Positions 1 to 64,000 of a DNA stretch of 64,000 nt are shown here, in pieces. Source of the DNA: Chitinophaga vietnamensis (GTDB lineage: Bacteria > Bacteroidota > Bacteroidia > Chitinophagales > Chitinophagaceae); the NCBI RefSeq assembly GCF_902167635.1, contig NZ_CABHMS010000003.1, forward strand, positions 620,001 through 684,000, in the 5' to 3' direction. The translations under genes were made by a program, and so were the position numbers. A model generated the notes under the pieces. It was not told where the DNA came from. It worked only from the letters and a program-made list of their open reading frames with translations, and did not search any database. How positions within the stretch are numbered: the first letter of the stretch is position 1; every line of letters starts with the position of its first letter.

Positions 1-2913
1 GGCCGGTGTTACATAGTTAATGATATGTACGGTGTCAGCACCTACAGCAGCGCAGATCGGGTTCGTGATGGTCCATGTGAATTTCACATCGCTGCCAGCT
101 GGAACGGTTACGGTTGTTTTCGGATTGTGAGTATCCGTGATGGTAACGCCAGTGGTTACGTTCGCAGTCCATGTACCAATCGCGCCAAACTCCGTAGGAG
201 CATTGGCGTTCATGGTGAAGGTAGTTTGGTTACAAACTTCCTGTTTGCTGCCTGCGCCTTGTTTGGCTGGTGTTACATAGTTGATGATATGTACGGTGTC
301 AGCTCCGTTGGCGGCGCATTTCGGGTTAGTAATGGTCCATGTGAATTTCACATCGCTGCCAGCAGGAACGGTTACCGTTGTTTTCGGATTGTGTATATCC
401 GTGATGGTAACGCCAGTAGTTACGTTTGAAGTCCATGTACCAATCGCGCCAAATTCAGTAGGAGCGTTGGCGTTCATGGTGAAGGATGTTTGGTTACAAA
501 CTTCCTGTTTGCTGCCCGCGCTTTGTTTGGCCGGTGTTACATAGTTAATGATATGCACCGTATCAGCACCTACAGCAGCACAGATCGGGTTAGTGATGGT
601 CCATGTGAATTTCACATCACTGCCGGCTGGTACAGTTACGGTTGTTTTAGGATTGTGTATATCCGTAATGGTAACGCCAGTGGTCACATTCGCAGTCCAT
701 GTACCGATAGCGCCAAACTCCGTAGGTGCGTTAGCGTTCATGGTGAAGGATGTTTGGTTACAAACTTCCTGTTTAGTACCTGCGCTTTGTTTGGCTGGTG
801 TTACATAGTTGATGATATGCACCGTATCGGCCCCTACTGCTGCGCAGATCGGGTTAGTGATGGTCCATGTGAATTTCACATCGCTGCCAGCCGGAACGGT
901 TACGGTTGTTTTAGGATTGTGTATATCCGTAATGGTAACGCCAGTGGTTACGTTCGCAGTCCATGTACCAATCGCGCCAAACTCGGTAGGAGCGTTGGCG
1001 TTCATGGTGAAGGATGTCTGGTTACAAACTTCCTGTTTGCTGCCTGCACCTTGTTTGGCTGGTGTTACATAGTTAATGATATGTACGGTGTCAGCTCCGT
1101 TGGCGGCGCATTTCGGGTTAGTGATAGTCCAGGTGAATTTCACATCGCTGCCGGCAGGAACGGTTACCGTTGTTTTTGGATTGTGTATATCCGTGATAGT
1201 AACGCCAGTGGTTACGTTTGAAGTCCATGTACCAATTGCGCCAAACTCGGTAGGAGCGCCGGCGTTCATGGTGAAGGTAGTTTGGTTACAAACTTCCTGT
1301 TTGCTGCCCGCAGTTTGTTTGGCTGGTGTTACATAGTTAATGATATGCACCGTATCTGCACCATTGGCGGCACATTTCGGGTTGCTAATAGTCCATGTGA
1401 ATTTCACATCGCTGCCAGCAGGAACGGTTACCGTTGTTTTCGGATTGTGTATATCTGTGATGGTAACGCCAGTAGTTACATCCGAGGTCCATGTACCAAT
1501 TGCGCCAAACTCGGTAGGTGCGTTGGCGTTCATGGTGAAGGATGTTTGGTTACAAACCTCCTGTTTGCTGCCTGCACCTTGTTTGGCCGGCGTTACATAG
1601 TTAATGATATGAACGGTGTCGGCACCTACTGCTGCGCAGATCGGGTTAGTGATGGTCCATGTGAATCTTACATCGCTACCGGCAGGAACAGTTACGGTTG
1701 TTTTCGGATTGTGAATATCCGTGATGGTAACGCCAGTAGTTACGTTTGAAGTCCATGTACCAATTGCACCAAACTCGGTAGGAGCGTTGGCATTCATGGT
1801 GAAGGATGTTTGGTTACAAACTTCCTGTTTGCTGCCTGCGCCTTGTTTGGCTGGTGTTACATAGTTAATGATATGCACCGTATCAGCTCCGTTGGCGGCG
1901 CATTTCGGGTTGGTGATGGTCCAAGTGAATTTCACATCACTGCCAGCCGGAACGGTTACTGTTGTTTTCGGATTGTGTATATCCGTGATAGTAACGCCAG
2001 TGGTCACATCCGAAGTCCATGTACCAATCGCGCCAAACTCGGTAGGAGCGTTGGCATTCATGGTGAAGGTAGTTTGATTACAAACTTCCTGTTTGCTGCC
2101 TGCGCTTTGTTTAGCTGGTGTTACATAGTTAATGATATGTACGGTATCAGCTCCGTTGGCGGCGCATTTCGGGTTGGTGATAGTCCAGGTGAATTTCACA
2201 TCGCTGCCCACCGGCACCGTTACGGTTGTTTTCGGATCGTTTACATTGGTGATAGTTACACCCGCAGCAGGAGTGGCAGTCCAGGTACCAATCGCACCAA
2301 ACTCCGTAGGTGCATTGGCGTTCATGGTGAAAGAAGTCTGGTTACAAACTTCCTGTTTGCTGCCTGCACCTTGTTTGGCCGGTGTTACATAGTTAATGAT
2401 ATGCACCGTATCTGCACCATTGGCGGCGCATTTCGGGTTGGTGATAGTCCATGTGAATTTCACATCACTGCCAGCTGGCACCGTTACCGTTGTTTTCGGA
2501 TTGTGTATATCTGTGATGGTAACGCCAGTAGTCACATTCGCAGTCCATGTACCAATCGCGCCAAACTCAGTAGGAGCACCGGCGTTCATAGTAAAGGTAG
2601 TTTGATCACAAACTTCCTGTTTAGTACCGGCAGTTTGTTTGGCTGGTGTTACATAGTTGATGATATGAACGGTATCTACACCATTGGCCGAACACTTCGG
2701 ATTGGCAATGCTCCAGGTGAATTTCACATCGCTGCCTGCTGGCACTGTTACCGTTGTTTTCGGATCATTGATATTGGTAATAGTCACACCCGCAGCCGGA
2801 TTCGCGGTCCAGGTACCTACAGCGCCGATTTCGGTAGGCGCACCGGCATTCATGGTGAAAGTAGTTTGATTACATACTTCCTGCTTGGTACCCGCGGTTC
2901 TCACAGCCGGAAC
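1..2913 (-). repeat. Eleven 264-bp tandem repeats coding 88-residue modules
   Basis: Units recur exactly every 264 bp (anchors near 10, 274, 538, 802, 1066, 1330, 1594, 1858, 2122, 2386, 2650), in frame, and run off the left edge. Each unit reads roughly VTPAKQ-AG-KQEVCNQTTFTMN-AP-EFGAIGTWTA...GVTIT..HNPKTTVTVPAGSDVKFTWTITNP..C. There are two conserved cysteines per unit (EVCNQ and NPKC or NPIC). Two variants alternate irregularly: NPICAAVGAD (near 40, 565, 830, 1625) and NPKCAANGAD (near 305, 1096, 1360, 1888, 2150, 2415; NPKCSANGVD near 2680). High DNA identity suggests recent expansion or gene conversion. The repeat is open in other frames too, which explains the overlapping shadow ORFs. 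Confidence 0.93.
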
Positions 2914-5900
2914 TGCATAGTTATTGATGAAGGTAGTCGCGCTGGTGGTCAGGCAGGGCGGACTCGCAATCGTCCATACCAATGTTGCAGTATCGCCAAC
3001 TGGCACCGTCACCGTACCGTTAGGAGAGGTAGGGTTAGTGATCACCGCTCTCGGGTTGAGAGAGGTCCACATACCATTTAATCCCGCTACGCCTGTGGCG
3101 TTACCGTTCAGCGTAAAACCGCCTGTCTGGTTACAAGCGGCCAGATTACCTCCGGTAGCTGCAATATTCGGTTGCGGTATCACCACTACCAGGGCAGATG
3201 CACAGCCACTGGCGCCGCAAGCGCCGCCGGCATTGGTTTCTGCACGTACATAGTAAGTAGTAGTGGCGGTAATATTATTGAAGGTGACGATAGAACCGTC
3301 AGCATTGCTGGTGGCGGGTGTTACGGCCACGCTGCCAGGGTTGCCCGGACAAGCACCTGTATACCATTTCCATTTCGCGTTAACTACATTGTTGGAATCA
3401 GTACCCAGCTGGCCGGTAACAGTGAGGGTGGCGCTGCCCGACTTACAAATACTATCAATGCTGGATTTCACCTTCGTAGGCGTCTGCGATGGCGTCTCTA
3501 CTGAAAGAGAGAATGGCACACTGTAAGTACATCCTAGCAGTGTATCTTCTTTTACAGAGAGTACAAAATCATATTTGCCGGATGGAGTATTGGCTGGTAA
3601 TGGCAAGGTGATCTTGGTAGCCGGAGCGGCAGGCCAGTTGCCGTTTATAGTGGTGAAGGCCGGCATCTGCCTGGCAGCTGCTGAACCGGTATTCACAGCA
3701 ACACTATATTGCTTGATAGTGCCGGTCACATTGCTGAAGTTCACATCAAATGTGCTGCTATTGCTACAAACCGATGTGGTGCTCACTTGCACGGTAGGCG
3801 CTTTTTTCAGCGTCATCCATACAGAAGCGGTATCCACGTTGGTACATACGCCATTGGTGATCGTCCACAATAATCTGAACGATGCCGGCATCGTTGTGTT
3901 CGGGACAGTTGCTACGGTATTGTATTTAGTAGCATCTGCGAATATAACGGTAGTAACCGGATTGTTGTTGGCGTCGAACGCTGTCCACTTGCCGCTTTCG
4001 CCCCTCGCAGGCGCTGTGGCATTCAGGTTGAAGCTGTTGTTGGCGGCGCCACACTGCACGATCGGCGTCATCGCCTGTGCCGGCGTAAGTGCCGGTACAT
4101 TCCACAAGCGTATGGTATCAGCAGCCACACAATCTGTTTTACCGCTGTTGGTAACTGTCCATACTACTTTTACGGAATCTCCTGACGGCACGTTGGTCAC
4201 CGTGGTGGAAGTAGCATTCGGATTGGTGATCTGCGCGCCTTTGTTCACGCCGTTAAGGAAGGTCCATACACCTGTCTGTCCCGTCGGTGGCGTATTACCG
4301 GTTACTGTGAAAGTGCCGGAATTACAATTTGCCAGGTCCGGATTGGCTGTAGCCGTAGGCTGCGAGAATACCTGCACATCTAACTGATCTTTCACCACAC
4401 ACTTCTTATTCGTTACCTGCACATTGAAAGTAGTGGTACCAGGCGTGTTCAGCGTGATATTACCAAGTGTAACGGTCTTGTTTGCATACGTAGTAGCGCC
4501 GGAACTCCACACAATATCAAATGGCGCATTGGAGTTCGGGATTGAAAGTGATACTGCCTGGCCTGCGCAGATAGCGGGCGGTGTGGCGGTGATCTTCACT
4601 ATCGGTAACGTATCTACGATAACGGTGGCCTGACCGGTATCGGTACAGGTTTTATTATTACCATAAACAGCAATACCCGCCGCCTGGTAGGTGGTGGTGG
4701 TAGTAGGGATAGTGGTGTAGCTCGGGCCGCTGTAAGGCGGTGATACCACCCAGTTGTATTTCGAATAACCGCCGGATGCCGTTAGCGTAACGGCATCGCC
4801 AAGACAGACCTCCCCCGACGATACCGTCACCTTGGGCGCCGGTAGTATCGTCACTTTGATCGTCATCGATGGCGCGGCGCAAGTGGAAGGGTTACCGCTT
4901 TCTGTTACCGACATCCTGAAATAACGATACACCGAATCCAGCGGATTGCCCACCAGGAAGCCTTTTCCCATCTGTAAGTTGGAAGTGGTGGCGCCTGTTA
5001 CGTTAGGCCCGTTGGTGATCGTCGTCCAGGTTACCTGGTCGGTGCTCATCTGCCACTGATATATCGGGTTGGTAAAGTAATCGGCCGGCAGGAACTGCGC
5101 GGTGAGCGACAGTGGCGCACCCTCGCACACGCGGGCAGTGGTGAGGTTAGGCACGCCATCTACCTGGGTAACGAATTTCGGTGGACAATATTCAAAGGTA
5201 ATATCATCGATCGCGATATCATTACCGCAACCGCCATAGTTATTATTGACAATCTCCACGATAACGCTACCAGTGGTGGTTTTAAAGGTACCGCCATAAC
5301 GTTGCCATTGAGGGCCGGCGAGGTTCATGGATACGTCGCCCGTATTGTATGTTTTCAGGATGGTACCACTGAGGTCCTTCACCACGAAGGTTACACCTGC
5401 ATAGTGATAACCGTTAGGTTTGGTATCAGATGCGCGTGCGCAAATACTGTTGATGGTTTGCGCACTGTTGATATTTAAGAAGAAGGCATAGAAGTTATAA
5501 TTGGAGCCCGGACAGAGGCCATCTACCTGTCTTCTATAGAATGATTTTTTCTCGATGGAAGAATTACATACCAGCATACCACCGAGCGTGGTAACGCCAT
5601 CGCCATTTTGTGTATGGTCACCGAAATCGACCCAGTCGGATTTCAGTTGCGAGGTATAATAAATAGCATAGTAGTTATCCGCCGGATCACCAGAAGGAGA
5701 GAACAGGTATGGGTTGGTAGCGCCGTCTACATAAGGGCTGCGCTGCCTGGGGCCGCCGATCGGCACGGTACCAAAATCTTCCACAAAGCCCACACCATTC
5801 GATTTGATATTGCTGTTACACTGATTGATGGTACAATCTCTTACCACTATTTTATGAGAGGTAGTATAGGTTCTTCCCTTGGTATCGGTAATCACTACCT

Positions 5901-6216
5901 GGAAGGTATAGGTACCCACGGTGTCGATCCTTACCGTCATGGCGGTTACACCGGGATAACCATTATTCAGGCTACCGTCGTTCGGATACATGGTGCCAAG
6001 GTTACCCGCTATGAAGGTCATGTTACCGGAATTGTTCACGCTCCAGGTCATTTTGGAAACAGTAACACTGTTTTCCCATATAAGACCATTGAGCGTAGCA
6101 AAGCTACCGGCACAGATGGTATCAGGTGAGTTAATGAACGCCGTCTGCGCCCGTACGCTATGAGTACATAGCACAAATGCGAAGACAAGTGATAGGAGGG
6201 CTATTAGTCGTTTCAT
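1..6216 (-). CDS. Giant secreted PKD/Ig-like repeat surface protein (5' part, cut by window edge)
   Basis: The reading frame is open from the ATG at 6216 to base 1, giving 2072 codons without a stop; the C-terminus lies outside. Residues 1-24 are a clear signal peptide (MKRLIALLSLVFAFVL...RAQ). Roughly residues 115-330 form a Cys-containing domain ending GGCGNDIAIDDITFEYC, which looks like a jelly-roll/carbohydrate-binding type fold (inference). Then come degenerate Ig/PKD-like modules with W and C anchors, and from about residue 1100 near-identical 88-residue repeats. Proteins of this build in Bacteroidota are usually exported by the type IX system and carry a C-terminal sorting domain, which cannot be checked here. 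Likely role: cell-surface adhesion or gliding-associated function. All + strand ORFs over 1-6100 are shadows of this gene. Confidence 0.9.
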   Translation of the reverse strand, partial: MKRLIALLSLVFAFVLCTHSVRAQTAFINSPDTICAGSFATLNGLIWENSVTVSKMTWSVNNSGNMTFIAGNLGTMYPNDGSLNNGYPGVTAMTVRIDTVGTYTFQVVITDTKGRTYTTSHKIVVRDCTINQCNSNIKSNGVGFVEDFGTVPIGGPRQRSPYVDGATNPYLFSPSGDPADNYYAIYYTSQLKSDWVDFGDHTQNGDGVTTLGGMLVCNSSIEKKSFYRRQVDGLCPGSNYNFYAFFLNINSAQTINSICARASDTKPNGYHYAGVTFVVKDLSGTILKTYNTGDVSMNLAGPQWQRYGGTFKTTTGSVIVEIVNNNYGGCGNDIAIDDITFEYCPPKFVTQVDGVPNLTTARVCEGAPLSLTAQFLPADYFTNPIYQWQMSTDQVTWTTITNGPNVTGATTSNLQMGKGFLVGNPLDSVYRYFRMSVTESGNPSTCAAPSMTIKVTILPAPKVTVSSGEVCLGDAVTLTASGGYSKYNWVVSPPYSGPSYTTIPTTTTTYQAAGIAVYGNNKTCTDTGQATVIVDTLPIVKITATPPAICAGQAVSLSIPNSNAPFDIVWSSGATTYANKTVTLGNITLNTPGTTTFNVQVTNKKCVVKDQLDVQVFSQPTATANPDLANCNSGTFTVTGNTPPTGQTGVWTFLNGVNKGAQITNPNATSTTVTNVPSGDSVKVVWTVTNSGKTDCVAADTIRLWNVPALTPAQAMTPIVQCGAANNSFNLNATAPARGESGKWTAFDANNNPVTTVIFADATKYNTVATVPNTTMPASFRLLWTITNGVCTNVDTASVWMTLKKAPTVQVSTTSVCSNSSTFDVNFSNVTGTIKQYSVAVNTGSAAARQMPAFTTINGNWPAAPATKITLPLPANTPSGKYDFVLSVKEDTLLGCTYSVPFSLSVETPSQTPTKVKSSIDSICKSGSATLTVTGQLGTDSNNVVNAKWKWYTGACPGNPGSVAVTPATSNADGSIVTFNNITATTTYYVRAETNAGGACGASGCASALVVVIPQPNIAATGGNLAACNQTGGFTLNGNATGVAGLNGMWTSLNPRAVITNPTSPNGTVTVPVGDTATLVWTIASPPCLTTSATTFINNYAVPAVRTAGTKQEVCNQTTFTMNAGAPTEIGAVGTWTANPAAGVTITNINDPKTTVTVPAGSDVKFTWSIANPKCSANGVDTVHIINYVTPAKQTAGTKQEVCDQTTFTMNAGAPTEFGAIGTWTANVTTGVTITDIHNPKTTVTVPAGSDVKFTWTITNPKCAANGADTVHIINYVTPAKQGAGSKQEVCNQTSFTMNANAPTEFGAIGTWTATPAAGVTITNVNDPKTTVTVPVGSDVKFTWTITNPKCAANGADTVHIINYVTPAKQSAGSKQEVCNQTTFTMNANAPTEFGAIGTWTSDVTTGVTITDIHNPKTTVTVPAGSDVKFTWTITNPKCAANGADTVHIINYVTPAKQGAGSKQEVCNQTSFTMNANAPTEFGAIGTWTSNVTTGVTITDIHNPKTTVTVPAGSDVRFTWTITNPICAAVGADTVHIINYVTPAKQGAGSKQEVCNQTSFTMNANAPTEFGAIGTWTSDVTTGVTITDIHNPKTTVTVPAGSDVKFTWTISNPKCAANGADTVHIINYVTPAKQTAGSKQEVCNQTTFTMNAGAPTEFGAIGTWTSNVTTGVTITDIHNPKTTVTVPAGSDVKFTWTITNPKCAANGADTVHIINYVTPAKQGAGSKQEVCNQTSFTMNANAPTEFGAIGTWTANVTTGVTITDIHNPKTTVTVPAGSDVKFTWTITNPICAAVGADTVHIINYVTPAKQSAGTKQEVCNQTSFTMNANAPTEFGAIGTWTANVTTGVTITDIHNPKTTVTVPAGSDVKFTWTITNPICAAVGADTVHIINYVTPAKQSAGSKQEVCNQTSFTMNANAPTEFGAIGTWTSNVTTGVTITDIHNPKTTVTVPAGSDVKFTWTITNPKCAANGADTVHIINYVTPAKQGAGSKQEVCNQTTFTMNANAPTEFGAIGTWTANVTTGVTITDTHNPKTTVTVPAGSDVKFTWTITNPICAAVGADTVHIINYVTPA

Positions 6217-6648
6217 AGGTGTAGTCTGGTTAAGTGAAAAAAGTATTAGGCTGATAGCGCTTTTGGCGTTCAGAGCCTGGTGTTCCTCAACCGTTTACAT
6301 CGGTAAAAATGACTGAAAGCCTTCGTCTGGCTTGACTGTACAGGAGTGTAAAATGTTTTCATAGGCGACCGGTATTTAAGCATGATATGGCTAAAATATG
6401 TGAATATTTTAAGATTAAAATTAATGATAATATGCAGAAATAAAAAAAGTGATACTAAATGTAATATGACAGGAGGGCAAATTGGGGATATATTATAGAT
6501 ATGTTAAAATTGATTGTCAATTATTTAAACAAGATTAGAAAAAGCTTGAAAAAGTTATCCACATTGGGGTGGGGAGGGGTAATAATTTCAGTGGGGCTGT
6601 GCATTTTGATTTATTTTCCCTACCTTTGCAGACCAAATTTGATGTAAG
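6217..6648. other. AT-rich divergent intergenic region
   Basis: 432 bp separate the start of the giant repeat protein (-) and rpmI (+). I see no ORF of note. It holds the presumed promoters of both genes and one perfect DnaA-box consensus (TTATCCACA, 6555-6563). A single box without dnaA, dnaN or a box cluster is not evidence for an origin. Confidence 0.6.
6621..6628 (+). promoter_or_regulatory. -7 element (TACCTTTG) of the rpmI-rplT operon
   Basis: TACCTTTG matches the Bacteroidota -7 consensus TAnnTTTG and lies 20 bp before the rpmI ATG. No convincing TTTG -33 element stands 19 bp upstream, so the call rests on the -7 box and position alone. The resulting leader would be short, leaving little room for an L20-binding leader structure like that known in other phyla. 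Confidence 0.5.
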
Positions 6649-6846
6649 ATGCCTAAATTCAAGACACATTCCCGTGCAAAGAAAACGTTCAAAATTGGCG
6701 GGAACGGACAGATTAAGCGGTTCAAGGCCTTCAAAAGTCACTTACTGACCAAAAAAGCTACCAAAAGAAAACGTAGCCTGAGAGGCAGTACGCTGGTTCA
6801 CGAAGCTAACCTGAACCTGGTGAAGAGAATGCTTTGCCTGCGCTAA
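6649..6846 (+). CDS. rpmI: 50S ribosomal protein bL35
   Basis: 65 residues, the usual length for bL35, starting [15 protein letters not shown] and very rich in Lys/Arg, with the family's typical KTHS.AKK opening and K.KR.LR segment. It is a structural protein of the large ribosomal subunit. It is followed 45 bp later by rplT in the usual order. The gene normally found just upstream in many bacteria, infC, is absent: upstream lies the divergently oriented giant surface-protein gene. Confidence 0.97.
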
Positions 6847-6891
6847 TCTACAAGTAAATCGAATTTTATAACCTGAGAAAAAAAAGACAAA

Positions 6892-7236
6892 ATGCCTCGT
6901 TCAGTTAACGCCGTAGCTTCAAGAGCCCGCAGAAAACGGATCTTAAAGCAAGCCAAAGGTTTTTACGGCAAAAGGAAAAATGTTTACACAGTAGCGAAGA
7001 ACGTTCTCGAAAAAGGACTCACTTATAGCTATGTAGGTCGTAAACTGAAGAAAAGAAACTACCGTCAGCTGTGGATCGCTCGTATCAACGCTGCAGTAAG
7101 AGCAGAAGGATTAACCTACTCTGTGTTCATGAACAAATTAGCCGGTAAAGGTATTGAGCTGAATAGAAAAGTTCTGGCTGACCTGGCAATGAACGAACCA
7201 GAAACTTTCAAAAGCCTGGTTGCTTCTGTAAAGTAA
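6892..7236 (+). CDS. rplT: 50S ribosomal protein bL20
   Basis: 114 residues, standard length, with the family signature [35 protein letters not shown] and the WI.RINAAVR segment. bL20 binds 23S rRNA early in large-subunit assembly and represses its own operon in some bacteria. It is cotranscribed with rpmI. Its stop lies 3 bp from the stop of the convergent ispE, so its transcription terminator must lie inside ispE (see 7262-7299). Confidence 0.97.
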
Positions 7237-7239
7237 GAC

Positions 7240-8049
7240 TTACTTAATTGTAAATACCCGGTAGCTGGCATCCCACAGGATGTCAGCTATTTTGTTTTTA
7301 GGGAAGATGCCCACCACCGCAGAGCCGCTGCCACTCATCGCTGCATAGATCGCACCGCCTTCGTACATTTTTTCCTTGATACTCCCCAGCACCGGATGCG
7401 CGCTGAACACCGGCGCCTCAAAATCATTCTTCACTACTTCTTTCCAATCTGCCACCGGCAGCTGTATCATCTCTTTCAATGGATGCGCGGGCATTTGCGG
7501 CGTCATCTGCCTGAAAGCCCAGGCAGTATTAACGTGTATGCCCGGGTATACCAGCAGGAACGAATAGCCGGAAAGGTCCAGTGCTATTGGCTCCAGCACT
7601 TCGCCGCGGCCGGTAGCATAGCAAGGTTTATTCGGAATGAAGAACGCACAATCACTGCCCAGCTGCGCAGCATAGGCAATCAACTGTTGCTCATCCAGCC
7701 CGAGTTGAAATTTGTTATTGAGTAATTGTAACATGAAAGCCGCGTCAGCAGAGCCTCCGCCAAGACCGGCACCAATCGGGATATGCTTGTGCAGATGTAT
7801 CTGAACCGGCTGCAAGTCCGGGAAATCCTGTTGCAGCAGGTGAAAGGCGCGCAGGCACAGGTTATCTGCCGCATCACCGGGAACGGCAATGCCGCTGCTG
7901 CTGAACTGCAATGCCGGTGCTGGCAACACTTCCAGCGCATCATTGACCGGCAAGGGATAAAACACTGTTTCCAGATCGTGGAAGCCATCGGCGCGGCGAC
8001 CGGTAACATATAATCCAAGATTGATCTTGCAATTGGGAAAAACGATCAT
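7240..8049 (-). CDS. ispE: 4-diphosphocytidyl-2-C-methyl-D-erythritol kinase
   Basis: GHMP-superfamily kinase that phosphorylates CDP-ME in the MEP pathway of isoprenoid synthesis. The opening MIVFPNCKINLGLYVTGRR has the family's N/K-INLGL motif, and the glycine-rich ATP loop PIGAGLGGGSADAA is intact, as is a C-terminal GSGSAVVG motif. The frame extends upstream to an ATG at 8106, but alignment favours the ATG at 8049 (269 residues); an ATG at 8067 is the alternative. It converges on rplT with a 3-bp gap and encodes that operon's terminator in its 3' end. Confidence 0.95.
   Translation of the reverse strand: MIVFPNCKINLGLYVTGRRADGFHDLETVFYPLPVNDALEVLPAPALQFSSSGIAVPGDAADNLCLRAFHLLQQDFPDLQPVQIHLHKHIPIGAGLGGGSADAAFMLQLLNNKFQLGLDEQQLIAYAAQLGSDCAFFIPNKPCYATGRGEVLEPIALDLSGYSFLLVYPGIHVNTAWAFRQMTPQMPAHPLKEMIQLPVADWKEVVKNDFEAPVFSAHPVLGSIKEKMYEGGAIYAAMSGSGSAVVGIFPKNKIADILWDASYRVFTIK
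7262..7299 (+). terminator. Intrinsic terminator of rpmI-rplT inside the 3' end of ispE
   Basis: 12-bp stem (TAGCTGGCATCC, 7262-7273; GGATGTCAGCTA, 7278-7289; one G-T pair), 4-nt loop CACA, followed on the + strand by TTTTGTTTTT (7290-7299). It points in the rplT direction and lies wholly within the coding sequence for the last residues of ispE on the other strand. Confidence 0.8.
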
Positions 8050-8130
8050 ACTGCTGGGTGCTTGCATAAAGGTAATGGCCGCGCAGATCTGCATCTGTGG
8101 CGCCATTCACCGTCCTGTATCAATTAAAAT

Positions 8131-8730
8131 CTATTTACTTTTCCGGCTGTTGATCTCATCGCGGATAGCGATGGCCCGGATATAGTCTTCCTGTTCCAAC
8201 ACTTCCTGTAGCAGCTGGTTCAGCTCATCCAGGTTCATGGCTTTCAGATCATCTTCTGCGCCTTTTTCGTGTTCGGAAATGGTAGGAGTAACAGGCTTGT
8301 TGCCTTTCTTGCCTGCCGGGTCGTCCAGCAGGATGCCGGCGCTGTTGAGGATATTCTCGTATGTGTAGATCGGGCAGCCGAAACGTACGGCCAGCGCCAG
8401 CGCGTCAGAAGTGCGCGAATCAATTTCTATTGTTTCTTCGTTGCTGGAACAGATAAGCTTGGAATAGAAGATACCTTCCTGGAGGTTGCTGATCACCACT
8501 TCATGCAGTTCAATGTTGAAAGCGGTCATGAAGTTCTTCATCAGGTCATGTGTGAGGGGGCGGCTGGGTTGCATTTTTTCAAGCGCCACTGCGATCGCCT
8601 GCGCCTCAAAGCCCCCGATCACGATGGGCAAACGGCGTAACCCATTTACCTCTCCCAATACTACGGCATATGAATGTGTCTGCGTAATGCTGTGCGATAA
8701 AGCAACTATTTCCAGTTCTATTTTTCTCAT
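8131..8730 (-). CDS. Bifunctional nuclease family protein (DUF151) with C-terminal UVR motif
   Basis: 199 residues from the ATG at 8730, chosen because MRKIELEIVALSHS is the conserved family start; the frame itself runs on to 8835 without similarity. Residues about 1-135 are the DUF151 domain, with the typical GLRRLPIVIGGFEAQAIA and RTSDALALAVRF segments. Residues about 160-199 carry a UvrB/UvrC-like helical hairpin (LNQLLQEVLEQEDYIRAIAIRDEI). DUF151 proteins of plants and Thermotoga relatives have reported nuclease activity; the role in Bacteroidota is unclear. Its start faces the giant hairpin that follows etfA. Confidence 0.85.
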   Translation of the reverse strand: MRKIELEIVALSHSITQTHSYAVVLGEVNGLRRLPIVIGGFEAQAIAVALEKMQPSRPLTHDLMKNFMTAFNIELHEVVISNLQEGIFYSKLICSSNEETIEIDSRTSDALALAVRFGCPIYTYENILNSAGILLDDPAGKKGNKPVTPTISEHEKGAEDDLKAMNLDELNQLLQEVLEQEDYIRAIAIRDEINSRKSK

Positions 8731-8826
8731 ATCTGTCTTGCGTTGTCGCTGAATAGTTTGTAAGACCGTGAAGTTAGAAAAATATTCCTTATCTAAAAAA
8801 TCTGTAATGATTAATACATAGGGTAG

Positions 8827-8954
8827 TTCTCGCAAAGATCGCTAAGGAGCAAAGCAGCAAAGGCGCTTTGCGCGCAAATGGTAATGCAGATGATTACCCG
8901 GATGCGGGCGAAGCCCGCCTTTGCTGCTTTGCTCCTTAGCGATCTTTGCGAGAA
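8827..8954 (-). repeat. Giant palindrome H1 (39-bp perfect arms) 3' of etfA
   Basis: Arms 8827-8865 and 8916-8954 are perfect reverse complements of 39 bp around a 50-bp GC-rich interior with its own small hairpins. The palindrome starts 3 bp after the etfA stop codon. The arm reads as 8-nt phased degenerate units (CTTTGCTG, CTTTGCTC, CTTAGCGA, TCTTTGCG). There is no long T-run, so a classical rho-independent terminator is not the whole story. Confidence 0.95.
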
Positions 8955-8957
8955 TGA

Positions 8958-9929
8958 TTATTGTCCTTTGAATTGCTTCACGGCGGCCGTCAGTTTCGGC
9001 ACTACCTCAAAGGCATCGCCAACAATGCCATAGTCGGCCGCTTTGAAGAACGGCGCTTCCGGATCTTTGTTGATCACCACGATCACCTTGCTGCCATTCA
9101 CGCCTGCCAGGTGCTGAATAGCGCCGGAGATACCGATGGCCACATAGAGGTTAGGGCGCACGGTAAGCCCCGTTTGGCCTACGTGCTCGTGATGCGGCCT
9201 CCAGCCTGCATCTGCCACAGGGCGGGAGCTGGCAGTAGCCGCGCCCAGCGCCTTGGCCAGGTCTTCCACAATACCCCAGTTTTCAGGACCTTTCAATCCA
9301 CGGCCGCCGCTCACTACGATCTCGGCTTCCGTCAATGGAATATCGCCACTCACCGTTTCTGTCTTCACTACTTTCACTTTGAAGTCGGCATCGTTGATCG
9401 CCGGCGTGAAAGCCTCTACAGCAGCGCTTTCTGTGCCGGGGTTCACCGGGAAAGTATTGGGTATGATAGAGATGATCTTCTTATCGGAAGTGATGCTTAC
9501 ATTGGCAAAGGCCTTGCCGGAGAATACGCTTTTCTTTACCACGAAACCGTTAGCGGTATCAGGGTAGGAGATGGCGCCCGCTACCAGACCGGCTTTCAGG
9601 CGTGCTGCTACGCGCGGTGCGATCGCCTTGCCATCAAAGTTATGTGGAAAGATGATCACCTGCGCGCCTTCTTTGGTAGCTGCTTCCGCGATGATCTTGG
9701 TATATACCGTGCTCTCTACTTCGTGCAGGCGCGCATCTGCGGCATGCAGTACTTTTTTTGCACCATAGTGTCCCAGCGCGGCCAGCTCGGCACTGTCGGC
9801 AGCGCCCAGCACCAGCGCAGTAGCGGTAGTGCCCAGTTGCGCGGCCACTTTAGCGCCGTATTGTACCGCTTCCAGCGCGGCTTTCTTGATCTTTCCCTGT
9901 GCCTGATCGGCGAATATTAATATAGACAT
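8958..9929 (-). CDS. etfA: Electron transfer flavoprotein, alpha subunit
   Basis: 323 residues from the ATG at 9929 (MSILIFADQAQGKIKK); the frame upstream of it lacks family similarity. The N-terminal half is the ETF domain; the C-terminal FAD domain shows GRGLKGPENW, ASSRPVADAGW, HEHVGQTG and the ISGAIQH segment, all typical FAD contacts. With EtfB it forms the soluble heterodimer that takes electrons from acyl-CoA dehydrogenases (one is encoded at 48887) to the quinone pool. It follows etfB by 50 bp as an operon and is closed by giant palindrome H1. Confidence 0.95.
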   Translation of the reverse strand: MSILIFADQAQGKIKKAALEAVQYGAKVAAQLGTTATALVLGAADSAELAALGHYGAKKVLHAADARLHEVESTVYTKIIAEAATKEGAQVIIFPHNFDGKAIAPRVAARLKAGLVAGAISYPDTANGFVVKKSVFSGKAFANVSITSDKKIISIIPNTFPVNPGTESAAVEAFTPAINDADFKVKVVKTETVSGDIPLTEAEIVVSGGRGLKGPENWGIVEDLAKALGAATASSRPVADAGWRPHHEHVGQTGLTVRPNLYVAIGISGAIQHLAGVNGSKVIVVINKDPEAPFFKAADYGIVGDAFEVVPKLTAAVKQFKGQ

Positions 9930-9979
9930 GAATACATTGATTAGAAATTGATGAAATAGTGTACCATCGGTCATCTCGA

Positions 9980-10720
9980 TCAGATCACCTTCGCTTCTTC
10001 GTGCAGCAGTTTTACCAGCTCGGCTACATTGTCGGGGCTGATCATCCTCACGCCTGCTTTGGCAGGAGGCAGCTCAAAGCTCACTACGCTGGTCAGCGTA
10101 TCGGCTGTTACCGGTTCTACTACTGTCAATGGTTTTGTTCTTGCCGCCATAATGCCGCGCATATTGGGGATGCGGGCTTCTGCCATTCCTTTCTGACAGG
10201 AAACAACAACAGGCAGGCTCACTTCACAGATCTCTTCGCCGCCTTCTATTTCACGGTTGATCGTGGCTTTGCTGCCATTCAACTCAAATTTTGCCGCAAT
10301 GGAAACATAGGGAAGGTCCAGCAGTTCAGCCACCATACCGCCAATGCCGGAACCGTTGTAATCAATCGTTTCTTTACCGGTGAAGATAATGTCGTATTGT
10401 TTGTCTTTCGCATGCGCAGCGATCTGCGACGCAATGTAATAGCTGTCGGCACTGTCGGCATTCACACGGAAAGCCTCATCACCGCCCAATGCCAGCGCCT
10501 TGCGGATCACCGGGTCGCAATCAGCACCGCCAACCGTGATCAGGTGCACATCTCCGCCGATCGTTTCTTTCAACTCCAGCGCTCTTACCAGCGCATACCA
10601 CTCGTCATAAGGGTTAATAATAAACTGGACGCCAGCCTCATTGAATTTCGTGTTATTGTCCGTGAAAGCTATTTTTGCAGTCGTGTCGGGTGTTTTACTG
10701 ATACAAACTAAAATCTTCAT
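9980..10720 (-). CDS. etfB: Electron transfer flavoprotein, beta subunit
   Basis: 246 residues starting MKILVCISKTPDTTAKI, with the family signature in the middle (ADQ-like KETIDYNGSGIGGMVAELL) that binds the AMP cofactor and anchors the heterodimer. The recognition loop near residue 190 (AEARIPNMRGIMAARTKP) is the region that docks onto partner dehydrogenases in known ETFs. First gene of etfBA; a good -7/-33 pair lies upstream at 10757-10783. Confidence 0.95.
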   Translation of the reverse strand: MKILVCISKTPDTTAKIAFTDNNTKFNEAGVQFIINPYDEWYALVRALELKETIGGDVHLITVGGADCDPVIRKALALGGDEAFRVNADSADSYYIASQIAAHAKDKQYDIIFTGKETIDYNGSGIGGMVAELLDLPYVSIAAKFELNGSKATINREIEGGEEICEVSLPVVVSCQKGMAEARIPNMRGIMAARTKPLTVVEPVTADTLTSVVSFELPPAKAGVRMISPDNVAELVKLLHEEAKVI

Positions 10721-10756
10721 AACCGTAAACTGTTTTGTTTAAAAATGCGGTAATAG

Positions 10757-10783
10757 CAAATATATCTAATTAATATACGCCAA
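10757..10783 (-). promoter_or_regulatory. Promoter of etfBA
   Basis: On the minus strand TTG (10783-10781) is followed after 16 nt by TATATTTG (10764-10757), matching the Bacteroidota -7 TAnnTTTG. It lies 36 bp upstream of the etfB ATG. The spacer is a little shorter than the 19 nt seen at the tRNA promoters in this window. Confidence 0.55.
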
Positions 10784-10843
10784 CCGCAGCGCTATGAATG
10801 ATTTTCGTCAGTAAATCTTATTAAGATTATTATAAATATATTG

Positions 10844-11155
10844 ATGGACAGAATCGCACAACTTAAACAATTCCTGGAAAGCAGTCCGAACGATAGCTTC
10901 CTGAAACATGCACTGGCACTGGAATACATCAAACTGAACGATGACGGTACCGCCAGGCGCCTCTTCGAGGAATTGCTGGCGCACGAACCTGGTTATACCG
11001 GTTCTTATTATCATCTCGGCAAATTACTTGAACGTGCAGGCGATAACAACGCCGCCATCGCCGTATATGAAAAAGGAATGGCCATGGCAAAAGCCGCCAA
11101 TGAACGCCATACTTATAATGAGCTGCAATCAGCTTATGAAGACCTGGTATATTAA
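10844..11155 (+). CDS. Small TPR protein
   Basis: 103 residues from the ATG at 10844 (a TTG one codon earlier is less likely). It consists of about two tetratricopeptide motifs: the helix pairs around LKHALALEYIKLNDDGTARRLFEEL and YHLGKLLERAGDNNAAIAVYEKGM fit the TPR pattern W/L..G...Y..A...Y. No signal peptide, so probably a cytoplasmic scaffold. It is 17 bp upstream of tilS and likely cotranscribed; no specific function can be read from the sequence. Confidence 0.75.
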   Translation: MDRIAQLKQFLESSPNDSFLKHALALEYIKLNDDGTARRLFEELLAHEPGYTGSYYHLGKLLERAGDNNAAIAVYEKGMAMAKAANERHTYNELQSAYEDLVY

Positions 11156-11172
11156 GCACCCAAAACATTTCA

Positions 11173-12516
11173 ATGCCGCAATATCTACTTACACATCTTG
11201 TTGAATATATCAGGGAACAACGGCTGTTTGATCCTTCACAGAAAGTATTGCTCGCCGTTAGCGGCGGCGTGGACTCCACGGTGATGGCGCACCTTTTTAA
11301 AGCGGCTGGTTTCGCCGCGGGCCTGGCCCATTGCAACTTCCAGCTGAGAGGAACAGAGTCGCTGCGCGATGAACGGTTTGTACAAGAACTGGCGGCTACA
11401 CTCGGTCTGCCCTTTTTTCATACCCGGTTTGATACCAGCGCTTACGCTGATGAACATCATGTAAGCATACAAGTGGCCGCCCGCGAACTGCGCTATCAAT
11501 GGCTGGAGAACATCCGCCAGGAACAAGGTTACGACTATATCGCTACCGCGCATCACTTGCAGGACAGCGTGGAAACAGCGCTCATGAATTTCGCCAAAGG
11601 CACCGGCATTGCGGGCCTGCATGGAATATTACCCAGGCAGGAACGTATCATCCGCCCGCTGCTGTTCGCAGAAAAAGATACGCTGCTGGCCTATGCCATG
11701 TTACATCGTCTTTCCTATGTAGAAGATAGTTCCAATATAACGGATAAGTATACACGAAATTTCTTCCGGCATCAGGTCATCCCGCGGATACAGGAGATAT
11801 ATCCCGGCGCCGTAAAGAATATGGCCGCTACCATCCAGCGTTTGAAAGAGGCTGAAATCCTTTACCAGCAATCCTTGGCGCAATACAGGAAAAAATTGTT
11901 GGTGCAAAGTGGCAATACCTGGATGATCGCCGTGCGCAAACTGCAACATGTAGCACCCTTGCAAACTATTGCCTGGGAACTGTTACGCTGTTTCGGCTGT
12001 TCTCCTGCACAAACAGAACAGGTGCTTGCATTGCTGCACAGCGAATCCGGCCGCTACGTGGAAACCGCCACCCATCGCATTGTGCGCAACAGGGCCTGGC
12101 TGCTGATCACACCGGTGCAAACATCGGCAGCGCCCTTGCTGGTGATCGATCAAGCGCCGGCGCACCTCCACTTTGAAGGAGGACAATTGCAAATAAGGCT
12201 GCTGGAACGGGCCACGGCAGGCAGTATTCCTGCCGCCGCCGATATCGCCTGGCTCGATGCCGCCAAAGTGCGATTCCCGTTGATATTACGTAAATGGAAA
12301 ACGGGTGACTATTTCTATCCGCTCGGCATGCCGAAGAAAAAGAAATTGAGCCGCTTCTTCATCGACCAGAAATTATCATTGCCGCAAAAGGAAAATGTGT
12401 GGGTGCTGGAATCCGAAAAGCGCATCCTGTGGGTAGTAGGCATGCGTATCGACGACCGCTTCAAGATTAGCGCAGGCGCCACGCAGGTGCTAAGCGTTCA
12501 ACTCTCCGCAAAATAG
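11173..12516 (+). CDS. tilS: tRNA(Ile)-lysidine synthase
   Basis: 447 residues. The N-terminal PP-loop ATPase domain carries SGGVDSTVMAHLF (SGGxDS), a LAHCNFQLRG segment and the ATAHHLQDSVET motif, with RNFFRHQVIP further on, all family hallmarks. The C-terminal domain (about residues 350-447; RKWKTGDYFYPLGM and KLSRFFIDQK) is the TilS C-terminal type. The enzyme changes C34 of the tRNA-Ile CAU anticodon to lysidine and is essential. Terminated by the hairpin at 12520-12558, shared with the convergent methyltransferase. Confidence 0.95.
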   Translation: MPQYLLTHLVEYIREQRLFDPSQKVLLAVSGGVDSTVMAHLFKAAGFAAGLAHCNFQLRGTESLRDERFVQELAATLGLPFFHTRFDTSAYADEHHVSIQVAARELRYQWLENIRQEQGYDYIATAHHLQDSVETALMNFAKGTGIAGLHGILPRQERIIRPLLFAEKDTLLAYAMLHRLSYVEDSSNITDKYTRNFFRHQVIPRIQEIYPGAVKNMAATIQRLKEAEILYQQSLAQYRKKLLVQSGNTWMIAVRKLQHVAPLQTIAWELLRCFGCSPAQTEQVLALLHSESGRYVETATHRIVRNRAWLLITPVQTSAAPLLVIDQAPAHLHFEGGQLQIRLLERATAGSIPAAADIAWLDAAKVRFPLILRKWKTGDYFYPLGMPKKKKLSRFFIDQKLSLPQKENVWVLESEKRILWVVGMRIDDRFKISAGATQVLSVQLSAK

Positions 12517-12519
12517 AAC

Positions 12520-12558
12520 AAGGGCTGAAAGTAGCTGTGGTAAGCACTTTCAGCCCTT
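12520..12558. terminator. Hairpin terminator between convergent tilS and methyltransferase
   Basis: Perfect 13-bp stem AAGGGCTGAAAGT (12520-12532) / ACTTTCAGCCCTT (12546-12558) with a 13-nt loop, in the 47-bp gap between two convergent stop codons. T-tracts are weak on both sides. Confidence 0.7.
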
Positions 12559-12563
12559 ACTGA

Positions 12564-13250
12564 TTATAACCCGAAATATTCATGGAAGAATGATGCCGGC
12601 TTCAGGTTCAGCCACGCGGCCCTGTTTTGTTCAAAGTCGGCGTAGCTGAATTGCCCGATCTCCGCGGGCGTGAAGGAGAGCATGGCATCAGGCTTGCCTT
12701 TGGTAACAATGCCCAGTCCGAAATCACAGTCGAGCACAAATACATTCAAATCATCGCGGGTACTTCTCAGGTGCACGATGGCTTTCCATACATCGCCATT
12801 CCAGTTGTCTTTCCCGCCACGTGCCTGCCATTCCTTGAAAGAACAAGCTGCTGCTGCGTTTGCGGGGTTGCAGTCGTGCATAATGATCACGCCATTGTCT
12901 GCAAGATGCGTTAAGGTATGCTCCACATCCCGCAATGCGAAATGATATTCATGCATGCCATCTACCAGGCAAACATCAATACGGCGGGTGTTGAAGAGCT
13001 TCAGGGCTTTCTTTTCAAAGAAACGATCGCTCTCCATCTTATAGTAGGAAGCACGAAAATTGCACGGGTTCTTCACCGCGCGTTTCAACTTTTTAAACCA
13101 GTTGAATTTGTAGTCAGGATCAATGGCTATCTTTTTTTCCGCCTTGATAGGGAAGAAGTTGGCGCCAATGAATACACCGATCTCTACATAGGTTTTGAAT
13201 TGGTGCTTTTGAATCAGGGATGTGGCAATCTCTTGTCTGTTCAAAGACAT
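12564..13250 (-). CDS. Class I SAM-dependent methyltransferase (Methyltransf_24 type)
   Basis: 228 residues. The motif I region YVEIGVFIGANFF (E.G...G) and the acidic end of strand 4, DVCLVDGMHEYHFALRDVEHTL, followed by GVIIMHDCNP, match the methyltransferases associated with cell-surface glycan and rhamnose O-methylation. Substrate unknown. The gene stands alone between tilS (convergent) and the rhomboid gene (same strand, 114 bp away). Confidence 0.75.
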   Translation of the reverse strand: MSLNRQEIATSLIQKHQFKTYVEIGVFIGANFFPIKAEKKIAIDPDYKFNWFKKLKRAVKNPCNFRASYYKMESDRFFEKKALKLFNTRRIDVCLVDGMHEYHFALRDVEHTLTHLADNGVIIMHDCNPANAAAACSFKEWQARGGKDNWNGDVWKAIVHLRSTRDDLNVFVLDCDFGLGIVTKGKPDAMLSFTPAEIGQFSYADFEQNRAAWLNLKPASFFHEYFGL

Positions 13251-13364
13251 AGTATGGCTAGGTTTTAATGACAGTTGTAGGTAATAAAATAGCCAGGCGG
13301 CCCTGGAACCACTAATATAAAGAGATTTTAGATATTATTTTATTTTTTAATGCAGTAGATAGCT

Positions 13365-13970
13365 TTAGCGGTGCAGCAATAGATCCAGGAAGCGTGGTCC
13401 CAGCTCCGGATGGAACAACAGAGGAAATACCAATCCGAAGATCGCGCCCCAGAGATGCGCGTCGTGATTGATGTTATCGCCGCCCTTGCGCGACATCCAC
13501 GCGGAGATGGCCAGGAATAATACGCCGTACACAACAGCCGGCATCTTGATCACGAAATACAGGCCCAGCGTGGCCCAGGGGTTGATCAGGATAGCGGTGA
13601 ACATGATCGCGGAAATAGCGCCGGAGGCGCCTACCGACGAATAATAGCTGTTGTCACGGTGACGGATATACGAAGGAATATCAGAAACGATAATGCCGAG
13701 CAGGTAATACAAAAGGAAGAATATCTTGTTGCCGAACAGCTGCTCAAATACGCCTTCGATCGCCGGGCCGAAGAAATACAGCGTCAGCATGTTGAACAAC
13801 AGGTGCTGTATATCCGCATGTACAAAGCCGGAGGTGAGGAAGCGGTAGTATTGGCGGTAACGCTTTACCATATAAGGCTGCATGCTCAATTTGCCAAGCT
13901 GCTCGTAATTATTGAGGGCAGTAAAAGAGATGATCGATGTGGTGATGATAATAATAAGGCTGATAGACAT
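13365..13970 (-). CDS. Rhomboid family intramembrane serine protease
   Basis: 201 residues with about six hydrophobic helices. The catalytic serine is S116 in GASGA and the catalytic histidine H172 in AHLWGA; the TM2 HxxxN oxyanion motif is present at H56-N60 (HLLFN). All essential residues are therefore intact. Rhomboids cleave transmembrane substrates within the inner membrane; the substrate is unknown. The next gene upstream on the same strand is rlmH, 29 bp away, so the two may share a transcript. Confidence 0.9.
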   Translation of the reverse strand: MSISLIIIITTSIISFTALNNYEQLGKLSMQPYMVKRYRQYYRFLTSGFVHADIQHLLFNMLTLYFFGPAIEGVFEQLFGNKIFFLLYYLLGIIVSDIPSYIRHRDNSYYSSVGASGAISAIMFTAILINPWATLGLYFVIKMPAVVYGVLFLAISAWMSRKGGDNINHDAHLWGAIFGLVFPLLFHPELGPRFLDLLLHR

Positions 13971-13999
13971 AGGCCAATTCGATTATGATGTAAATATAA

Positions 14000-14473
14000 T
14001 TATTGGTGATGGTATTTTTCGCGGTTCAATACGGTGTAAGCACGATAAAGCTGTTCCGTGAAGATAAGCCTTACCAGCTGGTGCGGGAAGGTGAGGGGCG
14101 AGAGCGATAGTTGCAATTGTGCCCTTTGCAGCAGGGATTGATCGATACCGAAAGCGCCGCCGATCAGGATGATCAGCTGCCGCGTGCCGGCATTGGTGCG
14201 CTGTTGCAGGAAATCGGCAAATTGCACTGTGGTCATCATCTTACCTTTTTCATCCAGCGCCAGCAGATAATCCGTAGGCTGCAAAAGGTCCATAATAATT
14301 TTAGCTTCCTGCTTTTTGAGCTCCGGCACCGACAGGCTGGCGGCCTGTTTCACCGTGGGGATCAACTTCACTTCGAAATCAACATAATGTTGCAGGCGTT
14401 TCTGGAATACAGCAATCCCCTCCCTGATATAGGGATCATGCTCCTTTCCAATGCTCCAGAGTTGTATTTTCAC
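14000..14473 (-). CDS. rlmH: 23S rRNA (pseudouridine-1915-N3)-methyltransferase
   Basis: 157 residues, the normal length, from a GTG start at 14473 (VKIQLWSIGKEHD). No ATG is available between this point and an upstream ATG that lies inside the tRNA-Arg gene, so GTG is the sensible start. The SPOUT-fold signature appears as LLALDEKGK, LIILIGGAFGID and the C-terminal LSPLTFPHQLVRLIFTEQLYRA knot. It methylates the pseudouridine in helix 69 of 23S rRNA in the assembled 70S ribosome. Confidence 0.94.
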   Translation of the reverse strand: MKIQLWSIGKEHDPYIREGIAVFQKRLQHYVDFEVKLIPTVKQAASLSVPELKKQEAKIIMDLLQPTDYLLALDEKGKMMTTVQFADFLQQRTNAGTRQLIILIGGAFGIDQSLLQRAQLQLSLSPLTFPHQLVRLIFTEQLYRAYTVLNREKYHHQ

Positions 14474-14547
14474 TTGCGGTAAATTATTAAGCTGTGGCTG
14501 TAAAAGTAAGTGTAAATCAGAAAATTGCGGAAATTTTAAGGCAAGAA

Positions 14548-14578
14548 TTTGGTAGATAGAAAAAAACACATACCTTTG
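14548..14578 (+). promoter_or_regulatory. Consensus promoter of tRNA-Arg copy 1
   Basis: TTTG (14548-14551), 19-nt spacer, TACCTTTG (14571-14578): exact match to the Bacteroidota housekeeping promoter, 20 bp before the mature tRNA 5' end. The same arrangement with the same 19-nt spacer stands in front of the other two tRNA-Arg copies. Confidence 0.9.
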
Positions 14579-14598
14579 CAATCCTATCACAAAGAAAT

Positions 14599-14672
14599 GG
14601 CTCCGTAGCTCAACTGAATAGAGCATCTGACTACGGATCAGAAGGTTTCAGGTTTGAATCCTGACGGAGTCA
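14599..14672 (+). tRNA. tRNA-Arg (anticodon ACG), copy 1
   Basis: 74 nt cloverleaf. Acceptor GGCTCCG/CGGAGTC, anticodon stem TCTGA/TCAGA with loop CTACGGA, anticodon ACG at 14633-14635, T stem TCAGG/CCTGA with loop TTTGAAT. Discriminator A; CCA is not encoded. It differs from copies 2 and 3 in the acceptor and T stems by changes that keep pairing. The A34 is expected to be deaminated to inosine to read CGN codons. Confidence 0.95.
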
Positions 14673-14673
14673 C

Positions 14674-14703
14674 AAAAGGCATGATGTACATCATGCCTTT
14701 TTT
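14674..14703 (+). terminator. Intrinsic terminator of tRNA-Arg copy 1
   Basis: Perfect palindrome AAAAGGCATGATGT/ACATCATGCCTTTT (14674-14701) running into a T-tract, directly after the tRNA. Confidence 0.9.
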
Positions 14704-14760
14704 CATTTACACTGAAAACTTTTTTATTTCTATCTTTCGCAGCAGAACAATGCACGTGTC

Positions 14761-16290
14761 ATGATCCGTACCCTTTGTATTTTGCTGCTGCTCGCCATGA
14801 GCGCCGCTGCGCAACAACCGCCCAACATCATTGTGATCATCTCCGATGATCATGCCTATCAGGCGATCAGCGCCTATGGCAGCAAGCTGGCGCAAACGCC
14901 GAATATAGACCGTATTGCCAGGGAAGGCGCCATCTTCCATAACGCTTTCGTGAATAATTCTCTTTGCGCGCCCAGCCGGGCTACCTTGCTCACCGGGAAA
15001 TACAGTCACAGCAACGGTTTAACGATCAACGATTTCACGCAGCCCTTCAATGTAAAGCAACAACTGTTTACCCGCATCCTGCAACAGCACCGGTACCAGA
15101 CCGCCTGGATCGGTAAGTGGCATCTGCAAACATTGCCCGATGGCTTCGACTACTGGCGCATCCTGCCCGATCAAGGCCGTTACTACAACCCGGATTTCAT
15201 CAGCATGCAGGGAGATACGGTGCGCCAGCAGGGTTATGTGACCAATATCATCACGGATCTTACGTTCGACTGGATCAACCAGCGTGACCGTTCCAAACCG
15301 TTTTGTATTGTGGTGGGAGAGAAGGCCACACACCGGGAATGGTCGCCCGACCTGCCCGACCTGGGCGCCTATGACCACGTGCAGTTTCCATTGCCGCATG
15401 ATTTCTACGACGATTACAAAGGCCGCAAAGCCGCTGCCGACCAGGATATGAGCATCCGCAAAACCATGACGCTCGGTTACGATCTTAAACTGCATATTAA
15501 CTACGAAAAAGATCATCCTTATAAATTCCTCAGCAAAGAACAAAGAGAAAAATTTGCGGCCTATTACCACAACGCAGTAGATAAAGATTTCGACGAACAC
15601 CATTATACAGGGGATAGTTTAGTGAGATGGAAATACCAGCACTACATGCGGGATTACCTGTCCACGGCGCGTTCGCTGGACCGCAACATCGGCCGCATCC
15701 TGCATTATCTTGATAGCACAGGGCTGGCAAAAAATACGATCGTGATCTATATGTCGGATCAGGGCTTCTATCTTGGCGAGCATGGATGGTTCGATAAACG
15801 TTTCATGTATGAAGAGTCGATGCGCACGCCCATGGTGATGCGCTATCCCGGCGTGATCAAGCCGGGCACGCAGGTGAACGAGATGGTGGCTAACGTGGAT
15901 ATCGCGCCTACACTGCTACAGGCCGCCGGCGTGAAAGTGCCTGCAGATATGCAGGGCAGGTCCTTATTGCCTTTATTCGGCAAAAAAACAACCTGGCGTA
16001 AAGCGGTGTATTATCACTATTATGAATTTGGTACGCATCATGTGTACCCGCATTTTGGTGTGCGTACCGAACGTTATAAACTGATACGTTTTTATGGCCC
16101 TGTGGATAGCTGGGAATTTTTCGACCTGCAACAGGACCCGCACGAGATACACAACGCATATGGTGAAAACCGCTATCAGCAAGAGATTGCGGCCTTGCGT
16201 AAAGAGTTGATGCAAGAGGTACGGCAGAATGGGGATACCTGTGCTGCCCGCATTTTGAGAAACGAAACCACTACAGCGTATAGCCGTTGA
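14761..16290 (+). CDS. Secreted sulfatase (S1 family)
   Basis: 509 residues with an N-terminal signal peptide (cleavage near residue 17, SAAAQ). Metal site IISDDHAYQAI (Asp29, Asp30) and the sulfatase signature SLCAPSRATLLTGK, in which Cys69 should be converted to formylglycine, are intact; the GKWHL motif follows. Towards the end DQGFYLGEHGWFDKRFMYEE is the second typical block. It hydrolyses sulfate esters of glycans or related compounds in the periplasm; exact substrate not readable. No anaerobic or aerobic maturase lies nearby. The gene sits between tRNA-Arg copies 1 and 2, preceded by a possible -7 box TATCTTTC at 14731. Confidence 0.92.
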   Translation: MIRTLCILLLLAMSAAAQQPPNIIVIISDDHAYQAISAYGSKLAQTPNIDRIAREGAIFHNAFVNNSLCAPSRATLLTGKYSHSNGLTINDFTQPFNVKQQLFTRILQQHRYQTAWIGKWHLQTLPDGFDYWRILPDQGRYYNPDFISMQGDTVRQQGYVTNIITDLTFDWINQRDRSKPFCIVVGEKATHREWSPDLPDLGAYDHVQFPLPHDFYDDYKGRKAAADQDMSIRKTMTLGYDLKLHINYEKDHPYKFLSKEQREKFAAYYHNAVDKDFDEHHYTGDSLVRWKYQHYMRDYLSTARSLDRNIGRILHYLDSTGLAKNTIVIYMSDQGFYLGEHGWFDKRFMYEESMRTPMVMRYPGVIKPGTQVNEMVANVDIAPTLLQAAGVKVPADMQGRSLLPLFGKKTTWRKAVYYHYYEFGTHHVYPHFGVRTERYKLIRFYGPVDSWEFFDLQQDPHEIHNAYGENRYQQEIAALRKELMQEVRQNGDTCAARILRNETTTAYSR

Positions 16291-16325
16291 CGGTAGTCGT
16301 CCGAAAAAAAATAATTGAGAAAAAA

Positions 16326-16356
16326 TTTGTTTAATTTAAAACTAATCCTACATTTG
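16326..16356 (+). promoter_or_regulatory. Consensus promoter of tRNA-Arg copy 2
   Basis: TTTG (16326-16329), 19-nt spacer, TACATTTG (16349-16356), 20 bp before the tRNA. Confidence 0.9.
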
Positions 16357-16376
16357 CATCCCGTTTGACACGGAAT

Positions 16377-16450
16377 GGCTTCGTAGCTCAACTGAATAGA
16401 GCATCTGACTACGGATCAGAAGGTTTCTGGTTTGAATCCAGACGAGGTCA
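16377..16450 (+). tRNA. tRNA-Arg (anticodon ACG), copy 2
   Basis: 74 nt, acceptor GGCTTCG/CGAGGTC, same anticodon arm as copy 1 (ACG at 16411-16413), T stem TCTGG/CCAGA. Identical to copy 3. Discriminator A, CCA not encoded. Confidence 0.95.
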
Positions 16451-16462
16451 CAAAATGAAAGG

Positions 16463-16492
16463 AATGCTGCAATGCCCTGCGGCATTTTTTTT
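16463..16492 (+). terminator. Intrinsic terminator of tRNA-Arg copy 2
   Basis: Stem AATGCTGCA (16463-16471) / TGCGGCATT (16478-16486) with one G-T pair, followed by a run of T to 16492. Confidence 0.85.
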
Positions 16493-16546
16493 CAGCCAGG
16501 CAGTTATCTGTAATAAAGTTTACAGATATAAAAAATTGAAAAAGAG

Positions 16547-16577
16547 TTTGTTAGAATAAATTATTCTACTATCTTTG
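16547..16577 (+). promoter_or_regulatory. Consensus promoter of tRNA-Arg copy 3
   Basis: TTTG (16547-16550), 19-nt spacer, TATCTTTG (16570-16577), 19 bp before the tRNA. Confidence 0.9.
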
Positions 16578-16596
16578 TATTCCCGATCAGGGAAAT

Positions 16597-16670
16597 GGCT
16601 TCGTAGCTCAACTGAATAGAGCATCTGACTACGGATCAGAAGGTTTCTGGTTTGAATCCAGACGAGGTCA
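16597..16670 (+). tRNA. tRNA-Arg (anticodon ACG), copy 3
   Basis: Sequence identical to copy 2 over all 74 nt, anticodon ACG at 16631-16633. It has its own promoter and terminator, so the two copies are independent units rather than one operon. Confidence 0.95.
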
Positions 16671-16693
16671 CTTGTGAATGTTCATGATAGATG

Positions 16694-16718
16694 GCCCGCT
16701 CATTTGAGCGGGCTTTTT
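16694..16718 (+). terminator. Intrinsic terminator of tRNA-Arg copy 3
   Basis: Stem GCCCGCTC (16694-16701) / GAGCGGGC (16706-16713), loop ATTT, then TTTTT. It also lies just beyond the stop of the convergent methyltransferase gene. Confidence 0.9.
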
Positions 16719-16730
16719 ATTTTAACGAGA

Positions 16731-17246
16731 TCACGATATCCACGCGGCATATATTTCTGCACGCCCGTAAACAGAAGGCCGCCGGCCTAGTGGCTTCACC
16801 TGCTGGTATCCTGCTGTTGCAAATAATTTTTTCAGCGAAGTAAAGCTCAGCGGGTAAGGTACCCAGGTAGGCACCGGCGTATCCGTATCATATTCCACGA
16901 TAAGGAAAACAGCGCCCGGCTGCAAACCCGCTTGCAGCTTGCGCAGAAAAGCAGGTTTGTCTTTTACATAATGCAATGCATTCGCCATCAGTACGCCGTT
17001 GAGTGCGGGCAGGGGCAAAGGGTCCTTTACAAAATCGAGGGTCATAGGCTGTATAGCTACGCCGCCACTGGTCGTTTCCGCGTGCAGTGAAGGCTGCGTA
17101 TCTATGGCATAGATCGTACTGCCCTTTGCCAGCATGGTGGCCAGGGCGCGGGTAAACAAGCCGCTGCCGCAGCCCAGATCGGTCCATAGCGTGGCTTGCG
17201 GAGGAATATCCTGTTGTATCAGGGCAATAGCATCCTGTAAATTCAT
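16731..17246 (-). CDS. Class I SAM-dependent methyltransferase
   Basis: 171 residues from the ATG at 17246 (MNLQDAIALIQQDIPP). The frame continues upstream to 17537, but that would overlap the divergent oxidoreductase gene and shows no similarity. Motif I is WTDLGCGSGLFTRAL, followed by YAIDTQPS (acidic motif II) and GVLMANALHYVKDK (motif IV region); the fold is the Methyltransf_11/25 type. Substrate unknown. Starts 96 bp from the divergently oriented FAD oxidoreductase, so shared regulation is possible. Confidence 0.8.
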   Translation of the reverse strand: MNLQDAIALIQQDIPPQATLWTDLGCGSGLFTRALATMLAKGSTIYAIDTQPSLHAETTSGGVAIQPMTLDFVKDPLPLPALNGVLMANALHYVKDKPAFLRKLQAGLQPGAVFLIVEYDTDTPVPTWVPYPLSFTSLKKLFATAGYQQVKPLGRRPSVYGRAEIYAAWIS

Positions 17247-17342
17247 GACGTTTGTGATTAAATGCTGTATCTTGGAGTAAGCAAATAAAGATAATAATTT
17301 ATCGGCAGCCCCTGAAGTGTATAACGTTATCGGATATACGAA

Positions 17343-18779
17343 ATGAAACAAGCCTCCACAGATTATGATGCCATTGTAGTAGGATCTGGCCCCAATGGGC
17401 TTGCGGCCGCCATCACGCTGCGGCAGGCTGGTTTGTCGGTATTGCTGCTGGAAGGAAAAGACAGCGTCGGTGGTGGCATGCGCACAGCGGAACTCACATT
17501 GCCCGGCTTTCACCATGATATCTGCTCGGCCATCCATCCGATGGCGACCTTGTCGCCCTTCCTGAAATCCTTGCCCCTACAGGATTACGGCCTCACCTTA
17601 ATACATCCGCCGGTGGCGGCGGCACATCCCTTTGATAATGGCCATGCAGCGGCCTTGTTACATAGTTTACCGGAAACGGCACGCAGCCTTGGCGCCGATG
17701 AACAAACCTGGCTACAACTGATACAGCCGGTGGTAAACGATTGGCCCTACATTGTAAACGATGTGCTCGGGCCTTTGGGTATTCCCCGCCATCCCTTGCG
17801 CATGGCTCGTTTCGGGCTCACTGCACTGCGCAGTGCGGCGGCGGTAGCCCGGCGTTTCCGTACCGAAGAGGCAAGAGGCCTCTGGGCCGGACTGGCAGCA
17901 CATTCGCTCTTGCCTTTATCATACCGCAGCAGTGCCGCCATCGGACTGGTGCTCAGCGCCGCCGCACATATCAGCGGATGGCCGGTAGTGAAAGGAGGCT
18001 CACAATCGCTGGCAAACGCGCTGGCGGCGTATTTCCGGGCATCGGGCGGTGAAATACGAACCGGCTTTTATGTACAGGATCTCGGCCAACTGCCGTCCGC
18101 ACGCGCGGTACTGCTGGATGTGAGTCCGCGCCAGCTCTTGCAGATCGGCGGTAACCGTTTCTCTTCTTTCTATCAATCTCAATTAAAAAAATATCGTTAT
18201 GGTCCCGGTATTTTCAAGGTAGACTGGGCCCTGGATGGTCCCATACCCTTTACCGCTGCGGCTTGCAGGGAAGCAGGTACCGTTCATATCGGTAACGCCT
18301 ATACGGAAATAGCCGCCGGAGAGCTGGGTAACTGGCAAGGCAAAACAAGTCGCCAGCCTTTTGTGCTCCTGGCGCAGCAGAGTCTTTTTGATGATACCCG
18401 TGCGCCGCAAGGACAGCACACCGCCTGGGCCTATTGCCATGTGCCTAATGGCTCTAATACTGATATGAGGGAGGTGATAGAGCAACAGGTGGAACGCTTT
18501 GCGCCCGGCTTCCGTAAGCGCATCATAGCGCGGCATGTGATGAATGCCGCGCAGATGGAGGCCTATAATCCCAATTATATCGGCGGAGATATCAATGGCG
18601 GGGCCATCGATCTGCGTCAACTCTTTACCAGACCGGCTTTGAGGCCATCGCCTTACCGTACCAGCGCGGCAGGTGTCTATATCTGCTCTGCTTCTACGCC
18701 ACCGGGCGGCGGTGTGCATGGCATGTGCGGATATCATGCTGCGATGCGTGCCATCCGGGATATATTTTCAGGAAGATGA
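17343..18779 (+). CDS. FAD-dependent oxidoreductase, phytoene-desaturase-like (CrtI/PYROXD2 type)
   Basis: 478 residues. The N-terminal dinucleotide-binding motif IVVGSGPNGLAAAITL (GxGxxG) is followed by LLEGKDSVGGGMRT, the pattern of amine oxidase/phytoene dehydrogenase-related flavoproteins. The C-terminal block ICSASTPPGGGVHGMCGYHAA is the usual second FAD contact of this family. It has no signal peptide. No carotenoid synthesis genes lie nearby, so a true carotenoid desaturase is unlikely; the PYROXD2-like branch is a better guess. Substrate unknown. 66 bp downstream follows nadC. Confidence 0.82.
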   Translation: MKQASTDYDAIVVGSGPNGLAAAITLRQAGLSVLLLEGKDSVGGGMRTAELTLPGFHHDICSAIHPMATLSPFLKSLPLQDYGLTLIHPPVAAAHPFDNGHAAALLHSLPETARSLGADEQTWLQLIQPVVNDWPYIVNDVLGPLGIPRHPLRMARFGLTALRSAAAVARRFRTEEARGLWAGLAAHSLLPLSYRSSAAIGLVLSAAAHISGWPVVKGGSQSLANALAAYFRASGGEIRTGFYVQDLGQLPSARAVLLDVSPRQLLQIGGNRFSSFYQSQLKKYRYGPGIFKVDWALDGPIPFTAAACREAGTVHIGNAYTEIAAGELGNWQGKTSRQPFVLLAQQSLFDDTRAPQGQHTAWAYCHVPNGSNTDMREVIEQQVERFAPGFRKRIIARHVMNAAQMEAYNPNYIGGDINGGAIDLRQLFTRPALRPSPYRTSAAGVYICSASTPPGGGVHGMCGYHAAMRAIRDIFSGR

Positions 18780-18845
18780 ACATTGTATGGCTGTTTTTTA
18801 TGTGGCGACTATTATCGTTAATTTACTTTCTAAAATACAAAGCGT

Positions 18846-19685
18846 TTGACAACACAGGAATTCATTTCCGCAGCATTGCTCGAAGATGTGGGCAGCGGCG
18901 ATTACTCTACACTCGCATCCATACCAGCTGATGCGAAAGGTAAGGCGGTACTTAAAATAAAGGAAGAAGGCATACTGGCAGGCATGCAGCTGGCGCAGGA
19001 TATTTTTCATCATCTGGAAGAAGATGCAAAATTCACCTGCTATAAAAAAGATGGCGATACTGTAAATAATGGCGAAACTGCTTTTATCGTTGAAGCCGGC
19101 GTGCATACCATATTAAAAGCAGAAAGACTGGTACTTAACTGCATGCAGCGCATGAGCGGCATCGCAACGCTTACCAATAAGTACGCCGATAAAATAAAAG
19201 GCTACAAGACCAAAATACTCGATACCCGCAAAACCACGCCGCTGTTCCGCGAATACGAAAAGCAGGCAGTGCGGATTGGCGGCGGTTATAATCTTCGTAT
19301 GGGCCTGTACGATATGATCATGCTGAAGGACAACCATATCGATTTCTGTGGCGGCATAGAGCAGGCCATACAGAAAACCAACGAGTACCTCGCGGCCAAC
19401 AACAGCAACCTGAAAATAGAGATCGAGACCCGCAACCTCGATGATGTGCGCCGTGTGCTTGCTGTGGGCAATGTACACCGTATCATGCTTGATAACTACT
19501 CGCCGGAATTATTGAAAGAGGCAATTGAGCTGATTGACGGCAAGTATGAGACAGAGGCGTCGGGCGGTATCAATCTCGATAATATTATTTCATATGCCCG
19601 TACCGGTGTCGATTACGTCTCATGCGGGGCTATCATACATCATGCTGTGAGCATGGACCTTAGTTTAAAAGCACACAAAATATAA
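18846..19685 (+). CDS. nadC: Nicotinate-nucleotide pyrophosphorylase (carboxylating)
   Basis: 279 residues. Quinolinate phosphoribosyltransferase of de novo NAD synthesis, making nicotinate mononucleotide from quinolinate and PRPP. Signature stretches: LEDVGSGDYST, RMSGIATLTNKY, DTRKTTPLFREYEKQAVRIGGG, MLKDNHI and EASGGINLDNI. The start is TTG at 18846: an in-frame TAA at 18831 leaves no upstream ATG, and alignment puts the first residues here. nadA and nadB are not in the window. Confidence 0.95.
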   Translation: MTTQEFISAALLEDVGSGDYSTLASIPADAKGKAVLKIKEEGILAGMQLAQDIFHHLEEDAKFTCYKKDGDTVNNGETAFIVEAGVHTILKAERLVLNCMQRMSGIATLTNKYADKIKGYKTKILDTRKTTPLFREYEKQAVRIGGGYNLRMGLYDMIMLKDNHIDFCGGIEQAIQKTNEYLAANNSNLKIEIETRNLDDVRRVLAVGNVHRIMLDNYSPELLKEAIELIDGKYETEASGGINLDNIISYARTGVDYVSCGAIIHHAVSMDLSLKAHKI

Positions 19686-19731
19686 AGCAGATATTATCGT
19701 TGTTGTTATGGGAACCCAAAATTATCAATAT

Positions 19732-20136
19732 TTACAAAGCTCTTTTATATCCTTTAACAGGCACTTGGGTTAAACAGGCAAAGCCCATCGCCAGTAATGT
19801 ACCTACCAGGTAACATACGCAATCACTCCACAAGAAGCCATGGCCCAGCAGGATGCCCAGCGGCGTATTCCTCAATCGTACTGCCCATTCCGCCTGATAC
19901 AATTGCTGCACTTCTATCAGTATGCAGGTGGCAAAGCCGATGATACCTACTTTCCATACGGGTTTCAGCGGGTAGAGAAAACGGAAGCCGAAAAAGATGC
20001 AGGTGGCAGATAATACATCGCCGCCATAGATGCGGACGATTTCCGGGAAGTACTGCGGCGCCCACCTGGTGGCTAATCCCAGCGGTACGTTGAGCAGGAT
20101 CACAATAAAATACAGCCAGCGTCTTTTCGTTTTCAT
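19732..20136 (-). CDS. DUF2809 family membrane protein
   Basis: 134 residues from the ATG at 20136 (MKTKRRWLYFIVILL). Four hydrophobic helices; typical features are IYGGDVLSATCIFFGFRF and LLGHGFLWSDCVCYLVGTLLA, which fit the DUF2809 pattern. Small integral membrane protein of unknown function. A remnant small secreted-protein gene lies just upstream on the same strand (20154-20340). Confidence 0.75.
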   Translation of the reverse strand: MKTKRRWLYFIVILLNVPLGLATRWAPQYFPEIVRIYGGDVLSATCIFFGFRFLYPLKPVWKVGIIGFATCILIEVQQLYQAEWAVRLRNTPLGILLGHGFLWSDCVCYLVGTLLAMGFACLTQVPVKGYKRAL

Positions 20137-20153
20137 AAATATAGTCGGTGTTG

Positions 20154-20340
20154 TTATATAGGCATTTGATGATGCCATTTATTGATCTCTGCAATCGCTG
20201 CTTCCCGCAGCTCGTCTCTTCCTTCCTGTATGCCTTTGACAGTAGGCGGTATCGGCATCGGCGGGGTGGGTGGCGCGCGACTGGCACAGGGCAGTGGTGG
20301 CGCATAACAGGGCAATAGCAAGCAAGACGAATATCTTCAT
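20154..20340 (-). pseudogene. Frameshifted small secreted protein
   Basis: From the ATG at 20340 the frame codes a good signal peptide (MKIFVLLAIALLCATTALCQ) and then goes out of register after about residue 21. The +1 frame continues with coding-like sequence (RAPPTPPMPIPPTVKG, EGRDELREAAIAEINKWH) to a stop at 20154-20156. Total length, 187 bp, is not a multiple of three. A single-base change near 20278 would join the two parts into a protein of about 60 residues. It could be a real frameshift or a sequencing error. Confidence 0.45.
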
Positions 20341-20390
20341 ATGGTAATAAAGATAAACGCATTGGCACTTGGTACAAATATTTTTTACCG

Positions 20391-20753
20391 CTAGATAAAG
20401 CAGATCAATAGCAAGGCAATGAGCGCGGGCAATGCCTGTACGAAGAATATTTTTTTATCGGCAGTAAGGGCGCCATAGATGCCTGCCACACTTACACAAC
20501 TGAGGAAAAAGATGGCTACACGGCTTGCCCACAGCGCGTCTGCGATGAAGAGCGACCAGAGGAGGCCTGCAGCAAGAAAGCCGTTATACAGTCCCTGGTT
20601 AGCCGCCAGTGCTTTGGTGGGTTCAAAGAGGGAGGCGGGAAGGCTGCGGAACACTTTTGGGCCGCGGCTTGTCCAGGCAAACATTTCCAGCCACAGGATA
20701 TACAGGTGTTCCAGGGCTACCAGTGCGATGAGGATATGTACAAGTATCAGCAT
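20391..20753 (-). CDS. DUF1304 family membrane protein
   Basis: 120 residues, four hydrophobic helices, with the family's conserved blocks EMFAWTSRGPKVF and TKALAANQGLYNGFLAAGL. Unknown function; often a solitary gene. The upstream gene on this strand (KGG protein) is closed off by a terminator at 20770-20800. Confidence 0.85.
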   Translation of the reverse strand: MLILVHILIALVALEHLYILWLEMFAWTSRGPKVFRSLPASLFEPTKALAANQGLYNGFLAAGLLWSLFIADALWASRVAIFFLSCVSVAGIYGALTADKKIFFVQALPALIALLLICFI

Positions 20754-20769
20754 GCATAAATATACGGAT

Positions 20770-20800
20770 AAAAAAGCCCCCTGCGCTTTGCGGGGGGCTT
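20770..20800 (-). terminator. Intrinsic terminator of the KGG gene
   Basis: Stem AAGCCCCC/GGGGGCTT (20774-20781 and 20793-20800). On the minus strand it is followed by a six-T run (20775-20770). Confidence 0.8.
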
Positions 20801-20834
20801 GTTAACGAAAATATCGTTTGCAGGCTACATGTGT

Positions 20835-21146
20835 TTATTGTTGGTCAGCATGGTTCTTTTTCTTACCCCGGTTGGTGCCGCCTTTCCGACCTATTGCAGC
20901 CATGTGTTCGCGGTTGCGGCTCACGGCCTCTCCGCCTTTTTTGCCGGCAGCGCGGGCCTCTTCAGAGGTGAATTTATGCGCTACGCCTTGTCTGTGTGCA
21001 GCCTTTCCGCCTTCCCTGGAAATAGCCCTTTGTTGTTCAGGGTCCATGGAAGCAAATCCACGTTTGCTATGCCTGGATCGCTCGGCCTGACTGTTTTCAT
21101 TCGTGTTGGCACTCGGTGCCATTGTTTGATACCTGATGTCTTCCAT
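20835..21146 (-). CDS. KGG-repeat stress protein (YciG/Con-10-like)
   Basis: 103 residues from the ATG at 21146. After a polar N-terminus, three glycine-lysine units occur: GFASMDPEQQRAISREGGKAA, FTSEEARAAGKKGGEAVS and REHMAAIGRKGG. These match the KGG stress-induced family known from general-stress and conidiation proteins. Very hydrophilic and basic, probably disordered. It stands back to back with the Lys/Ala-rich DUF6496 gene across 262 bp, which suggests a joint stress role (inference). Confidence 0.85.
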   Translation of the reverse strand: MEDIRYQTMAPSANTNENSQAERSRHSKRGFASMDPEQQRAISREGGKAAHRQGVAHKFTSEEARAAGKKGGEAVSRNREHMAAIGRKGGTNRGKKKNHADQQ

Positions 21147-21408
21147 AATCCTGGTTTTATAGTGTAGTGAACAATAAACTACAGGGCGATCAATATGCAT
21201 GCCACTGCCAGAAACCCCAACCGGACAGGGTTTTGATAATGAAAGAGTTGTGGTATGGGGCAATTGATTCCACAATACATAGAATTTTCCACACAGTTGC
21301 GGCTGCATCACGCCCATATATTCGTCTTATCGCGCCGTACCGCGGCTGGCGTATGTTTTGTAAGTATTTACCTGTTATCTTTTTTCATAACCCATTTAAT
21401 CTTCTATT

Positions 21409-21774
21409 ATGGCAAAGTATCCAAAAAAAGCCCAGCAGAAAGTGGAGAAAGTGATGCATGAAATGCATGAAGGTAAATTGAAAAGTGGCCGTAGTCATAA
21501 AAAAGTAAAAGACCCCAAACAGGCTATTGCCATCGGATTGTCAGAGGCCCGCAAAGCGGGTGCAGATGTACCGAAGAAAAAAGCAGCAGCTTCCAGTAAA
21601 ACAACCACGAAAAAAACAACTGCCAAAAGGGCCACTGCCAAAAAAGCCACTGCAAAAAAAACGACCGCCAAAAAGACGACCGCTACTAAAACATCTGTTA
21701 AAAAAGCGGGCGCCAGAAAAAAAGCCACCGCACGTAAAAAGCCTGCAACCCGCCGTGCTGCTGCACATGCATAA
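21409..21774 (+). CDS. DUF6496 protein with histone H1-like Lys/Ala tail
   Basis: 121 residues. The N-terminal about 55 residues (KVMHEMHEGKLKSGRSHKKVKDPKQAIAIGLSEARKAG) are the DUF6496 module. The rest is a low-complexity tail of KKTTAKKATAKK-type repeats ending RKKPATRRAAAHA, like the C-terminal tails of histone H1 and Hc1-type proteins. A DNA-binding, nucleoid-associated role is plausible but inferred. Followed by a strong terminator at 21807. Confidence 0.8.
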   Translation: MAKYPKKAQQKVEKVMHEMHEGKLKSGRSHKKVKDPKQAIAIGLSEARKAGADVPKKKAAASSKTTTKKTTAKRATAKKATAKKTTAKKTTATKTSVKKAGARKKATARKKPATRRAAAHA

Positions 21775-21806
21775 GCATAACATGGCATCTTCCTTATATT
21801 TACAAC

Positions 21807-21839
21807 AAAAGACCGATGTGCGATCACACCGGTCTTTTT
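21807..21839 (+). terminator. Terminator after the DUF6496 gene
   Basis: AAAGACCG..TGTG / CACA..CGGTCTTT stem with a single internal mismatch and a 4-nt loop, followed by T residues to 21839. Confidence 0.75.
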
Positions 21840-21887
21840 ATATGGCATATGCCTTGCACTCCATATAGTGGAACAATAATCTGGTAT

Positions 21888-22145
21888 ATGGAACAGCATC
21901 ATGTAACAGTATTCATTAACAGTAAGGCATACGGACTGAATATCACAGTGAACCGCACGGCGCTGGAAACGGTCTACGAAGTAGTTCCCGATATAGGCGC
22001 CTCCCTCATAAACGATTTCACCCCGCAGGGCCCTACCACTTTCACCGCTGACCACGTAGATTCTGTTGAAGGCAGATTACGGCTCATCGAGAGTGAACAG
22101 ATCGCCAGGGTCATCTGGCAGGAGATACTCAATAAAATGAAGTAA
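21888..22145 (+). CDS. Small hypothetical protein
   Basis: 85 residues from the ATG at 21888 (MEQHHVTVFINSKAYGLN). Upstream in-frame codons overlap the preceding terminator, so this start is favoured. No recognised domain, no signal peptide or membrane segment; alternating beta-like N-terminus and an Ile/Glu-rich C-terminal helix (SEQIARVIWQEILNKMK). It is followed by a strong terminator, which supports a real transcription unit. Confidence 0.6.
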   Translation: MEQHHVTVFINSKAYGLNITVNRTALETVYEVVPDIGASLINDFTPQGPTTFTADHVDSVEGRLRLIESEQIARVIWQEILNKMK

Positions 22146-22148
22146 TAA

Positions 22149-22185
22149 CAGGGCTGGCTATACGAATAGCCAGCCCTGCTTTATT
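22149..22185 (+). terminator. Intrinsic terminator
   Basis: Perfect 13-bp stem CAGGGCTGGCTAT (22149-22161) / ATAGCCAGCCCTG (22166-22178), loop ACGA, then CTTTATTTT. Confidence 0.8.
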
Positions 22186-22223
22186 TTGGCGGTTGCCACC
22201 GGCCTTTGTACTTTTACAGGGCT

Positions 22224-23105
22224 ATGATGGTAACAGACGAATCCTACAAAAAGAAAAACCGCCGCGAGCGGCTGCTCTTCATCCTGAAGCTGCTGGCATA
22301 TGCCGCCATTGTGTATTTCAACCTCGACCACCCCGCTGGCTATAACCGTTTCCAGTGGCTGTTCAAGATCACCAACGCAGTTTCCTTTTTCCTCGGCGCT
22401 AACCTGGTAGTGTCGTTTGCCTGGATCTTCATCTTGTCGTGGTATACCCGTCGCCACCGCAACAAGCCGATAGAGAAAGATAATTTCATACTTGGCCTGA
22501 ACCGCATCGCCTCTGTGCTCAATACCATCTTCTTTTTGCTGGCGGTGATGGTGGCCTTTGGCATCGATCTCCTCAAGTTCGTCACCAGTATCACCATCGT
22601 AGCAGCGGCCATCGCACTGCTTTCCAAGGATTACATCACCAACATGATCAATGGGCTGATCATTATGTTTTCCGATCAGTTATCGCTCGGAGATCATGTG
22701 CGGATAGGAGAATATAAAGGGAAGATACTCGATATTACTTTGATCAATATTGTATTGCAGAATGAAGACGATGAGACATTGATCATCCCCAATTCATTGG
22801 TGTTCACCTCGATCGTTACCAATCTTTCAAAGCAGCATGTAAAGAAAGTATCGATAGAATTTGAGATGGACAGCAAACATGTTATTACGCCCGCTCAGCT
22901 GGAAAACAGCCTCCGGAGAGCTATTGAGGCCTATGCTTCGCATTTCGTTCCGGATAGTTTTCTGCTTCGCACGATGGGCATCAAGAAAGATTATGTGCAG
23001 TTCAAAGTACAGCTGGTGATGCCCGCCGCCGATAAGGAAACGGAACGTCAGATACGCCGTACTTTGAATACTGCCATCATTGCGATCGCCGAGAACGGCG
23101 CTTAA
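22224..23105 (+). CDS. MscS-family mechanosensitive ion channel
   Basis: 293 residues from the ATG at 22224 (or 22227). Three to four N-terminal transmembrane helices, then the pore-lining TM3-type segment VTSITIVAAAIALLSKDYITNMINGLIIMFSDQLSLGDHV, followed by the beta domain (IGEYKGKILDITLINIVLQNEDD) and NSLVFTSIVTNLS. This is the MscS fold that opens under membrane tension to release osmolytes. Its TAA and the TAA of the convergent hdc gene share the bases TTAA (4-bp overlap). Confidence 0.92.
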   Translation: MMVTDESYKKKNRRERLLFILKLLAYAAIVYFNLDHPAGYNRFQWLFKITNAVSFFLGANLVVSFAWIFILSWYTRRHRNKPIEKDNFILGLNRIASVLNTIFFLLAVMVAFGIDLLKFVTSITIVAAAIALLSKDYITNMINGLIIMFSDQLSLGDHVRIGEYKGKILDITLINIVLQNEDDETLIIPNSLVFTSIVTNLSKQHVKKVSIEFEMDSKHVITPAQLENSLRRAIEAYASHFVPDSFLLRTMGIKKDYVQFKVQLVMPAADKETERQIRRTLNTAIIAIAENGA

Positions 23106-24229
23106 ACGGCTACTGCTGTGGTCATCTCTTCTACAAAAATATCCACCTGCGCTTTGGTAACGTTAGGCATGCAGACAATATGCGACCAGCCGTTTTCGCA
23201 GGCCAGCTGCCACTTGCGGCGGATGCTCCCTTCGGGTTCAGGAAACACCACCGTGATGGCGTCGGGGTTACGCCATGCGGGGATACCATGCTCACGCAGG
23301 CGCTCCACAGCATAAGCCGCTACAGATAAGCTGTGCAAGGCCCTCTCTCTCAAACCCGCGAGGCCCAGGCATTTCAGTGCATACCATAAAAACAATGGAC
23401 TATGGCCGTTCCTTGATCCGGTGATAGTGGTATCCATGCTACCAATATAAGCTACCGACCGGGCGATCCTGTCGCGATAAGATCTTCTGGCCACCACTAC
23501 GCCGCAAGGCACGGGCGAGCCGATAAATTTATGTCCGCTGATGGCAATACTATCGGCGCCATCAGCGAAATCAAAGGCGGGGCGCGCCTCCAGGAAAGGG
23601 CTGTAGCTGCCCGATAGCGCCCCGTCGGCATGAATATAATGATGGCGGATCGCCATTTCTTTCAGGATGCTCTTAATGCGGCCTACATCATCCCGGGCTT
23701 CGGTCATGGTAGTGCCGATATTAGCTAGGATGATCGCAGGCATATGGCGGTTCATGCGCAGGGTATGTTGCAGATCGTCATAATCGATCTCACCGTTTTC
23801 CATAGTCCGGATCACAATGCTGGGCATATTGAGCAGGTGCAGGTTCTTCTGCACGCTGTAATGCGTAGCTTCTGAATAATACACCATTCCTTTAGGATAC
23901 AGTTCCCTGGCCAGATACAGGCCATACAGGTTGCCTTCAGAGCCGCCGTTGGTGACGTATCCCCACCAGTCGTCTGCCGGGGCGCGGAACAGTTTCGCAA
24001 AAAATTCCACCACCCAGCGCTCCATCTCGCGGGAGCCTACACTGTAAGTAGATGGCACAAAAGGATCGCCCAGGTTGTTGAGCGGATATTGCAGGAAAGG
24101 CAGGAGGGGCGTGTAATCAAAATCTTTCGACACCGGATATCCCAGGAAATCGGCGGTGCAGGCGGATACCTGCGCCAGCAGGCCTTGCAGCTGCGCGGCA
24201 TCCGCGGCAGCCAGTCGGTACTCTTTCAT
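23102..24229 (-). CDS. hdc: PLP-dependent histidine decarboxylase
   Basis: 375 residues, the usual size. Group II decarboxylase fold: WGYVTNGGSEGNLYGLYLARE (cofactor phosphate loop), THYSVQKN (His123 stacking on PLP), IHADGALSG (Asp202) and SGHKFIGSPVPCG with Lys234 as Schiff-base lysine. TITGSRNGHSPLFLW and AWRNPDAITVVFP closely follow the Morganella/Klebsiella-type Hdc. The product would be histamine plus CO2. No histidine/histamine antiporter is adjacent. Divergent from an Lrp-type regulator (24395), a probable local regulator. Related amino acids as substrates cannot be excluded. Confidence 0.82.
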   Translation of the reverse strand: MKEYRLAAADAAQLQGLLAQVSACTADFLGYPVSKDFDYTPLLPFLQYPLNNLGDPFVPSTYSVGSREMERWVVEFFAKLFRAPADDWWGYVTNGGSEGNLYGLYLARELYPKGMVYYSEATHYSVQKNLHLLNMPSIVIRTMENGEIDYDDLQHTLRMNRHMPAIILANIGTTMTEARDDVGRIKSILKEMAIRHHYIHADGALSGSYSPFLEARPAFDFADGADSIAISGHKFIGSPVPCGVVVARRSYRDRIARSVAYIGSMDTTITGSRNGHSPLFLWYALKCLGLAGLRERALHSLSVAAYAVERLREHGIPAWRNPDAITVVFPEPEGSIRRKWQLACENGWSHIVCMPNVTKAQVDIFVEEMTTAVAV

Positions 24230-24316
24230 AATCGTTAATTACAGGTGTATGATGCTGCGAATCTATCGATTACTAATTGAATGGAACTGCTATTATGTCT
24301 GATACAGAAAATATAT

Positions 24317-24339
24317 ACTATTTTTACTAAAATAATAGT
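24317..24339. promoter_or_regulatory. AT-rich dyad between hdc and lrp-type gene
   Basis: Imperfect palindrome starting ACTATT (24317-24322) and ending AATAGT (24334-24339) in the 165-bp divergent region. Size, AT-richness and location fit an Lrp/AsnC-type operator; inference only. Confidence 0.4.
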
Positions 24340-24394
24340 TTAATTTATCTAAATTTCCTTCCGGATCATCTTCCGACAGAAAAAACTAACTGTG

Positions 24395-24862
24395 ATGGAT
24401 ACACTGGATAAAACAGACCGCCGCATTTTACAGGTGTTACAGCACCATGCACGACTGAACACCAAAGAGATCGCGCATCGTATAGGCTTGTCCGTTACCC
24501 CTACCTATGAGCGGCTGAAGAAGATAGAGAAGATGGGCATCATCAAAGCATATGTTACCATCCTGCATGGCGAAAAGGTGGGCAAAGCCATGGCAGCCTT
24601 CTGCAACGTATCGCTACAGCTGCATTCGCAGCCATTGCTGAAAAAATTTGAAACGGCCATCCACAAGATGGAAGAGGTGATGGAATGTTACCACGTGGCA
24701 GGCAACTACGATTACCTGCTGAAAATAGTAGTGGATGATATGCGGAGCTATCAGCATTTTATCACCAACAAGCTGGCGGCGATAGAGAACATTGCACAGG
24801 TGCACAGTTCCTTTGTGATGACGGAGATCAAGCATACTACGGCTTTTGCGCTAACGTCTTAG
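24395..24862 (+). CDS. Lrp/AsnC-family transcriptional regulator
   Basis: 155 residues from the ATG at 24395 (a GTG one codon before is less likely). The N-terminal winged helix begins LDKTDRRILQVLQHHARLNTKEIAHRIGLS and the recognition helix is SVTPTYERLKKIEKMGIIKAY. The C-terminal RAM domain includes VMECYHVAGNYDYLLKIVVDDM, the ligand-binding type. It is divergent from hdc, so histidine or another amino acid may be the effector (inference). Its 3' end overlaps that of the convergent histidine kinase gene by 12 bp. Confidence 0.9.
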   Translation: MDTLDKTDRRILQVLQHHARLNTKEIAHRIGLSVTPTYERLKKIEKMGIIKAYVTILHGEKVGKAMAAFCNVSLQLHSQPLLKKFETAIHKMEEVMECYHVAGNYDYLLKIVVDDMRSYQHFITNKLAAIENIAQVHSSFVMTEIKHTTAFALTS

Positions 24863-26872
24863 AACGCTCATGCCGCCGGGGCCATGGTCCTGCACCACGA
24901 TCGTATATCCGTATGCGTTAGTATCGCTTTCTTCGGAAAGGGGCACCGTGAAAAAGAAATTGCTGCCTACGCCCGGCGTGCTGGTAAACCAGATGCGGCC
25001 CTGGTTACGCTCAATGAAATCTTTAGAGAGGTGCAATCCCAGGCCACAGCCTTTTTCATTGCGGGTGCCTGCGGTAGAGTAGTAGATATTGGAGAAGATG
25101 CGGTGTTGGTCTTCCACCGGAATACCATTCCCGCTATCACGGACGGTGATTTCGGCATGGGCGGTATCGGTGCGGGCGCTGATCACTATCTCGCCGCCGC
25201 CAGGCGTAAATTTGATCGCATTGTTGATGAGGTTACGCATCACCAGGCGCAGCATGTCCGGGTCGGCATACACCATGATGGCGGACGTTAGCTCGTGTTG
25301 CAGGCTCACATCTTTCTGCCGCGCGAGTGTTTGCAGCAGCTCAAATTCCTGGTTCAACAGGAGCGTAAGATCGAAATCATCTGCGCGCACACTGATGCCC
25401 TTCATCTGATTGCTGGCCCATTGCAGCATGTTGTCCATCATGTAGGCGGTATTCTTCACATCTCTCCATAATTCATCGGAATAGAAGCGGAACTGCGCCG
25501 CATCTATCTTTTCATCTCTCAATAAAAACAACAGCCCTTCCAGTATTGCCAATGGAGAACGGAGATCATGGGAGATGACAGAAAATATTTTATCTTTTAC
25601 CTGGTTGAGATTTTCCAGCGTCGCATTTTGTTCAAGGATGATATGATTTTGTAGCGATACTTCCTGGTTCTTGCTGTTGAGCTGCCGTGAAAGCACGCGC
25701 TGGCGCTTGTACAGGCGGTATACCATCACGGTGATCATCAGCAGGGCAAAGAATAGCAGGCTGGCAGCAGTTGCGATCACTTTTTGCTGGTAGATGGTAG
25801 CGAGATGTATTTGTTGTTCTTTTTTCAGCAGGATATTTTCGCGTTGTTTTTTCTCTGCTTCATATTTTTCTTCCGAGCGGGATATCTGCCTGCTTTTCTC
25901 CACATTGAAATAATCGATATTTCTTTCGGCAAAGGCCTTGTAACTTTCGAGCGCGGCGGGGTAGTCTTTCCGTGCAGAATCCAGCTGGTAGCGGATCTTG
26001 TAATAGATCATCTCATTCCTCACATTTTGCAGCACGTCGTTGATAGCTTTCGCTTCACGGAGTTTGTCGCTGGCGCTGCCAAGATTGCCAAGACTGATCT
26101 GCACTTCGGCGAGGTTGAGCGCTGATTTCACAATGCCGGGCTGGTTGTCGGTGGCTTTGTAGGCGGCATAGGAAAGCTCCTGGTAGTGCAGCGCTTTTAC
26201 AGGTTGCTGCTGCTGAAGGGCCGCCAGGCCGAGGTTTTCGTAGGTATAGGCGAGTCCCCGTTGATCTTTGAGTTGCAATTTTATTTTTTCTGCCTGTTGC
26301 AGGTAGGGCAAAGCGGAATCGGGGAGCTGCAGGGCCAGGTATACGGAACCCAGGTTATTGAGGGTTTTGCCGGCTTCGGCGATTTCTTTCAGTTGTAGTT
26401 TGATGTTGAGAGAGCGCTGTAGAAAGGGCAGTGCGTCGCGGGGACTGTTCTGTTCGATGAAGATATTGCCCACATCGTTATTTAGGATGGCGAGCATATG
26501 TATATCGTTGAGACGGTCGGCCAGTTTGAGCGCAGCTGTAGTGAGCTGCATCTGTTTGTCGAGATGCCCCCTGGTATTCTCTACCAGCGCGAGATTGCGG
26601 GTAGCCCATACCTGTCCGGGCAGGTAATGGAGGCTGTCGCTCAAATGCAGGGCCTCGTTGGCATAGTTTTCAGCGGTGACAGCATTCCTGGTAAAGTAGT
26701 TGCGGGCGAGCTGGTTGAGCACTTGCACGCGTGTAGTATCTTTCGCTGTATGTGATTGTAATGCGTGAATCAGACTGTCTGTAACGGGGGGCTGCGCTTT
26801 GGCAGCAGGTGACAGCAAGAGCAGGCAAAGAGGGATCAGGATACGTTTTTTCAAAGGTATGGCCGACAGCAT
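24851..26872 (-). CDS. TPR-containing sensor histidine kinase
   Basis: 673 residues from the ATG at 26872. Signal peptide (MLSAIPLKKRILIPLCLLLL...KAQ), a periplasmic array of about six TPR units (for example DALPFLQRSLNIKLQLKEIAEAGKTLNNLGSVY), a coiled-coil stretch, one transmembrane helix (VIATAASLLFFALLMITVMVY), a second coiled coil, HisKA with FSVISHDLRSPLAIL (phosphoacceptor His) and HATPase with NLINNAIKFTPGGGEI, DSGNGIPVEDQ and GCGLGLHLSKDF. No response regulator is adjacent, so the partner is elsewhere. This orphan TPR-HK layout is common in Bacteroidota. Confidence 0.92.
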   Translation of the reverse strand: MLSAIPLKKRILIPLCLLLLSPAAKAQPPVTDSLIHALQSHTAKDTTRVQVLNQLARNYFTRNAVTAENYANEALHLSDSLHYLPGQVWATRNLALVENTRGHLDKQMQLTTAALKLADRLNDIHMLAILNNDVGNIFIEQNSPRDALPFLQRSLNIKLQLKEIAEAGKTLNNLGSVYLALQLPDSALPYLQQAEKIKLQLKDQRGLAYTYENLGLAALQQQQPVKALHYQELSYAAYKATDNQPGIVKSALNLAEVQISLGNLGSASDKLREAKAINDVLQNVRNEMIYYKIRYQLDSARKDYPAALESYKAFAERNIDYFNVEKSRQISRSEEKYEAEKKQRENILLKKEQQIHLATIYQQKVIATAASLLFFALLMITVMVYRLYKRQRVLSRQLNSKNQEVSLQNHIILEQNATLENLNQVKDKIFSVISHDLRSPLAILEGLLFLLRDEKIDAAQFRFYSDELWRDVKNTAYMMDNMLQWASNQMKGISVRADDFDLTLLLNQEFELLQTLARQKDVSLQHELTSAIMVYADPDMLRLVMRNLINNAIKFTPGGGEIVISARTDTAHAEITVRDSGNGIPVEDQHRIFSNIYYSTAGTRNEKGCGLGLHLSKDFIERNQGRIWFTSTPGVGSNFFFTVPLSEESDTNAYGYTIVVQDHGPGGMSVLRR

Positions 26873-27020
26873 AGTGTGATTTAGTTGGCAGTGACTATAA
26901 AAATAGGCATTAAAACCCGATGATTCAATGGCCACCGCCGACAAATTGCGGTGAGGGCCGTGTGATTTTAGTGTTATAATGATGATCATCTGATAATCAT
27001 GTATATATGATCCTAATCCT

Positions 27021-27028
27021 TATATTTG
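27021..27028 (+). promoter_or_regulatory. -7 box (TATATTTG) abutting the BamA-like gene start
   Basis: Exact TAnnTTTG match ending 6 bp before the ATG at 27035. If used, transcription would start at or next to the start codon, making a leaderless or near-leaderless mRNA. No TTTG stands at the -33 position. Confidence 0.4.
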
Positions 27029-27034
27029 CAGACT

Positions 27035-28219
27035 ATGCGGAGAAGATTAATTGTTACGGCCATATCAATATTAACAGGCATCAGTGTAAAAGCGCAACAG
27101 GACAGTGTTTCGAAGGGCCAGCACTCACTGCCAGGGATAAACGATTCTTTACAGCTGCGCCGCCGCAGCTTCTTCCCATTACCCGTATTGGGATATGCAC
27201 AGGAGAAGGGTCTTGAGATAGGCGCCGCGATGTTGTATTCTTTCTATACCGATAACAAGCATCCCGATCCGCTCACACGCAACTCTACGCTCTACCTGAT
27301 ACCCTCTATCACCACCAAGAGCCAGTACAAGGTAGACCTCCGCGCAGATATCTGGACCAGTGGCAACATCTGGCATTTCAAGGGGAACCTGCGTTACCAC
27401 AATTTTCCGCTGTATTTCTATGGTATCGGCGATACCACGCTGGCGGTCAACAAGTCTTTGCTGAACAATATCCGTTATAAAGCGCAGTTTGAAGCCGAGC
27501 GCCATGTAGGCGGGCATTTTTACGTAGGTGCGTCCCTGTTATACCAGAACGATTCCTACAGCAGCAACGACAACAAAGGTATTTATATCGATATGCCGCT
27601 CGCAGGCAAGGATGGCGGTTATGTTACTTTTATCGGCATCAGCGGCGCTTTTGATAACCGCGACAACCAGAACTATACGCACCGGGGCCATTGGCTGAAG
27701 CTGAATGCGGCATATGCGCCGTCTTTCCTCAGTTCATTTCCGTTGTTCAAGGTGGAAGCGCAGGGCGCGAGTTTTGTGCCTTTGTCGGCCAAAAGCACCT
27801 TGGGCTTTAATGGCTACTTCGCCAGCTTGCAAGGTAGCGACAAGCCCTTTTACCTCTTGCCGGAAATGGGCGGTGAACGTATCATGCGTGGCTACTACCA
27901 GGGCCGTTACCGCGATCAGAACTATCTCAGCTTACAAACAGAATATCGCTATCTCATCGATCCAAAGATGCGCATACACATCTGGTTCCTGGATATGAAA
28001 CCTAAATTTGCGTTGGCCGCTTTTGCAGGAACCGGTACGGTATTCAATAACCGCAACTTTCATCTCGATGGCTTCAAACCCAGCTACGGCGCGGGTATCC
28101 GCTACTTCTACGATGAGCATGCCAAGCTCACTATTCGTATAGACTATGCCGTAGGAGAACAACGTACTGGGGAGAAGCGGCAACAGGGATTATACCTGTC
28201 CTTGGCAGAAGCATTTTAA
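27035..28219 (+). CDS. BamA/TamA-family outer-membrane barrel protein
   Basis: 394 residues from the ATG at 27035 (MRRRLIVTAISILTG), with a signal peptide ending KAQ. The body is the 16-strand Omp85/D15 barrel type: blocks such as GGERIMRGYYQGRYRDQNYLSLQTEYRY and PSYGAGIRYFYDEHAKLTIRIDYAVG are typical of the C-terminal surface-antigen domain, including the VRGF-like motif region (RIMRGYY). No POTRA domains precede it, so it is a barrel-only member, unlike BamA proper. Its substrate is unknown. Confidence 0.8.
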   Translation: MRRRLIVTAISILTGISVKAQQDSVSKGQHSLPGINDSLQLRRRSFFPLPVLGYAQEKGLEIGAAMLYSFYTDNKHPDPLTRNSTLYLIPSITTKSQYKVDLRADIWTSGNIWHFKGNLRYHNFPLYFYGIGDTTLAVNKSLLNNIRYKAQFEAERHVGGHFYVGASLLYQNDSYSSNDNKGIYIDMPLAGKDGGYVTFIGISGAFDNRDNQNYTHRGHWLKLNAAYAPSFLSSFPLFKVEAQGASFVPLSAKSTLGFNGYFASLQGSDKPFYLLPEMGGERIMRGYYQGRYRDQNYLSLQTEYRYLIDPKMRIHIWFLDMKPKFALAAFAGTGTVFNNRNFHLDGFKPSYGAGIRYFYDEHAKLTIRIDYAVGEQRTGEKRQQGLYLSLAEAF

Positions 28220-28332
28220 AGGTAACAACCCACAGATTTTTTCATCGCTTGCTATATGGTAACAATTTGTTAACTTCCGATTGTCTGCATCACATGATGA
28301 TTCAGCTTTAACGATCACCAAAACCACTGTTT

Positions 28333-29352
28333 ATGAAAAGAGCTATCCTGACTTCCGCAGCTGTGATGCTATTGGCTGTTGCAGGAAAGGTCCATGCCCA
28401 GGACCACTCCACACCCTTACATTCCAAGTTCTACCTGAAAGTTAGCGGAGGTTATTTCTTCAGCGTTTCGCCGGGGCAATTTCCGAATGTAGGCCCTTAT
28501 CCTCCGCAGGATCTGCACACGGAGGTGAACCCGCTCACCGGCGCTTCCGACACTGTGAGCCGTAAGGTGCTCACCGGCTCCTATGGCGAGGGCGTACGCG
28601 GAGGACTCAGCGTTGGTTACAACATCAACAAATACCTGGCGGTAGAAGCATCTTTCAACTACTTCCACAGCGCCAAAAACCTGATGACGCGTAACACTGT
28701 TACCGCCATCGGTTCCAGCAAACAACTCGGCAATGTAGAATCACATGGATATGTGAATGCAGTGGATTTCGCTCCCAGCCTGGTAGTTAGCCCGGGCTTC
28801 GACAAAGTGAATCCCTACGTTCGTTTTGGTGTAGTGGTGCCTTTATGGGGCCGCCTGATCATTGAAACGGAAGCGTCTAAATTATCGCAGCCACCAGCCG
28901 GCGCGCCGCTGCCTCCCGGCACGCTGATCCAGACGCAGATCAGCCGCAAGGAAGAAATCAAGCCTAATGCTACCATCGGCTTCCAGGGCGCACTGGGCGT
29001 ATCTTTCAACGTATCCCGCCGCCTCGATATTTTCGTGGAAACAGAATACCGCAACGTACCTGTAAAAAGCAAGAGCAAAGAAGTAACCAAATACGCTGAA
29101 ACAAACACCGCTATCAACGGCTCCACCGGTGCTGTCATCACCACCGTATCTACCCGTAGCCTCAGCGATCTGAGCATAGCAGAAAAGCAAACCGATTACG
29201 TGACCACATTGGATAAAAACTCCAACACACCCATCGGTACCGTGGGCAGCAAAACGTATTACAAAAACGATAATGCTCCTTCTAACGATCTCAAGTCGTA
29301 CATCAACATCGGCGGCCTGGGATTGAATGCTGGCGTGAAGATCAGATTGTAG
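28333..29352 (+). CDS. Outer-membrane beta-barrel protein
   Basis: 339 residues. Signal peptide MKRAILTSAAVMLLAVAGKVHAQ, then alternating hydrophobic beta strands: FYLKVSGGYFFS, YGEGVRGGLSVGYNINKYLAVEASFNYF, NPYVRFGVVVPLWG, ATIGFQGALGVSFNVSRRLDIFVETEYR and a terminal LGLNAGVKIRL strand. This fits small OmpA/OmpW-like porin families. Function unknown. It is followed 8 bp after the stop by the largest palindrome of the window (H2). Confidence 0.8.
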   Translation: MKRAILTSAAVMLLAVAGKVHAQDHSTPLHSKFYLKVSGGYFFSVSPGQFPNVGPYPPQDLHTEVNPLTGASDTVSRKVLTGSYGEGVRGGLSVGYNINKYLAVEASFNYFHSAKNLMTRNTVTAIGSSKQLGNVESHGYVNAVDFAPSLVVSPGFDKVNPYVRFGVVVPLWGRLIIETEASKLSQPPAGAPLPPGTLIQTQISRKEEIKPNATIGFQGALGVSFNVSRRLDIFVETEYRNVPVKSKSKEVTKYAETNTAINGSTGAVITTVSTRSLSDLSIAEKQTDYVTTLDKNSNTPIGTVGSKTYYKNDNAPSNDLKSYINIGGLGLNAGVKIRL

Positions 29353-29360
29353 TAAGCGAA

Positions 29361-29604
29361 GGTTGTTTTACTCAGGATTATACTGATTGAAAGGATTACC
29401 AGGATTTTTTTATAAGGATTAAAAAAGATTCTCCTGATTTAACGCGAAGATCGATTCGAAGATAGTAGCCCTTGAAGCGCTCAAAGCGCTTCAAGGGCTT
29501 CTTCGCTTAAATGATCTTCGCGTTAAATCAGGAGAATCTTTTTTAATCCTTATAAAAAAATCCTGGTAATCCTTTCAATCAGTATAATCCTGAGTAAAAC
29601 AACC
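29361..29604. repeat. Giant palindrome H2 (92-bp perfect arms) between convergent genes
   Basis: Arms 29361-29452 and 29513-29604 are perfect reverse complements over 92 bp. The 60-bp centre contains a nested 33-bp hairpin (29467-29499: stem AGCCCTTGAAGCGCT, loop CAA). One arm starts 8 bp after the upstream stop codon; the other reaches the stop codon of the convergent DUF3999 gene. The arm is a chain of 9-nt units (AATCCTGGT, AATCCTTTC, AATCAGTAT, AATCCTGAG). Confidence 0.97.
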
Positions 29605-30851
29605 TACTTTTTTTGCATATCCCTCAACATACTCACTGCAACAGCGCCAATGACGATGATGATCAGTATAATGCCTGACCATATCCATTTGGGGCTGGAG
29701 AAAAAAGTGCTGGGCGCGGCTGCTTTTGCGGCTTTGGGTAAGGCAATAAGCGTGTCGGTACGGAGGGTGGGAAGTGCGGTGGGCAGGCTGTCTTTGAAAT
29801 AAGACAGGTCATAGACCGGCGTTTTTAATTGTGGATCACCGAAGAACAGCGTGTAGTTGCCTGAGGGTTGTACTGCTGCAATCAGGTAGTAGTCGGGCTG
29901 CCAGGCCTTGACAGTTTTTATTTCCAGTAAAGGGTTATCATCATTTTGCACCATCAGGAAGAGGGTATCGAATTGAGCCGCCTGCGGTAATATGATCTCA
30001 CTGGGCTTTGATGAAATAAGATCGATATCAGCCAGGTTGTTGAGCACCTGACGATGATCAGTGAATGACGCCAGCCTGGCCTTGCGGTGAAATAGCGCAG
30101 GGGCGCTGATTTCAAGCGATAGCTTTTTGATAAGATAAGATTCCCTGAATGCAATTTTAAAGACACTGCGGCGGGCAGTGCTGCTGCTGTCTGTTATCAC
30201 CACAGGATCGGGCAGGGGCGCGAGTTGGGCGGTGGTAACTTCTGCGCCGGCCATCGGCCCTATGTTGCCGATGTTCAAAGGAGCAGAAGCAGAATCATTC
30301 AGCTGCAAGCGGTAAAACGTATAGTCGGTAGCCGGTATACCGATCTTTACCAGGATAGTGGATGATGAGCTGGATACCATATCTGCCGCGGGGTCCAGCA
30401 CAAATGGTTCTGTTACGCCAAACCATTGCTGCTGGTCGTTGCTGCCGGAAATCTTCACCGTCTTCTTCACCCATGCATTCTTCATCACCAGAAAAAAATG
30501 ATCAAGTGTTTTTTGTCCGGCGTTACGGAAGATGAGGGTAGAGATACCTCCTGCCACGGCTTTGTTCTCGATGATAGGGAAGGGTTGAAAGCGGGCAGGG
30601 TTGTAGGTTTCCGCAGACTGCCGTATCAGGTAGGGTACTTCCTGTTGGCCGTTCATCAGCCGGATATCTTCCAGCTGGTGGCTGTGCGCCAATATATCCG
30701 GTGTGAGCGTGATACGTGCAAAGCCGGAATCGGTAATACCTTTCACGGCCGCTTTCCAGGCGAATTGTTGTGCCGCTACGCGGGAGCTGCCAATGAGCAA
30801 CATTCCCGCGAGCAGCGCGATGGCGGCCTTATTCAGTCGTTTTATGGTCAT
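29604..30851 (-). CDS. DUF3999 family protein
   Basis: 415 residues: signal peptide (MTIKRLNKAAIALLAGMLL...VAAQ), a long beta-rich periplasmic part with two discoidin-like stretches (LIRQSAETYNPARFQPFPI; FFLVMKNAWVKKTVKISGSNDQQQW) and one C-terminal transmembrane helix (WIWSGIILIIIVIGAVAVSML). It overlaps the 3' end of the DUF2339 gene by 23 bp, and this DUF2339-DUF3999 pairing recurs in other bacteria. An envelope role is likely; mechanism unknown. Confidence 0.82.
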   Translation of the reverse strand: MTIKRLNKAAIALLAGMLLIGSSRVAAQQFAWKAAVKGITDSGFARITLTPDILAHSHQLEDIRLMNGQQEVPYLIRQSAETYNPARFQPFPIIENKAVAGGISTLIFRNAGQKTLDHFFLVMKNAWVKKTVKISGSNDQQQWFGVTEPFVLDPAADMVSSSSSTILVKIGIPATDYTFYRLQLNDSASAPLNIGNIGPMAGAEVTTAQLAPLPDPVVITDSSSTARRSVFKIAFRESYLIKKLSLEISAPALFHRKARLASFTDHRQVLNNLADIDLISSKPSEIILPQAAQFDTLFLMVQNDDNPLLEIKTVKAWQPDYYLIAAVQPSGNYTLFFGDPQLKTPVYDLSYFKDSLPTALPTLRTDTLIALPKAAKAAAPSTFFSSPKWIWSGIILIIIVIGAVAVSMLRDMQKK

Positions 30852-33246
30852 CGTCCAGTAACAGTTTTTTGAGCCGTTGATACATGAATGAAATAACGAG
30901 CAGCAACACCCCTAATGAGATGAACGCCGCTATCTTCCCGCCTTCGGAAAGGTTGGACAGATCAAAGACGAAGAGCTTCAGCAAAGTGACGCCAAATACA
31001 CTGATCGCAATGATACGGATATGACGCGAGCGCCATTTCAATCCGAGGTACATGAGCACAAATGCGAAGATGCCCCAGAGAATGGCGTAGCCTGTGCGGT
31101 GGGAGCTGTCGAGCAGGGTGTTGATACTGTTTATACCACTGTAGCCACTTACCACCCAGATATGATCCAGTGCTGCGCTGAGCAAATAGATGATCACAAC
31201 GCTGAACACCCATTGTGAGGCCTGCCGCAATTGCCCGCTGGCAAAGGTGTTCAGGAAACGGTATAAGCGGTATAACAGCAGGCCTTCGGCCGCCATTAAC
31301 AGGTAGTGAAAGTAAAAATATCCAGCAGGCAGCTCTCGGTTCAGGAATGCATTTCTAATTGGAATTACTTCCCGGTTAAACATCGGCATTGCCACCAGCG
31401 ATGCCGCAGAAAGCAGCAACAGGAATACTTTCACCGGTTCGCTATTGTTGCGCGCGAGATACAGCAACACTGAGAGGAACAGGTAACTGTAGGCACCCAT
31501 GATGATATTTGTGAGCTGCGGCCAATAGAACCTGCTCTGGTGGTGCAGTTCCAGCAACAGCACGATATAGGTGAGTAAGAGTGCCGCTGCGTTGAGCAGC
31601 TTGCGGTAGACAGCTACCTCTATCACTGGCGCAAGTGTATTGGCTGGCATCTCGCGTAACAGCCATGCGGAAAGGTATACCGCTGTTGCGGCCACCACGC
31701 CGGTTACAAAGCCTTTGTTGAGCAGTGGCGTCATGTGTGGCGGCGCCGTTGCAATAGGGCTGATATACAGCTGCGACCAGTTCATGATCAGGCTGAGGAA
31801 CATAGCCATCAGCACAATCATCGAAGCCCAGATCATCAGCTTGATGCCCGACTTATGCGCCAGCCACAATAACACCACTGATTCCGCCGCCCAGAAAAGC
31901 GTGATGTAATTGCCATGCAATTGTATCGGTGCGGCCAGGCTCAGGAAAGTGAGCACCAGTCCTATCAGGAGATAGATCAGCGTACGGTCGGCCCTTTCGT
32001 TTTTGAACAGGCTCCACGCAAATACTAGGTTGAAAACCGCCATAGACGCGGTGAACAGGCCCTGGTAAATGCCGCCCTGGATATGATGCAGGATCACCAT
32101 GCCGGCAGCATAGTAGAAAAAAGTGTTGCTCATCAACAGGAGAATATCTGTGGCAGCGAATTTCCGCTGTTGCTTCACATTGTACACCACGTTCATCACA
32201 AAGAATACGATATAGAACAGCGTGCAGAAAACCAGCGCTGTACCATAAGGCACGGGATGTGCAGGGCTTTCTTTCACCAACTGGTACGACAACCAGGAAC
32301 CAACAAGTAATACCGTTGCCACATAGCACACAAGGTTGACGATGTTCCATTTTTTATAGTAAGCCAGCACCAGCATCCCTACATTAAGTACGAGGATATA
32401 AGTGAACAATACGGTGGCATTGCCTTCGCCGGTGCTCACCAGAAAAGGCGCGGTGAATCCGCCGAGAATGGCTATCACGGCCAGTTCGCGACGATCGTAT
32501 GCAAGGGATAACAATACCGTAAAAGCCGTAACGATCACCAATAGTATAAAGGCGGGCACCTGGCCGATGAGATGATATTGCTGAAAAGCGATCGTGATCG
32601 TAAAATATAATACGGCCACGCCGCCGCCGATGAGTACGGAGCTGAAGGCTGCGAAAGTTTTACGCATACGGTGCGCGAGCCCTATCATGGCGGCTCCTGT
32701 AAGGATGCCGATGAAGGTGCGCCCGGTTTCGTTGATCCAGTTTTTATCGATCGCGTATTTCAGGAAGAAGCCAATGCCCAATACGAGGATGGCAATCCCG
32801 ATTTTATTAAACAGATTTTCTCCGATGAACTTTTCGAGATCGGGATTTTTTTCCCGGAAAGAAGATCGGGACCTTAGCGGTGGAGGCACTATGGGCGGTA
32901 TTTCCGGCGATGTGGTCAGCTCCACTTTGGGAATTTGTGGCCTGGGAGTTTCCGGCGGCAGCGGCCTTGCTTTAACAGGCGGCGCCTCTCTGACGGGCGG
33001 CAGTGGCTCCTGCACAGGTGGTGGCACTGCCGATGGCAGAGGCCGGGCAATATCTGGTTTGCGCGTTGGTGGCGGCGATGCAGGCGTTGGCTCAGAAACG
33101 GCTGTGGGCTTGTCTTCCCGCCGCTGTTGAAGCAACTGTTCCAGCTGTGTTTGGAGTATTGTTATCTTCGAATTGAGGTCGCCCTTGAGTTGTAAGATCA
33201 GGATGAGGATAACAATCAACAGAATAAAGATAAAAGCAGATACCAT
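30829..33246 (-). CDS. DUF2339 polytopic membrane protein
   Basis: 805 residues. N-terminal transmembrane anchor, a short coiled coil, then a proline-rich linker (about residues 45-120, PPPTRKPDIARPLP type). FIGENLFNKIGIAILVLGIGFFLKYAI marks the beginning of the DUF2339 core, followed by more than twenty hydrophobic helices to the C-terminus. Function unknown; translationally linked to the downstream DUF3999 gene. Start at 33246 abuts palindrome H3. Confidence 0.88.
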   Translation of the reverse strand: MVSAFIFILLIVILILILQLKGDLNSKITILQTQLEQLLQQRREDKPTAVSEPTPASPPPTRKPDIARPLPSAVPPPVQEPLPPVREAPPVKARPLPPETPRPQIPKVELTTSPEIPPIVPPPLRSRSSFREKNPDLEKFIGENLFNKIGIAILVLGIGFFLKYAIDKNWINETGRTFIGILTGAAMIGLAHRMRKTFAAFSSVLIGGGVAVLYFTITIAFQQYHLIGQVPAFILLVIVTAFTVLLSLAYDRRELAVIAILGGFTAPFLVSTGEGNATVLFTYILVLNVGMLVLAYYKKWNIVNLVCYVATVLLVGSWLSYQLVKESPAHPVPYGTALVFCTLFYIVFFVMNVVYNVKQQRKFAATDILLLMSNTFFYYAAGMVILHHIQGGIYQGLFTASMAVFNLVFAWSLFKNERADRTLIYLLIGLVLTFLSLAAPIQLHGNYITLFWAAESVVLLWLAHKSGIKLMIWASMIVLMAMFLSLIMNWSQLYISPIATAPPHMTPLLNKGFVTGVVAATAVYLSAWLLREMPANTLAPVIEVAVYRKLLNAAALLLTYIVLLLELHHQSRFYWPQLTNIIMGAYSYLFLSVLLYLARNNSEPVKVFLLLLSAASLVAMPMFNREVIPIRNAFLNRELPAGYFYFHYLLMAAEGLLLYRLYRFLNTFASGQLRQASQWVFSVVIIYLLSAALDHIWVVSGYSGINSINTLLDSSHRTGYAILWGIFAFVLMYLGLKWRSRHIRIIAISVFGVTLLKLFVFDLSNLSEGGKIAAFISLGVLLLVISFMYQRLKKLLLDDDHKTTE

Positions 33247-33336
33247 TTAGCTATTTGATTATTTGTTTATTTGGGTATTTGGGTAAGGGCAAATGTTGCA
33301 TCAAATATCCAAATAAACAAATAATCAAATAACTAA
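33247..33336. repeat. Giant palindrome H3 (35-bp arms) 3' of an Lrp gene
   Basis: Arms 33247-33281 and 33302-33336 pair at 33 of 35 positions around a 20-nt loop. The arm is a clean series of 8-nt units (CAAATATC, CAAATAAA, CAAATAAT, CAAATAAC). It begins 4 bp after the stop codon of the Lrp gene and ends at the start codon of the DUF2339 gene, so the leader of the latter would contain the whole hairpin if the genes are cotranscribed. Confidence 0.93.
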
Positions 33337-33340
33337 TCAA

Positions 33341-33811
33341 TCAGCTCTCGCTTACGTTGATGGGGCGGGAGAAGCTTTCTTCCAGCGAAATAATGGTTTC
33401 GGTGCGTTCAATGCCTTTGATATGCTGCAGGTCTTCCTGTAGTATCTTTCTCAGTTCTCCGCTATCGCGGCAGATGATTTCAGCAAACATGCTATAGGCG
33501 CCGGTGGTATAGTTGAGACGCACGATCTGTGGTATCTTCAGCAGTTGTTTGGCTACGTTTTCGTACAAAGAACTTTTTTCCAGGTAGATACCGATGAATG
33601 CCAGCACATCGTAGCCGATGGCGCGCAAGTTCACTTGCAGGCGCGTACCTTTGATCACGCCCATTTCATGCAGCTTTTTGATACGTACGTGGATGGTGCC
33701 TCCGGATACAAATAATTTTTTCCCCAATTCGGCATAAGAGATTCCTGCATCGGTTGACATTTCAGATATGATCTGCAGGTCTAATTTGTCAATATTTAAA
33801 GACTGGCTCAT
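33341..33811 (-). CDS. Lrp/AsnC-family transcriptional regulator
   Basis: 156 residues from the ATG at 33811 (MSQSLNIDKLDLQIISEM); the longer open frame upstream has no family similarity. Winged-helix part: DAGISYAELGKKLFVSGGTIHVRIKKLHEMGVIKG. RAM part: LRAIGYDVLAFIGIYLEKSS and VRLNYTTGAYSMFAEIICRDSGEL. It resembles the AsnC-like branch. Target genes unknown; a dyad 14 bp upstream of its start suggests autoregulation. Only about 32% length of difference separates it from the other Lrp gene here, but the two are not recent duplicates by sequence. Confidence 0.9.
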   Translation of the reverse strand: MSQSLNIDKLDLQIISEMSTDAGISYAELGKKLFVSGGTIHVRIKKLHEMGVIKGTRLQVNLRAIGYDVLAFIGIYLEKSSLYENVAKQLLKIPQIVRLNYTTGAYSMFAEIICRDSGELRKILQEDLQHIKGIERTETIISLEESFSRPINVSES

Positions 33812-33824
33812 TTTCGCAATGCGA

Positions 33825-33842
33825 TTTAGAATATTTTCTAAA
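33825..33842. promoter_or_regulatory. Dyad upstream of the Lrp gene
   Basis: TTTAGAA-TATT-TTCTAAA, a perfect 7-bp inverted repeat 14 bp before the start codon and about 100 bp from the divergent lipoprotein gene. A likely autoregulatory operator (inference). Confidence 0.45.
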
Positions 33843-33943
33843 AATAGGTATATTTTTGAAATTATGTCAAAGATATTTGATTTGGCAGAATTCAGAACAT
33901 TTTTGAAAGAAGGGATGTTTAAAAGATAGCTAAACAAATAGAT

Positions 33944-34594
33944 ATGGGTACTGTCCTGTTACGCCGCTTGCTCATATGCGGCATCATGCTGTGCTGCTTT
34001 GCCTGCGGCACTACGGTGCATCTCACCGGCACCTGGAAGGCCAATGATGCCGCCACTGTAAGCTATCACAATATCCTTATTGCCAGTCTGTCTTCAAATA
34101 TGGCTGCCCGCCAAACGGTAGAATCCGACCTGGTGGCGGCCTTGCAGAAACGTAGTATCGTAGCGGGCCGCAGCCTCGACCTCTTCCCGCCCAATTTTGA
34201 TCCGAAAAATGAAACCTCCAAATCAGAGATGGCTGACAAGATCCGCAAAGCCGGATACAATGCGGTGCTCACCACTTCGCTGGTGAACAAAGAATCTGAA
34301 CAACGCTATGTACCGGGTACAGTGTCCTATGCGCCATACCCTGCATTCGGCTGGTATGGCCGCTTCTGGGGCTACTATGGTTATATGTACGGCGCTGTTT
34401 ATTCTCCCGGTTATTATACGGTGGATAAAACTTATTTCCTGGAAACCAACTTGTACGATCTCGACCAGGATGGTAAACTGATCTGGTCTGGCCAGTCGGA
34501 AACCTATAACCCCAACAGCCTTGCATCTTTCGGCAAGGCCTATGCCCGCACCATGACAGACGCATTGCAACAGGCCGGCCTCTTGCGGAAATAA
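33944..34594 (+). CDS. Lipoprotein of unknown function
   Basis: 216 residues. Signal sequence with a lipobox-like end (MLCCFAC-G), so probably a lipoprotein. The body contains SYHNILIASLSSN and DLVAALQKRS segments and an aromatic Tyr/Gly/Phe-rich middle (about residues 122-150: PYPAFGWYGRFWGYYGYMYG). The ending FGKAYARTMTDALQQAGLLRK suggests a relation to DUF4136-like or LPS-assembly-related lipoproteins, not certain. Divergent from the Lrp gene. Confidence 0.65.
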   Translation: MGTVLLRRLLICGIMLCCFACGTTVHLTGTWKANDAATVSYHNILIASLSSNMAARQTVESDLVAALQKRSIVAGRSLDLFPPNFDPKNETSKSEMADKIRKAGYNAVLTTSLVNKESEQRYVPGTVSYAPYPAFGWYGRFWGYYGYMYGAVYSPGYYTVDKTYFLETNLYDLDQDGKLIWSGQSETYNPNSLASFGKAYARTMTDALQQAGLLRK

Positions 34595-34637
34595 GTAATT
34601 GCTTATTTTCGCAGGCAACAAATAAACGATACGCCTG

Positions 34638-34862
34638 ATGGAGCCACTACAGCCAGATCCGCAGCTGCTCAAGCAGCTGGTAACGATGCGCATGCCTTTC
34701 GGAAAATACGAGAACACTTTGCTGTGCGACCTGCCCGTGAGCTACCTGGAATGGTTCCAGCGTAAAGGCTTTCCGCAGGGCAAGCTGGGCATGTTGCTGG
34801 AAACGATGCTGGTCATTAAAATGAATGGGCTTGGCGGGCTGCTGGAGCCGCTGAAGCGGTAA
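34638..34862 (+). CDS. DUF3820 family protein
   Basis: 74 residues with the family's conserved core MPFGKYENTLLCDLPVSYLEWFQRKGFPQGKLG and the tail IKMNGL. DUF3820 proteins are small, cytoplasmic and widespread; an annotation as quorum-sensing-regulated virulence factor exists for Vibrio homologues, with little functional support. Stands 43 bp downstream of the lipoprotein gene. Confidence 0.85.
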   Translation: MEPLQPDPQLLKQLVTMRMPFGKYENTLLCDLPVSYLEWFQRKGFPQGKLGMLLETMLVIKMNGLGGLLEPLKR

Positions 34863-34890
34863 TTCGTATAGCCCTTGCTGTTATAGACGC

Positions 34891-34921
34891 CAAAAAAAGC
34901 TGCTGGCGGGTAGCCAGCAGC
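34891..34921 (-). terminator. Intrinsic terminator of the actin-bactofilin operon
   Basis: Stem GCTGCTGGC (34899-34907) / GCCAGCAGC (34913-34921); on the minus strand it is followed by a seven-T run (34898-34892). It lies 34 bp beyond the bactofilin stop. Confidence 0.85.
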
Positions 34922-34955
34922 AATGCAGTAAAAGATATGGCGGAGCATAAATGTT

Positions 34956-35417
34956 CTAAAACCAGGTGGTCGCTTGTTCCTCTTCATTGGCAGGAGAGGT
35001 AGCGGCAGGCGAGGCGTCGGGTGTAGCCGTTTCTTCCGCGGTTGTTTCCTGCTTGGGCTGTGGCATCACATTTTTGCGGATGGCGCCTTCTACTACAGCT
35101 CCTTCTTCAATTTCGAGTATCATCGCGTTCACATCGCCTTTCACATAGGCTTTGGTAGTGATAAAGGCTTTATTGGTGATATAAACGTCGCCATAAACTT
35201 TTCCATGTACAAGGAGGTCCTGGGCATACACATGGCCGCGGATACTGGCATTCTCGCTGATCACGAGCTTGCCGGTCGTTTTCACGTCGCCGCGCACATG
35301 TCCGTCGATACGGCCGGAGATGGTGGCATCGATGCTGCCATTCACCGAAACGGCTTTAGGTAATCGGAAGGAGCCAGGGGCTATCAGGTTTCGGAATAAA
35401 TGTCTGACGTTGATCAC
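34956..35417 (-). CDS. Bactofilin (polymer-forming cytoskeletal protein)
   Basis: 153 residues from a GTG start at 35417; no ATG lies in the conserved N-terminal part. The central region (about 20-110) is the right-handed beta-helix of bactofilins: SVNGSIDATISGRIDGHVRGDVKT, KLVISENASIRGHVYAQDLLVHGKVYGDVY and VKGDVNAMILEIEEGAVVEGAI show the repeated hydrophobic/Gly pattern. The C-terminus (about 118-153) is an acidic Thr/Ala/Pro-rich disordered tail. Bactofilins polymerise without nucleotides and scaffold envelope machinery. It follows the ParM-like actin gene by only 9 bp, implying co-expression. Confidence 0.92.
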   Translation of the reverse strand: MINVRHLFRNLIAPGSFRLPKAVSVNGSIDATISGRIDGHVRGDVKTTGKLVISENASIRGHVYAQDLLVHGKVYGDVYITNKAFITTKAYVKGDVNAMILEIEEGAVVEGAIRKNVMPQPKQETTAEETATPDASPAATSPANEEEQATTWF

Positions 35418-35426
35418 ACAAACAAA

Positions 35427-36497
35427 TTAGATAGTTACAGGATGAGGTGTGGCGGCGCCGGCATGTCCATCTTCTTCAAATATGGAGATGATAGAGCTGG
35501 CATTGCCGAGGTCCAGGCCTACGCTTCTTTGCGGCTTATTATCGGATATCCTTAACGAGTTATAAAGATAACCAACACTGATGAGTTTTTCCGGTTCGGG
35601 GGCTACTTCTACCGGGATAAAGTCGCGGAACTCTTCGGTGAAGGCGTCTGTCAGCTCGCGGTAGTGCGCGCCGCCGCCCATCAGGTATATCTTTTCACAA
35701 GTTTCAAAATCGAGGTCGGTGAAGTAGCTGCGCATCAGCGGGGATACTACTTCCTTGTAATATTGCGTGAGCACGCCTTTGCGCATATCGCGCAGGTCGA
35801 TGCGTTTGCGGTTCGTGAAGATAGAGCCTTTCATGAACGCGTCATCTACCTGATGTTCGTTCTTCATTTCCAGGTAGTGTTTCTGGTTCAGCTCACGGGT
35901 CAGGTTGTTGATGGCGTAGCGGATGCCATGGGAGCTGAAGCAGGTACGGTGTACCAGCCCGTCGCCAGTGGCCATACCGCCTTCGATGGTGCCAAAGCCA
36001 AAGCTGATGGCGATGAAATTATCCAACTGCGGCGCGTTGATCGTCTTCTTCAAACCAATGATCCCACCTACGATCTCCGGGATGATCTCATATTTTTCAA
36101 TATCAAACATCCCCTTCTTGAAAGAGCCTTTGGTATTGAAAGTCTGGGTATCATAATCCACCAGAAAATGTCTTTTGCTCAGGAACTGCTCTGCGGCGGT
36201 TTTGTAGATATTATAGGTAGAGAAGGGAAAACCCATGGTGATGCTCATCGGTTGCTGCACTTTGTCGAGCGTAGTGAGCAGGGCGGATTTGAACAATATC
36301 TCATAATCTTCTTCCGAAGGGGAAGCGTTAGTGATCCTGCCGGGATTGATGCCGCCTCTTTTGGCAAGATTGCCGACCAGGTACCAGGTGTCGTCTTTCT
36401 TGATTTTTAATCCGTTCAGCAAATCCTTACTGGAATTTTCTGTGTTCCCGAAGGCGGTCTCAAATACGCTGGGGAAGCCGGTTGTAGATACTTTCAT
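35427..36497 (-). CDS. ParM/StbA-like actin-family protein with C-terminal phosphate-1 motif
   Basis: 356 residues. The order of the actin-fold motifs is unusual. The protein opens with FPSVFETAF, which in ParM/Alp-type proteins comes after the phosphate-1 loop. The Val/Gly region WYLVGNLAKRGG and PMSITMGFPFSTY follow, then the phosphate-2-like AISFGFGTIEGG (165-173, with Ser165 where Asp is usual) and the adenosine motif IYLMGGGAHYREL (270-282). The phosphate-1 motif SVGLDLGNASSIISIFEED stands at 325-343, after the last helix. This is what a circular permutation would give. Likely a filament-forming ATPase working with the bactofilin encoded 9 bp downstream. Confidence 0.8.
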   Translation of the reverse strand: MKVSTTGFPSVFETAFGNTENSSKDLLNGLKIKKDDTWYLVGNLAKRGGINPGRITNASPSEEDYEILFKSALLTTLDKVQQPMSITMGFPFSTYNIYKTAAEQFLSKRHFLVDYDTQTFNTKGSFKKGMFDIEKYEIIPEIVGGIIGLKKTINAPQLDNFIAISFGFGTIEGGMATGDGLVHRTCFSSHGIRYAINNLTRELNQKHYLEMKNEHQVDDAFMKGSIFTNRKRIDLRDMRKGVLTQYYKEVVSPLMRSYFTDLDFETCEKIYLMGGGAHYRELTDAFTEEFRDFIPVEVAPEPEKLISVGYLYNSLRISDNKPQRSVGLDLGNASSIISIFEEDGHAGAATPHPVTI

Positions 36498-36749
36498 AGT
36501 GTTTTGTTGATAATAACGAGTGATACGGATGTACGCCCATCGTGGTTTCCATCAGGATCGGTGTTCCGATAAAATTATGAAATAATAGGACAAATGGGGA
36601 AGACAATCGATGAATTTACGCTAAATTTAATACAGCCATCCTGAATTTCAAAATCAAGATAAGGGCTTGTTCATAATAAAAGGCCTTGGCCAGCGTTATA
36701 TAATAGTCCCTCCATCCCTTGCCTGTGTTCACTTCTATCCGGCAAACAC

Positions 36750-37106
36750 ATGAAAGAATCGCGTTTATTGCTGCTGCTGCCGTTGTTCGCCTGCCATCCC
36801 GCGCAGAAGATCTACCAGGCGCCTGCCATGGGAGCGGAAACCAAATTTGATGAAGGGCTGCGCCCGGAGAAACATCCCAAATACCTCTGGGATAAAAAGA
36901 TGATGAAAGACCTGGAAAAACAGGGCAGGGCAGAAGGTTATACGGCCACCAGGCGGCATACAGCGCCTACCATCCCGGTAAAAAAGAAAGATGATATACC
37001 CGCTGATTCCGTTGCACATAAGGGCGACAGCACCGCTATGCCCCTGCCGGATTCCGCGCAACATCCCTTGCCTGATACCGCACATCCTTCCGCTACGCGG
37101 CAATGA
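36750..37106 (+). CDS. Small lipoprotein, Pro/Lys-rich
   Basis: 118 residues. Short signal sequence with lipobox LPLFAC-H, then a charged segment (KHPKYLWDKKMMKDLEKQGRA) and a disordered C-terminus rich in Asp, Ser, Pro and His (PDSAQHPLPDTAHPS). No recognised domain. Divergent from the actin-like gene across 252 bp, in which I see no other feature. Confidence 0.65.
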   Translation: MKESRLLLLLPLFACHPAQKIYQAPAMGAETKFDEGLRPEKHPKYLWDKKMMKDLEKQGRAEGYTATRRHTAPTIPVKKKDDIPADSVAHKGDSTAMPLPDSAQHPLPDTAHPSATRQ

Positions 37107-37119
37107 CCGGTTAATTCCC

Positions 37120-37127
37120 TACATTTG
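37120..37127 (+). promoter_or_regulatory. -7 box (TACATTTG) upstream of the M1 peptidase gene
   Basis: Exact TAnnTTTG match 81 bp before the ATG at 37208. No TTTG at the 19-bp spacing. A start here gives a leader containing the hairpin at 37171-37200. Confidence 0.45.
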
Positions 37128-37170
37128 ATATCGTTTTACACCAAACCAACAGCACACTTTTAATACGTGT

Positions 37171-37200
37171 AAGCGTTCCCGTTAGGCGACGCTTTTATTT
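37171..37200 (+). terminator. Terminator-shaped hairpin ending 7 bp before a start codon
   Basis: AAGCGT (37171-37176) pairs with ACGCTT (37189-37194), followed by TTATTTTTTATTT just in front of the M1 peptidase ATG. It may simply end the preceding lipoprotein transcript, or act as an attenuator in the peptidase leader. Confidence 0.5.
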
Positions 37201-37207
37201 TTTATTT

Positions 37208-39064
37208 ATGAAGAAGATACAAGGCATTATTATCCTCCTGCTGGCTGCCATACAGCAGGGATCGGCACAGACCACCTTGTATATGCCAACAAACATCAAA
37301 CAGGCATACGACAAGGAGACACGCAGCTACAATGGCGCTCCGGGCAGCAAGTATTGGCAAAACAAGGCCGACTACGACATCCGCGTAGCCTTTGACCCTG
37401 TCAACAACCAGGTATCAGGCTCCGAGATCATCACCTATACGAACAATAGTCCCGACACACTCCGGGAAGTCAACTTCAAACTGTTTCCCAACCTGTTCCA
37501 GAAAGGCAGCACGCGCAACATGACCATCACGGCCGACGACCAGCACAACGGCGTCCTGATTAAAAACATGACGGTGAATGGCGCGCCCCGCACCGTGTCG
37601 GCAGTAGTCGGTACCAATATGCCGCTGGCCGTGCCCGACCTGTATCCTGGCCAGCAGCTGCGTTTCAGCCTCGACTTCTCCTACATCCTCAATGAAAATA
37701 CGCATATCCGTACCGGCTCCGTCGACACCGGCGCATATTTCATTGCTTACTTCTTCCCGCGCATCGCCGTTTACGACGATTACAACGGGTGGGATCGCGT
37801 ACCCTACAATGGCGTCACCGAATTTTACAATGATTTCTGCAATTTCAAAGTAGCCATCACCGTGCCAGGGGCTTACCAGGCCTGGGCTACCGGCGATCTC
37901 ATGAATCCTTCGGAAGTGTATAACGATATCTACGTAAAACGTATAGCCGACGCCGTTAGCACCGACAGCATTACTGATATCGTAGATACCACCGACCTGA
38001 AAAAAGGGAACATCACCAAAAATAACCGAACCAATACCTGGCGCTTTGAAGCCGGCAACGTGACCGATTTCGCTTTCGCAATCAGCAATCATTACTGCTG
38101 GAAAGCGGCCGGCGTGGAAGTAGATCCTGCCACCAAACGCAGGACCCGCGTGGATGTGGCGTTCAACCCGCAGCACGCTGACTATTTCGATGTGATCCGT
38201 TACGCCCGCGGCACCGTAGCATCCATGAGCTACCGCTTCCCTAAATGGCCTTACCCTTACAGCCATGAAACAGTATTCGATGGCCTCGACCAGATGGAAT
38301 ACCCCATGATGGTGAACGACAATCCGCTGGCCAACAAAGCTGCAGCCATCGAGCTCACCGATCATGAGATCATGCATACCATGTTCCCGTTCTATATGGG
38401 CACCAACGAAACCCTCTATGCCTGGATGGATGAGGGCTGGGCCACCATCGGCGAATGGCTCATCTCACCAATGATCGACTCTACCATCATCGATGATTAC
38501 GGCATGCTGCCCTACAATACGATCGCCGGCAGATCGCAGGACCTGCCCATCATGACGCCGTCCAACCAGCTCACAGACGCCTATATGGTCAATTCCTATC
38601 CCAAGCCCGCACTGGGATACCTCTACGTAAAAGACCTCCTTGGCGATGAGCTGTTCATGAAAGCGTTGCATTACTACATTGCACAATGGCATGGCAAACA
38701 TCCGCAGCCCTACGATTTCTTCTATTGCATGAATACCGGCTCCGGCCACAACCTCGACTGGTTCTGGAAAAGCTGGTTCTTCGACAATGGCTATCCCGAC
38801 CTCGGCATTGGCAAAGTATCACAGCAAGGCAAACTATGTAAAGTAGAAATACTGCGCAAAGGCAGCAAACCCGTACCTGTTGATCTCACCATCTACTTTT
38901 CCGACAGCACCACCATGAAACTACACAAAACCATCGCCTGCTGGGAAAAAGGCGAACAAGCCACCAGCTTCACTTTCAGCGCCGATAAAAAAATAGAGAA
39001 AGTAGTACTTGGCAGCACATGGATTGCAGATGTGAACAAAGCGGATAATTTACGGATTTATTGA
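37208..39064 (+). CDS. M1-family metallopeptidase (gluzincin), secreted
   Basis: 618 residues with a signal peptide (MKKIQGIIILLLAAIQQGSAQ). N-terminal beta domain, then the catalytic domain with HEIMH, exactly 18 residues to the third zinc ligand Glu in WMDEGWATIGEW, as required for clan MA(E) family M1. The GxMEN-type exopeptidase motif is present in altered form (GLDQMEYPMMV). The C-terminus ends in a beta-strand region. Likely periplasmic or surface aminopeptidase. Its last codons lie in the left arm of palindrome H4. Confidence 0.9.
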   Translation: MKKIQGIIILLLAAIQQGSAQTTLYMPTNIKQAYDKETRSYNGAPGSKYWQNKADYDIRVAFDPVNNQVSGSEIITYTNNSPDTLREVNFKLFPNLFQKGSTRNMTITADDQHNGVLIKNMTVNGAPRTVSAVVGTNMPLAVPDLYPGQQLRFSLDFSYILNENTHIRTGSVDTGAYFIAYFFPRIAVYDDYNGWDRVPYNGVTEFYNDFCNFKVAITVPGAYQAWATGDLMNPSEVYNDIYVKRIADAVSTDSITDIVDTTDLKKGNITKNNRTNTWRFEAGNVTDFAFAISNHYCWKAAGVEVDPATKRRTRVDVAFNPQHADYFDVIRYARGTVASMSYRFPKWPYPYSHETVFDGLDQMEYPMMVNDNPLANKAAAIELTDHEIMHTMFPFYMGTNETLYAWMDEGWATIGEWLISPMIDSTIIDDYGMLPYNTIAGRSQDLPIMTPSNQLTDAYMVNSYPKPALGYLYVKDLLGDELFMKALHYYIAQWHGKHPQPYDFFYCMNTGSGHNLDWFWKSWFFDNGYPDLGIGKVSQQGKLCKVEILRKGSKPVPVDLTIYFSDSTTMKLHKTIACWEKGEQATSFTFSADKKIEKVVLGSTWIADVNKADNLRIY

Positions 39065-39141
39065 TTTACGGATTTACGGATTTGCAGGAAACTGAAGTAT
39101 CCCTTAAATCAAGAAATCCGTAAATCCATAAATCCGTAAAT
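39048..39141. repeat. Giant palindrome H4 (28-bp arms) between convergent genes
   Basis: Arms 39048-39075 and 39114-39141 pair at 27 of 28 positions around a 38-nt loop, with partial pairing continuing inward. Units of 8 nt are obvious (AAATCCGT, AAATCCAT, AAATCCGT). The left arm includes the last codons of the M1 peptidase, the right arm ends next to the stop of the convergent DUF4249 gene. Confidence 0.92.
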
Positions 39142-40173
39142 CTAAAGCGTGTCATAATACAATCGATACTCCGTTTCATTACAGCCGCCTACGATGCCGA
39201 CGCCGCCGGAGGTGTTGCTCCGGATCTGGATGGCCTGGATAAGGCTGTTGAGGCCGGGGTTGCGCTTCACTTTTTCGTAGGTGAGCAGGAAGTCGTAGTA
39301 GTCTCTTGAAACGGATTTAACGTACACGAGTACACGCCCTTTAGGTGCGATCTCTTCAGCGGGGCTGGAACTCAATGCCGTGGCGTTGATATAGAGGTTG
39401 GTGGAAAAAGTTCTTCCCATCCGGGAGAAGAGGATGTTGTTGTAGTTTTCATTAAGCCCGCCAACCTGGTTATTGTCGGCATTCTCGTCCTGTGTATAGC
39501 AAGGGATGCGCAGGTAGTCGTTGATGAATAGCGTGTCTTTATGCTGAGTGAAGCCTGGCTTGTCTTTCAGCTGATTGTAGAGATCGGGGTTCTCTGATTT
39601 GCGGTTGGTGACGCCATTATAGGTAAATACGGTATCGCCATACCCGGTTTGTTTGAGCGCTTCCATGGCGATGTATTGTGGTATGTTGCCGGGCGCCAGG
39701 GTGATGTTGAGATGAAAACGCAATACAGGCCGGCCGTTGAGCATGGTGCGGAAAGTATCTACCAGTTCCACTTTAATGGGTGGCGGTATGAAGGCGGTAG
39801 CGGTGCAGGAGCGCATACCGGGCACCATGGCCGTTACGCGATAGTATTTGCCTGCCTCCAGTTTTTGAACGCCGGCATATCTGCTCAGGTTGCTGGTGCT
39901 GTCTTTTACGAGGGAAAGTGTTTCCAGTGGCGTATTGCCGGTTCTGTTGGCAAGCAGCGTTACGTTGGCGTTCTCCACCAGTTCAAAGTTATTATCTACA
40001 CCCGGGCCTACCGGTTTGGTTTTCCCTATTCTTACTTCCGGAGTATTGCCGGCTATCAGCTCGCTATACACCACTGTACGTGGTTTGCCGTTGTTGCCTG
40101 GTACGGGCAATTGCTGTTGACAGGCAGCAAAGACGAACAGGCCGAATGGCAATATTTTAATCAGGCGCTTCAT
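39142..40173 (-). CDS. DUF4249 lipoprotein
   Basis: 343 residues with a lipoprotein signal (MKRLIKILPFGLFVFAAC-Q). The sequence is that of DUF4249, a Bacteroidota-specific beta-sandwich lipoprotein nearly always encoded directly downstream of a TonB-dependent receptor, here with a 3-bp gap. Blocks include VVYSELIAGNTPEVRI, ENANVTLLANRTGN and GKYYRVTAMVPGMRSCTATAFIPPP. By position it is thought to act as the surface partner of the receptor, as SusD does for SusC; ligand unknown. Confidence 0.88.
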   Translation of the reverse strand: MKRLIKILPFGLFVFAACQQQLPVPGNNGKPRTVVYSELIAGNTPEVRIGKTKPVGPGVDNNFELVENANVTLLANRTGNTPLETLSLVKDSTSNLSRYAGVQKLEAGKYYRVTAMVPGMRSCTATAFIPPPIKVELVDTFRTMLNGRPVLRFHLNITLAPGNIPQYIAMEALKQTGYGDTVFTYNGVTNRKSENPDLYNQLKDKPGFTQHKDTLFINDYLRIPCYTQDENADNNQVGGLNENYNNILFSRMGRTFSTNLYINATALSSSPAEEIAPKGRVLVYVKSVSRDYYDFLLTYEKVKRNPGLNSLIQAIQIRSNTSGGVGIVGGCNETEYRLYYDTL

Positions 40174-40176
40174 GAT

Positions 40177-42885
40177 CTAGAATTTGAAAGTATAACTCAG
40201 ATATGGTAAAGTTTTGAACACACTATATTGATACAATGATATCGGGTAGGTGGCGTCTATGCTGTAAAAAGCAAACTGGTCGAAGCTCACGATGAAAGGA
40301 TTGCTCCGGTCATAGACGTTATACACGCCGCCGCTGATCACATGCTGGAAGCGGCGGTTAATGCCCAGGTACACGTTGGTGCCGATATCCAGGTGGTGCA
40401 CTGCCCGCAGGCGATAATTGTTCAGGCGCGCGATGGATGGCAGATAATTGGGCGGATAACCGGAGATCGGCGTATATCTTTCATCGAGATAACCATTGAT
40501 ATTACGGGACCAATCGTAGTCAGGATATATCTGCTGCGGCAGCGTGAAAGGCGCGCCGCTGGCGAATTTCCAGGTGGCGGAAACATTCCATTGCGGCGTG
40601 ATGCGGTATTTAAGCGCCAGGGATATGGTATGCCGCCGGTCTTCTTTGTAAGGGAAGGAGCGGTTACCATTGAGGCGGTCAAACCTGCGCCAGGCCCATG
40701 CCAGCGTGTAAGAGAGCACGCCGGTAAGTTTGCCCTTCGTTTTTTCTACCAGCAATTCCGAACCATAATTATAGCCATGGCCGGCAATTACTTTCTTCTC
40801 CCAAAGGTCGGAGTTATCGAAAATATTGAGCACCGTGTTGGTGGTCACGATGTTGCTGAGTTCCTTGTAATACAGGTCCAGGTTGAATCGCCAGCTGCTG
40901 CCGAATTTCTTCTGGTAACCCAGGCTACCGGAGTATGACTGTTCCGGGAGTATGTTATCGGTGCTGGGCACCCAGAGGTCTGTGGGCAGGTTGATCACCG
41001 GTGTGGTCAGCTGGTGAACGAACTGTGTCATCTTCGCAAACGATACCTGCAGGTATTGTTCATGCGGTAATACCCAGCGGATCATCAGGCGCGGTTGTGC
41101 CGAGGCATAGAAGGAATGGGTTTGTGCCAGTGCCCCGAAATGCAGGCCTGGCCGCAGGATCAGGCGATCGTGCGCTATACGCATTTCATCTTCTATATAA
41201 GCGGAGAGCTCCGACATATAATACTTCGGCGCATCGCGTTTCTGCGCTTCGCCGGCGGCGATATTGGTGCGGTAGGCAGTTGGCGCAAAATTATGATAGG
41301 TATATCCGCCGCCGAAAGAGAGGCGATGGGTATTGTTGATGGTATATTCCGTTTCATTATTGATGGCGATATCGCGCACCCTTGATGTACCATTGCCTTT
41401 TACAAACAGCGAGTCGTTAAGGGTGAGGGGGATCAGTGATTTTTGAGAGAACTGATTGTAGAAACGGCTGTAAGTGGCGGTGGTATTGGTAAAGATGCGG
41501 GGATTGATCACCCTGGTCCATTTCAATGCAGCGGTGATGTTAGACCAGGCAAAGGTATAATCATCGAATAACTGGATCACGGGGTTCTCGCTGTTGATCG
41601 ACATTTTATCCTGCCCTTTATAGAAGCTCGCATACAGCCGGTTCTTTTTGTCGATGATGTGGTTCAGTTTAAAGTTGACATCATAGAGATAATATTTGCC
41701 GTACTCTTTGAGGAAGTTGTTGCCATACAGTACGTCTACGAGGGAGCGGCGTGCGGAGAGCGACATGGCAGTCTTATCTTTCACGACAGGACCTTCGAGC
41801 ACAGCGCTGACAGACACCGGGCTGATAGTGCTGCTGCCGTGCCATTCCTGCATGTTACCATCTTTCGTACGGATATCCACCACCGAGGAAAGGCGGCCAC
41901 CATAGCGGGCCGGGAAGGCATCTTTATACAGCGATACATCTTTTACGGCGTCGCCGTTGAAGATGGAGAATAATCCGAAGAGATGGCCGGTATGATAGAG
42001 CGGCACGCCATCGAGGAGGTAGAGGTTCTGATCGGAGCCGCCGCCTCTGATGAGCAGGTTGCTGCTGCTTTCCAGGGAGCTGCCCGTGCCGGGATAAAGC
42101 TGCAATGATTTGATCACATCTTTCTCGCCCAGCAGTGCCGGGAAATTGGCTACATAGCCCATCGGCATGTTGATATAGCCGGCATGCAACGTAATGGAAT
42201 CTTTATCGCTCTCGCTGCTGATCACTACTGTTTGCAGGAAGTTGCGGGCCGACATATGAATATCCAGCTGGCCTTCATCCGGCGGGGGAAGTGGCTGCAA
42301 TACGGTTTCATAGCCTACGTGCGAAAAAACGATGCTGCTGCAGGTGTCAGGCACTTGCAGGCTGTAGAAGCCGTAAGCATTGCTGATCGTGCCTCTGCGG
42401 GTAACAGGATCGTAGATGGAAGCGCCGATGATGGCCTCATTACTGTTATCTTCCTTCACAAACCCGCTCACGATGTAGTATTGCGTTTGCGAGTTTTCGC
42501 GCAACAGGAATATCTTGTCGTTGATGGCGGCCGCCTGGATGCCGCTGCCTTGCAGGATGGTGTTGAGTACGGCGCCCGTGGTTCTTTCGTTGCCGTTGAG
42601 CTGTACTTTCTTGTTGAGGTGCAGGAAATTGGAGCTGTACGACACCGGGATGCCGGTGCTGCGTTGCATGTCCTGGATAAAGAAAAGGATGGTACCCTGT
42701 TTCCGCGGCGGAACGTAGCGTCTTGCCAACAGGCTGTCGTGGCGCTCCTGAGCCAGGAGGAGCACTTGCGGAATCAATAGCAGTAACAGTAAGAATGTGC
42801 AGGCGCGGTTTAAAAATCTATTGGCTGATGACGATGGTATCGCCTTCTTGTCTGTATTTAAACCCAAGCAATAGTTGTAATTCAT
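40177..42885 (-). CDS. TonB-dependent receptor with STN-like and carboxypeptidase-regulatory domains
   Basis: 902 residues from the ATG at 42885; an ATG at 42897 is possible. Either start lies inside the 3' end of fecR (42818), so the genes overlap by about 68 bp. After the signal region (RACTFLLLLLLIPQVLLLAQ) comes an STN/secretin-like domain (TGIPVSYSSNFLHLNKKVQLNG, about 70-125) used for signalling to FecR. Then a carboxypeptidase-D regulatory fold (YYIVSGFVKEDNSNEAIIGASIY), the plug (LLIRGGGSDQNLYLLDGVPLYHTGH), and a 22-strand barrel ending TLPYLSYTFKF. It imports an unknown ligand in an energy-dependent way. Confidence 0.93.
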   Translation of the reverse strand: MNYNYCLGLNTDKKAIPSSSANRFLNRACTFLLLLLLIPQVLLLAQERHDSLLARRYVPPRKQGTILFFIQDMQRSTGIPVSYSSNFLHLNKKVQLNGNERTTGAVLNTILQGSGIQAAAINDKIFLLRENSQTQYYIVSGFVKEDNSNEAIIGASIYDPVTRRGTISNAYGFYSLQVPDTCSSIVFSHVGYETVLQPLPPPDEGQLDIHMSARNFLQTVVISSESDKDSITLHAGYINMPMGYVANFPALLGEKDVIKSLQLYPGTGSSLESSSNLLIRGGGSDQNLYLLDGVPLYHTGHLFGLFSIFNGDAVKDVSLYKDAFPARYGGRLSSVVDIRTKDGNMQEWHGSSTISPVSVSAVLEGPVVKDKTAMSLSARRSLVDVLYGNNFLKEYGKYYLYDVNFKLNHIIDKKNRLYASFYKGQDKMSINSENPVIQLFDDYTFAWSNITAALKWTRVINPRIFTNTTATYSRFYNQFSQKSLIPLTLNDSLFVKGNGTSRVRDIAINNETEYTINNTHRLSFGGGYTYHNFAPTAYRTNIAAGEAQKRDAPKYYMSELSAYIEDEMRIAHDRLILRPGLHFGALAQTHSFYASAQPRLMIRWVLPHEQYLQVSFAKMTQFVHQLTTPVINLPTDLWVPSTDNILPEQSYSGSLGYQKKFGSSWRFNLDLYYKELSNIVTTNTVLNIFDNSDLWEKKVIAGHGYNYGSELLVEKTKGKLTGVLSYTLAWAWRRFDRLNGNRSFPYKEDRRHTISLALKYRITPQWNVSATWKFASGAPFTLPQQIYPDYDWSRNINGYLDERYTPISGYPPNYLPSIARLNNYRLRAVHHLDIGTNVYLGINRRFQHVISGGVYNVYDRSNPFIVSFDQFAFYSIDATYPISLYQYSVFKTLPYLSYTFKF

Positions 42886-43795
42886 GCAAAACCTCATCAC
42901 AGGACTGGTCCTTGAAGCTGATGGTCGCTTTTTGCTGAGCCGCAGTTTCACGGTACGTATCTTCAATCCTGATAACTTTCCCGTAAAAATCGGCTAATTG
43001 TGGCAATATTTCAACTAGAGATTGATCATTAAACTGTAATATGCCTGTTTTCCAGGCGAGGAAGTTGAGATTATCGTTGTCTGTGGCGTATACGTCTTTG
43101 TCTGTAGATACGCCTTTGCGGCCGGTTTCGAGGATAACGTTGGAATCGTCTTTCTCTCTGCCCAGTTTCACTTTACCGGAGGCCACGATCACGATGGTGC
43201 CGCTGTCGCGGGTTTGAACGATAAAGGAAGTGCCGAGTACTTCTATGATAGAATGGTCAGGGGTTTTAACGAAGAAGGGGTGGCCGGGGTCCTGGGCGAT
43301 GTCGAAGAAGGCGTCGCCTTTCAGTTCCACGATGCGTTGATTATTGAGATATTCATTTGTATAGCGGATGGTAGCGCCGGGGCGCAAAGTAACCTTGGAT
43401 TTATCGGCCAGTACTACTTCTTTTATTTTACCGTCGGTGGCGCTCACTTCGTGCATGCCACGGGAGGGGCTGTTAGCCATCCACCAGGCGCCGGCGGAAA
43501 GGATCAGCAGCACGGCTGCCGCAGCGGCGTATTTGATCCACATGGATCTTACCTTGGGAGCAGCAGCGGGTTGCAGTGCCTGATTCACTTTTTGCCAGGC
43601 GGCTGCAGTATTGTATTGACGGGTAGGTAAGGCGGCCGGCACATCACGCCACAACTGCGCAAGTTTGGTATAGGTTTCCCTGTTGGCTGGATCAGCATTT
43701 AACCAGGTTTCCAGTGTCTGTGCTTCTTCCGGGGAAATCTGCGACGACAGTTGTTTCGCAATTATTTCGTGTATGTAGGTATCATTTTGGTCCAT
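42818..43795 (-). CDS. FecR-family anti-sigma factor
   Basis: 325 residues: N-terminal cytoplasmic helical part (AKQLSSQISPEEAQTLETWL), one transmembrane helix (about 84-106), FecR domain (DGKIKEVVLADKSKVTLRPGATIRY, ELKGDAFFDIAQDPGHPFFVKTPDHSIIEVLGTSF) and the C-terminal DUF4974 module (LQFNDQSLVEILPQLADFYGKVIRIED). It transmits the receptor's signal to the sigma factor encoded 61 bp upstream. Confidence 0.95.
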   Translation of the reverse strand: MDQNDTYIHEIIAKQLSSQISPEEAQTLETWLNADPANRETYTKLAQLWRDVPAALPTRQYNTAAAWQKVNQALQPAAAPKVRSMWIKYAAAAAVLLILSAGAWWMANSPSRGMHEVSATDGKIKEVVLADKSKVTLRPGATIRYTNEYLNNQRIVELKGDAFFDIAQDPGHPFFVKTPDHSIIEVLGTSFIVQTRDSGTIVIVASGKVKLGREKDDSNVILETGRKGVSTDKDVYATDNDNLNFLAWKTGILQFNDQSLVEILPQLADFYGKVIRIEDTYRETAAQQKATISFKDQSCDEVLHELQLLLGFKYRQEGDTIVISQ

Positions 43796-43856
43796 AATAC
43801 AGTGTGCTCTGATTATTAAACGCGGGCAGCTGGCCTTACCCTCTATTATCTAATTG

Positions 43857-44417
43857 TTATTTTACAAATATTTTCAGTACTATCAATAATGCGGCGGGAA
43901 GTCCATACTGGCGCAGGTATTTGCGGAGCAGTTTCAGGGCGCGCCCCATATAGTTTTCCACCGTTTTAGCCGACAGCCCCATATCGTCCGCCGCCTGCTG
44001 GTGGGTCATGCCCTGCATGCGGCAACGGGTAAACACTTCATAACACTGAGGAGGCAGGTTGGCAATCGCCTCCCTTACCAATTGCTCATAATACGGTTTC
44101 ACACGCTCACGCTCCTGTAGATCCGGCTCTTCGCTCGTATCCAGGGTCAGCTCAAAGGCCTTGCTGTTGGCATTTTCCACGGCTTTCTTCCGCAATACAG
44201 AAATGGAATTGTTACGCACCGCCCTGAAAAGATAGGCCTTGATATTGGGCATACCGATCATGTCCTGGTGCTTCTGCCATAATTTAATGAAGGTTTCCTG
44301 TACCACATCTTCGGCCGCTGCATCATCATTCAGAAAGCTGTATGCGTAGTTACACAACTCATTGTACAGCGAATGAAATAATTCATTATAGGCTTGGTAA
44401 GAAGGCGTTGTAATCAT
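43857..44417 (-). CDS. ECF RNA polymerase sigma factor
   Basis: 186 residues. Sigma region 2: LYNELCNYAYSFLNDDAAAEDVVQETFIKLWQKH; region 4: IANLPPQCYEVFTRCRMQGMTHQQAADDMGLSAKTVENYMGRALKLLRKYL. Bacteroidota FecI-like group. It is the first gene of the sigma-FecR-receptor-DUF4249 unit and is expected to direct transcription of the downstream receptor genes when released by FecR. Confidence 0.95.
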   Translation of the reverse strand: MITTPSYQAYNELFHSLYNELCNYAYSFLNDDAAAEDVVQETFIKLWQKHQDMIGMPNIKAYLFRAVRNNSISVLRKKAVENANSKAFELTLDTSEEPDLQERERVKPYYEQLVREAIANLPPQCYEVFTRCRMQGMTHQQAADDMGLSAKTVENYMGRALKLLRKYLRQYGLPAALLIVLKIFVK

Positions 44418-44591
44418 CTAACCTTCACAGAATTTTAAAATGAAATGAACCCTGCTAAAGTAGATATTTTTTTTCTCACAATAACAATAGGGGGCCATAC
44501 ATTTTTCTGCGTCTTATTATAACGCCAAGGCCTATATACTGATTCATATACCATCGAACCTATTTAGTTTTAGTCTGTGTTTTTTAAATTC

Positions 44592-44627
44592 AGCGGTTGC
44601 GCGAACTAGCAGCGTAACCGCTTTTTT
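44592..44627 (+). terminator. Orphan terminator-like hairpin
   Basis: Stem AGCGGTTGCGC (44592-44602) / GCGTAACCGCT (44612-44622) with one G-T pair, then TTTTTT. No + strand gene precedes it; it could end a small RNA or attenuate the GH3 transcript. Confidence 0.6.
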
Positions 44628-44679
44628 CTTCCCCCATCTTTTTAATATCTTCTCCAATAATAATCCTATTTTGCCTGTT

Positions 44680-44699
44680 CTTTGCAATCCATTGCAAAG
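44680..44699. promoter_or_regulatory. Perfect dyad upstream of the GH3 gene
   Basis: CTTTGCAA-TCCA-TTGCAAAG, 8-bp perfect arms, 38 bp before the ATG. Its form resembles operators of LacI- or TetR-type repressors; no such regulator is encoded nearby. Confidence 0.45.
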
Positions 44700-44737
44700 A
44701 CGAGTATTTTAGGTCGATCTTTTAAAAACACAGCGAC

Positions 44738-47143
44738 ATGAACTGGAGGAATAAGGCCCTGGGCCTGATCATGGTAATGATGGCCACCATCGCCGCCGCG
44801 CAGCAACGGGCGCCCATCTACCGTAATGGCTGGATCGATTTCAACAAGAACGGCAGGAAAGATATTTTCGAAGACCCCACACAACCCGTAGACGCCCGCA
44901 TCCAGGACCTGCTGTCGCAGATGACCCTCGATGAAAAGACCTGCCAGATGGCCACCCTCTATGGCTATGGCCGCGTATTGAAAGACGAAATGCCCACACC
45001 GGAATGGAAAAATAAAGTATGGAAAGATGGCATCGCCAATATAGACGAGGAATTGAACAGTCTTGCCAACAATAAAAAAGCCCAGACGGCATTTTCCTAT
45101 CCTTTTAATAAACATGCCGCAGCCATCAACACGCTGCAACGCTGGTTCATAGAAGAAACGAGGCTGGGCATCCCGGTCGACTTCACCAACGAAGGTATTC
45201 ATGGCCTGTGCCACGACCGCGCCACGCCGCTGTGCGCGCCGATCGGCATCGGCAGCACCTGGAACCGGCAGCTCGTGAGCCAGGCCGGCCACATCGTAGG
45301 CCGCGAAGCCAGGCTGCTCGGCTATACCAACGTATATACGCCCATCCTCGACCCCGCCCGCGATCCACGCTGGGGCAGGGTAGTAGAGTGCTACGGCGAA
45401 GATCCCTTCCTCATCGCGGAACTCGGCAAACAGATGGTGCTCGGCGTGCAAAGCGAAGGCGTAGCCTCCACCCTCAAGCATTATGCCGTATACAGCGTGC
45501 CCAAAGGCGGCCGTGATGGCGACGCCCGCACCGACCCGCATGTGGCTCCCCGCGAAATGCACCAGCTGTTCCTCTATCCCTTCCGCCGCGTGATACAGGA
45601 AGCGCACCCGCTGGGCGTGATGAGCAGCTATAACGACTGGGACGGCGTTCCGGTGAGCGGCAGCTACTATTTCCTCACCGAACTGCTGCGCCAGGCCTTC
45701 GGCTTCGAGGGCTATGTCGTGTCAGACAGTGAGGCGGTAGAATATATTTTTTCCAAACACCATGTGGCAACAGATTACAAAGATGCCGTGAGACAGGCCG
45801 TGGAAGCAGGTTTGAACGTACGCACCAATTTTACGCCGCCGGAAGATTTCATCCGGCCGCTCCGCGAACTGGTGCAGGAAAGCCGTCTCTCCATGAAAAC
45901 GGTCGACAGTCGCGTAGCCGATGTGCTCCGCGTGAAATTCAAGCTGGGCCTCTTTGATCATCCCTATGTGGACGAGAAAGCGGCCGATAAAGGCGTACAT
46001 ACCGCCGCTGATGATACTTTCGCCTTGCAGCTCAACCGCGAATCGCTGGTGCTGCTAAAGAATGATCGCAACACCTTGCCCCTGGATAAAAAGAAAATCC
46101 GCCGCATCCTCGTAACAGGCCCGCTGGCGGCCAATGCCAGTTATGCCACGAGCCGTTACGGTCCTTCCAACAACCCTGTGATATCCGTGCTGGACGGCAT
46201 CCGCCAGCTATATGGTAAAGACGTTGACATTACCTATGCGCAGGGCTGCGAAGTGGTAAACCCCGGCTGGCCCGGCACAGAGCTGATCCCCACACCGCTG
46301 GATTCCACCGAGCAATTACGTATAACCGACGCCGTTAGTAAGGCCCGCGAAGCTGATCTGGTGATAGCAGTAGTAGGAGAAGATGAAAAGCGCGTAGGGG
46401 AGAGCCTTTCGCGTACCAGTCTTGACCTGCCGGGCCGACAGCAGCAATTGCTCGAAGCCCTGCATGCCACCGGCAAGCCCGTAGTGGCGGTGCTGATCAA
46501 TGGCCAGCCGCTCACCATCAACTGGGCGCAGCAAAACCTGCCGGCTATTCTTGAGGCCTGGTTCCCCGGCCCGCAGGGCGGCATCGCAGTGGCAGAAACA
46601 CTTTTCGGCGATTACAATCCCGGTGGTAAACTGCCCGTCACTTTTCCGAAAACAAGCGGGCAACTCGAATATAATTTTCCTTATAAGCCGGGATCGCACG
46701 CCGGACAACCATCTTCAGGCAATAACGGTTACGGACGTACGAGCGTGAACGGCGCGCTGTATCCTTTTGGATATGGTCTTAGTTATACCACCTTCACTTA
46801 CAGCAACCTGGTAGTTACGCCCTTGAAACAGGCCTCCCAGGGCGATTTTCACATCAGCGTGGATATCACTAACACGGGTACACGAAAAGGAGACGAGATC
46901 GTACAGCTCTACCTGCACGATGAGGTAAGCAGCGTTACCACCTACGTTTGGCAGCTGCGCGGCTTTGAGCGCATCACGTTGGCGCCCGGCGAAAAGAAGA
47001 CCGTGCAATTTGTTTTGCATCCTGATGATCTCGCATTACTCGATCGTAACATGAACTGGACCGTAGAGCCAGGCGCCTTCCAGCTGGCCATAGGCGCCTC
47101 TTCCGAAGATATGAAGCTCAAACAAACCATAACAGTGATGTAA
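44738..47143 (+). CDS. Glycoside hydrolase family 3 beta-glucosidase-like enzyme
   Basis: 801 residues with a signal peptide (ending IAAAQQ). GH3 N-terminal barrel with TNEGIHGL, PILDPARDPRWGRVVECYGEDPFLIAELG and the nucleophile motif GYVVSDSEAVEY (first Asp); GH3 C-terminal domain (ESLVLLKNDRNTLPLDK, VVGEDEKRVGESLSRTSLDLPGRQ) and a fibronectin type III-like end (YTTFTYSNLVV, GDEIVQLYLHDEVSSVTTYVWQLRGFERI). The closest function by layout is BglX-like beta-glucosidase or beta-xylosidase in the periplasm. No polysaccharide locus surrounds it. Followed by palindrome H5. Confidence 0.9.
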   Translation: MNWRNKALGLIMVMMATIAAAQQRAPIYRNGWIDFNKNGRKDIFEDPTQPVDARIQDLLSQMTLDEKTCQMATLYGYGRVLKDEMPTPEWKNKVWKDGIANIDEELNSLANNKKAQTAFSYPFNKHAAAINTLQRWFIEETRLGIPVDFTNEGIHGLCHDRATPLCAPIGIGSTWNRQLVSQAGHIVGREARLLGYTNVYTPILDPARDPRWGRVVECYGEDPFLIAELGKQMVLGVQSEGVASTLKHYAVYSVPKGGRDGDARTDPHVAPREMHQLFLYPFRRVIQEAHPLGVMSSYNDWDGVPVSGSYYFLTELLRQAFGFEGYVVSDSEAVEYIFSKHHVATDYKDAVRQAVEAGLNVRTNFTPPEDFIRPLRELVQESRLSMKTVDSRVADVLRVKFKLGLFDHPYVDEKAADKGVHTAADDTFALQLNRESLVLLKNDRNTLPLDKKKIRRILVTGPLAANASYATSRYGPSNNPVISVLDGIRQLYGKDVDITYAQGCEVVNPGWPGTELIPTPLDSTEQLRITDAVSKAREADLVIAVVGEDEKRVGESLSRTSLDLPGRQQQLLEALHATGKPVVAVLINGQPLTINWAQQNLPAILEAWFPGPQGGIAVAETLFGDYNPGGKLPVTFPKTSGQLEYNFPYKPGSHAGQPSSGNNGYGRTSVNGALYPFGYGLSYTTFTYSNLVVTPLKQASQGDFHISVDITNTGTRKGDEIVQLYLHDEVSSVTTYVWQLRGFERITLAPGEKKTVQFVLHPDDLALLDRNMNWTVEPGAFQLAIGASSEDMKLKQTITVM

Positions 47144-47145
47144 GA

Positions 47146-47292
47146 ATGTGAGGATTTTTTGATGGGAGAATTTAGTGAGAAGATCGCAGCGGAGATCTTT
47201 AAGAAGGCAGCCCTTGAAGCGCTTTGAGCGCTTCAAGGGCTCGAACCTCGTTAATCTCCGCGTTAAATTCTCCCATCAAAAAATCCTCACAT
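47146..47292 (+). repeat. Giant palindrome H5 (29-bp perfect outer arms, shared core) 3' of the GH3 gene
   Basis: Outer arms 47146-47174 and 47264-47292 are perfect over 29 bp, starting 2 bp after the stop codon. The centre includes the 33-bp core hairpin (47209-47241: stem AGCCCTTGAAGCGCT, loop TTG) found also in H2 and H8, here in the opposite orientation as judged by the loop. Between outer arm and core pairing is imperfect. Confidence 0.93.
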
Positions 47293-47361
47293 CCCTAAAT
47301 TATTCACACATGTAATCGATAATTAATATTATCTTGGCTCTTCAAAACCTTTGCCATTCAC

Positions 47362-48858
47362 ATGAATAATTTGGTAAGAGCCGCCATTGTAGCCATTCCG
47401 ATTGCGATATCTGCCTGTAATCAAAACAGCGGCAACAACGAAAACTCGTCAAAAGATACGGCTGCCACCGCCACCGTGATCACTGCCAATGTAGATTTTG
47501 ACAAGCTGCTGGCTGCTTTGCCTGTATTGGAACTGCCTTTCGATAAATATAGGCTGGAAGATATACCAGCCAACAAGTTCACACCGGTGAACAAAGACCA
47601 TCGCTATGTATCGTATAAAGCGGGACTGCTGGCCCGCAAGCCGCGGTACATCGCTATCATCTATCAATGCAATGTCAATCCGGATAAAGGTTGGTATCAT
47701 ACCTATCTCGTTACCTATACTCCCGCAGGAAAAGAAATTGCCCGTGAAGAGATCGCGATGAATACACTGGAAGAGAATGGTAACGAGAAATCCAATATAT
47801 CCACGGTGCCCGTGCTGGAGAATGATTCCATCGTAGAACTGCGAATGCAATGGTACCGCTACGAAACAAAAAATGAAGATGAGCCGAAAAGCAAGGCACG
47901 CCTCAGGATGCTGAAAATAAACCCCGATGGCGCCATCATCCATCTGCCTCAGGAAACAGATAGTTTCGAAGCATTCATGAAACGTTTTCCGGTATTGAAA
48001 CTGCCGCTCACCATTGATAAAAAGCCTGAAACTGCCACCCTGCGGCCGCTTTCCAAACTTACGCCCTATTATAATTTCGAAGAATTTATCTTTTACGACA
48101 GTCTCAATCTTTATCACTACGGTAAAGTGATCACCAACAATAAAGTACCACTGCTACTATATGCCACAGGGCATATGGAGCAGGAAGAAATGGTGATGGA
48201 CCCATCTATACAACTGGTATCTTACAATGAAAACGGTAAAGAAGTGAACCGCTGCATTGCCTTTGGCGCTATGGGCGCCGAAGGTTACTACACCGATGTG
48301 AAAAGCACGATAATCGCGCCAGACGGCTCTTTCAAACAAGTGGAAGAAGTGGGCGAGCCCGGCGACAATACGCGCGTGACAACGAAAATTTTTACCTGGA
48401 ACCGTAACACTACCATCGATAATGATGGTAAATTTCATACCATTTATACTTCGCTTCTCCTGTCATCTCCCCAGTTTACAGAAAAAGCATTGAAGATAAA
48501 ATTGAAAGAGAGAAGGGAGGCAGAAACGCCGCACAGCCCGTACAGCGCAAATTTCAATGAAGATGTGACGCTTATTCCATGGGAGAAACCCTTGTTATTG
48601 AAGCTGCACATTTTTCAAAATGAACACGAGCTGCTGGCAGAATTTTTTACGGTAGACAGCAAGGGCAAATTACTGGACCGTTATACCTTTATCAATACCC
48701 TGAAGAAAACGCCCTACGACCAGGTAAAGGCGGGCGACAACGCCGATCACGATGCGACGGCCGACGAGGAAAGCCGCCACCTGCAAGGGCCAGCGCTCAT
48801 TCAACTCGCCGACAAACAGCTGGAAGTTACGCCGGATGGCAGGTTCAAGATGAAATAA
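47362..48858 (+). CDS. Hypothetical lipoprotein with internal duplication
   Basis: 498 residues. Lipoprotein signal (MNNLVRAAIVAIPIAISAC-N), a Ser/Asn-rich linker, then two related modules: the first begins FDKLLAALPVLELPFDKY (near residue 47) and the second FEAFMKRFPVLKLPLTID (near 205), each followed by a beta-rich stretch with a conserved tyrosine pattern. The tail is acidic (DNADHDATADEESRH). No known domain recognised. It follows palindrome H5 and stands alone in orientation with the acyl-CoA dehydrogenase 28 bp downstream. Confidence 0.7.
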   Translation: MNNLVRAAIVAIPIAISACNQNSGNNENSSKDTAATATVITANVDFDKLLAALPVLELPFDKYRLEDIPANKFTPVNKDHRYVSYKAGLLARKPRYIAIIYQCNVNPDKGWYHTYLVTYTPAGKEIAREEIAMNTLEENGNEKSNISTVPVLENDSIVELRMQWYRYETKNEDEPKSKARLRMLKINPDGAIIHLPQETDSFEAFMKRFPVLKLPLTIDKKPETATLRPLSKLTPYYNFEEFIFYDSLNLYHYGKVITNNKVPLLLYATGHMEQEEMVMDPSIQLVSYNENGKEVNRCIAFGAMGAEGYYTDVKSTIIAPDGSFKQVEEVGEPGDNTRVTTKIFTWNRNTTIDNDGKFHTIYTSLLLSSPQFTEKALKIKLKERREAETPHSPYSANFNEDVTLIPWEKPLLLKLHIFQNEHELLAEFFTVDSKGKLLDRYTFINTLKKTPYDQVKAGDNADHDATADEESRHLQGPALIQLADKQLEVTPDGRFKMK

Positions 48859-48886
48859 TTCGTACATTCATCTAAAACCATGTATT

Positions 48887-50245
48887 ATGTCTGGAACTTT
48901 CACCAAGCTGCGGAATGCTTACCAGCTGTTCAAGAGCATTGATTTCAAAATGCTGGCAAAACTCTCCGAAAAAGTAGACCTGCCCAAAGTGATGGAATCC
49001 GTTGCCCATATGGACGAGCAGCAATTGAACGGATTGATGAAGATGTTGAGCAGCAGAGGCAGCAAGAAGAAACTACCACCCATCGAAGGCGACTTTTACC
49101 AGCTGAGCGAAAAGCTGAGCCCGGAAGATCGCGCCCTGCAATTGAAGGTACGGGCCTTCATGGAAAAAGAGATACAACCTATTGTCAACGAATATTGGCT
49201 GAAAGCCGAATTCCCTTTTGAGATCATTCCCAAATTTCGTGAGCTGAACATCTGCGGAGTTACCTATGATGGCTATGGCTGTCCTAACCGCTCGTATCTC
49301 ATGGAAGGTATCATTGCCATGGAAATGGCCAGGGTAGATGCTTCCATCGCTACCTTCTTCGGTGTGCAGAGCGGCCTGGCCATGGGGGCTATCTATCTGC
49401 TGGGTTCACAGGCACAGAAAGATGAATGGCTGCCCCGCATGCAGCAGCTGCAAACGATCGGCGCATTCGGGCTAACAGAGCCGGAAGTAGGCTCCGGTAC
49501 CGCTGGCGGTCTAACTACTACGGCTAAACGTGAAGGCGATACCTGGATCATCAATGGTCAGAAGAAATGGATCGGCAATGCCACCTTTGCCGACGTGATC
49601 GTGATCTGGGCCAGGGACCTGGATGATAACCAGGTGAAAGGTTTCCTGTTGAGAAAAGATACGCCTGGTTTTTCTGTAGAGAAGATGCACGACAAGATGG
49701 CCCTGCGCATTGTGCAGAACGGGCTGATCACGATGAAAGATTGCCGTATCGCAGAATCCGACCGTTTGCAGCATGCCAACAATTTCAAAGATACTTCCCG
49801 CGTGCTGCGTATGACCCGCGCCAGCGTGGCCTGGGAGGCTGTAGGCTGCGCCCGCGGCGCTTATGAAAATGCATTGTCGTATACCCGTAACCGTAAGCAA
49901 TTCGGTAAGCCTATTGCTTCGTTCCAGTTGATACAGGGGCATCTGGTAGAAATGTTATCCAATCTCACCGCCATGCAAACCATGGTATACCGCCTCTCTG
50001 AAATACAGGACCAGGGCGGCCTGAAAGATGAACATGCTTCGCTGGCGAAAGTATTCTGCACCCTGCGCACCCGCGATGTGGTGAGCCGCGCCCGGGAAGT
50101 GATGGGCGGTAACGGCATCTTGCTGGAATACAATGTAGCCCGCTTTGTAGCCGATGCAGAAGCCATCTACTCATACGAAGGCACCAAAGAGATCAACTCC
50201 CTCATCGTGGGCCGCGCTATCACCGGCGCCAGCGCCTTCGTGTAA
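48887..50245 (+). CDS. Acyl-CoA dehydrogenase family protein (glutaryl-CoA-dehydrogenase-like)
   Basis: 452 residues. The core from about residue 77 (LSPEDRALQLKVRAFMEKEI) has the FAD-binding motifs AFGLTEPEVGSGTAGG and WIINGQKKWIGNA, the RKQFGKPIASFQLIQ block, EVMGGNGILLEYNVARF and YEGTKEINSLIVGRAITG with the Glu position typical of the glutaryl-CoA branch. About 65 extra N-terminal residues form a helical region (FTKLRNAYQLFKSIDFKML) absent from ordinary members. Oxidises an acyl-CoA in the cytoplasm and should pass electrons to EtfAB (encoded at 8958-10720). Confidence 0.9.
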   Translation: MSGTFTKLRNAYQLFKSIDFKMLAKLSEKVDLPKVMESVAHMDEQQLNGLMKMLSSRGSKKKLPPIEGDFYQLSEKLSPEDRALQLKVRAFMEKEIQPIVNEYWLKAEFPFEIIPKFRELNICGVTYDGYGCPNRSYLMEGIIAMEMARVDASIATFFGVQSGLAMGAIYLLGSQAQKDEWLPRMQQLQTIGAFGLTEPEVGSGTAGGLTTTAKREGDTWIINGQKKWIGNATFADVIVIWARDLDDNQVKGFLLRKDTPGFSVEKMHDKMALRIVQNGLITMKDCRIAESDRLQHANNFKDTSRVLRMTRASVAWEAVGCARGAYENALSYTRNRKQFGKPIASFQLIQGHLVEMLSNLTAMQTMVYRLSEIQDQGGLKDEHASLAKVFCTLRTRDVVSRAREVMGGNGILLEYNVARFVADAEAIYSYEGTKEINSLIVGRAITGASAFV

Positions 50246-50283
50246 TCGAAAATTATTCGCTATAATTTCTCTGTTCTTTTTTA

Positions 50284-50291
50284 TAGATTTG
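50284..50291 (+). promoter_or_regulatory. -7 box (TAGATTTG) of the GDSL hydrolase gene
   Basis: Exact TAnnTTTG match 20 bp upstream of the ATG at 50312; the -33 element is not convincing. Confidence 0.45.
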
Positions 50292-50311
50292 GTCCAGTCT
50301 AAATTTCCGTT

Positions 50312-51067
50312 ATGAAACACGCTGACCGTCGTAATTTTTTAAGGAATGTGTCCCTTGGAAGCCTTGCTGCCCTGGCCATTCCGGATATCGTATCGGCTGC
50401 ACTGCCTGCCGATAAATCTAAAAAGATCACCCTGAAAAAAGATTATACCATTCTTTTCCAGGGCGACTCTATCACCGATTCAGGCCGCAAGCGCGATGCG
50501 GACGGCTTCAATAATGGTGGCGCCATGGGCAATGGTTATCCCTTCCTGGCCGCTTCAGATATGCTTTGCTCCCTGGCCGATAAAAACCTGAAGATGTATA
50601 ACCGCGGCGTGAGCGGCAACAAAGTGTACCAGCTGGCAGAACGCTGGGATGCGGACTGTCTCGCTCTCAAGCCGGACGTGCTCAGCATCTTAATTGGTGT
50701 AAATGATTTCTGGCACACGCTTTCCGGTAAATATAACGGCACTGTCAAAACTTATCACGATGATTTCGACAAGCTGCTGGACCGCACGAAGCAACAGCTG
50801 CCGGATGTGCAGCTCATCATCGGCGAACCTTTTGCTGTAAAAGGCGTGCACGCCGTTGACGACAAATGGTATCCCACTTTCAACGACTACCGCGCTGCCG
50901 CCCGGGAAATGGCCAACAAGTACAAGGCCATCTTTATTCCCTACCAGGACGTTTTCGACAAAGCACAACAAACCGCTCCCGGCTCCTACTGGACCGGCGA
51001 CGGCGTACACCCCTCCATGGCTGGCGCCCGCCTGATGGCAGAGGCCTGGCTGAAGAGTGTGAAGTGA
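50312..51067 (+). CDS. SGNH/GDSL-type esterase
   Basis: 251 residues. N-terminus HADRRNFLRNVSLGSLAALA resembles a twin-arginine (Tat) signal, so probably exported folded. Block I FQGDSITDSG (Ser53), block II Gly in NRGVSGNKVYQL, block III GVNDFWH and block V DGVHPSMAG (Asp230, His233) are intact. Likely deacetylates carbohydrate or acts on acyl esters. Its downstream neighbour (51279), also a carboxylesterase-type hydrolase, is separated by palindrome H6. Confidence 0.9.
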   Translation: MKHADRRNFLRNVSLGSLAALAIPDIVSAALPADKSKKITLKKDYTILFQGDSITDSGRKRDADGFNNGGAMGNGYPFLAASDMLCSLADKNLKMYNRGVSGNKVYQLAERWDADCLALKPDVLSILIGVNDFWHTLSGKYNGTVKTYHDDFDKLLDRTKQQLPDVQLIIGEPFAVKGVHAVDDKWYPTFNDYRAAAREMANKYKAIFIPYQDVFDKAQQTAPGSYWTGDGVHPSMAGARLMAEAWLKSVK

Positions 51068-51073
51068 TTTACG

Positions 51074-51262
51074 CGAAGGTTGTCTTTGCTCAGGATTATT
51101 TTGATTAAAAGGATTACCATGATTTTTTTTGCAGGATCAATAAGGATTAAGAAAGGATTCGCGGAGATCTACCCGAAGATATCTTTTAATCCTTATTGAT
51201 CCTGCAAAAAAAATCATGGTAATCCTTTTAATCAAAATAATCCTGAGCAAAGACAACCTTCG
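51074..51262 (+). repeat. Giant palindrome H6 (77-bp perfect arms)
   Basis: Arms 51074-51150 and 51186-51262 are perfect reverse complements over 77 bp, 35-nt loop, starting 6 bp after the GDSL stop. Units of 9 nt: AATCATGGT, AATCCTTTT, AATCAAAAT, AATCCTGAG. Related to H2 but different at many positions, and each difference appears in both arms. Confidence 0.96.
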
Positions 51263-51278
51263 ATTATACCTAATTGAC

Positions 51279-52112
51279 ATGAAACACATAATCATCTTTT
51301 TAATGATACTTGGTATCTCTCCGCAGTTGCGGGCGCAGCAACATGAGAACATTTATCTGTGGCCGGGTAAGGGCCGCCAGGCGCCGGAGCTGTCGCCGGA
51401 TACCAGCCATCATGTAAGGCGGATCAAGGAAGTGAAAGACGCTTTCATGACCGTATATCCGTGTACCTTACCCGGGAAGAAAAAGGAAGCGGTAGTGGTA
51501 TGCCCCGGCGGAGGATACAATATACTGGCGATCGACCTGGAAGGAGAGGAGATTGCAGAATGGCTTAACGGTCTTGGCTATACGGCATTTGTGTTAAACT
51601 ACCGGGTGCCGCAGCAGCAAGCTGGCGCATTGGAAGATGTACAGCGTGCGATCCGCCTGGTGCGCCAGGGCGCCGCCAATTGGGGTATCGACCCGGAAAA
51701 GGTAGGACTGATCGGCTTTTCGGCCGGCGGGAGTTTGAGCGCACGCGCCGCTACCAGGTATAACGTTCAAGCCTATACGCCGGTGGATAAAGCGGATACG
51801 CTGTCGTGCAAGCCCGCCTTTGCCATGTTGATCTATCCCGCTTACCTCGACCAGGGCCCTGCTAATACTTTGACACCTGAATTAACTCTGAGCGCAGATA
51901 CACCGCCGATGTTCCTTTTTGCTACCAGCGATGATCCATATGGTAACAGCGCCCTGGTGATGGCTGCTGCGCTGCGTCGCGCGAAGGTGCCGGTGGAACT
52001 GCATTTCTATAACAGCGGTGGTCATGGTTATGGCCTGCGTGCAGGCAACAGCGCTGCGGCTGCATGGCCCTTGCTGGCGGCCAGCTGGTTGAAACAACTG
52101 CATCTTAAATAA
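51279..52112 (+). CDS. Alpha/beta hydrolase (BD-FAE/acetyl-esterase-like)
   Basis: 277 residues from the ATG at 51279 (MKHIIIFLMILGISPQLRAQ, a signal peptide); an upstream ATG lies inside palindrome H6 and is rejected. Oxyanion motif VVVCPGGGYNIL, nucleophile elbow GFSAGG (Ser148), acid around FATSDDPYG and histidine GGHGYG. This matches secreted carbohydrate acetyl-esterases of Bacteroidota. No xylan or pectin locus adjoins. Confidence 0.88.
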   Translation: MKHIIIFLMILGISPQLRAQQHENIYLWPGKGRQAPELSPDTSHHVRRIKEVKDAFMTVYPCTLPGKKKEAVVVCPGGGYNILAIDLEGEEIAEWLNGLGYTAFVLNYRVPQQQAGALEDVQRAIRLVRQGAANWGIDPEKVGLIGFSAGGSLSARAATRYNVQAYTPVDKADTLSCKPAFAMLIYPAYLDQGPANTLTPELTLSADTPPMFLFATSDDPYGNSALVMAAALRRAKVPVELHFYNSGGHGYGLRAGNSAAAAWPLLAASWLKQLHLK

Positions 52113-52216
52113 GAACAGATCAGCGTCATTTTACCACTGGTACCGCCATTCCGCCATCCATGCGGATCAGGGAAATTATAACAAATCATTATTTCCTTTT
52201 CGAGTAAATATTTCTA

Positions 52217-52224
52217 TAAATTTG
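52217..52224 (+). promoter_or_regulatory. -7 box (TAAATTTG) of the SPFH gene
   Basis: Exact TAnnTTTG match 35 bp before the ATG; no clear -33 TTTG at the usual spacing. Confidence 0.4.
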
Positions 52225-52259
52225 GCAGTGAAATTTAGCTATTCTTAAAATCTGTCATT

Positions 52260-53369
52260 ATGGGAATATTTGATAAACTCAGGAATGAATTTATTGACAT
52301 CATTGAATGGACCGACCCGTCCGCAGACACCATTGTGTGGAAGTTTCCCCGTTACCAGAATGAAATAAAAATGAATGCCAAGCTCACGGTACGTGAATCG
52401 CAGGTGGCAATTTTTATGAATGAAGGTAAGATCGCTGATGTATTTCAGCCTGGCATGTATACCCTCACCACGCAGAATATGCCCATCCTCACTACCTTAC
52501 AAGGATGGAAATATGGTTTCAATAGTCCTTTCAAAGCGGATGTGTTTTTTGTGAGCACCCGCCAGTTCACCAATCAGAAATGGGGTACCAAAAACCCGGT
52601 GATGCTGCGTGATGCAGAGTTTGGCCCCCTTCGCCTGCGCGCTTTCGGCAGCTATGCTTTCCGTGTGAAAGATGGCGCTACTTTCCTGAAAGAGATCGCC
52701 GCTACCAACCCGGAATATACCGTAGATGGTATCAATGAACAGCTGCGCAACCTCGCCGTATCGCGTGGTATGGACGCTATCGCGGAAGCGAAGATCCCGG
52801 TGCTGGACCTCGCCGCCAAATACGATGAAGTATCGGCGCTGATCACGGATAAGATACGTCCTGAATTTAATGAGCTGGGACTTGAACTGACCAAGTTCCT
52901 CATCGAAAATATTTCACTGCCGCCAGAAGTGGAAGCCGCGCTGGACAAGCGCAGCAGCATGGGCATCGTAGGCAACCTCGGTGCATATGCACAGTTCCAG
53001 GCGGCCAACGCCATGGAGAAGGCCGCCGAAAATCCCGGTGGTGGCGGTCTCGCAGCCGCGGGCCTCGGCGCCGGTATGGGCGCCGCCATGATGGGACAGG
53101 TAGGTAATGTATTTCAGAACAACCAGGTAACACCGAATGCCGGCGCCGGCGCACCGCCGCCTTTGCCCGTGGCAACGCCTTTCTACGTAGCCATTGATGG
53201 CAAACAGGCCGGCCCTTTTGATATGGATCAACTCCGCCAACTCGCTGCTGCCGGCAGTTTGCAAGGCACTACCCTGGTATGGAAAACCGGTATGCCCGCC
53301 TGGTCAGCCGCATCTACCGTACCCGAACTTGCACCAATACTCGCCACCATACCACCGCCATTAATTTAG
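52260..53369 (+). CDS. SPFH-domain protein with C-terminal GYF_2 domain (YdjI-like)
   Basis: 369 residues, no signal peptide or TM. Residues about 1-235 are the YdjI-type SPFH/virion-core domain (IIEWTDPSADTIVWKFPRYQNEIKMNAKLTVRESQVAIFMNEGKIADVF, LELTKFLIENISLPPEVEAALDKRSSMG). A Gly/Ala-rich spacer (about 255-305) leads to the GYF_2 module (FYVAIDGKQAGPFDMDQLRQLAAAG...LVWKTGMPAWSAA). In Bacillus the related YdjI works with PspA and the membrane proteins YdjG/YdjH at stressed membranes; here the next gene encodes a zinc-ribbon membrane protein, consistent with such a pair. Confidence 0.88.
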   Translation: MGIFDKLRNEFIDIIEWTDPSADTIVWKFPRYQNEIKMNAKLTVRESQVAIFMNEGKIADVFQPGMYTLTTQNMPILTTLQGWKYGFNSPFKADVFFVSTRQFTNQKWGTKNPVMLRDAEFGPLRLRAFGSYAFRVKDGATFLKEIAATNPEYTVDGINEQLRNLAVSRGMDAIAEAKIPVLDLAAKYDEVSALITDKIRPEFNELGLELTKFLIENISLPPEVEAALDKRSSMGIVGNLGAYAQFQAANAMEKAAENPGGGGLAAAGLGAGMGAAMMGQVGNVFQNNQVTPNAGAGAPPPLPVATPFYVAIDGKQAGPFDMDQLRQLAAAGSLQGTTLVWKTGMPAWSAASTVPELAPILATIPPPLI

Positions 53370-53575
53370 ATATTTGTTTATTTGATTATTTGGATATTGG
53401 ATTTAGGGATTTAAGAATTTAGGAATTTATGGATTTACGGATTTAAGAATTTATTGTCGATCCGTAAATCCCTAAATTCTTAAATCAATAAATTCCTAAA
53501 TTCTTAAATCCGTAAATCAAAAAATCCCTAAATCCAATATCCAAATAATCAAATAACCAAATAAAAAAATACCCA
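53370..53575 (+). repeat. Giant palindrome H7 (35-bp perfect outer stem, 8-nt phased)
   Basis: Outer stem 53378-53412 with 53522-53556 is perfect over 35 bp; the inner part is a run of 8-nt units (AAATCCGT, AAATCCCT, AAATTCTT, AAATCAAT, AAATTCCT) that can pair in more than one register because the two sides carry different unit numbers. Begins directly after the SPFH stop codon and ends 11 bp before the next start. Confidence 0.92.
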
Positions 53576-53586
53576 AATGTTCCCCT

Positions 53587-54717
53587 ATGTCTTTTGAGGA
53601 GAAAACCAGTGAGACGGTCAACTCACTAAAATGCCAGAACTGCGGAGCGCTGCTGCATTATGCGCCAGGTACGAACAGCCTGCGTTGTGAATATTGCGGT
53701 ACCGTTAATGTGATTGAAGATACTGCGCAAACACCCGCTGCCATTCATTCTTTTGATTACAATGAATTTATTCATGCAGAAGAGTCGCATACCAGCGCCA
53801 CGCAGGAAGCGGTAGTGGTGAAATGTACCAACTGTGGTGCGGCTACTACTTTGCCTCCTAACGTTACAGCAGATGCATGCCCTTTCTGCGCATCGCCGCT
53901 TGTAGTGGACCATGCGAAAACCACTACAATGTTGCAGCCGCACTATGTGCTTCCCTTTGTGGTGAAAGACAATGAAGCATTGCAGTACTTCCGCAGCTGG
54001 ATGAGCAAGCTCTGGTTTGCACCATCGGACCTCGTGAAGAAAGTGAAAGATGGTTCATCGCAACAGCTGAAGGGCGTGTATCTTCCGCATTGGAGCTATG
54101 ATACCAATACCAGCACCGATTATCGTGGGCAGCGCGGCGAATATTATTGGGTCACCGAAACATATGAAGAAGAAGTAGATGGCCGTACCGAAGTGCGTAC
54201 GCGCGAAGTGCGGCATACTGCCTGGTATCCTGCTGCCGGAACCGTGTTCAACCAGTTCCAGGATGTGTTGGTATCGGCGAGCCCTTCACTGCCGCAAAAG
54301 ATGGCGCAGGTAATTGAGCCCTGGAAGCTGGAACAGCTGAAAGCCTACGACGGCCGGTATCTCAGCGGTTTCCGGGCAGAGCTGTACCAAACGGATGCCA
54401 AGCAAGGCCTTACCATTGCTAAACGCAGGATGGACCCGGAGATTCGTTCAGAAATCTGCGGAGATATCGGCGGTGATGAACAAGTGATCGATGATTATGA
54501 TGTTGCTTATAATGATCTTGCCCTGAAATATCTGCTGCTGCCTGTGTGGATCAGCGCCTACAAGTATGATGGCAAAGTGTATCATTTCGTTGTCAATGCC
54601 AGCACCGGCGAAGTGGCCGGCGATCGCCCCTACAGCTGGATCAAGATCGCAGGCCTGGTGATTTCGATCATCCTGATTGTGGTGTTATTGTACCAGTTAT
54701 TTGCCCATCAACATTAG
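53587..54717 (+). CDS. Zinc-ribbon membrane protein (YdjG-like), partner of the SPFH protein
   Basis: 376 residues. Two zinc ribbons: C16-C19...C34-C37 (CQNCG, CEYCG) and C80-C83...C98-C101 (CTNCG, CPFC). The middle (about 115-345) is a beta-rich domain with LKGVYLPHWSYDTNTSTDYRGQRG, and one C-terminal transmembrane helix (WIKIAGLVISIILIVVLLY) ends the protein. This layout matches membrane-anchored zinc-ribbon proteins encoded with SPFH proteins. No pspA gene is nearby. Confidence 0.85.
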   Translation: MSFEEKTSETVNSLKCQNCGALLHYAPGTNSLRCEYCGTVNVIEDTAQTPAAIHSFDYNEFIHAEESHTSATQEAVVVKCTNCGAATTLPPNVTADACPFCASPLVVDHAKTTTMLQPHYVLPFVVKDNEALQYFRSWMSKLWFAPSDLVKKVKDGSSQQLKGVYLPHWSYDTNTSTDYRGQRGEYYWVTETYEEEVDGRTEVRTREVRHTAWYPAAGTVFNQFQDVLVSASPSLPQKMAQVIEPWKLEQLKAYDGRYLSGFRAELYQTDAKQGLTIAKRRMDPEIRSEICGDIGGDEQVIDDYDVAYNDLALKYLLLPVWISAYKYDGKVYHFVVNASTGEVAGDRPYSWIKIAGLVISIILIVVLLYQLFAHQH

Positions 54718-54720
54718 TCA

Positions 54721-54890
54721 GAACCAGGATTAAACGGATTGATAAGATTTTCCTGATTTAACGAGAAGATTAACAGTGGCGGATTTACGCGAAGAAGCCC
54801 TTGAAGCGCTCAAAGCGCTTCAAGGGCTTGAACCTTGTTGATCTTCGCGTTAAATCAGGAAAATCTTATCAATCCGTTTAATCTTGGTTC
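54721..54890 (+). repeat. Giant palindrome H8 (55-bp arms, shared core)
   Basis: Arms 54721-54775 and 54836-54890 pair at 52 of 55 positions, starting 3 bp after the stop codon. The centre carries the same 33-bp hairpin as H2 (54796-54828: stem AGCCCTTGAAGCGCT, loop CAA). Outer arm units of 9 nt: AATCAGGAA, AATCTTATC, AATCCGTTT, AATCTTGGT. Confidence 0.95.
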
Positions 54891-54937
54891 TCTTTTTGTG
54901 GTCCATCCCTGTATTCATCACCCAAAAAATTTTAACC

Positions 54938-55507
54938 ATGAAAAACCGTATTTCGCTTACTGCTGGCTGTTTGGGCCTGCTATTAACCATCTCTTGCGGT
55001 AATGCGCCGAAGCGTCATGAAGCCACAGACAGTGCGCAAAAGATCAATGAAGTGGTGAAGCCGGTGGATGAAAAATCGTCGGGCTTTGCGGTGGAAGCTG
55101 CTAATGGCGGTATGATGGAAGTAGCCATGGGTACGCTTGCACAGGAGAAAGCGCAGAACAAGCGCGTGAAGGATTTTGGTATTATGATGGTCAATGACCA
55201 CTCCAAGGCAAATGATGAACTGAAAGAGCTCGCCGGCCACAAAGGTATTACCCTGCCTGCTTCCGTTGATCCTGCTGAGCAGAAACATATCGATGAATTA
55301 AGTAAGAAAACGGGAAAGGATTTCGATAAAGCTTATATCGATATGATGGTAGATGATCATAATAAAGATGTGAAAGCCTTTGAAGATGCGGCGGGCAACT
55401 TGCCGGATATGGACGTGAAAGCCTTTGCCAGCAAGACTTTACCGGTATTGAAAGTGCACCAGGATTCCGCGAAGGCGATCAAGGAAGCGTTGAAGAAAAT
55501 GAAATAG
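54938..55507 (+). CDS. DUF4142 lipoprotein
   Basis: 189 residues from the ATG at 54938. Lipoprotein signal with lipobox LLTISC-G. The rest is the four-helix DUF4142 domain: GGMMEVAMGTLAQEKAQNKRVKDFGIMMVNDHSKANDELK and DKAYIDMMVDDHNKDVKAFEDAAGN are the conserved paired helices with HSKAN and DH(N)K motifs. Such ferritin-like bundle proteins are found at the envelope; function unknown. Its stop lies 4 bp from the stop of the convergent transporter gene. Confidence 0.85.
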   Translation: MKNRISLTAGCLGLLLTISCGNAPKRHEATDSAQKINEVVKPVDEKSSGFAVEAANGGMMEVAMGTLAQEKAQNKRVKDFGIMMVNDHSKANDELKELAGHKGITLPASVDPAEQKHIDELSKKTGKDFDKAYIDMMVDDHNKDVKAFEDAAGNLPDMDVKAFASKTLPVLKVHQDSAKAIKEALKKMK

Positions 55508-55511
55508 CCGT

Positions 55512-55922
55512 TTAGTGCGGGAGCTTTTCTTTGATGGCGCCATATACCCATGTGCCGGCGATAGCACTCAGCAAAGTAATGACTACGATGGTGAAGCCAC
55601 TGCCGATCTGTGCGAACAGCGGTCCGGGGCAAGCCCCGGTGATGGCCCATCCCAGGCCAAAGATCAGTCCGCCGAATACCTGGCCTTTGCTGAATGTTTT
55701 AGGCGCAATGCTGATTGGTTCCCCGCCAAAAGTTTTGATGCGGAACCGCTTGATGACCTGCACGGAAATGATGCCGGTGATCACCGCTGTACCAATCACG
55801 CCGTACATATGGAAGGAGCTAAGTTGGAACATCTCCTGTATTCTGAACCAGCTGATTACTTGTGATTTGACCAGTATGATACCGAAGAAAACGCCTGCCA
55901 GCAAGTATTTGAAGTTTTTCAT
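55512..55922 (-). CDS. YeeE/YedE-type sulfur transporter, small half (DUF6691)
   Basis: 136 residues from the ATG at 55922 ([20 protein letters not shown]). Four helices; the conserved ending [19 protein letters not shown] corresponds to the second half of YeeE proteins with its cysteine. It follows the larger half by 5 bp. Together the two proteins make up the transporter that in E. coli is a single chain importing thiosulfate. Confidence 0.85.
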
Positions 55923-55927
55923 GAAGA

Positions 55928-56503
55928 TCAGTTGAAGCATTTGAACAAGAATGGCAGGATAACATTGGCGCAGAGAAATCCGCCTGCCAGAAAACAAATA
56001 GTAGCTACCAGCGAGGGCCATTGCAGGTTGGAAAGGCCCATGATGGAATGCCCTGAGGTGCATCCGCCGGCATAGCGGGTGCCAAAGCCCACCAGGAAAC
56101 CGCCAATTACAAAGAACACCAGTCCTTTCCACGTAAAGAGATTTGCCCAGCTGAATATTTCGGGTGGCAGCAATGCGCTGTAGTCGTGCACGCCATAGGC
56201 GGCGAGGCGCTGTTGTGTGGCGGCGGCTACCTGCACTGGTTCGGGATCACGCAGCAGTGTGCCCGCGATCAGGCCACCGATCGCGATGCCGGCAACAAAG
56301 AAGAGGTTCCAGGATTCTTTCTTCCAGTCGTAACGGAAGAAAGATACCTGGCCTGGAAAGCAGGCGGCACAGATATGGCGCAAAGAGGAAGAGATACCAA
56401 ATGCCTTGTTGCCCAGCAGGAGTAGCAGGGGCACGGTGAGGCCAATCAGAAAACCTGCAACAGCCCAATGCCAGGGCTGTTGCAGGAAAGAAAGTATTTG
56501 CAT
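55928..56503 (-). CDS. YeeE/YedE-type sulfur transporter, large half
   Basis: 191 residues, about five to six transmembrane helices, with the cysteine motifs [13 protein letters not shown] and [21 protein letters not shown] that relay thiosulfate in YeeE. Split-gene organisation (two halves) is common in proteobacterial and Bacteroidota homologues. Substrate could be thiosulfate or another sulfur species; the neighbouring thiol-handling genes fit sulfur metabolism. Confidence 0.88.
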
Positions 56504-56521
56504 ATAAAAATGTTATCGGTA

Positions 56522-56812
56522 TTAATGATCTGCGGGCGTGTGCAACAAATCGTTGTACTCCGGGTGCCTTTTCATATAGGCGTGCACATAGGGACACAAG
56601 GGCTTCACACGGAGGTGGTTGGCGCGTGCATATTCCAGCACGTACTTGGCCATCGCAGAGGCGATGCCTCTGCCTTCCAGCTCCTGCGGCACTTCGGTAT
56701 GCACATAAGCGATACCGCCGGGAAAGAGGCTGTAAACGATAAAGGCAGTGTGGCCGTCGACAGTGGTTTCAAACTGATGTTTGGCCGTGTTCTGATGGAT
56801 ATCGAGTTCCAT
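56522..56812 (-). CDS. YjdJ-type GNAT N-acetyltransferase
   Basis: 96 residues, the compact acetyltransferase form: AFIVYSLFPGGIAYVHTEVPQELEGRGIASAMAKYVLEYARANHLRVKPLCPYVHAYMKRHPEYNDLL. The R/QxxGxG/A acetyl-CoA loop (EGRGIAS) and the YMKRHPEY ending are family hallmarks. Acceptor substrate unknown. Nine bp from the CDGSH gene; part of the same minus-strand gene run. Confidence 0.88.
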   Translation of the reverse strand: MELDIHQNTAKHQFETTVDGHTAFIVYSLFPGGIAYVHTEVPQELEGRGIASAMAKYVLEYARANHLRVKPLCPYVHAYMKRHPEYNDLLHTPADH

Positions 56813-56821
56813 ATGTGGTAG

Positions 56822-57265
56822 TTAAGGTTTGTCTTTGAATTGGATGCGGGTATGTGAGCCGTCGCAATAAGGCTTGTTGCCGGAGGCGCCACAGCGGCAG
56901 AAGGCGGTCACTTTATTTTTATGTGTTTCATGGCCATCGGCATCTTTCACCACGATATTGCCATACACCAGCAAAGGGCCGTTGGGCAAGGGTTCTACGA
57001 TGCTTTCGGCAGTGATCTGCGGAGCGGCGCCGCCTTCGGCTGCTACTTCCGCATTCAGGTAATAGGAGAGTGCGCCGGAAGGGCAATCCTTTACTTGCTG
57101 GATGATTCGTTCAGTGGAAGCGCCTTCGATATTGATCCAGGGTTTGTTATTAGGATCAAATACGGCCGGCAGGTTACTGAAGCAGACCTTGGAATGCACG
57201 CACACATTGGGTTTCCACACCACGGTCACTTCTCCGTTACTGTATTTTTTCGTGATATCTTTCAT
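56822..57265 (-). CDS. Iron-sulfur protein: divergent [4Fe-4S] domain fused to CDGSH domain
   Basis: 147 residues. N-terminal Fer4_19 part with C22, C28 and C61 (VCVHSKVCFS; DCPSGAL), and a C-terminal CDGSH zinc-finger-like [2Fe-2S] part with C123, C125, C134 and H138 (FCRCGASGNKPYCDGSH), all ligands present. The fusion is known from several bacteria; role in redox or iron-sulfur transfer unclear. The gene is 2 bp from the OsmC gene. Confidence 0.92.
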   Translation of the reverse strand: MKDITKKYSNGEVTVVWKPNVCVHSKVCFSNLPAVFDPNNKPWINIEGASTERIIQQVKDCPSGALSYYLNAEVAAEGGAAPQITAESIVEPLPNGPLLVYGNIVVKDADGHETHKNKVTAFCRCGASGNKPYCDGSHTRIQFKDKP

Positions 57266-57267
57266 GA

Positions 57268-57675
57268 TTAATCCGCTTTAGTGATAATATGAACCGGGTT
57301 ACTCAACAATTTATGGATCGGGCATTGTTCTGCGATCTCGAGCAGGCGGTTTCTTTGTTCTTCGTTGAGGTCCCCTCGCAGGTGGATCTCGCGTTCTATC
57401 CAGGTATCGTTTGGCGCGGCGGGTGTTTTGAGCGCTTTGTTGTAGCGTAGCGTTACCTCGATATCATCCAGCGGCCATTTTTTGCGGTTGGCGTACATTT
57501 TCAAGGTGATGGCAGTGCAGGCGCCAAGGCTGCTCAGTAGCAGTTCTCCGGGTTGAGGGCCGGTATTGCCGCCGCCGGCGTTCTCTGGTTCATCAGCCAG
57601 CCAGCGGTGTTCCCGCGCATCGACCGACACCTGGTAAGGTACGTGGGCCAGTGATACTTTTACGTCTTCGTCCAT
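57268..57675 (-). CDS. OsmC/Ohr-family peroxiredoxin-like protein
   Basis: 135 residues. Both catalytic cysteines present: C53 in SSLGACTAITLKMYANRK and C118 in AEQCPIHKLLS. The YhfA-like/OsmC subfamily reduces organic hydroperoxides or binds thiol-linked metabolites. Placed directly upstream of the CDGSH gene, downstream of the dioxygenase gene by 107 bp. Confidence 0.9.
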   Translation of the reverse strand: MDEDVKVSLAHVPYQVSVDAREHRWLADEPENAGGGNTGPQPGELLLSSLGACTAITLKMYANRKKWPLDDIEVTLRYNKALKTPAAPNDTWIEREIHLRGDLNEEQRNRLLEIAEQCPIHKLLSNPVHIITKAD

Positions 57676-57782
57676 TATGTCAAGTTAAGAAATAAATCCT
57701 TTGTCAGCAGAGGAGCAACGGCGTATGTGCGTTACCGTTAGCCGACGGCTGGAACACGTATTTCATCGGTTTGAAATCCATC

Positions 57783-58715
57783 TCAGTCGAGTTTTGCCAG
57801 TTTGCCCGTGATCTCTTCGCGCTGCGCTTCAAATTGAGCCGGTAGTATAAGATCCTTGCCCAGTGTGGCTTTGGGCTCATCTACGGTAAATCCGGGTTGT
57901 TCGGTGGCCAGCTCAAAGAGCACGCCGCCGGGTTCGCGGAAGTATACGGAGCGGAAATATTTACGGTCCAGCTGATGGGTAGGATGGAGGCCATAGTTTT
58001 CCAGTTGTTCACGCAATTCTTCCTGCGCGGCCTCGTCGGCTACCCGGAAGGCCACATGGTGGATGCTGCCGCCGGCTACATGCCCACGGCTTTCGCCTTT
58101 GGCCTCTACCAGGTCGATGTAGCCGCCTGCCTGTCCTTCCGGCCCGGCGAAGCGGTAACGGTTGGTATGATGCTTTTTCAGTTCGTAGCCAAATACCGAC
58201 ACCAGCAGGTCGGCGGTAGGCTGAATATCTTCAAGGGTAAGGGTAACATGATGAAAGCCGCGCGTGGCATTGCTTTCGTTGATGTCGCCCGTTTCCCAGG
58301 GTATGCGGTCGTCGCTTGTTTCAGGAACGGTGAGCTCAAATTTCAATCCGTCGGGATCGAGGAAGGTGAGGTATACTTCTCCGAATTTGGAAGAGGGTTT
58401 ATTGTAGATAATGTTCCTGGCTTCAAAACGTTTCAGCCAGAAGTCGAGGCTGCCTTCCGGAACTGAATAGCCGATCTCCGTAGCCATGTGCGTGCCGCGG
58501 CGGCCGGTGGCGATATCTTCCCAGGGGAAGAAAGTAAGGATGGTGCCCGGCGTGCCAGTCTCATCTCCATAATAAAAGTGATAAGTATACGGATCATCGA
58601 AGTTGACGGTCTTCTTCACAAACCGCAATCCCATCGTATCGGTATAAAAATCATAGTTACGTTTCGCTTTGCCTGCAATAGCGGTGATATGGTGCAGGCC
58701 CTTGATCTTGCCCAT
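57783..58715 (-). CDS. Ring-cleaving dioxygenase (MhqO-like, VOC fold)
   Basis: 310 residues made of two glyoxalase/VOC halves. First half: GLHHITAIAGKAKRNYDFYTDTMGLRFVKKTVNFDDP; second: GFHHVTLTLEDIQPTADLLVSVFGYE. Metal ligands His in LHHIT, HHVAFRV and Glu in VLFELATEQPGF. This matches MhqO/MhqA-type hydroquinone dioxygenases induced by quinones and other electrophiles in Bacillus. With OsmC and the iron-sulfur protein it suggests an electrophile-detoxifying set. Confidence 0.9.
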   Translation of the reverse strand: MGKIKGLHHITAIAGKAKRNYDFYTDTMGLRFVKKTVNFDDPYTYHFYYGDETGTPGTILTFFPWEDIATGRRGTHMATEIGYSVPEGSLDFWLKRFEARNIIYNKPSSKFGEVYLTFLDPDGLKFELTVPETSDDRIPWETGDINESNATRGFHHVTLTLEDIQPTADLLVSVFGYELKKHHTNRYRFAGPEGQAGGYIDLVEAKGESRGHVAGGSIHHVAFRVADEAAQEELREQLENYGLHPTHQLDRKYFRSVYFREPGGVLFELATEQPGFTVDEPKATLGKDLILPAQFEAQREEITGKLAKLD

Positions 58716-58740
58716 GGCTCCTCCTTCTTTTTATATGATG

Positions 58741-58765
58741 TTGCCGGCACATTCTGTGCCGGCAA
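58741..58765. terminator. Hairpin between the dioxygenase and YceI genes
   Basis: Perfect 11-bp stem TTGCCGGCACA (58741-58751) / TGTGCCGGCAA (58755-58765), loop TTC. Neither side has a real T-run; a mRNA processing or weak terminator signal. Confidence 0.5.
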
Positions 58766-58771
58766 CCGGTA

Positions 58772-59305
58772 TTATTTCTTCAACAGCTGTATTTCGCCGT
58801 AGATCTTCACTTCGTCACTTACCATGATGCCGCCGGCTTCGGTCACTGCGTTCCAGTTGAGGCCGAAATCTTTGCGGTTGATCTTGCCGTTGATCGTGAA
58901 ACCCGCTTTGGTATTGCCCCAGGGGTCTTTTACCACGCCGCCGAATTCTACATCCAGCTTGATATTTTTGGTCACGTCGCGGATGGTGAGATCGCCATGC
59001 AGTACATAGGAACCGTCATTGTCCACGTTCTCATATTTGGTAGCAACGAATTTGATGTTGCGGTATTTATTCACATCAAAGAAATCAGGAGAACGCAGGT
59101 GGCCATCACGTTGTTCATTGCCGGTATCCACCGTATCTACATCAACAGTTACCGTTGTTTTAGCCGTCATAAAATCTTCTCCTTCTGTTTCTGCGTCTAC
59201 AGAAAAAGTATTGAACTTGCCGCTGATGTTAGTGATCATCAGGTGTCTGATCTTAAAACCTAATTCGCTGTGGTCAGCATCTGCCACCCATTTTGTTTTT
59301 GCCAT
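58772..59305 (-). CDS. YceI-family lipocalin-like protein
   Basis: 177 residues from the ATG at 59305 (MAKTKWVADADHSELGFKIRH). The longer open frame upstream is not conserved. Typical YceI pattern: HSELGFKIRHLMITNISGKFNTF, DTGNEQRDGHLRSPDFFDVNKYRNIKFVATK, HGDLTIRDVTKNIKLDVEFGG. No signal peptide, so a cytoplasmic member. Binds long isoprenoid or amphipathic molecules in structurally known homologues. First gene of the minus-strand electrophile/thiol gene run. Confidence 0.9.
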   Translation of the reverse strand: MAKTKWVADADHSELGFKIRHLMITNISGKFNTFSVDAETEGEDFMTAKTTVTVDVDTVDTGNEQRDGHLRSPDFFDVNKYRNIKFVATKYENVDNDGSYVLHGDLTIRDVTKNIKLDVEFGGVVKDPWGNTKAGFTINGKINRKDFGLNWNAVTEAGGIMVSDEVKIYGEIQLLKK

Positions 59306-59506
59306 GTTGAAACTGTTTTTTATAATGAACAATTTTGAACGATCATCGGAAATGCCCTGCTGTACTGTATCTTAACAACCGGACTGCTAAGATTGTTTAT
59401 GCAAATATCCGGCTTTCCGGACGGGGTTAAAATGGACTAATTAAAGATATTGATGTACAATTTATGTCCCTCGCTAAAGATAAGCAATTAGGATAAGGTA
59501 TTTGTA

Positions 59507-59523
59507 ATCAAATTAGGTTTGAT
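59507..59523 (+). promoter_or_regulatory. -7 box overlapped by a dyad upstream of the efflux operon
   Basis: TAGGTTTG (59514-59521) matches TAnnTTTG, and it lies inside the inverted repeat ATCAAA-TTAGG-TTTGAT (59507-59523). An operator over the -7 box is what a repressor of the TetR type would use, but no such gene is seen in the window. The 270-bp divergent region 59306-59575 holds nothing else recognisable. Confidence 0.4.
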
Positions 59524-59575
59524 TTTTTTTAAATAACATAAACATTAGTGATGAAAAATTGTTTACCTGTATGAT

Positions 59576-61027
59576 ATGAGATATCACCTGTTACTATTAC
59601 CATTTTTGCTGAACTTACAAACCCGGGCACAGGATGCTGGCAGGATACTGACTTTAAGGGAATGCTATCAGCTGGCCAAACAAAAGAATGCCATAGTGCA
59701 GCAGGCACAACATTCTTTACAGGCGCGTGAATACCTCTTACAGGCAGATAGCCGTGGTTACTATCCGAAGCTCGACCTGCTCGCGGGTTACAACTATCTT
59801 GGCAAGCCGCTGGAAATAAACCTGCAACAAGTGAAAGACGGCGTGGTAAATGGTTCCGCCAATCAAAGCGTGAATACCGCCAATACTGTGTTTCAGCAGA
59901 TCACCGGCCAGAACCTGCCACAAGCTGTGCAAGACAAGATCTACAACGCTACCAAAGGTATCATCAACACTTTCTATCCGGATTATAATCCATCGCTCAG
60001 CAAACAATCTTATTTTACTGCCGGCCTCTTTTTGCGGCAGCCGCTTTATCTCGGCGGCAAAATCAGATCGGCGCAGGAACTGGCACGCACGGGCGTTACG
60101 GCCGGGCAACTCAATCAACAGGTAGTAGAGAAGGAATTGTATTTCGGTATCAGTGCGCAATACCTGCGCATCCTCTATCTCAATACGATCATGGCGCATG
60201 AAACGGTGATCGTAGATGCTTTCCGCAAGAACCGCGACTACGCCACCTCTTTAAAAGATAATCAGCTATTACCTCCCTACCTGCTCAACTGGGCCAGGGT
60301 GGCCTATATACAAGCCACTAACCGTTACAGCAACCTGCAACTGGAAAAACAGAATGCACTGCTGGAACTCAACAAACTGCTCGGGCAACCGCTGGAAACG
60401 CCCGTGGCCATCAACGATACGCTGCAATACAATGCCATGGCCGTTCCCGGCGCGCAAGCCGGTCAGCTGGAAAACAACCCGGTATACCGCACCTTGCAAA
60501 CGAAAACCGATCAGGCCAGGGTAGCGGTGAAGGCTACACGCTCTTTGTCTTTGCCCAACATCTTCGCCATCGGTAACCTGAGCCTCTATCAGAAAGACCT
60601 GCCCGTAACAGTGCCGCCATGGCTGCTGGGCGTGGAAATGCAATGGAACCTCTTCGACGGATTTTCCCGCATGAAGCGCACCAAGGCCACGAAGCAACTG
60701 GTAGAAGAAGCGCAGCTGGCCGCAGAAAGCACCCGCTCATCATTGGAACTACAGTTGAAAGTGGCCGCCAATAAAATGACCGCCATGCAACGCGAAGTGG
60801 CTTCGCTGGATAGCGCCCGTCAACAAGCGCATATCACCACCTTACTCATCACAGATCGTATGCAAAACCAGCTCTCTTCCGTAAAAGATGTGAATGAAGC
60901 CCTGTTGATGGAAGAAGAAATGGAGAAGATCTATTACACTGCCGTGCTGGGGTATTATCTCGCATTGGCCGAATACTGGAACATTGTAGGCACGCCCGAA
61001 CAGCTGGCTGCCTATATCGATAAATAA
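59576..61027 (+). CDS. TolC-family outer-membrane efflux protein
   Basis: 483 residues with a signal peptide (MRYHLLLLPFLLNLQTRAQ). Two OEP repeats of coiled-coil helices and beta strands, for example LTLRECYQLAKQKNAIVQQAQHSL, YLGGKIRSAQELART and WNLFDGFSRMKRTKATKQLVEEAQLAAE. It forms the outer-membrane tunnel for the fusion protein and permeases encoded directly downstream. Confidence 0.93.
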   Translation: MRYHLLLLPFLLNLQTRAQDAGRILTLRECYQLAKQKNAIVQQAQHSLQAREYLLQADSRGYYPKLDLLAGYNYLGKPLEINLQQVKDGVVNGSANQSVNTANTVFQQITGQNLPQAVQDKIYNATKGIINTFYPDYNPSLSKQSYFTAGLFLRQPLYLGGKIRSAQELARTGVTAGQLNQQVVEKELYFGISAQYLRILYLNTIMAHETVIVDAFRKNRDYATSLKDNQLLPPYLLNWARVAYIQATNRYSNLQLEKQNALLELNKLLGQPLETPVAINDTLQYNAMAVPGAQAGQLENNPVYRTLQTKTDQARVAVKATRSLSLPNIFAIGNLSLYQKDLPVTVPPWLLGVEMQWNLFDGFSRMKRTKATKQLVEEAQLAAESTRSSLELQLKVAANKMTAMQREVASLDSARQQAHITTLLITDRMQNQLSSVKDVNEALLMEEEMEKIYYTAVLGYYLALAEYWNIVGTPEQLAAYIDK

Positions 61028-61040
61028 AAGCACTGATGGT

Positions 61041-62030
61041 ATGAAAAACATACTGAAGAATTATTGGGCATTGCTGATACCCTTGCTGGTACTCATTATC
61101 GCGTTGATCTTCTTTTTGAAGAAACCCGGCGATGCCGATAAAACCATTATCGGGATGGTAGATGCAGACTATGTAGATGTTGCTGCGGAATTTCCAGGCC
61201 GCCTCGATAGCCTCGTAGTGGAACAAGGCGATACGGTGAAGAAAGGTCAGCTCCTTGGCGTATTGCGCGCCACCGAGATCAATGCCATCCGCAACCAGGC
61301 GCTGGCCGCCATAGAAGCGGCACAGAGCCAGCTCACCCTGTTGGAAAAAGGGGCAAGGCCGGAAGCCATCAAAGCGGCGGATAACCTTTACAAGATCACA
61401 CAGGACCAATATGCGCTGATGCAAAAGACCTACCAGCGCATGGAAAATCTTTTCAACGACCAGGTAATTTCCGGTCAGGAAAAAGACCTCGTGTATTTTA
61501 AACTGCAAGCGGCCAAAAAAGAAATGGAAACGGCCAAACTCAATATGGATATGCTACAGCAGGGAAGCCGGCCGGAAATGATCCAGGCAGCTGCGGCCAT
61601 CCTCAAACAGGCGCAGGAAGGTTATCAGCTCACCAAAGCGCTGGCCGATAATACCTATATACACGCGCCATCAGATGGTATCATCTCTTCTATGGTGATC
61701 GAGGAAGGGGAGATCGTGGCGATCGGCTATCCTTTGATGACGATCCAGAAACCGGCTACTTATCACATGCGTTTCAATATCCGGCAGGATGAGATGAAAG
61801 GCCTGCAAAATGGCGCCCGCGTGAAGATGCGCGTTCCTGGCTGTACGCCGGAGAACTTTGATGCAGAAGTATATAAGGTAGCGCCCTCGCTCACCTTCGC
61901 CAACTGGGTGCCAGTGAAGGAAAGAGGTCAGTTTGAATTACGCACGTTCACCGTGGATTGTAAACCTGTTAGTCAGTCTGCCCTGCAAGGCCTTCGTCCG
62001 GGCATGACTGCCTCCATGCAAATACCATGA
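61041..62030 (+). CDS. HlyD-family membrane fusion protein
   Basis: 329 residues: one N-terminal transmembrane helix (YWALLIPLLVLIIALIFFL), a split biotinyl-lipoyl domain (EFPGRLDSLVVEQGDTVKKGQLLGVL and YIHAPSDGIISSMVIEEGEIV), a coiled-coil hairpin (about residues 75-190) and a beta-barrel end. Bridges inner-membrane permease and TolC. Its stop codon overlaps the start of the permease gene (4 bp), so translation is coupled. Confidence 0.92.
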   Translation: MKNILKNYWALLIPLLVLIIALIFFLKKPGDADKTIIGMVDADYVDVAAEFPGRLDSLVVEQGDTVKKGQLLGVLRATEINAIRNQALAAIEAAQSQLTLLEKGARPEAIKAADNLYKITQDQYALMQKTYQRMENLFNDQVISGQEKDLVYFKLQAAKKEMETAKLNMDMLQQGSRPEMIQAAAAILKQAQEGYQLTKALADNTYIHAPSDGIISSMVIEEGEIVAIGYPLMTIQKPATYHMRFNIRQDEMKGLQNGARVKMRVPGCTPENFDAEVYKVAPSLTFANWVPVKERGQFELRTFTVDCKPVSQSALQGLRPGMTASMQIP

Positions 62031-63196
62031 TCCGATCTATCTGGCATATCTTCCTGCGCGAATGGAAACGCATCCTCACATTACCGGTGCATTACCTGGT
62101 ATTGCTGGTAATGCCGCCACTGGTCTGCTTTCTGTATGCCTATATCTACAATGAGAAATTTGCGAAAGAGCTGCCCGTGGCCATCTGGGATGAAGCGCAT
62201 TCGCCTTTGTCGCGGCAGTTTGCATTTATGCTCGAACAAACAGAAAGCATACACATCACCCAAACTGTGAACAGCCAGGCGGAGTTAGAGGAGATGATGA
62301 AACGCAATATCATCAACGCCGCTGTGCATTTCCCGCGCAATATGGACAATGACATTAAAAGCCGGCACCCGGTTTACATCACGCTATATACTAATACGGC
62401 GTATGTGGTGCCGGGTAAGCTGATCTATAAAGATGCGGCGCAGGTGATCATGACGGCCGGCGCCGGCGTGATGTTACAGAAGTTTGTAAAAACAGGCATG
62501 CCGGCAGGCAAAGCCATGGCCATGGTACAGCCGGTGAACCTGCATACCTATTTCCTGTATAACCCGCAGTACGATTACCAGCGTTACCTGGTGCCGGGCC
62601 TGGTGGCTGTGGCATTGCAAATGATGGTGATCATGGTAACCGTGCTGGCGCTTAACTATGAAACGCATACCAACACACTAACGGATTTGTATACACGCTG
62701 CGGCGGATCGGCCTCCAATGCCATCATCGGCAAAGGGCTGGCGCATTTAACGGTAGGCTGGATCAACTACCTGCTGGTTACCTTTATTATGTTTCCCCTG
62801 TTTACGGGCGGGCAGGTGGTAGCATCAGCTGGTTTATTTGTATTGTACACTTTGCTGATCCTGGCCTGCATCAGCATCGGGATGATGGCATCCGCCATCC
62901 TCAGCGATGTGATGGTGGCCTGTGATGCAGGCCTGTTCTACACTTCGCCGGCCTTTGTATTCAGCGGTTTCACGTTTCCGCGCTGGGGCATGCCCTGGTA
63001 TGATCAGTACTATGCGGCTATCCTGCCATTCACGCCTTTCATGGATGCCTTTTTTAAAGTGTATTTCATGCAGCTGCCACTTTTTTATGCGTATAAAGAA
63101 ATAGGGCACCTGGTATTGTTTATTCTCATCACTTTGCCGCTGGCTATTTTCTTTTTCCAGCGCAGGCTGAACAAATTATCCTTACAACATGCCTGA
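62027..63196 (+). CDS. ABC-2 type transporter permease
   Basis: 389 residues: TM1 (HYLVLLVMPPLVCFLYAYIY), a large extracytoplasmic domain (about 45-180), then five helices in the C-terminal half (LVPGLVAVALQMMVIMVTVLA; LFVLYTLLILACISIGMM; SPAFVFSGFTFP). This is the YhhJ/YbhR layout. The ATPase gene is not in the window; it may follow beyond the right edge. Likely drug or lipid export with HlyD and TolC. Confidence 0.9.
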   Translation: MIRSIWHIFLREWKRILTLPVHYLVLLVMPPLVCFLYAYIYNEKFAKELPVAIWDEAHSPLSRQFAFMLEQTESIHITQTVNSQAELEEMMKRNIINAAVHFPRNMDNDIKSRHPVYITLYTNTAYVVPGKLIYKDAAQVIMTAGAGVMLQKFVKTGMPAGKAMAMVQPVNLHTYFLYNPQYDYQRYLVPGLVAVALQMMVIMVTVLALNYETHTNTLTDLYTRCGGSASNAIIGKGLAHLTVGWINYLLVTFIMFPLFTGGQVVASAGLFVLYTLLILACISIGMMASAILSDVMVACDAGLFYTSPAFVFSGFTFPRWGMPWYDQYYAAILPFTPFMDAFFKVYFMQLPLFYAYKEIGHLVLFILITLPLAIFFFQRRLNKLSLQHA

Positions 63197-64000
63197 TCTT
63201 TTCAAACATATCGGATCACTGTTCCTGCGGGAAGCGAAGCTGGTGGCTAAAGATCACAGTCTGCTGCTCACCTTGCTGCTGGCGCCTTTGCTATATGCCT
63301 TCTTTTACGGAAGTATTTACAGTTATAAGGTAGAGGAGAAGGTATTGCTGGCGGCGGTAGATGAAGACAGGTCCGAGCTGTCGCGCACTTTTCTTGCACA
63401 GATCAACCATTTGCAGATCGCGGCGGTGATGCAGGCCACAGACTTGCACGAGGCGCAGCAAAAGATGTATTATGGCGATTGCCAGGGCTTTTTGTACATC
63501 CCGAAAGGCATGCAGGCTAATGTGCTGGCTTTAAAACAGGCCGATGTGGTGCTGGCCGTGAATGCCGCGCGCTTCCTGCCTTCCAGCGAATTGGCGGGCG
63601 CCGTTACCACTATCGGGATGGCAGTGGGCGCCGGTGTACGGCTGCGCTACCAGGAAATGAAAGGCCTTAATTCCGAAATGGCCATGCAGGAGGCCATGCC
63701 CGTCAACCTCGATTACCGGCCCTTGTTCAACACACAGTCCAGTTACGGCGCTTTCCTGTTGCCAGGCTTGCTGGCGTTAATATTACAGCAAACATTGTTG
63801 ATCGGTTTGGCGGAGAGCGTAGCATTGGAGCGGCAGCGGAAAATGATCCGGCAGCTGGTGGATGCCGGCGGCAGCAGTGTTTCCGCGGCTTTCCTGGGCA
63901 AAGGGGTTTTCTATTTCGTGCTGTTTGCGGCTTATGCCTGCTTCTTCATGACTGTTAATTATCACATCTTGCAGATCCCTTTCCGTGGCCATGCGCGAGA
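63190..64000 (+). CDS. Second ABC-2 type permease (3' end outside window)
   Basis: Starts at 63190 (MPDLFKHIGSLFLREAKLV), overlapping the previous gene by 7 bp, and remains open to the window edge (about 270 codons). It has the same layout as its neighbour: TM1 (LLLTLLLAPLLYAFFYGS), extracytoplasmic part, SSYGAFLLPGLLALILQQTLLIGL and VFYFVLFAAYACFFM. The pair resembles the YbhS/YbhR heterodimer. Confidence 0.88.

Follow-up and report, generated by a model that had tools for sequence, protein, structure and literature searches.

The actin-like gene and its surroundings

The stretch of DNA analysed here (the window) comprises 64,000 nucleotides of Chitinophaga vietnamensis, assembly GCF_902167635.1, contig NZ_CABHMS010000003.1, positions 620,001 to 684,000 of the forward strand. 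On its minus strand lies a gene for an actin-like protein, followed by a bactofilin gene that starts 9 nt past the actin stop codon. The features of both genes are listed below in window coordinates.

35427..36497, minus strand: gene of an actin-like protein of the ParM lineage, almost certainly circularly permuted, 356 residues, ATG start (open reading frame, relatives and profile matches)
36465..36476, minus strand: FPSV segment, residues 8-11, at the N-terminus; in pCBH ParM the segment comes after phosphate-1
36075..36077, minus strand: E141, invariant in 28/28 proteins; Gln at the aligned site in 5/5 canonical ParM-like proteins
35988..36005, minus strand: phosphate-2 loop SFGFGT, residues 165-170, with S165 at the site of the canonical Asp
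35664..35684, minus strand: adenosine motif LMGGGAH, residues 272-278; GGG in 55/55 proteins
35469..35525, minus strand: displaced phosphate-1 segment SVGLDLGNASSIISIFEED, residues 325-343 (motif scan, profiles and PDB matches)
35430..35468, minus strand: C-terminal tail, residues 344-356, ending in PVTI (compared with Chitinophaga relatives)
34956..35417, minus strand: partner bactofilin, 153 residues, GTG start (PF04519, E 7.7e-23, 81 bits for a cut-off of 27.9)
34959..34964, minus strand: C-terminal Trp-Phe of the partner bactofilin (tail comparison)

The first-pass annotation of this DNA had placed the phosphate-1 loop at residues 325-343, with none at the N-terminus, and this was confirmed in the 356-residue reading frame. 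The frame extends 18 codons upstream of the ATG, and these contain no phosphate-1 motif. The motifs thus follow one another as phosphate-2, adenosine and phosphate-1, which is not the canonical order. The gene is present as a single copy in its own genome (search to E ≤ 10).

The PVTI end has counterparts elsewhere, since many Chitinophaga actins carry a short hydrophobic end after a linker (NPITL, NPVTL, TIKL and similar). This hydrophobic end is a possible second candidate binding motif, next to the bactofilin tail discussed below. At the start of the window, positions 1-2887 hold a tandem array of 10.9 copies of a 264-bp unit (86% matches), which overlaps a series of open reading frames of 86-87 residues.

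Distribution of the family

Genomes encoding a relative were counted in samples that all lie within the window's own phylum and that include its own genome each time. The gene was found in 59 of the 79 genomes of the genus, then in 11/195 genomes of the family sample, 7/298 of the order sample, 4/295 of the class sample and 23/395 of the phylum sample. The family and phylum counts were obtained after removal of one match each: a weak one, L013, whose reading frame reads as glycosyltransferase-like, and a weak one in genome G677 (E 4.8e-4, positions 253-302). Proteins from named Chitinophaga loci are 86-93% identical to the window actin, and the distant members, taken from an alignment of 28 proteins (A3), are 34-44% identical to it. 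Altogether we collected 56 distinct open frames, corresponding to 55 distinct proteins once trimmed to their start, the window protein included. Outside chromosomes, tblastn gave no match to the window protein or to its relative L050 in 72,556 plasmid records and none to the relative L034 in 50,697 phage records, and degenerate-pattern scans of viral contigs revealed no relative.

Evidence for circular permutation

The annotation had also proposed that the protein is circularly permuted, and had named homologues with an additional N-terminal phosphate-1 loop as evidence against this. We looked for such homologues and found none: each of the 56 distinct open frames has a single GxDxG[NST] motif, 15-58 residues from the end. 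In three members collected later (L149-L151) it lies 108-110 residues from the end and is followed by a long tail. From the GY/GF of the last helix it is 20 residues to the phosphate-1 Asp in 50 proteins and 19 in the other five, a nearly constant distance.

Canonical profiles skip their own N-terminal segment when compared with the native proteins. The window protein matches phrog_691 with an E-value of 3.9e-22 over profile positions 16-310, and in the four native relatives tested the match starts at positions 26, 26, 27 and 47. Similarly, ALP_N is matched only from position 17-20 on (six of the eight relatives listed singly, and both relatives of a second test). Those six of eight scored above the cut-off of 26.3 bits, L009 and L005 gave no match, and 13 of 23 members matched ALP_N at E ≤ 1. 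The window protein gave no ALP_N match, nor did its genome as a whole; the protein reached 26.6 bits with MreB-like_C, under the cut-off of 27.8, and NCBIfam returned a weak PilM match alone (E 0.035). An identity as MreB was rejected on a PF06723 score of 11.2 bits for a cut-off of 27.

The annotation had called for a permuted comparison of homologues, which we carried out in silico by transferring a 21-residue C-terminal block to the N-terminus. All five proteins tested (of the 55) then matched ALP_N from position 1 and gained 5.7, 6.7, 8.6, 9.1 and 6.9 bits, and all four tested with phrog_691 matched from position 6 and gained 4.9, 10.7, 11.7 and 5.9 bits. When the block of one protein was scrambled before being moved, the gains were 0.6 and 0.4 bits and the matches began at positions 16 and 25, only 1-2 positions earlier.

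Matches to phrog_691 as such are ubiquitous, being found in 296/296 phylum genomes. Among those listed, ten fall below 1e-14, namely nine members of the permuted family and L073, while most others are partial (profile positions ~145-324) and presumably stem from FtsA, DnaK and MreB. L073 (1492-2373 of its locus, minus strand) is a canonical ParM-like protein from a genome of the same phylum and shares 43-45% identity with proteins from Geobacter and Pelobacter plasmids.

Solved structures were searched with A3, a profile of the 28 native proteins, and with A5 and A4, which contain the same ten sequences in native and moved order, respectively. A3 matched pCBH ParM with an E-value of 2.7e-7 over chain positions 25-322, and the chain's own IDLGYG loop precedes the matched part. 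From A5 to A4, the match extended from positions 27-325 (E 5e-8) to positions 10-325 (E 3.1e-8), with a score barely higher (35.5 to 36.1 bits). AlfA was matched by A4 (E 0.023) but not by A5 at E ≤ 1. The move left Dh-cParM1 unchanged (22.2 to 22.0 bits) and lowered several Hsp70 chains by 2-3 bits (3jxu from 16.7 to 13.7). In the searches with native profiles, family positions ~315-339 align directly, if weakly (E 0.06-0.92), with the phosphate-1 strand at the N-terminus of Hsp70/DnaK chains, for example residues 21-45 of 3jxu and 29-52 of 4rtf. Single proteins, native or permuted, and a native profile A1 found no actin in the PDB; the deeper profiles did.

We conclude that the protein is almost certainly a circularly permuted member of the ParM/ALP lineage, as the first-pass annotation had suggested from one sequence. 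This reading rests on canonical profiles skipping their N-terminal segment on native proteins, on the moved block raising score and coverage where a scrambled block adds almost nothing, on the C-terminal segment matching the Hsp70/DnaK phosphate-1 strand directly, though weakly, and on the same motif order in every relative collected.

Other readings of the C-terminal loop fare less well. The hairpin could complete subdomain IA of the next subunit, so that subunits would be linked by strand donation. Terminal hairpins are what strand-donation assemblies, known from pilus biology, make use of, and the sequences are compatible with such an exchange. We nevertheless consider it improbable, since the spacing of 19-20 residues between helix and Asp, seen in all 55 proteins, is just ~4-8 residues above the summed free ends (12-15) of four canonical relatives. 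Such a spacing suits a short bridge in cis, and its constancy is in line with a fixed connection that returns to its own domain. Still less credible is an unrelated glycine-rich tail in a protein that simply lost phosphate-1. Short motifs of this kind are common, and a canonical phosphate-2 can look alike (IDIGFNT in L073); however, the motif is kept in 56/56 frames, fills the missing profile positions where the scrambled control does not, weakly matches the phosphate-1 strand of Hsp70/DnaK, and coexists with a separate phosphate-2. A frameshift, assembly error or mis-called frame that cut off a true N-terminus can be dismissed, because the in-frame stretch upstream is at most 36 codons long and lacks a phosphate-1 motif at the 35 loci encoding a relative, and because many independent genomes share the architecture, even though in one relative (L008) the aligned start codon reads ATA, which leaves the true start of that protein unsure.

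The active site

For the phosphate-2 and adenosine motifs, the positions (165-170 and 272-278) and the relative order given by the first-pass annotation stand. Its description of phosphate-2 as normal does not, as the Asp is replaced by Ser. This loss is general: the site holds Ser in 52 proteins, Gly in two and Asn in one, and Asp in none of the 55, whereas Asp is kept in all five canonical ParM-like proteins compared (four from named plasmids, and L073). Of the other signatures of actin ATPases, GxDxGN is present at the C-terminus in 55/55 and the GGG of the adenosine motif is retained. We take D170 of ParM to be the phosphate-2 Asp. In the ParM D170A mutant, filament dynamics are lost and static filaments are still observed (PMC5539076). 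By comparison with such mutants, the loss of the Asp makes slow or absent ATP hydrolysis a reasonable expectation for the permuted family. The lost Asp, like the bactofilin partner described below, goes beyond what the first-pass annotation had noticed.

A likely bactofilin partner

In the genus, actin and bactofilin counts go strictly together. All 59 actin-positive genomes encode exactly two bactofilins and all 20 actin-negative genomes exactly one. Compared by eye, the genome lists for the actin and for the second bactofilin are identical, and this second bactofilin sits immediately after the actin on its contig.

We then considered 30 wider regions: 20 were fetched, a pair of which belongs to a single genome, and the other 10 were taken from the 24 loci of the search that gave the named Chitinophaga relatives. 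A bactofilin gene lies downstream on the same strand in 25 of them, directly in 21, about 1 kb further on in one, and past a gene for a TPR-like protein in three. The five regions without one are L103, L105, L106, L108 and L112, the contig of L103 ending ~1.5 kb downstream; the genomes of these five regions encode a single bactofilin, on another contig. Among the distant loci of the phylum (L047-L065), the 1.5-kb flank includes a bactofilin gene in 12 of 19 and none in seven (L051, L054-L057, L059 and L063). Three genomes of family f118 encode the actin and a single bactofilin on another contig. Consequently, the partner is not obligatory across the phylum. No other neighbour cluster is common across lineages in the 30 regions, whose neighbours were clustered and in part annotated.

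In the three f37 genomes that carry the TPR-like gene (L114-L116), the order is M23-peptidase-like protein, actin, TPR-like protein, bactofilin, small membrane proteins and an ATP synthase subunit a-like protein; these names were assigned by inspecting the L114 sequences rather than by searching family profiles.

Based on gene content and order, a specific partnership between actin and bactofilin is very likely in this lineage. For the permuted protein itself, two readings differ from the filament proposed below. It might be a nucleotide sensor or clamp that does not polymerise itself and regulates the bactofilin polymer. Although the lost phosphate-2 Asp and the strict pairing in the genus would both suit such a role, the actin-like length and the retention of the other motifs speak against it, and we regard it as unlikely. 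Alternatively, it could be a DNA segregation actin of the ParM type that became permuted by chance, given that its nearest profiles are those of partition proteins (phrog_691, ALP_N and pCBH ParM). The partners of partition actins bind DNA. No adjoining gene for a DNA-binding adapter, as in ParMRC, was found in the 30 regions, whose neighbours are partly annotated; instead the next gene encodes a bactofilin in 21 of them, the only neighbour cluster that recurs across lineages. As the phosphate-2 Asp is lost as well, and as relatives are missing from the plasmid and phage records searched, a segregation role appears improbable.

The aromatic tail of linked bactofilins

The bactofilins linked to the actin differ from other bactofilins at their C-terminus. 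The last residue is Phe or Trp in 50 of 51 distinct linked proteins, the exception ending in Trp-Ile. In the 27 unlinked ones, drawn from the 28 genomes searched, it is Phe once and never Trp. Fisher P-values take no account of the relatedness of the proteins. The bactofilins found past the TPR-like gene (L114-L116) end in Pro, Lys and Arg, which are not aromatic. In a tree of 51 of the 69 bactofilins, resolution is poor and no more than 2-3 label changes are required, so that the aromatic end may have arisen once or twice.

In the f118 genomes, where the bactofilin is on another contig, it is the actins themselves (L149-L151) that carry an end of the linked-bactofilin type, GMW or GTW, on a long low-complexity tail. 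This suggests that the aromatic end is a movable recruitment tag. The actin itself would be the simplest candidate for the receptor, and the bactofilin tail may make direct contact with it, an idea we put forward tentatively and hold at somewhat less than even chances. The presence of the tail on the f118 actins implies that it may bind a third protein instead.

A proposed actin-bactofilin cytoskeleton

Taken as a whole, the sequence comparisons favour, as the probable explanation, a permuted actin of the ParM lineage that forms a static filament tethered to a bactofilin scaffold. On this account, permutation and the loss of the phosphate-2 Asp both befell a ParM-lineage actin, which in this lineage has a second bactofilin as its partner. 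The C-terminal hairpin is predicted to insert into subdomain IA of its own chain, and the nucleotide pocket restored in this way would bind ATP and hydrolyse it slowly or not at all. Static filaments or patches would result, rather than the dynamic filaments that segregate DNA. The bactofilin, which belongs to a kind that polymerises without nucleotides, would serve as the scaffold, and its aromatic tail would be the most likely contact. The pair could thus be a chromosomal cytoskeleton acting in cell shape or organisation and not in plasmid segregation.

For a role in cell shape or organisation, which we derive by analogy, we see about even chances. Such a role is reasonable because FcmB, a chromosomal actin derived from partition actins, serves cell shape. 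A more elaborate form of the proposal, in which a non-hydrolysing permuted actin and the bactofilin co-assemble through the aromatic tag into a two-polymer cytoskeleton, possibly with the hairpin donated between actin subunits, is conceivable and on present sequence data rather unlikely.

Comparison with known systems

Among the literature matches listed, a scope that most subscription papers fall outside, there is no report of a naturally permuted actin or of an actin-bactofilin pair. The term 'circular permutation' appears once in PMC7203096, alongside actin and ParM and not within its first 300,000 characters. Of the statements seen, the nearest is a general one on kinase fold groups, that of the ASKHA superfamily among them, whose cores may be circular permutations of one another (PMC1079889).

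Of the solved structures, pCBH ParM (PDB 6ixw and 6izr) is the best sequence match to the permuted family. It resembles the family, as do the partition actins of ALP_N and phrog_691, in the FPS segment, the GGG of the adenosine motif and overall length. Unlike the permuted family, which ends with phosphate-1, pCBH ParM begins with it; and the phosphate-2 Asp, present in five canonical ParM-like proteins, is missing from the permuted family. The gene next to the permuted actin encodes a bactofilin, in contrast to the partners of partition actins. AlfA, a plasmid-segregation actin, is aligned with the moved-order profile over positions 7-143 (PDB 6bqw, E 0.023) and 10-146 (PDB 6f95, E 0.26).

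The permuted family illustrates the extent to which an actin chain can be reordered while remaining conserved, and it would link a cytoskeleton that binds nucleotides to one that needs none. Polymerisation in the absence of nucleotides is described for the bactofilin BacM (PMC4372379). The partner bactofilin shares the PF04519 domain with BacM-like bactofilins, and the aromatic C-terminus marks the linked ones, as against the single case in 27 among those unlinked. Two predictions follow, namely static filaments resulting from the lost Asp and binding of the bactofilin tail to the actin.

A functional parallel may be FcmB of filamentous cyanobacteria, a chromosomal actin that is said to derive from plasmid-partition actins and to act in cell morphology (PMC12645912). 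Both systems consist of a chromosomal actin with a second gene immediately downstream. FcmB differs in having a ParM-like domain and a partner annotated as ParR, and the word 'bactofilin' has no occurrence in the main text of that paper (PMC12645912). Joint inheritance of the permuted actin with an unrelated filament protein, the bactofilin, in this group of bacteria suggests a mixed two-filament skeleton of a kind previously unstudied.
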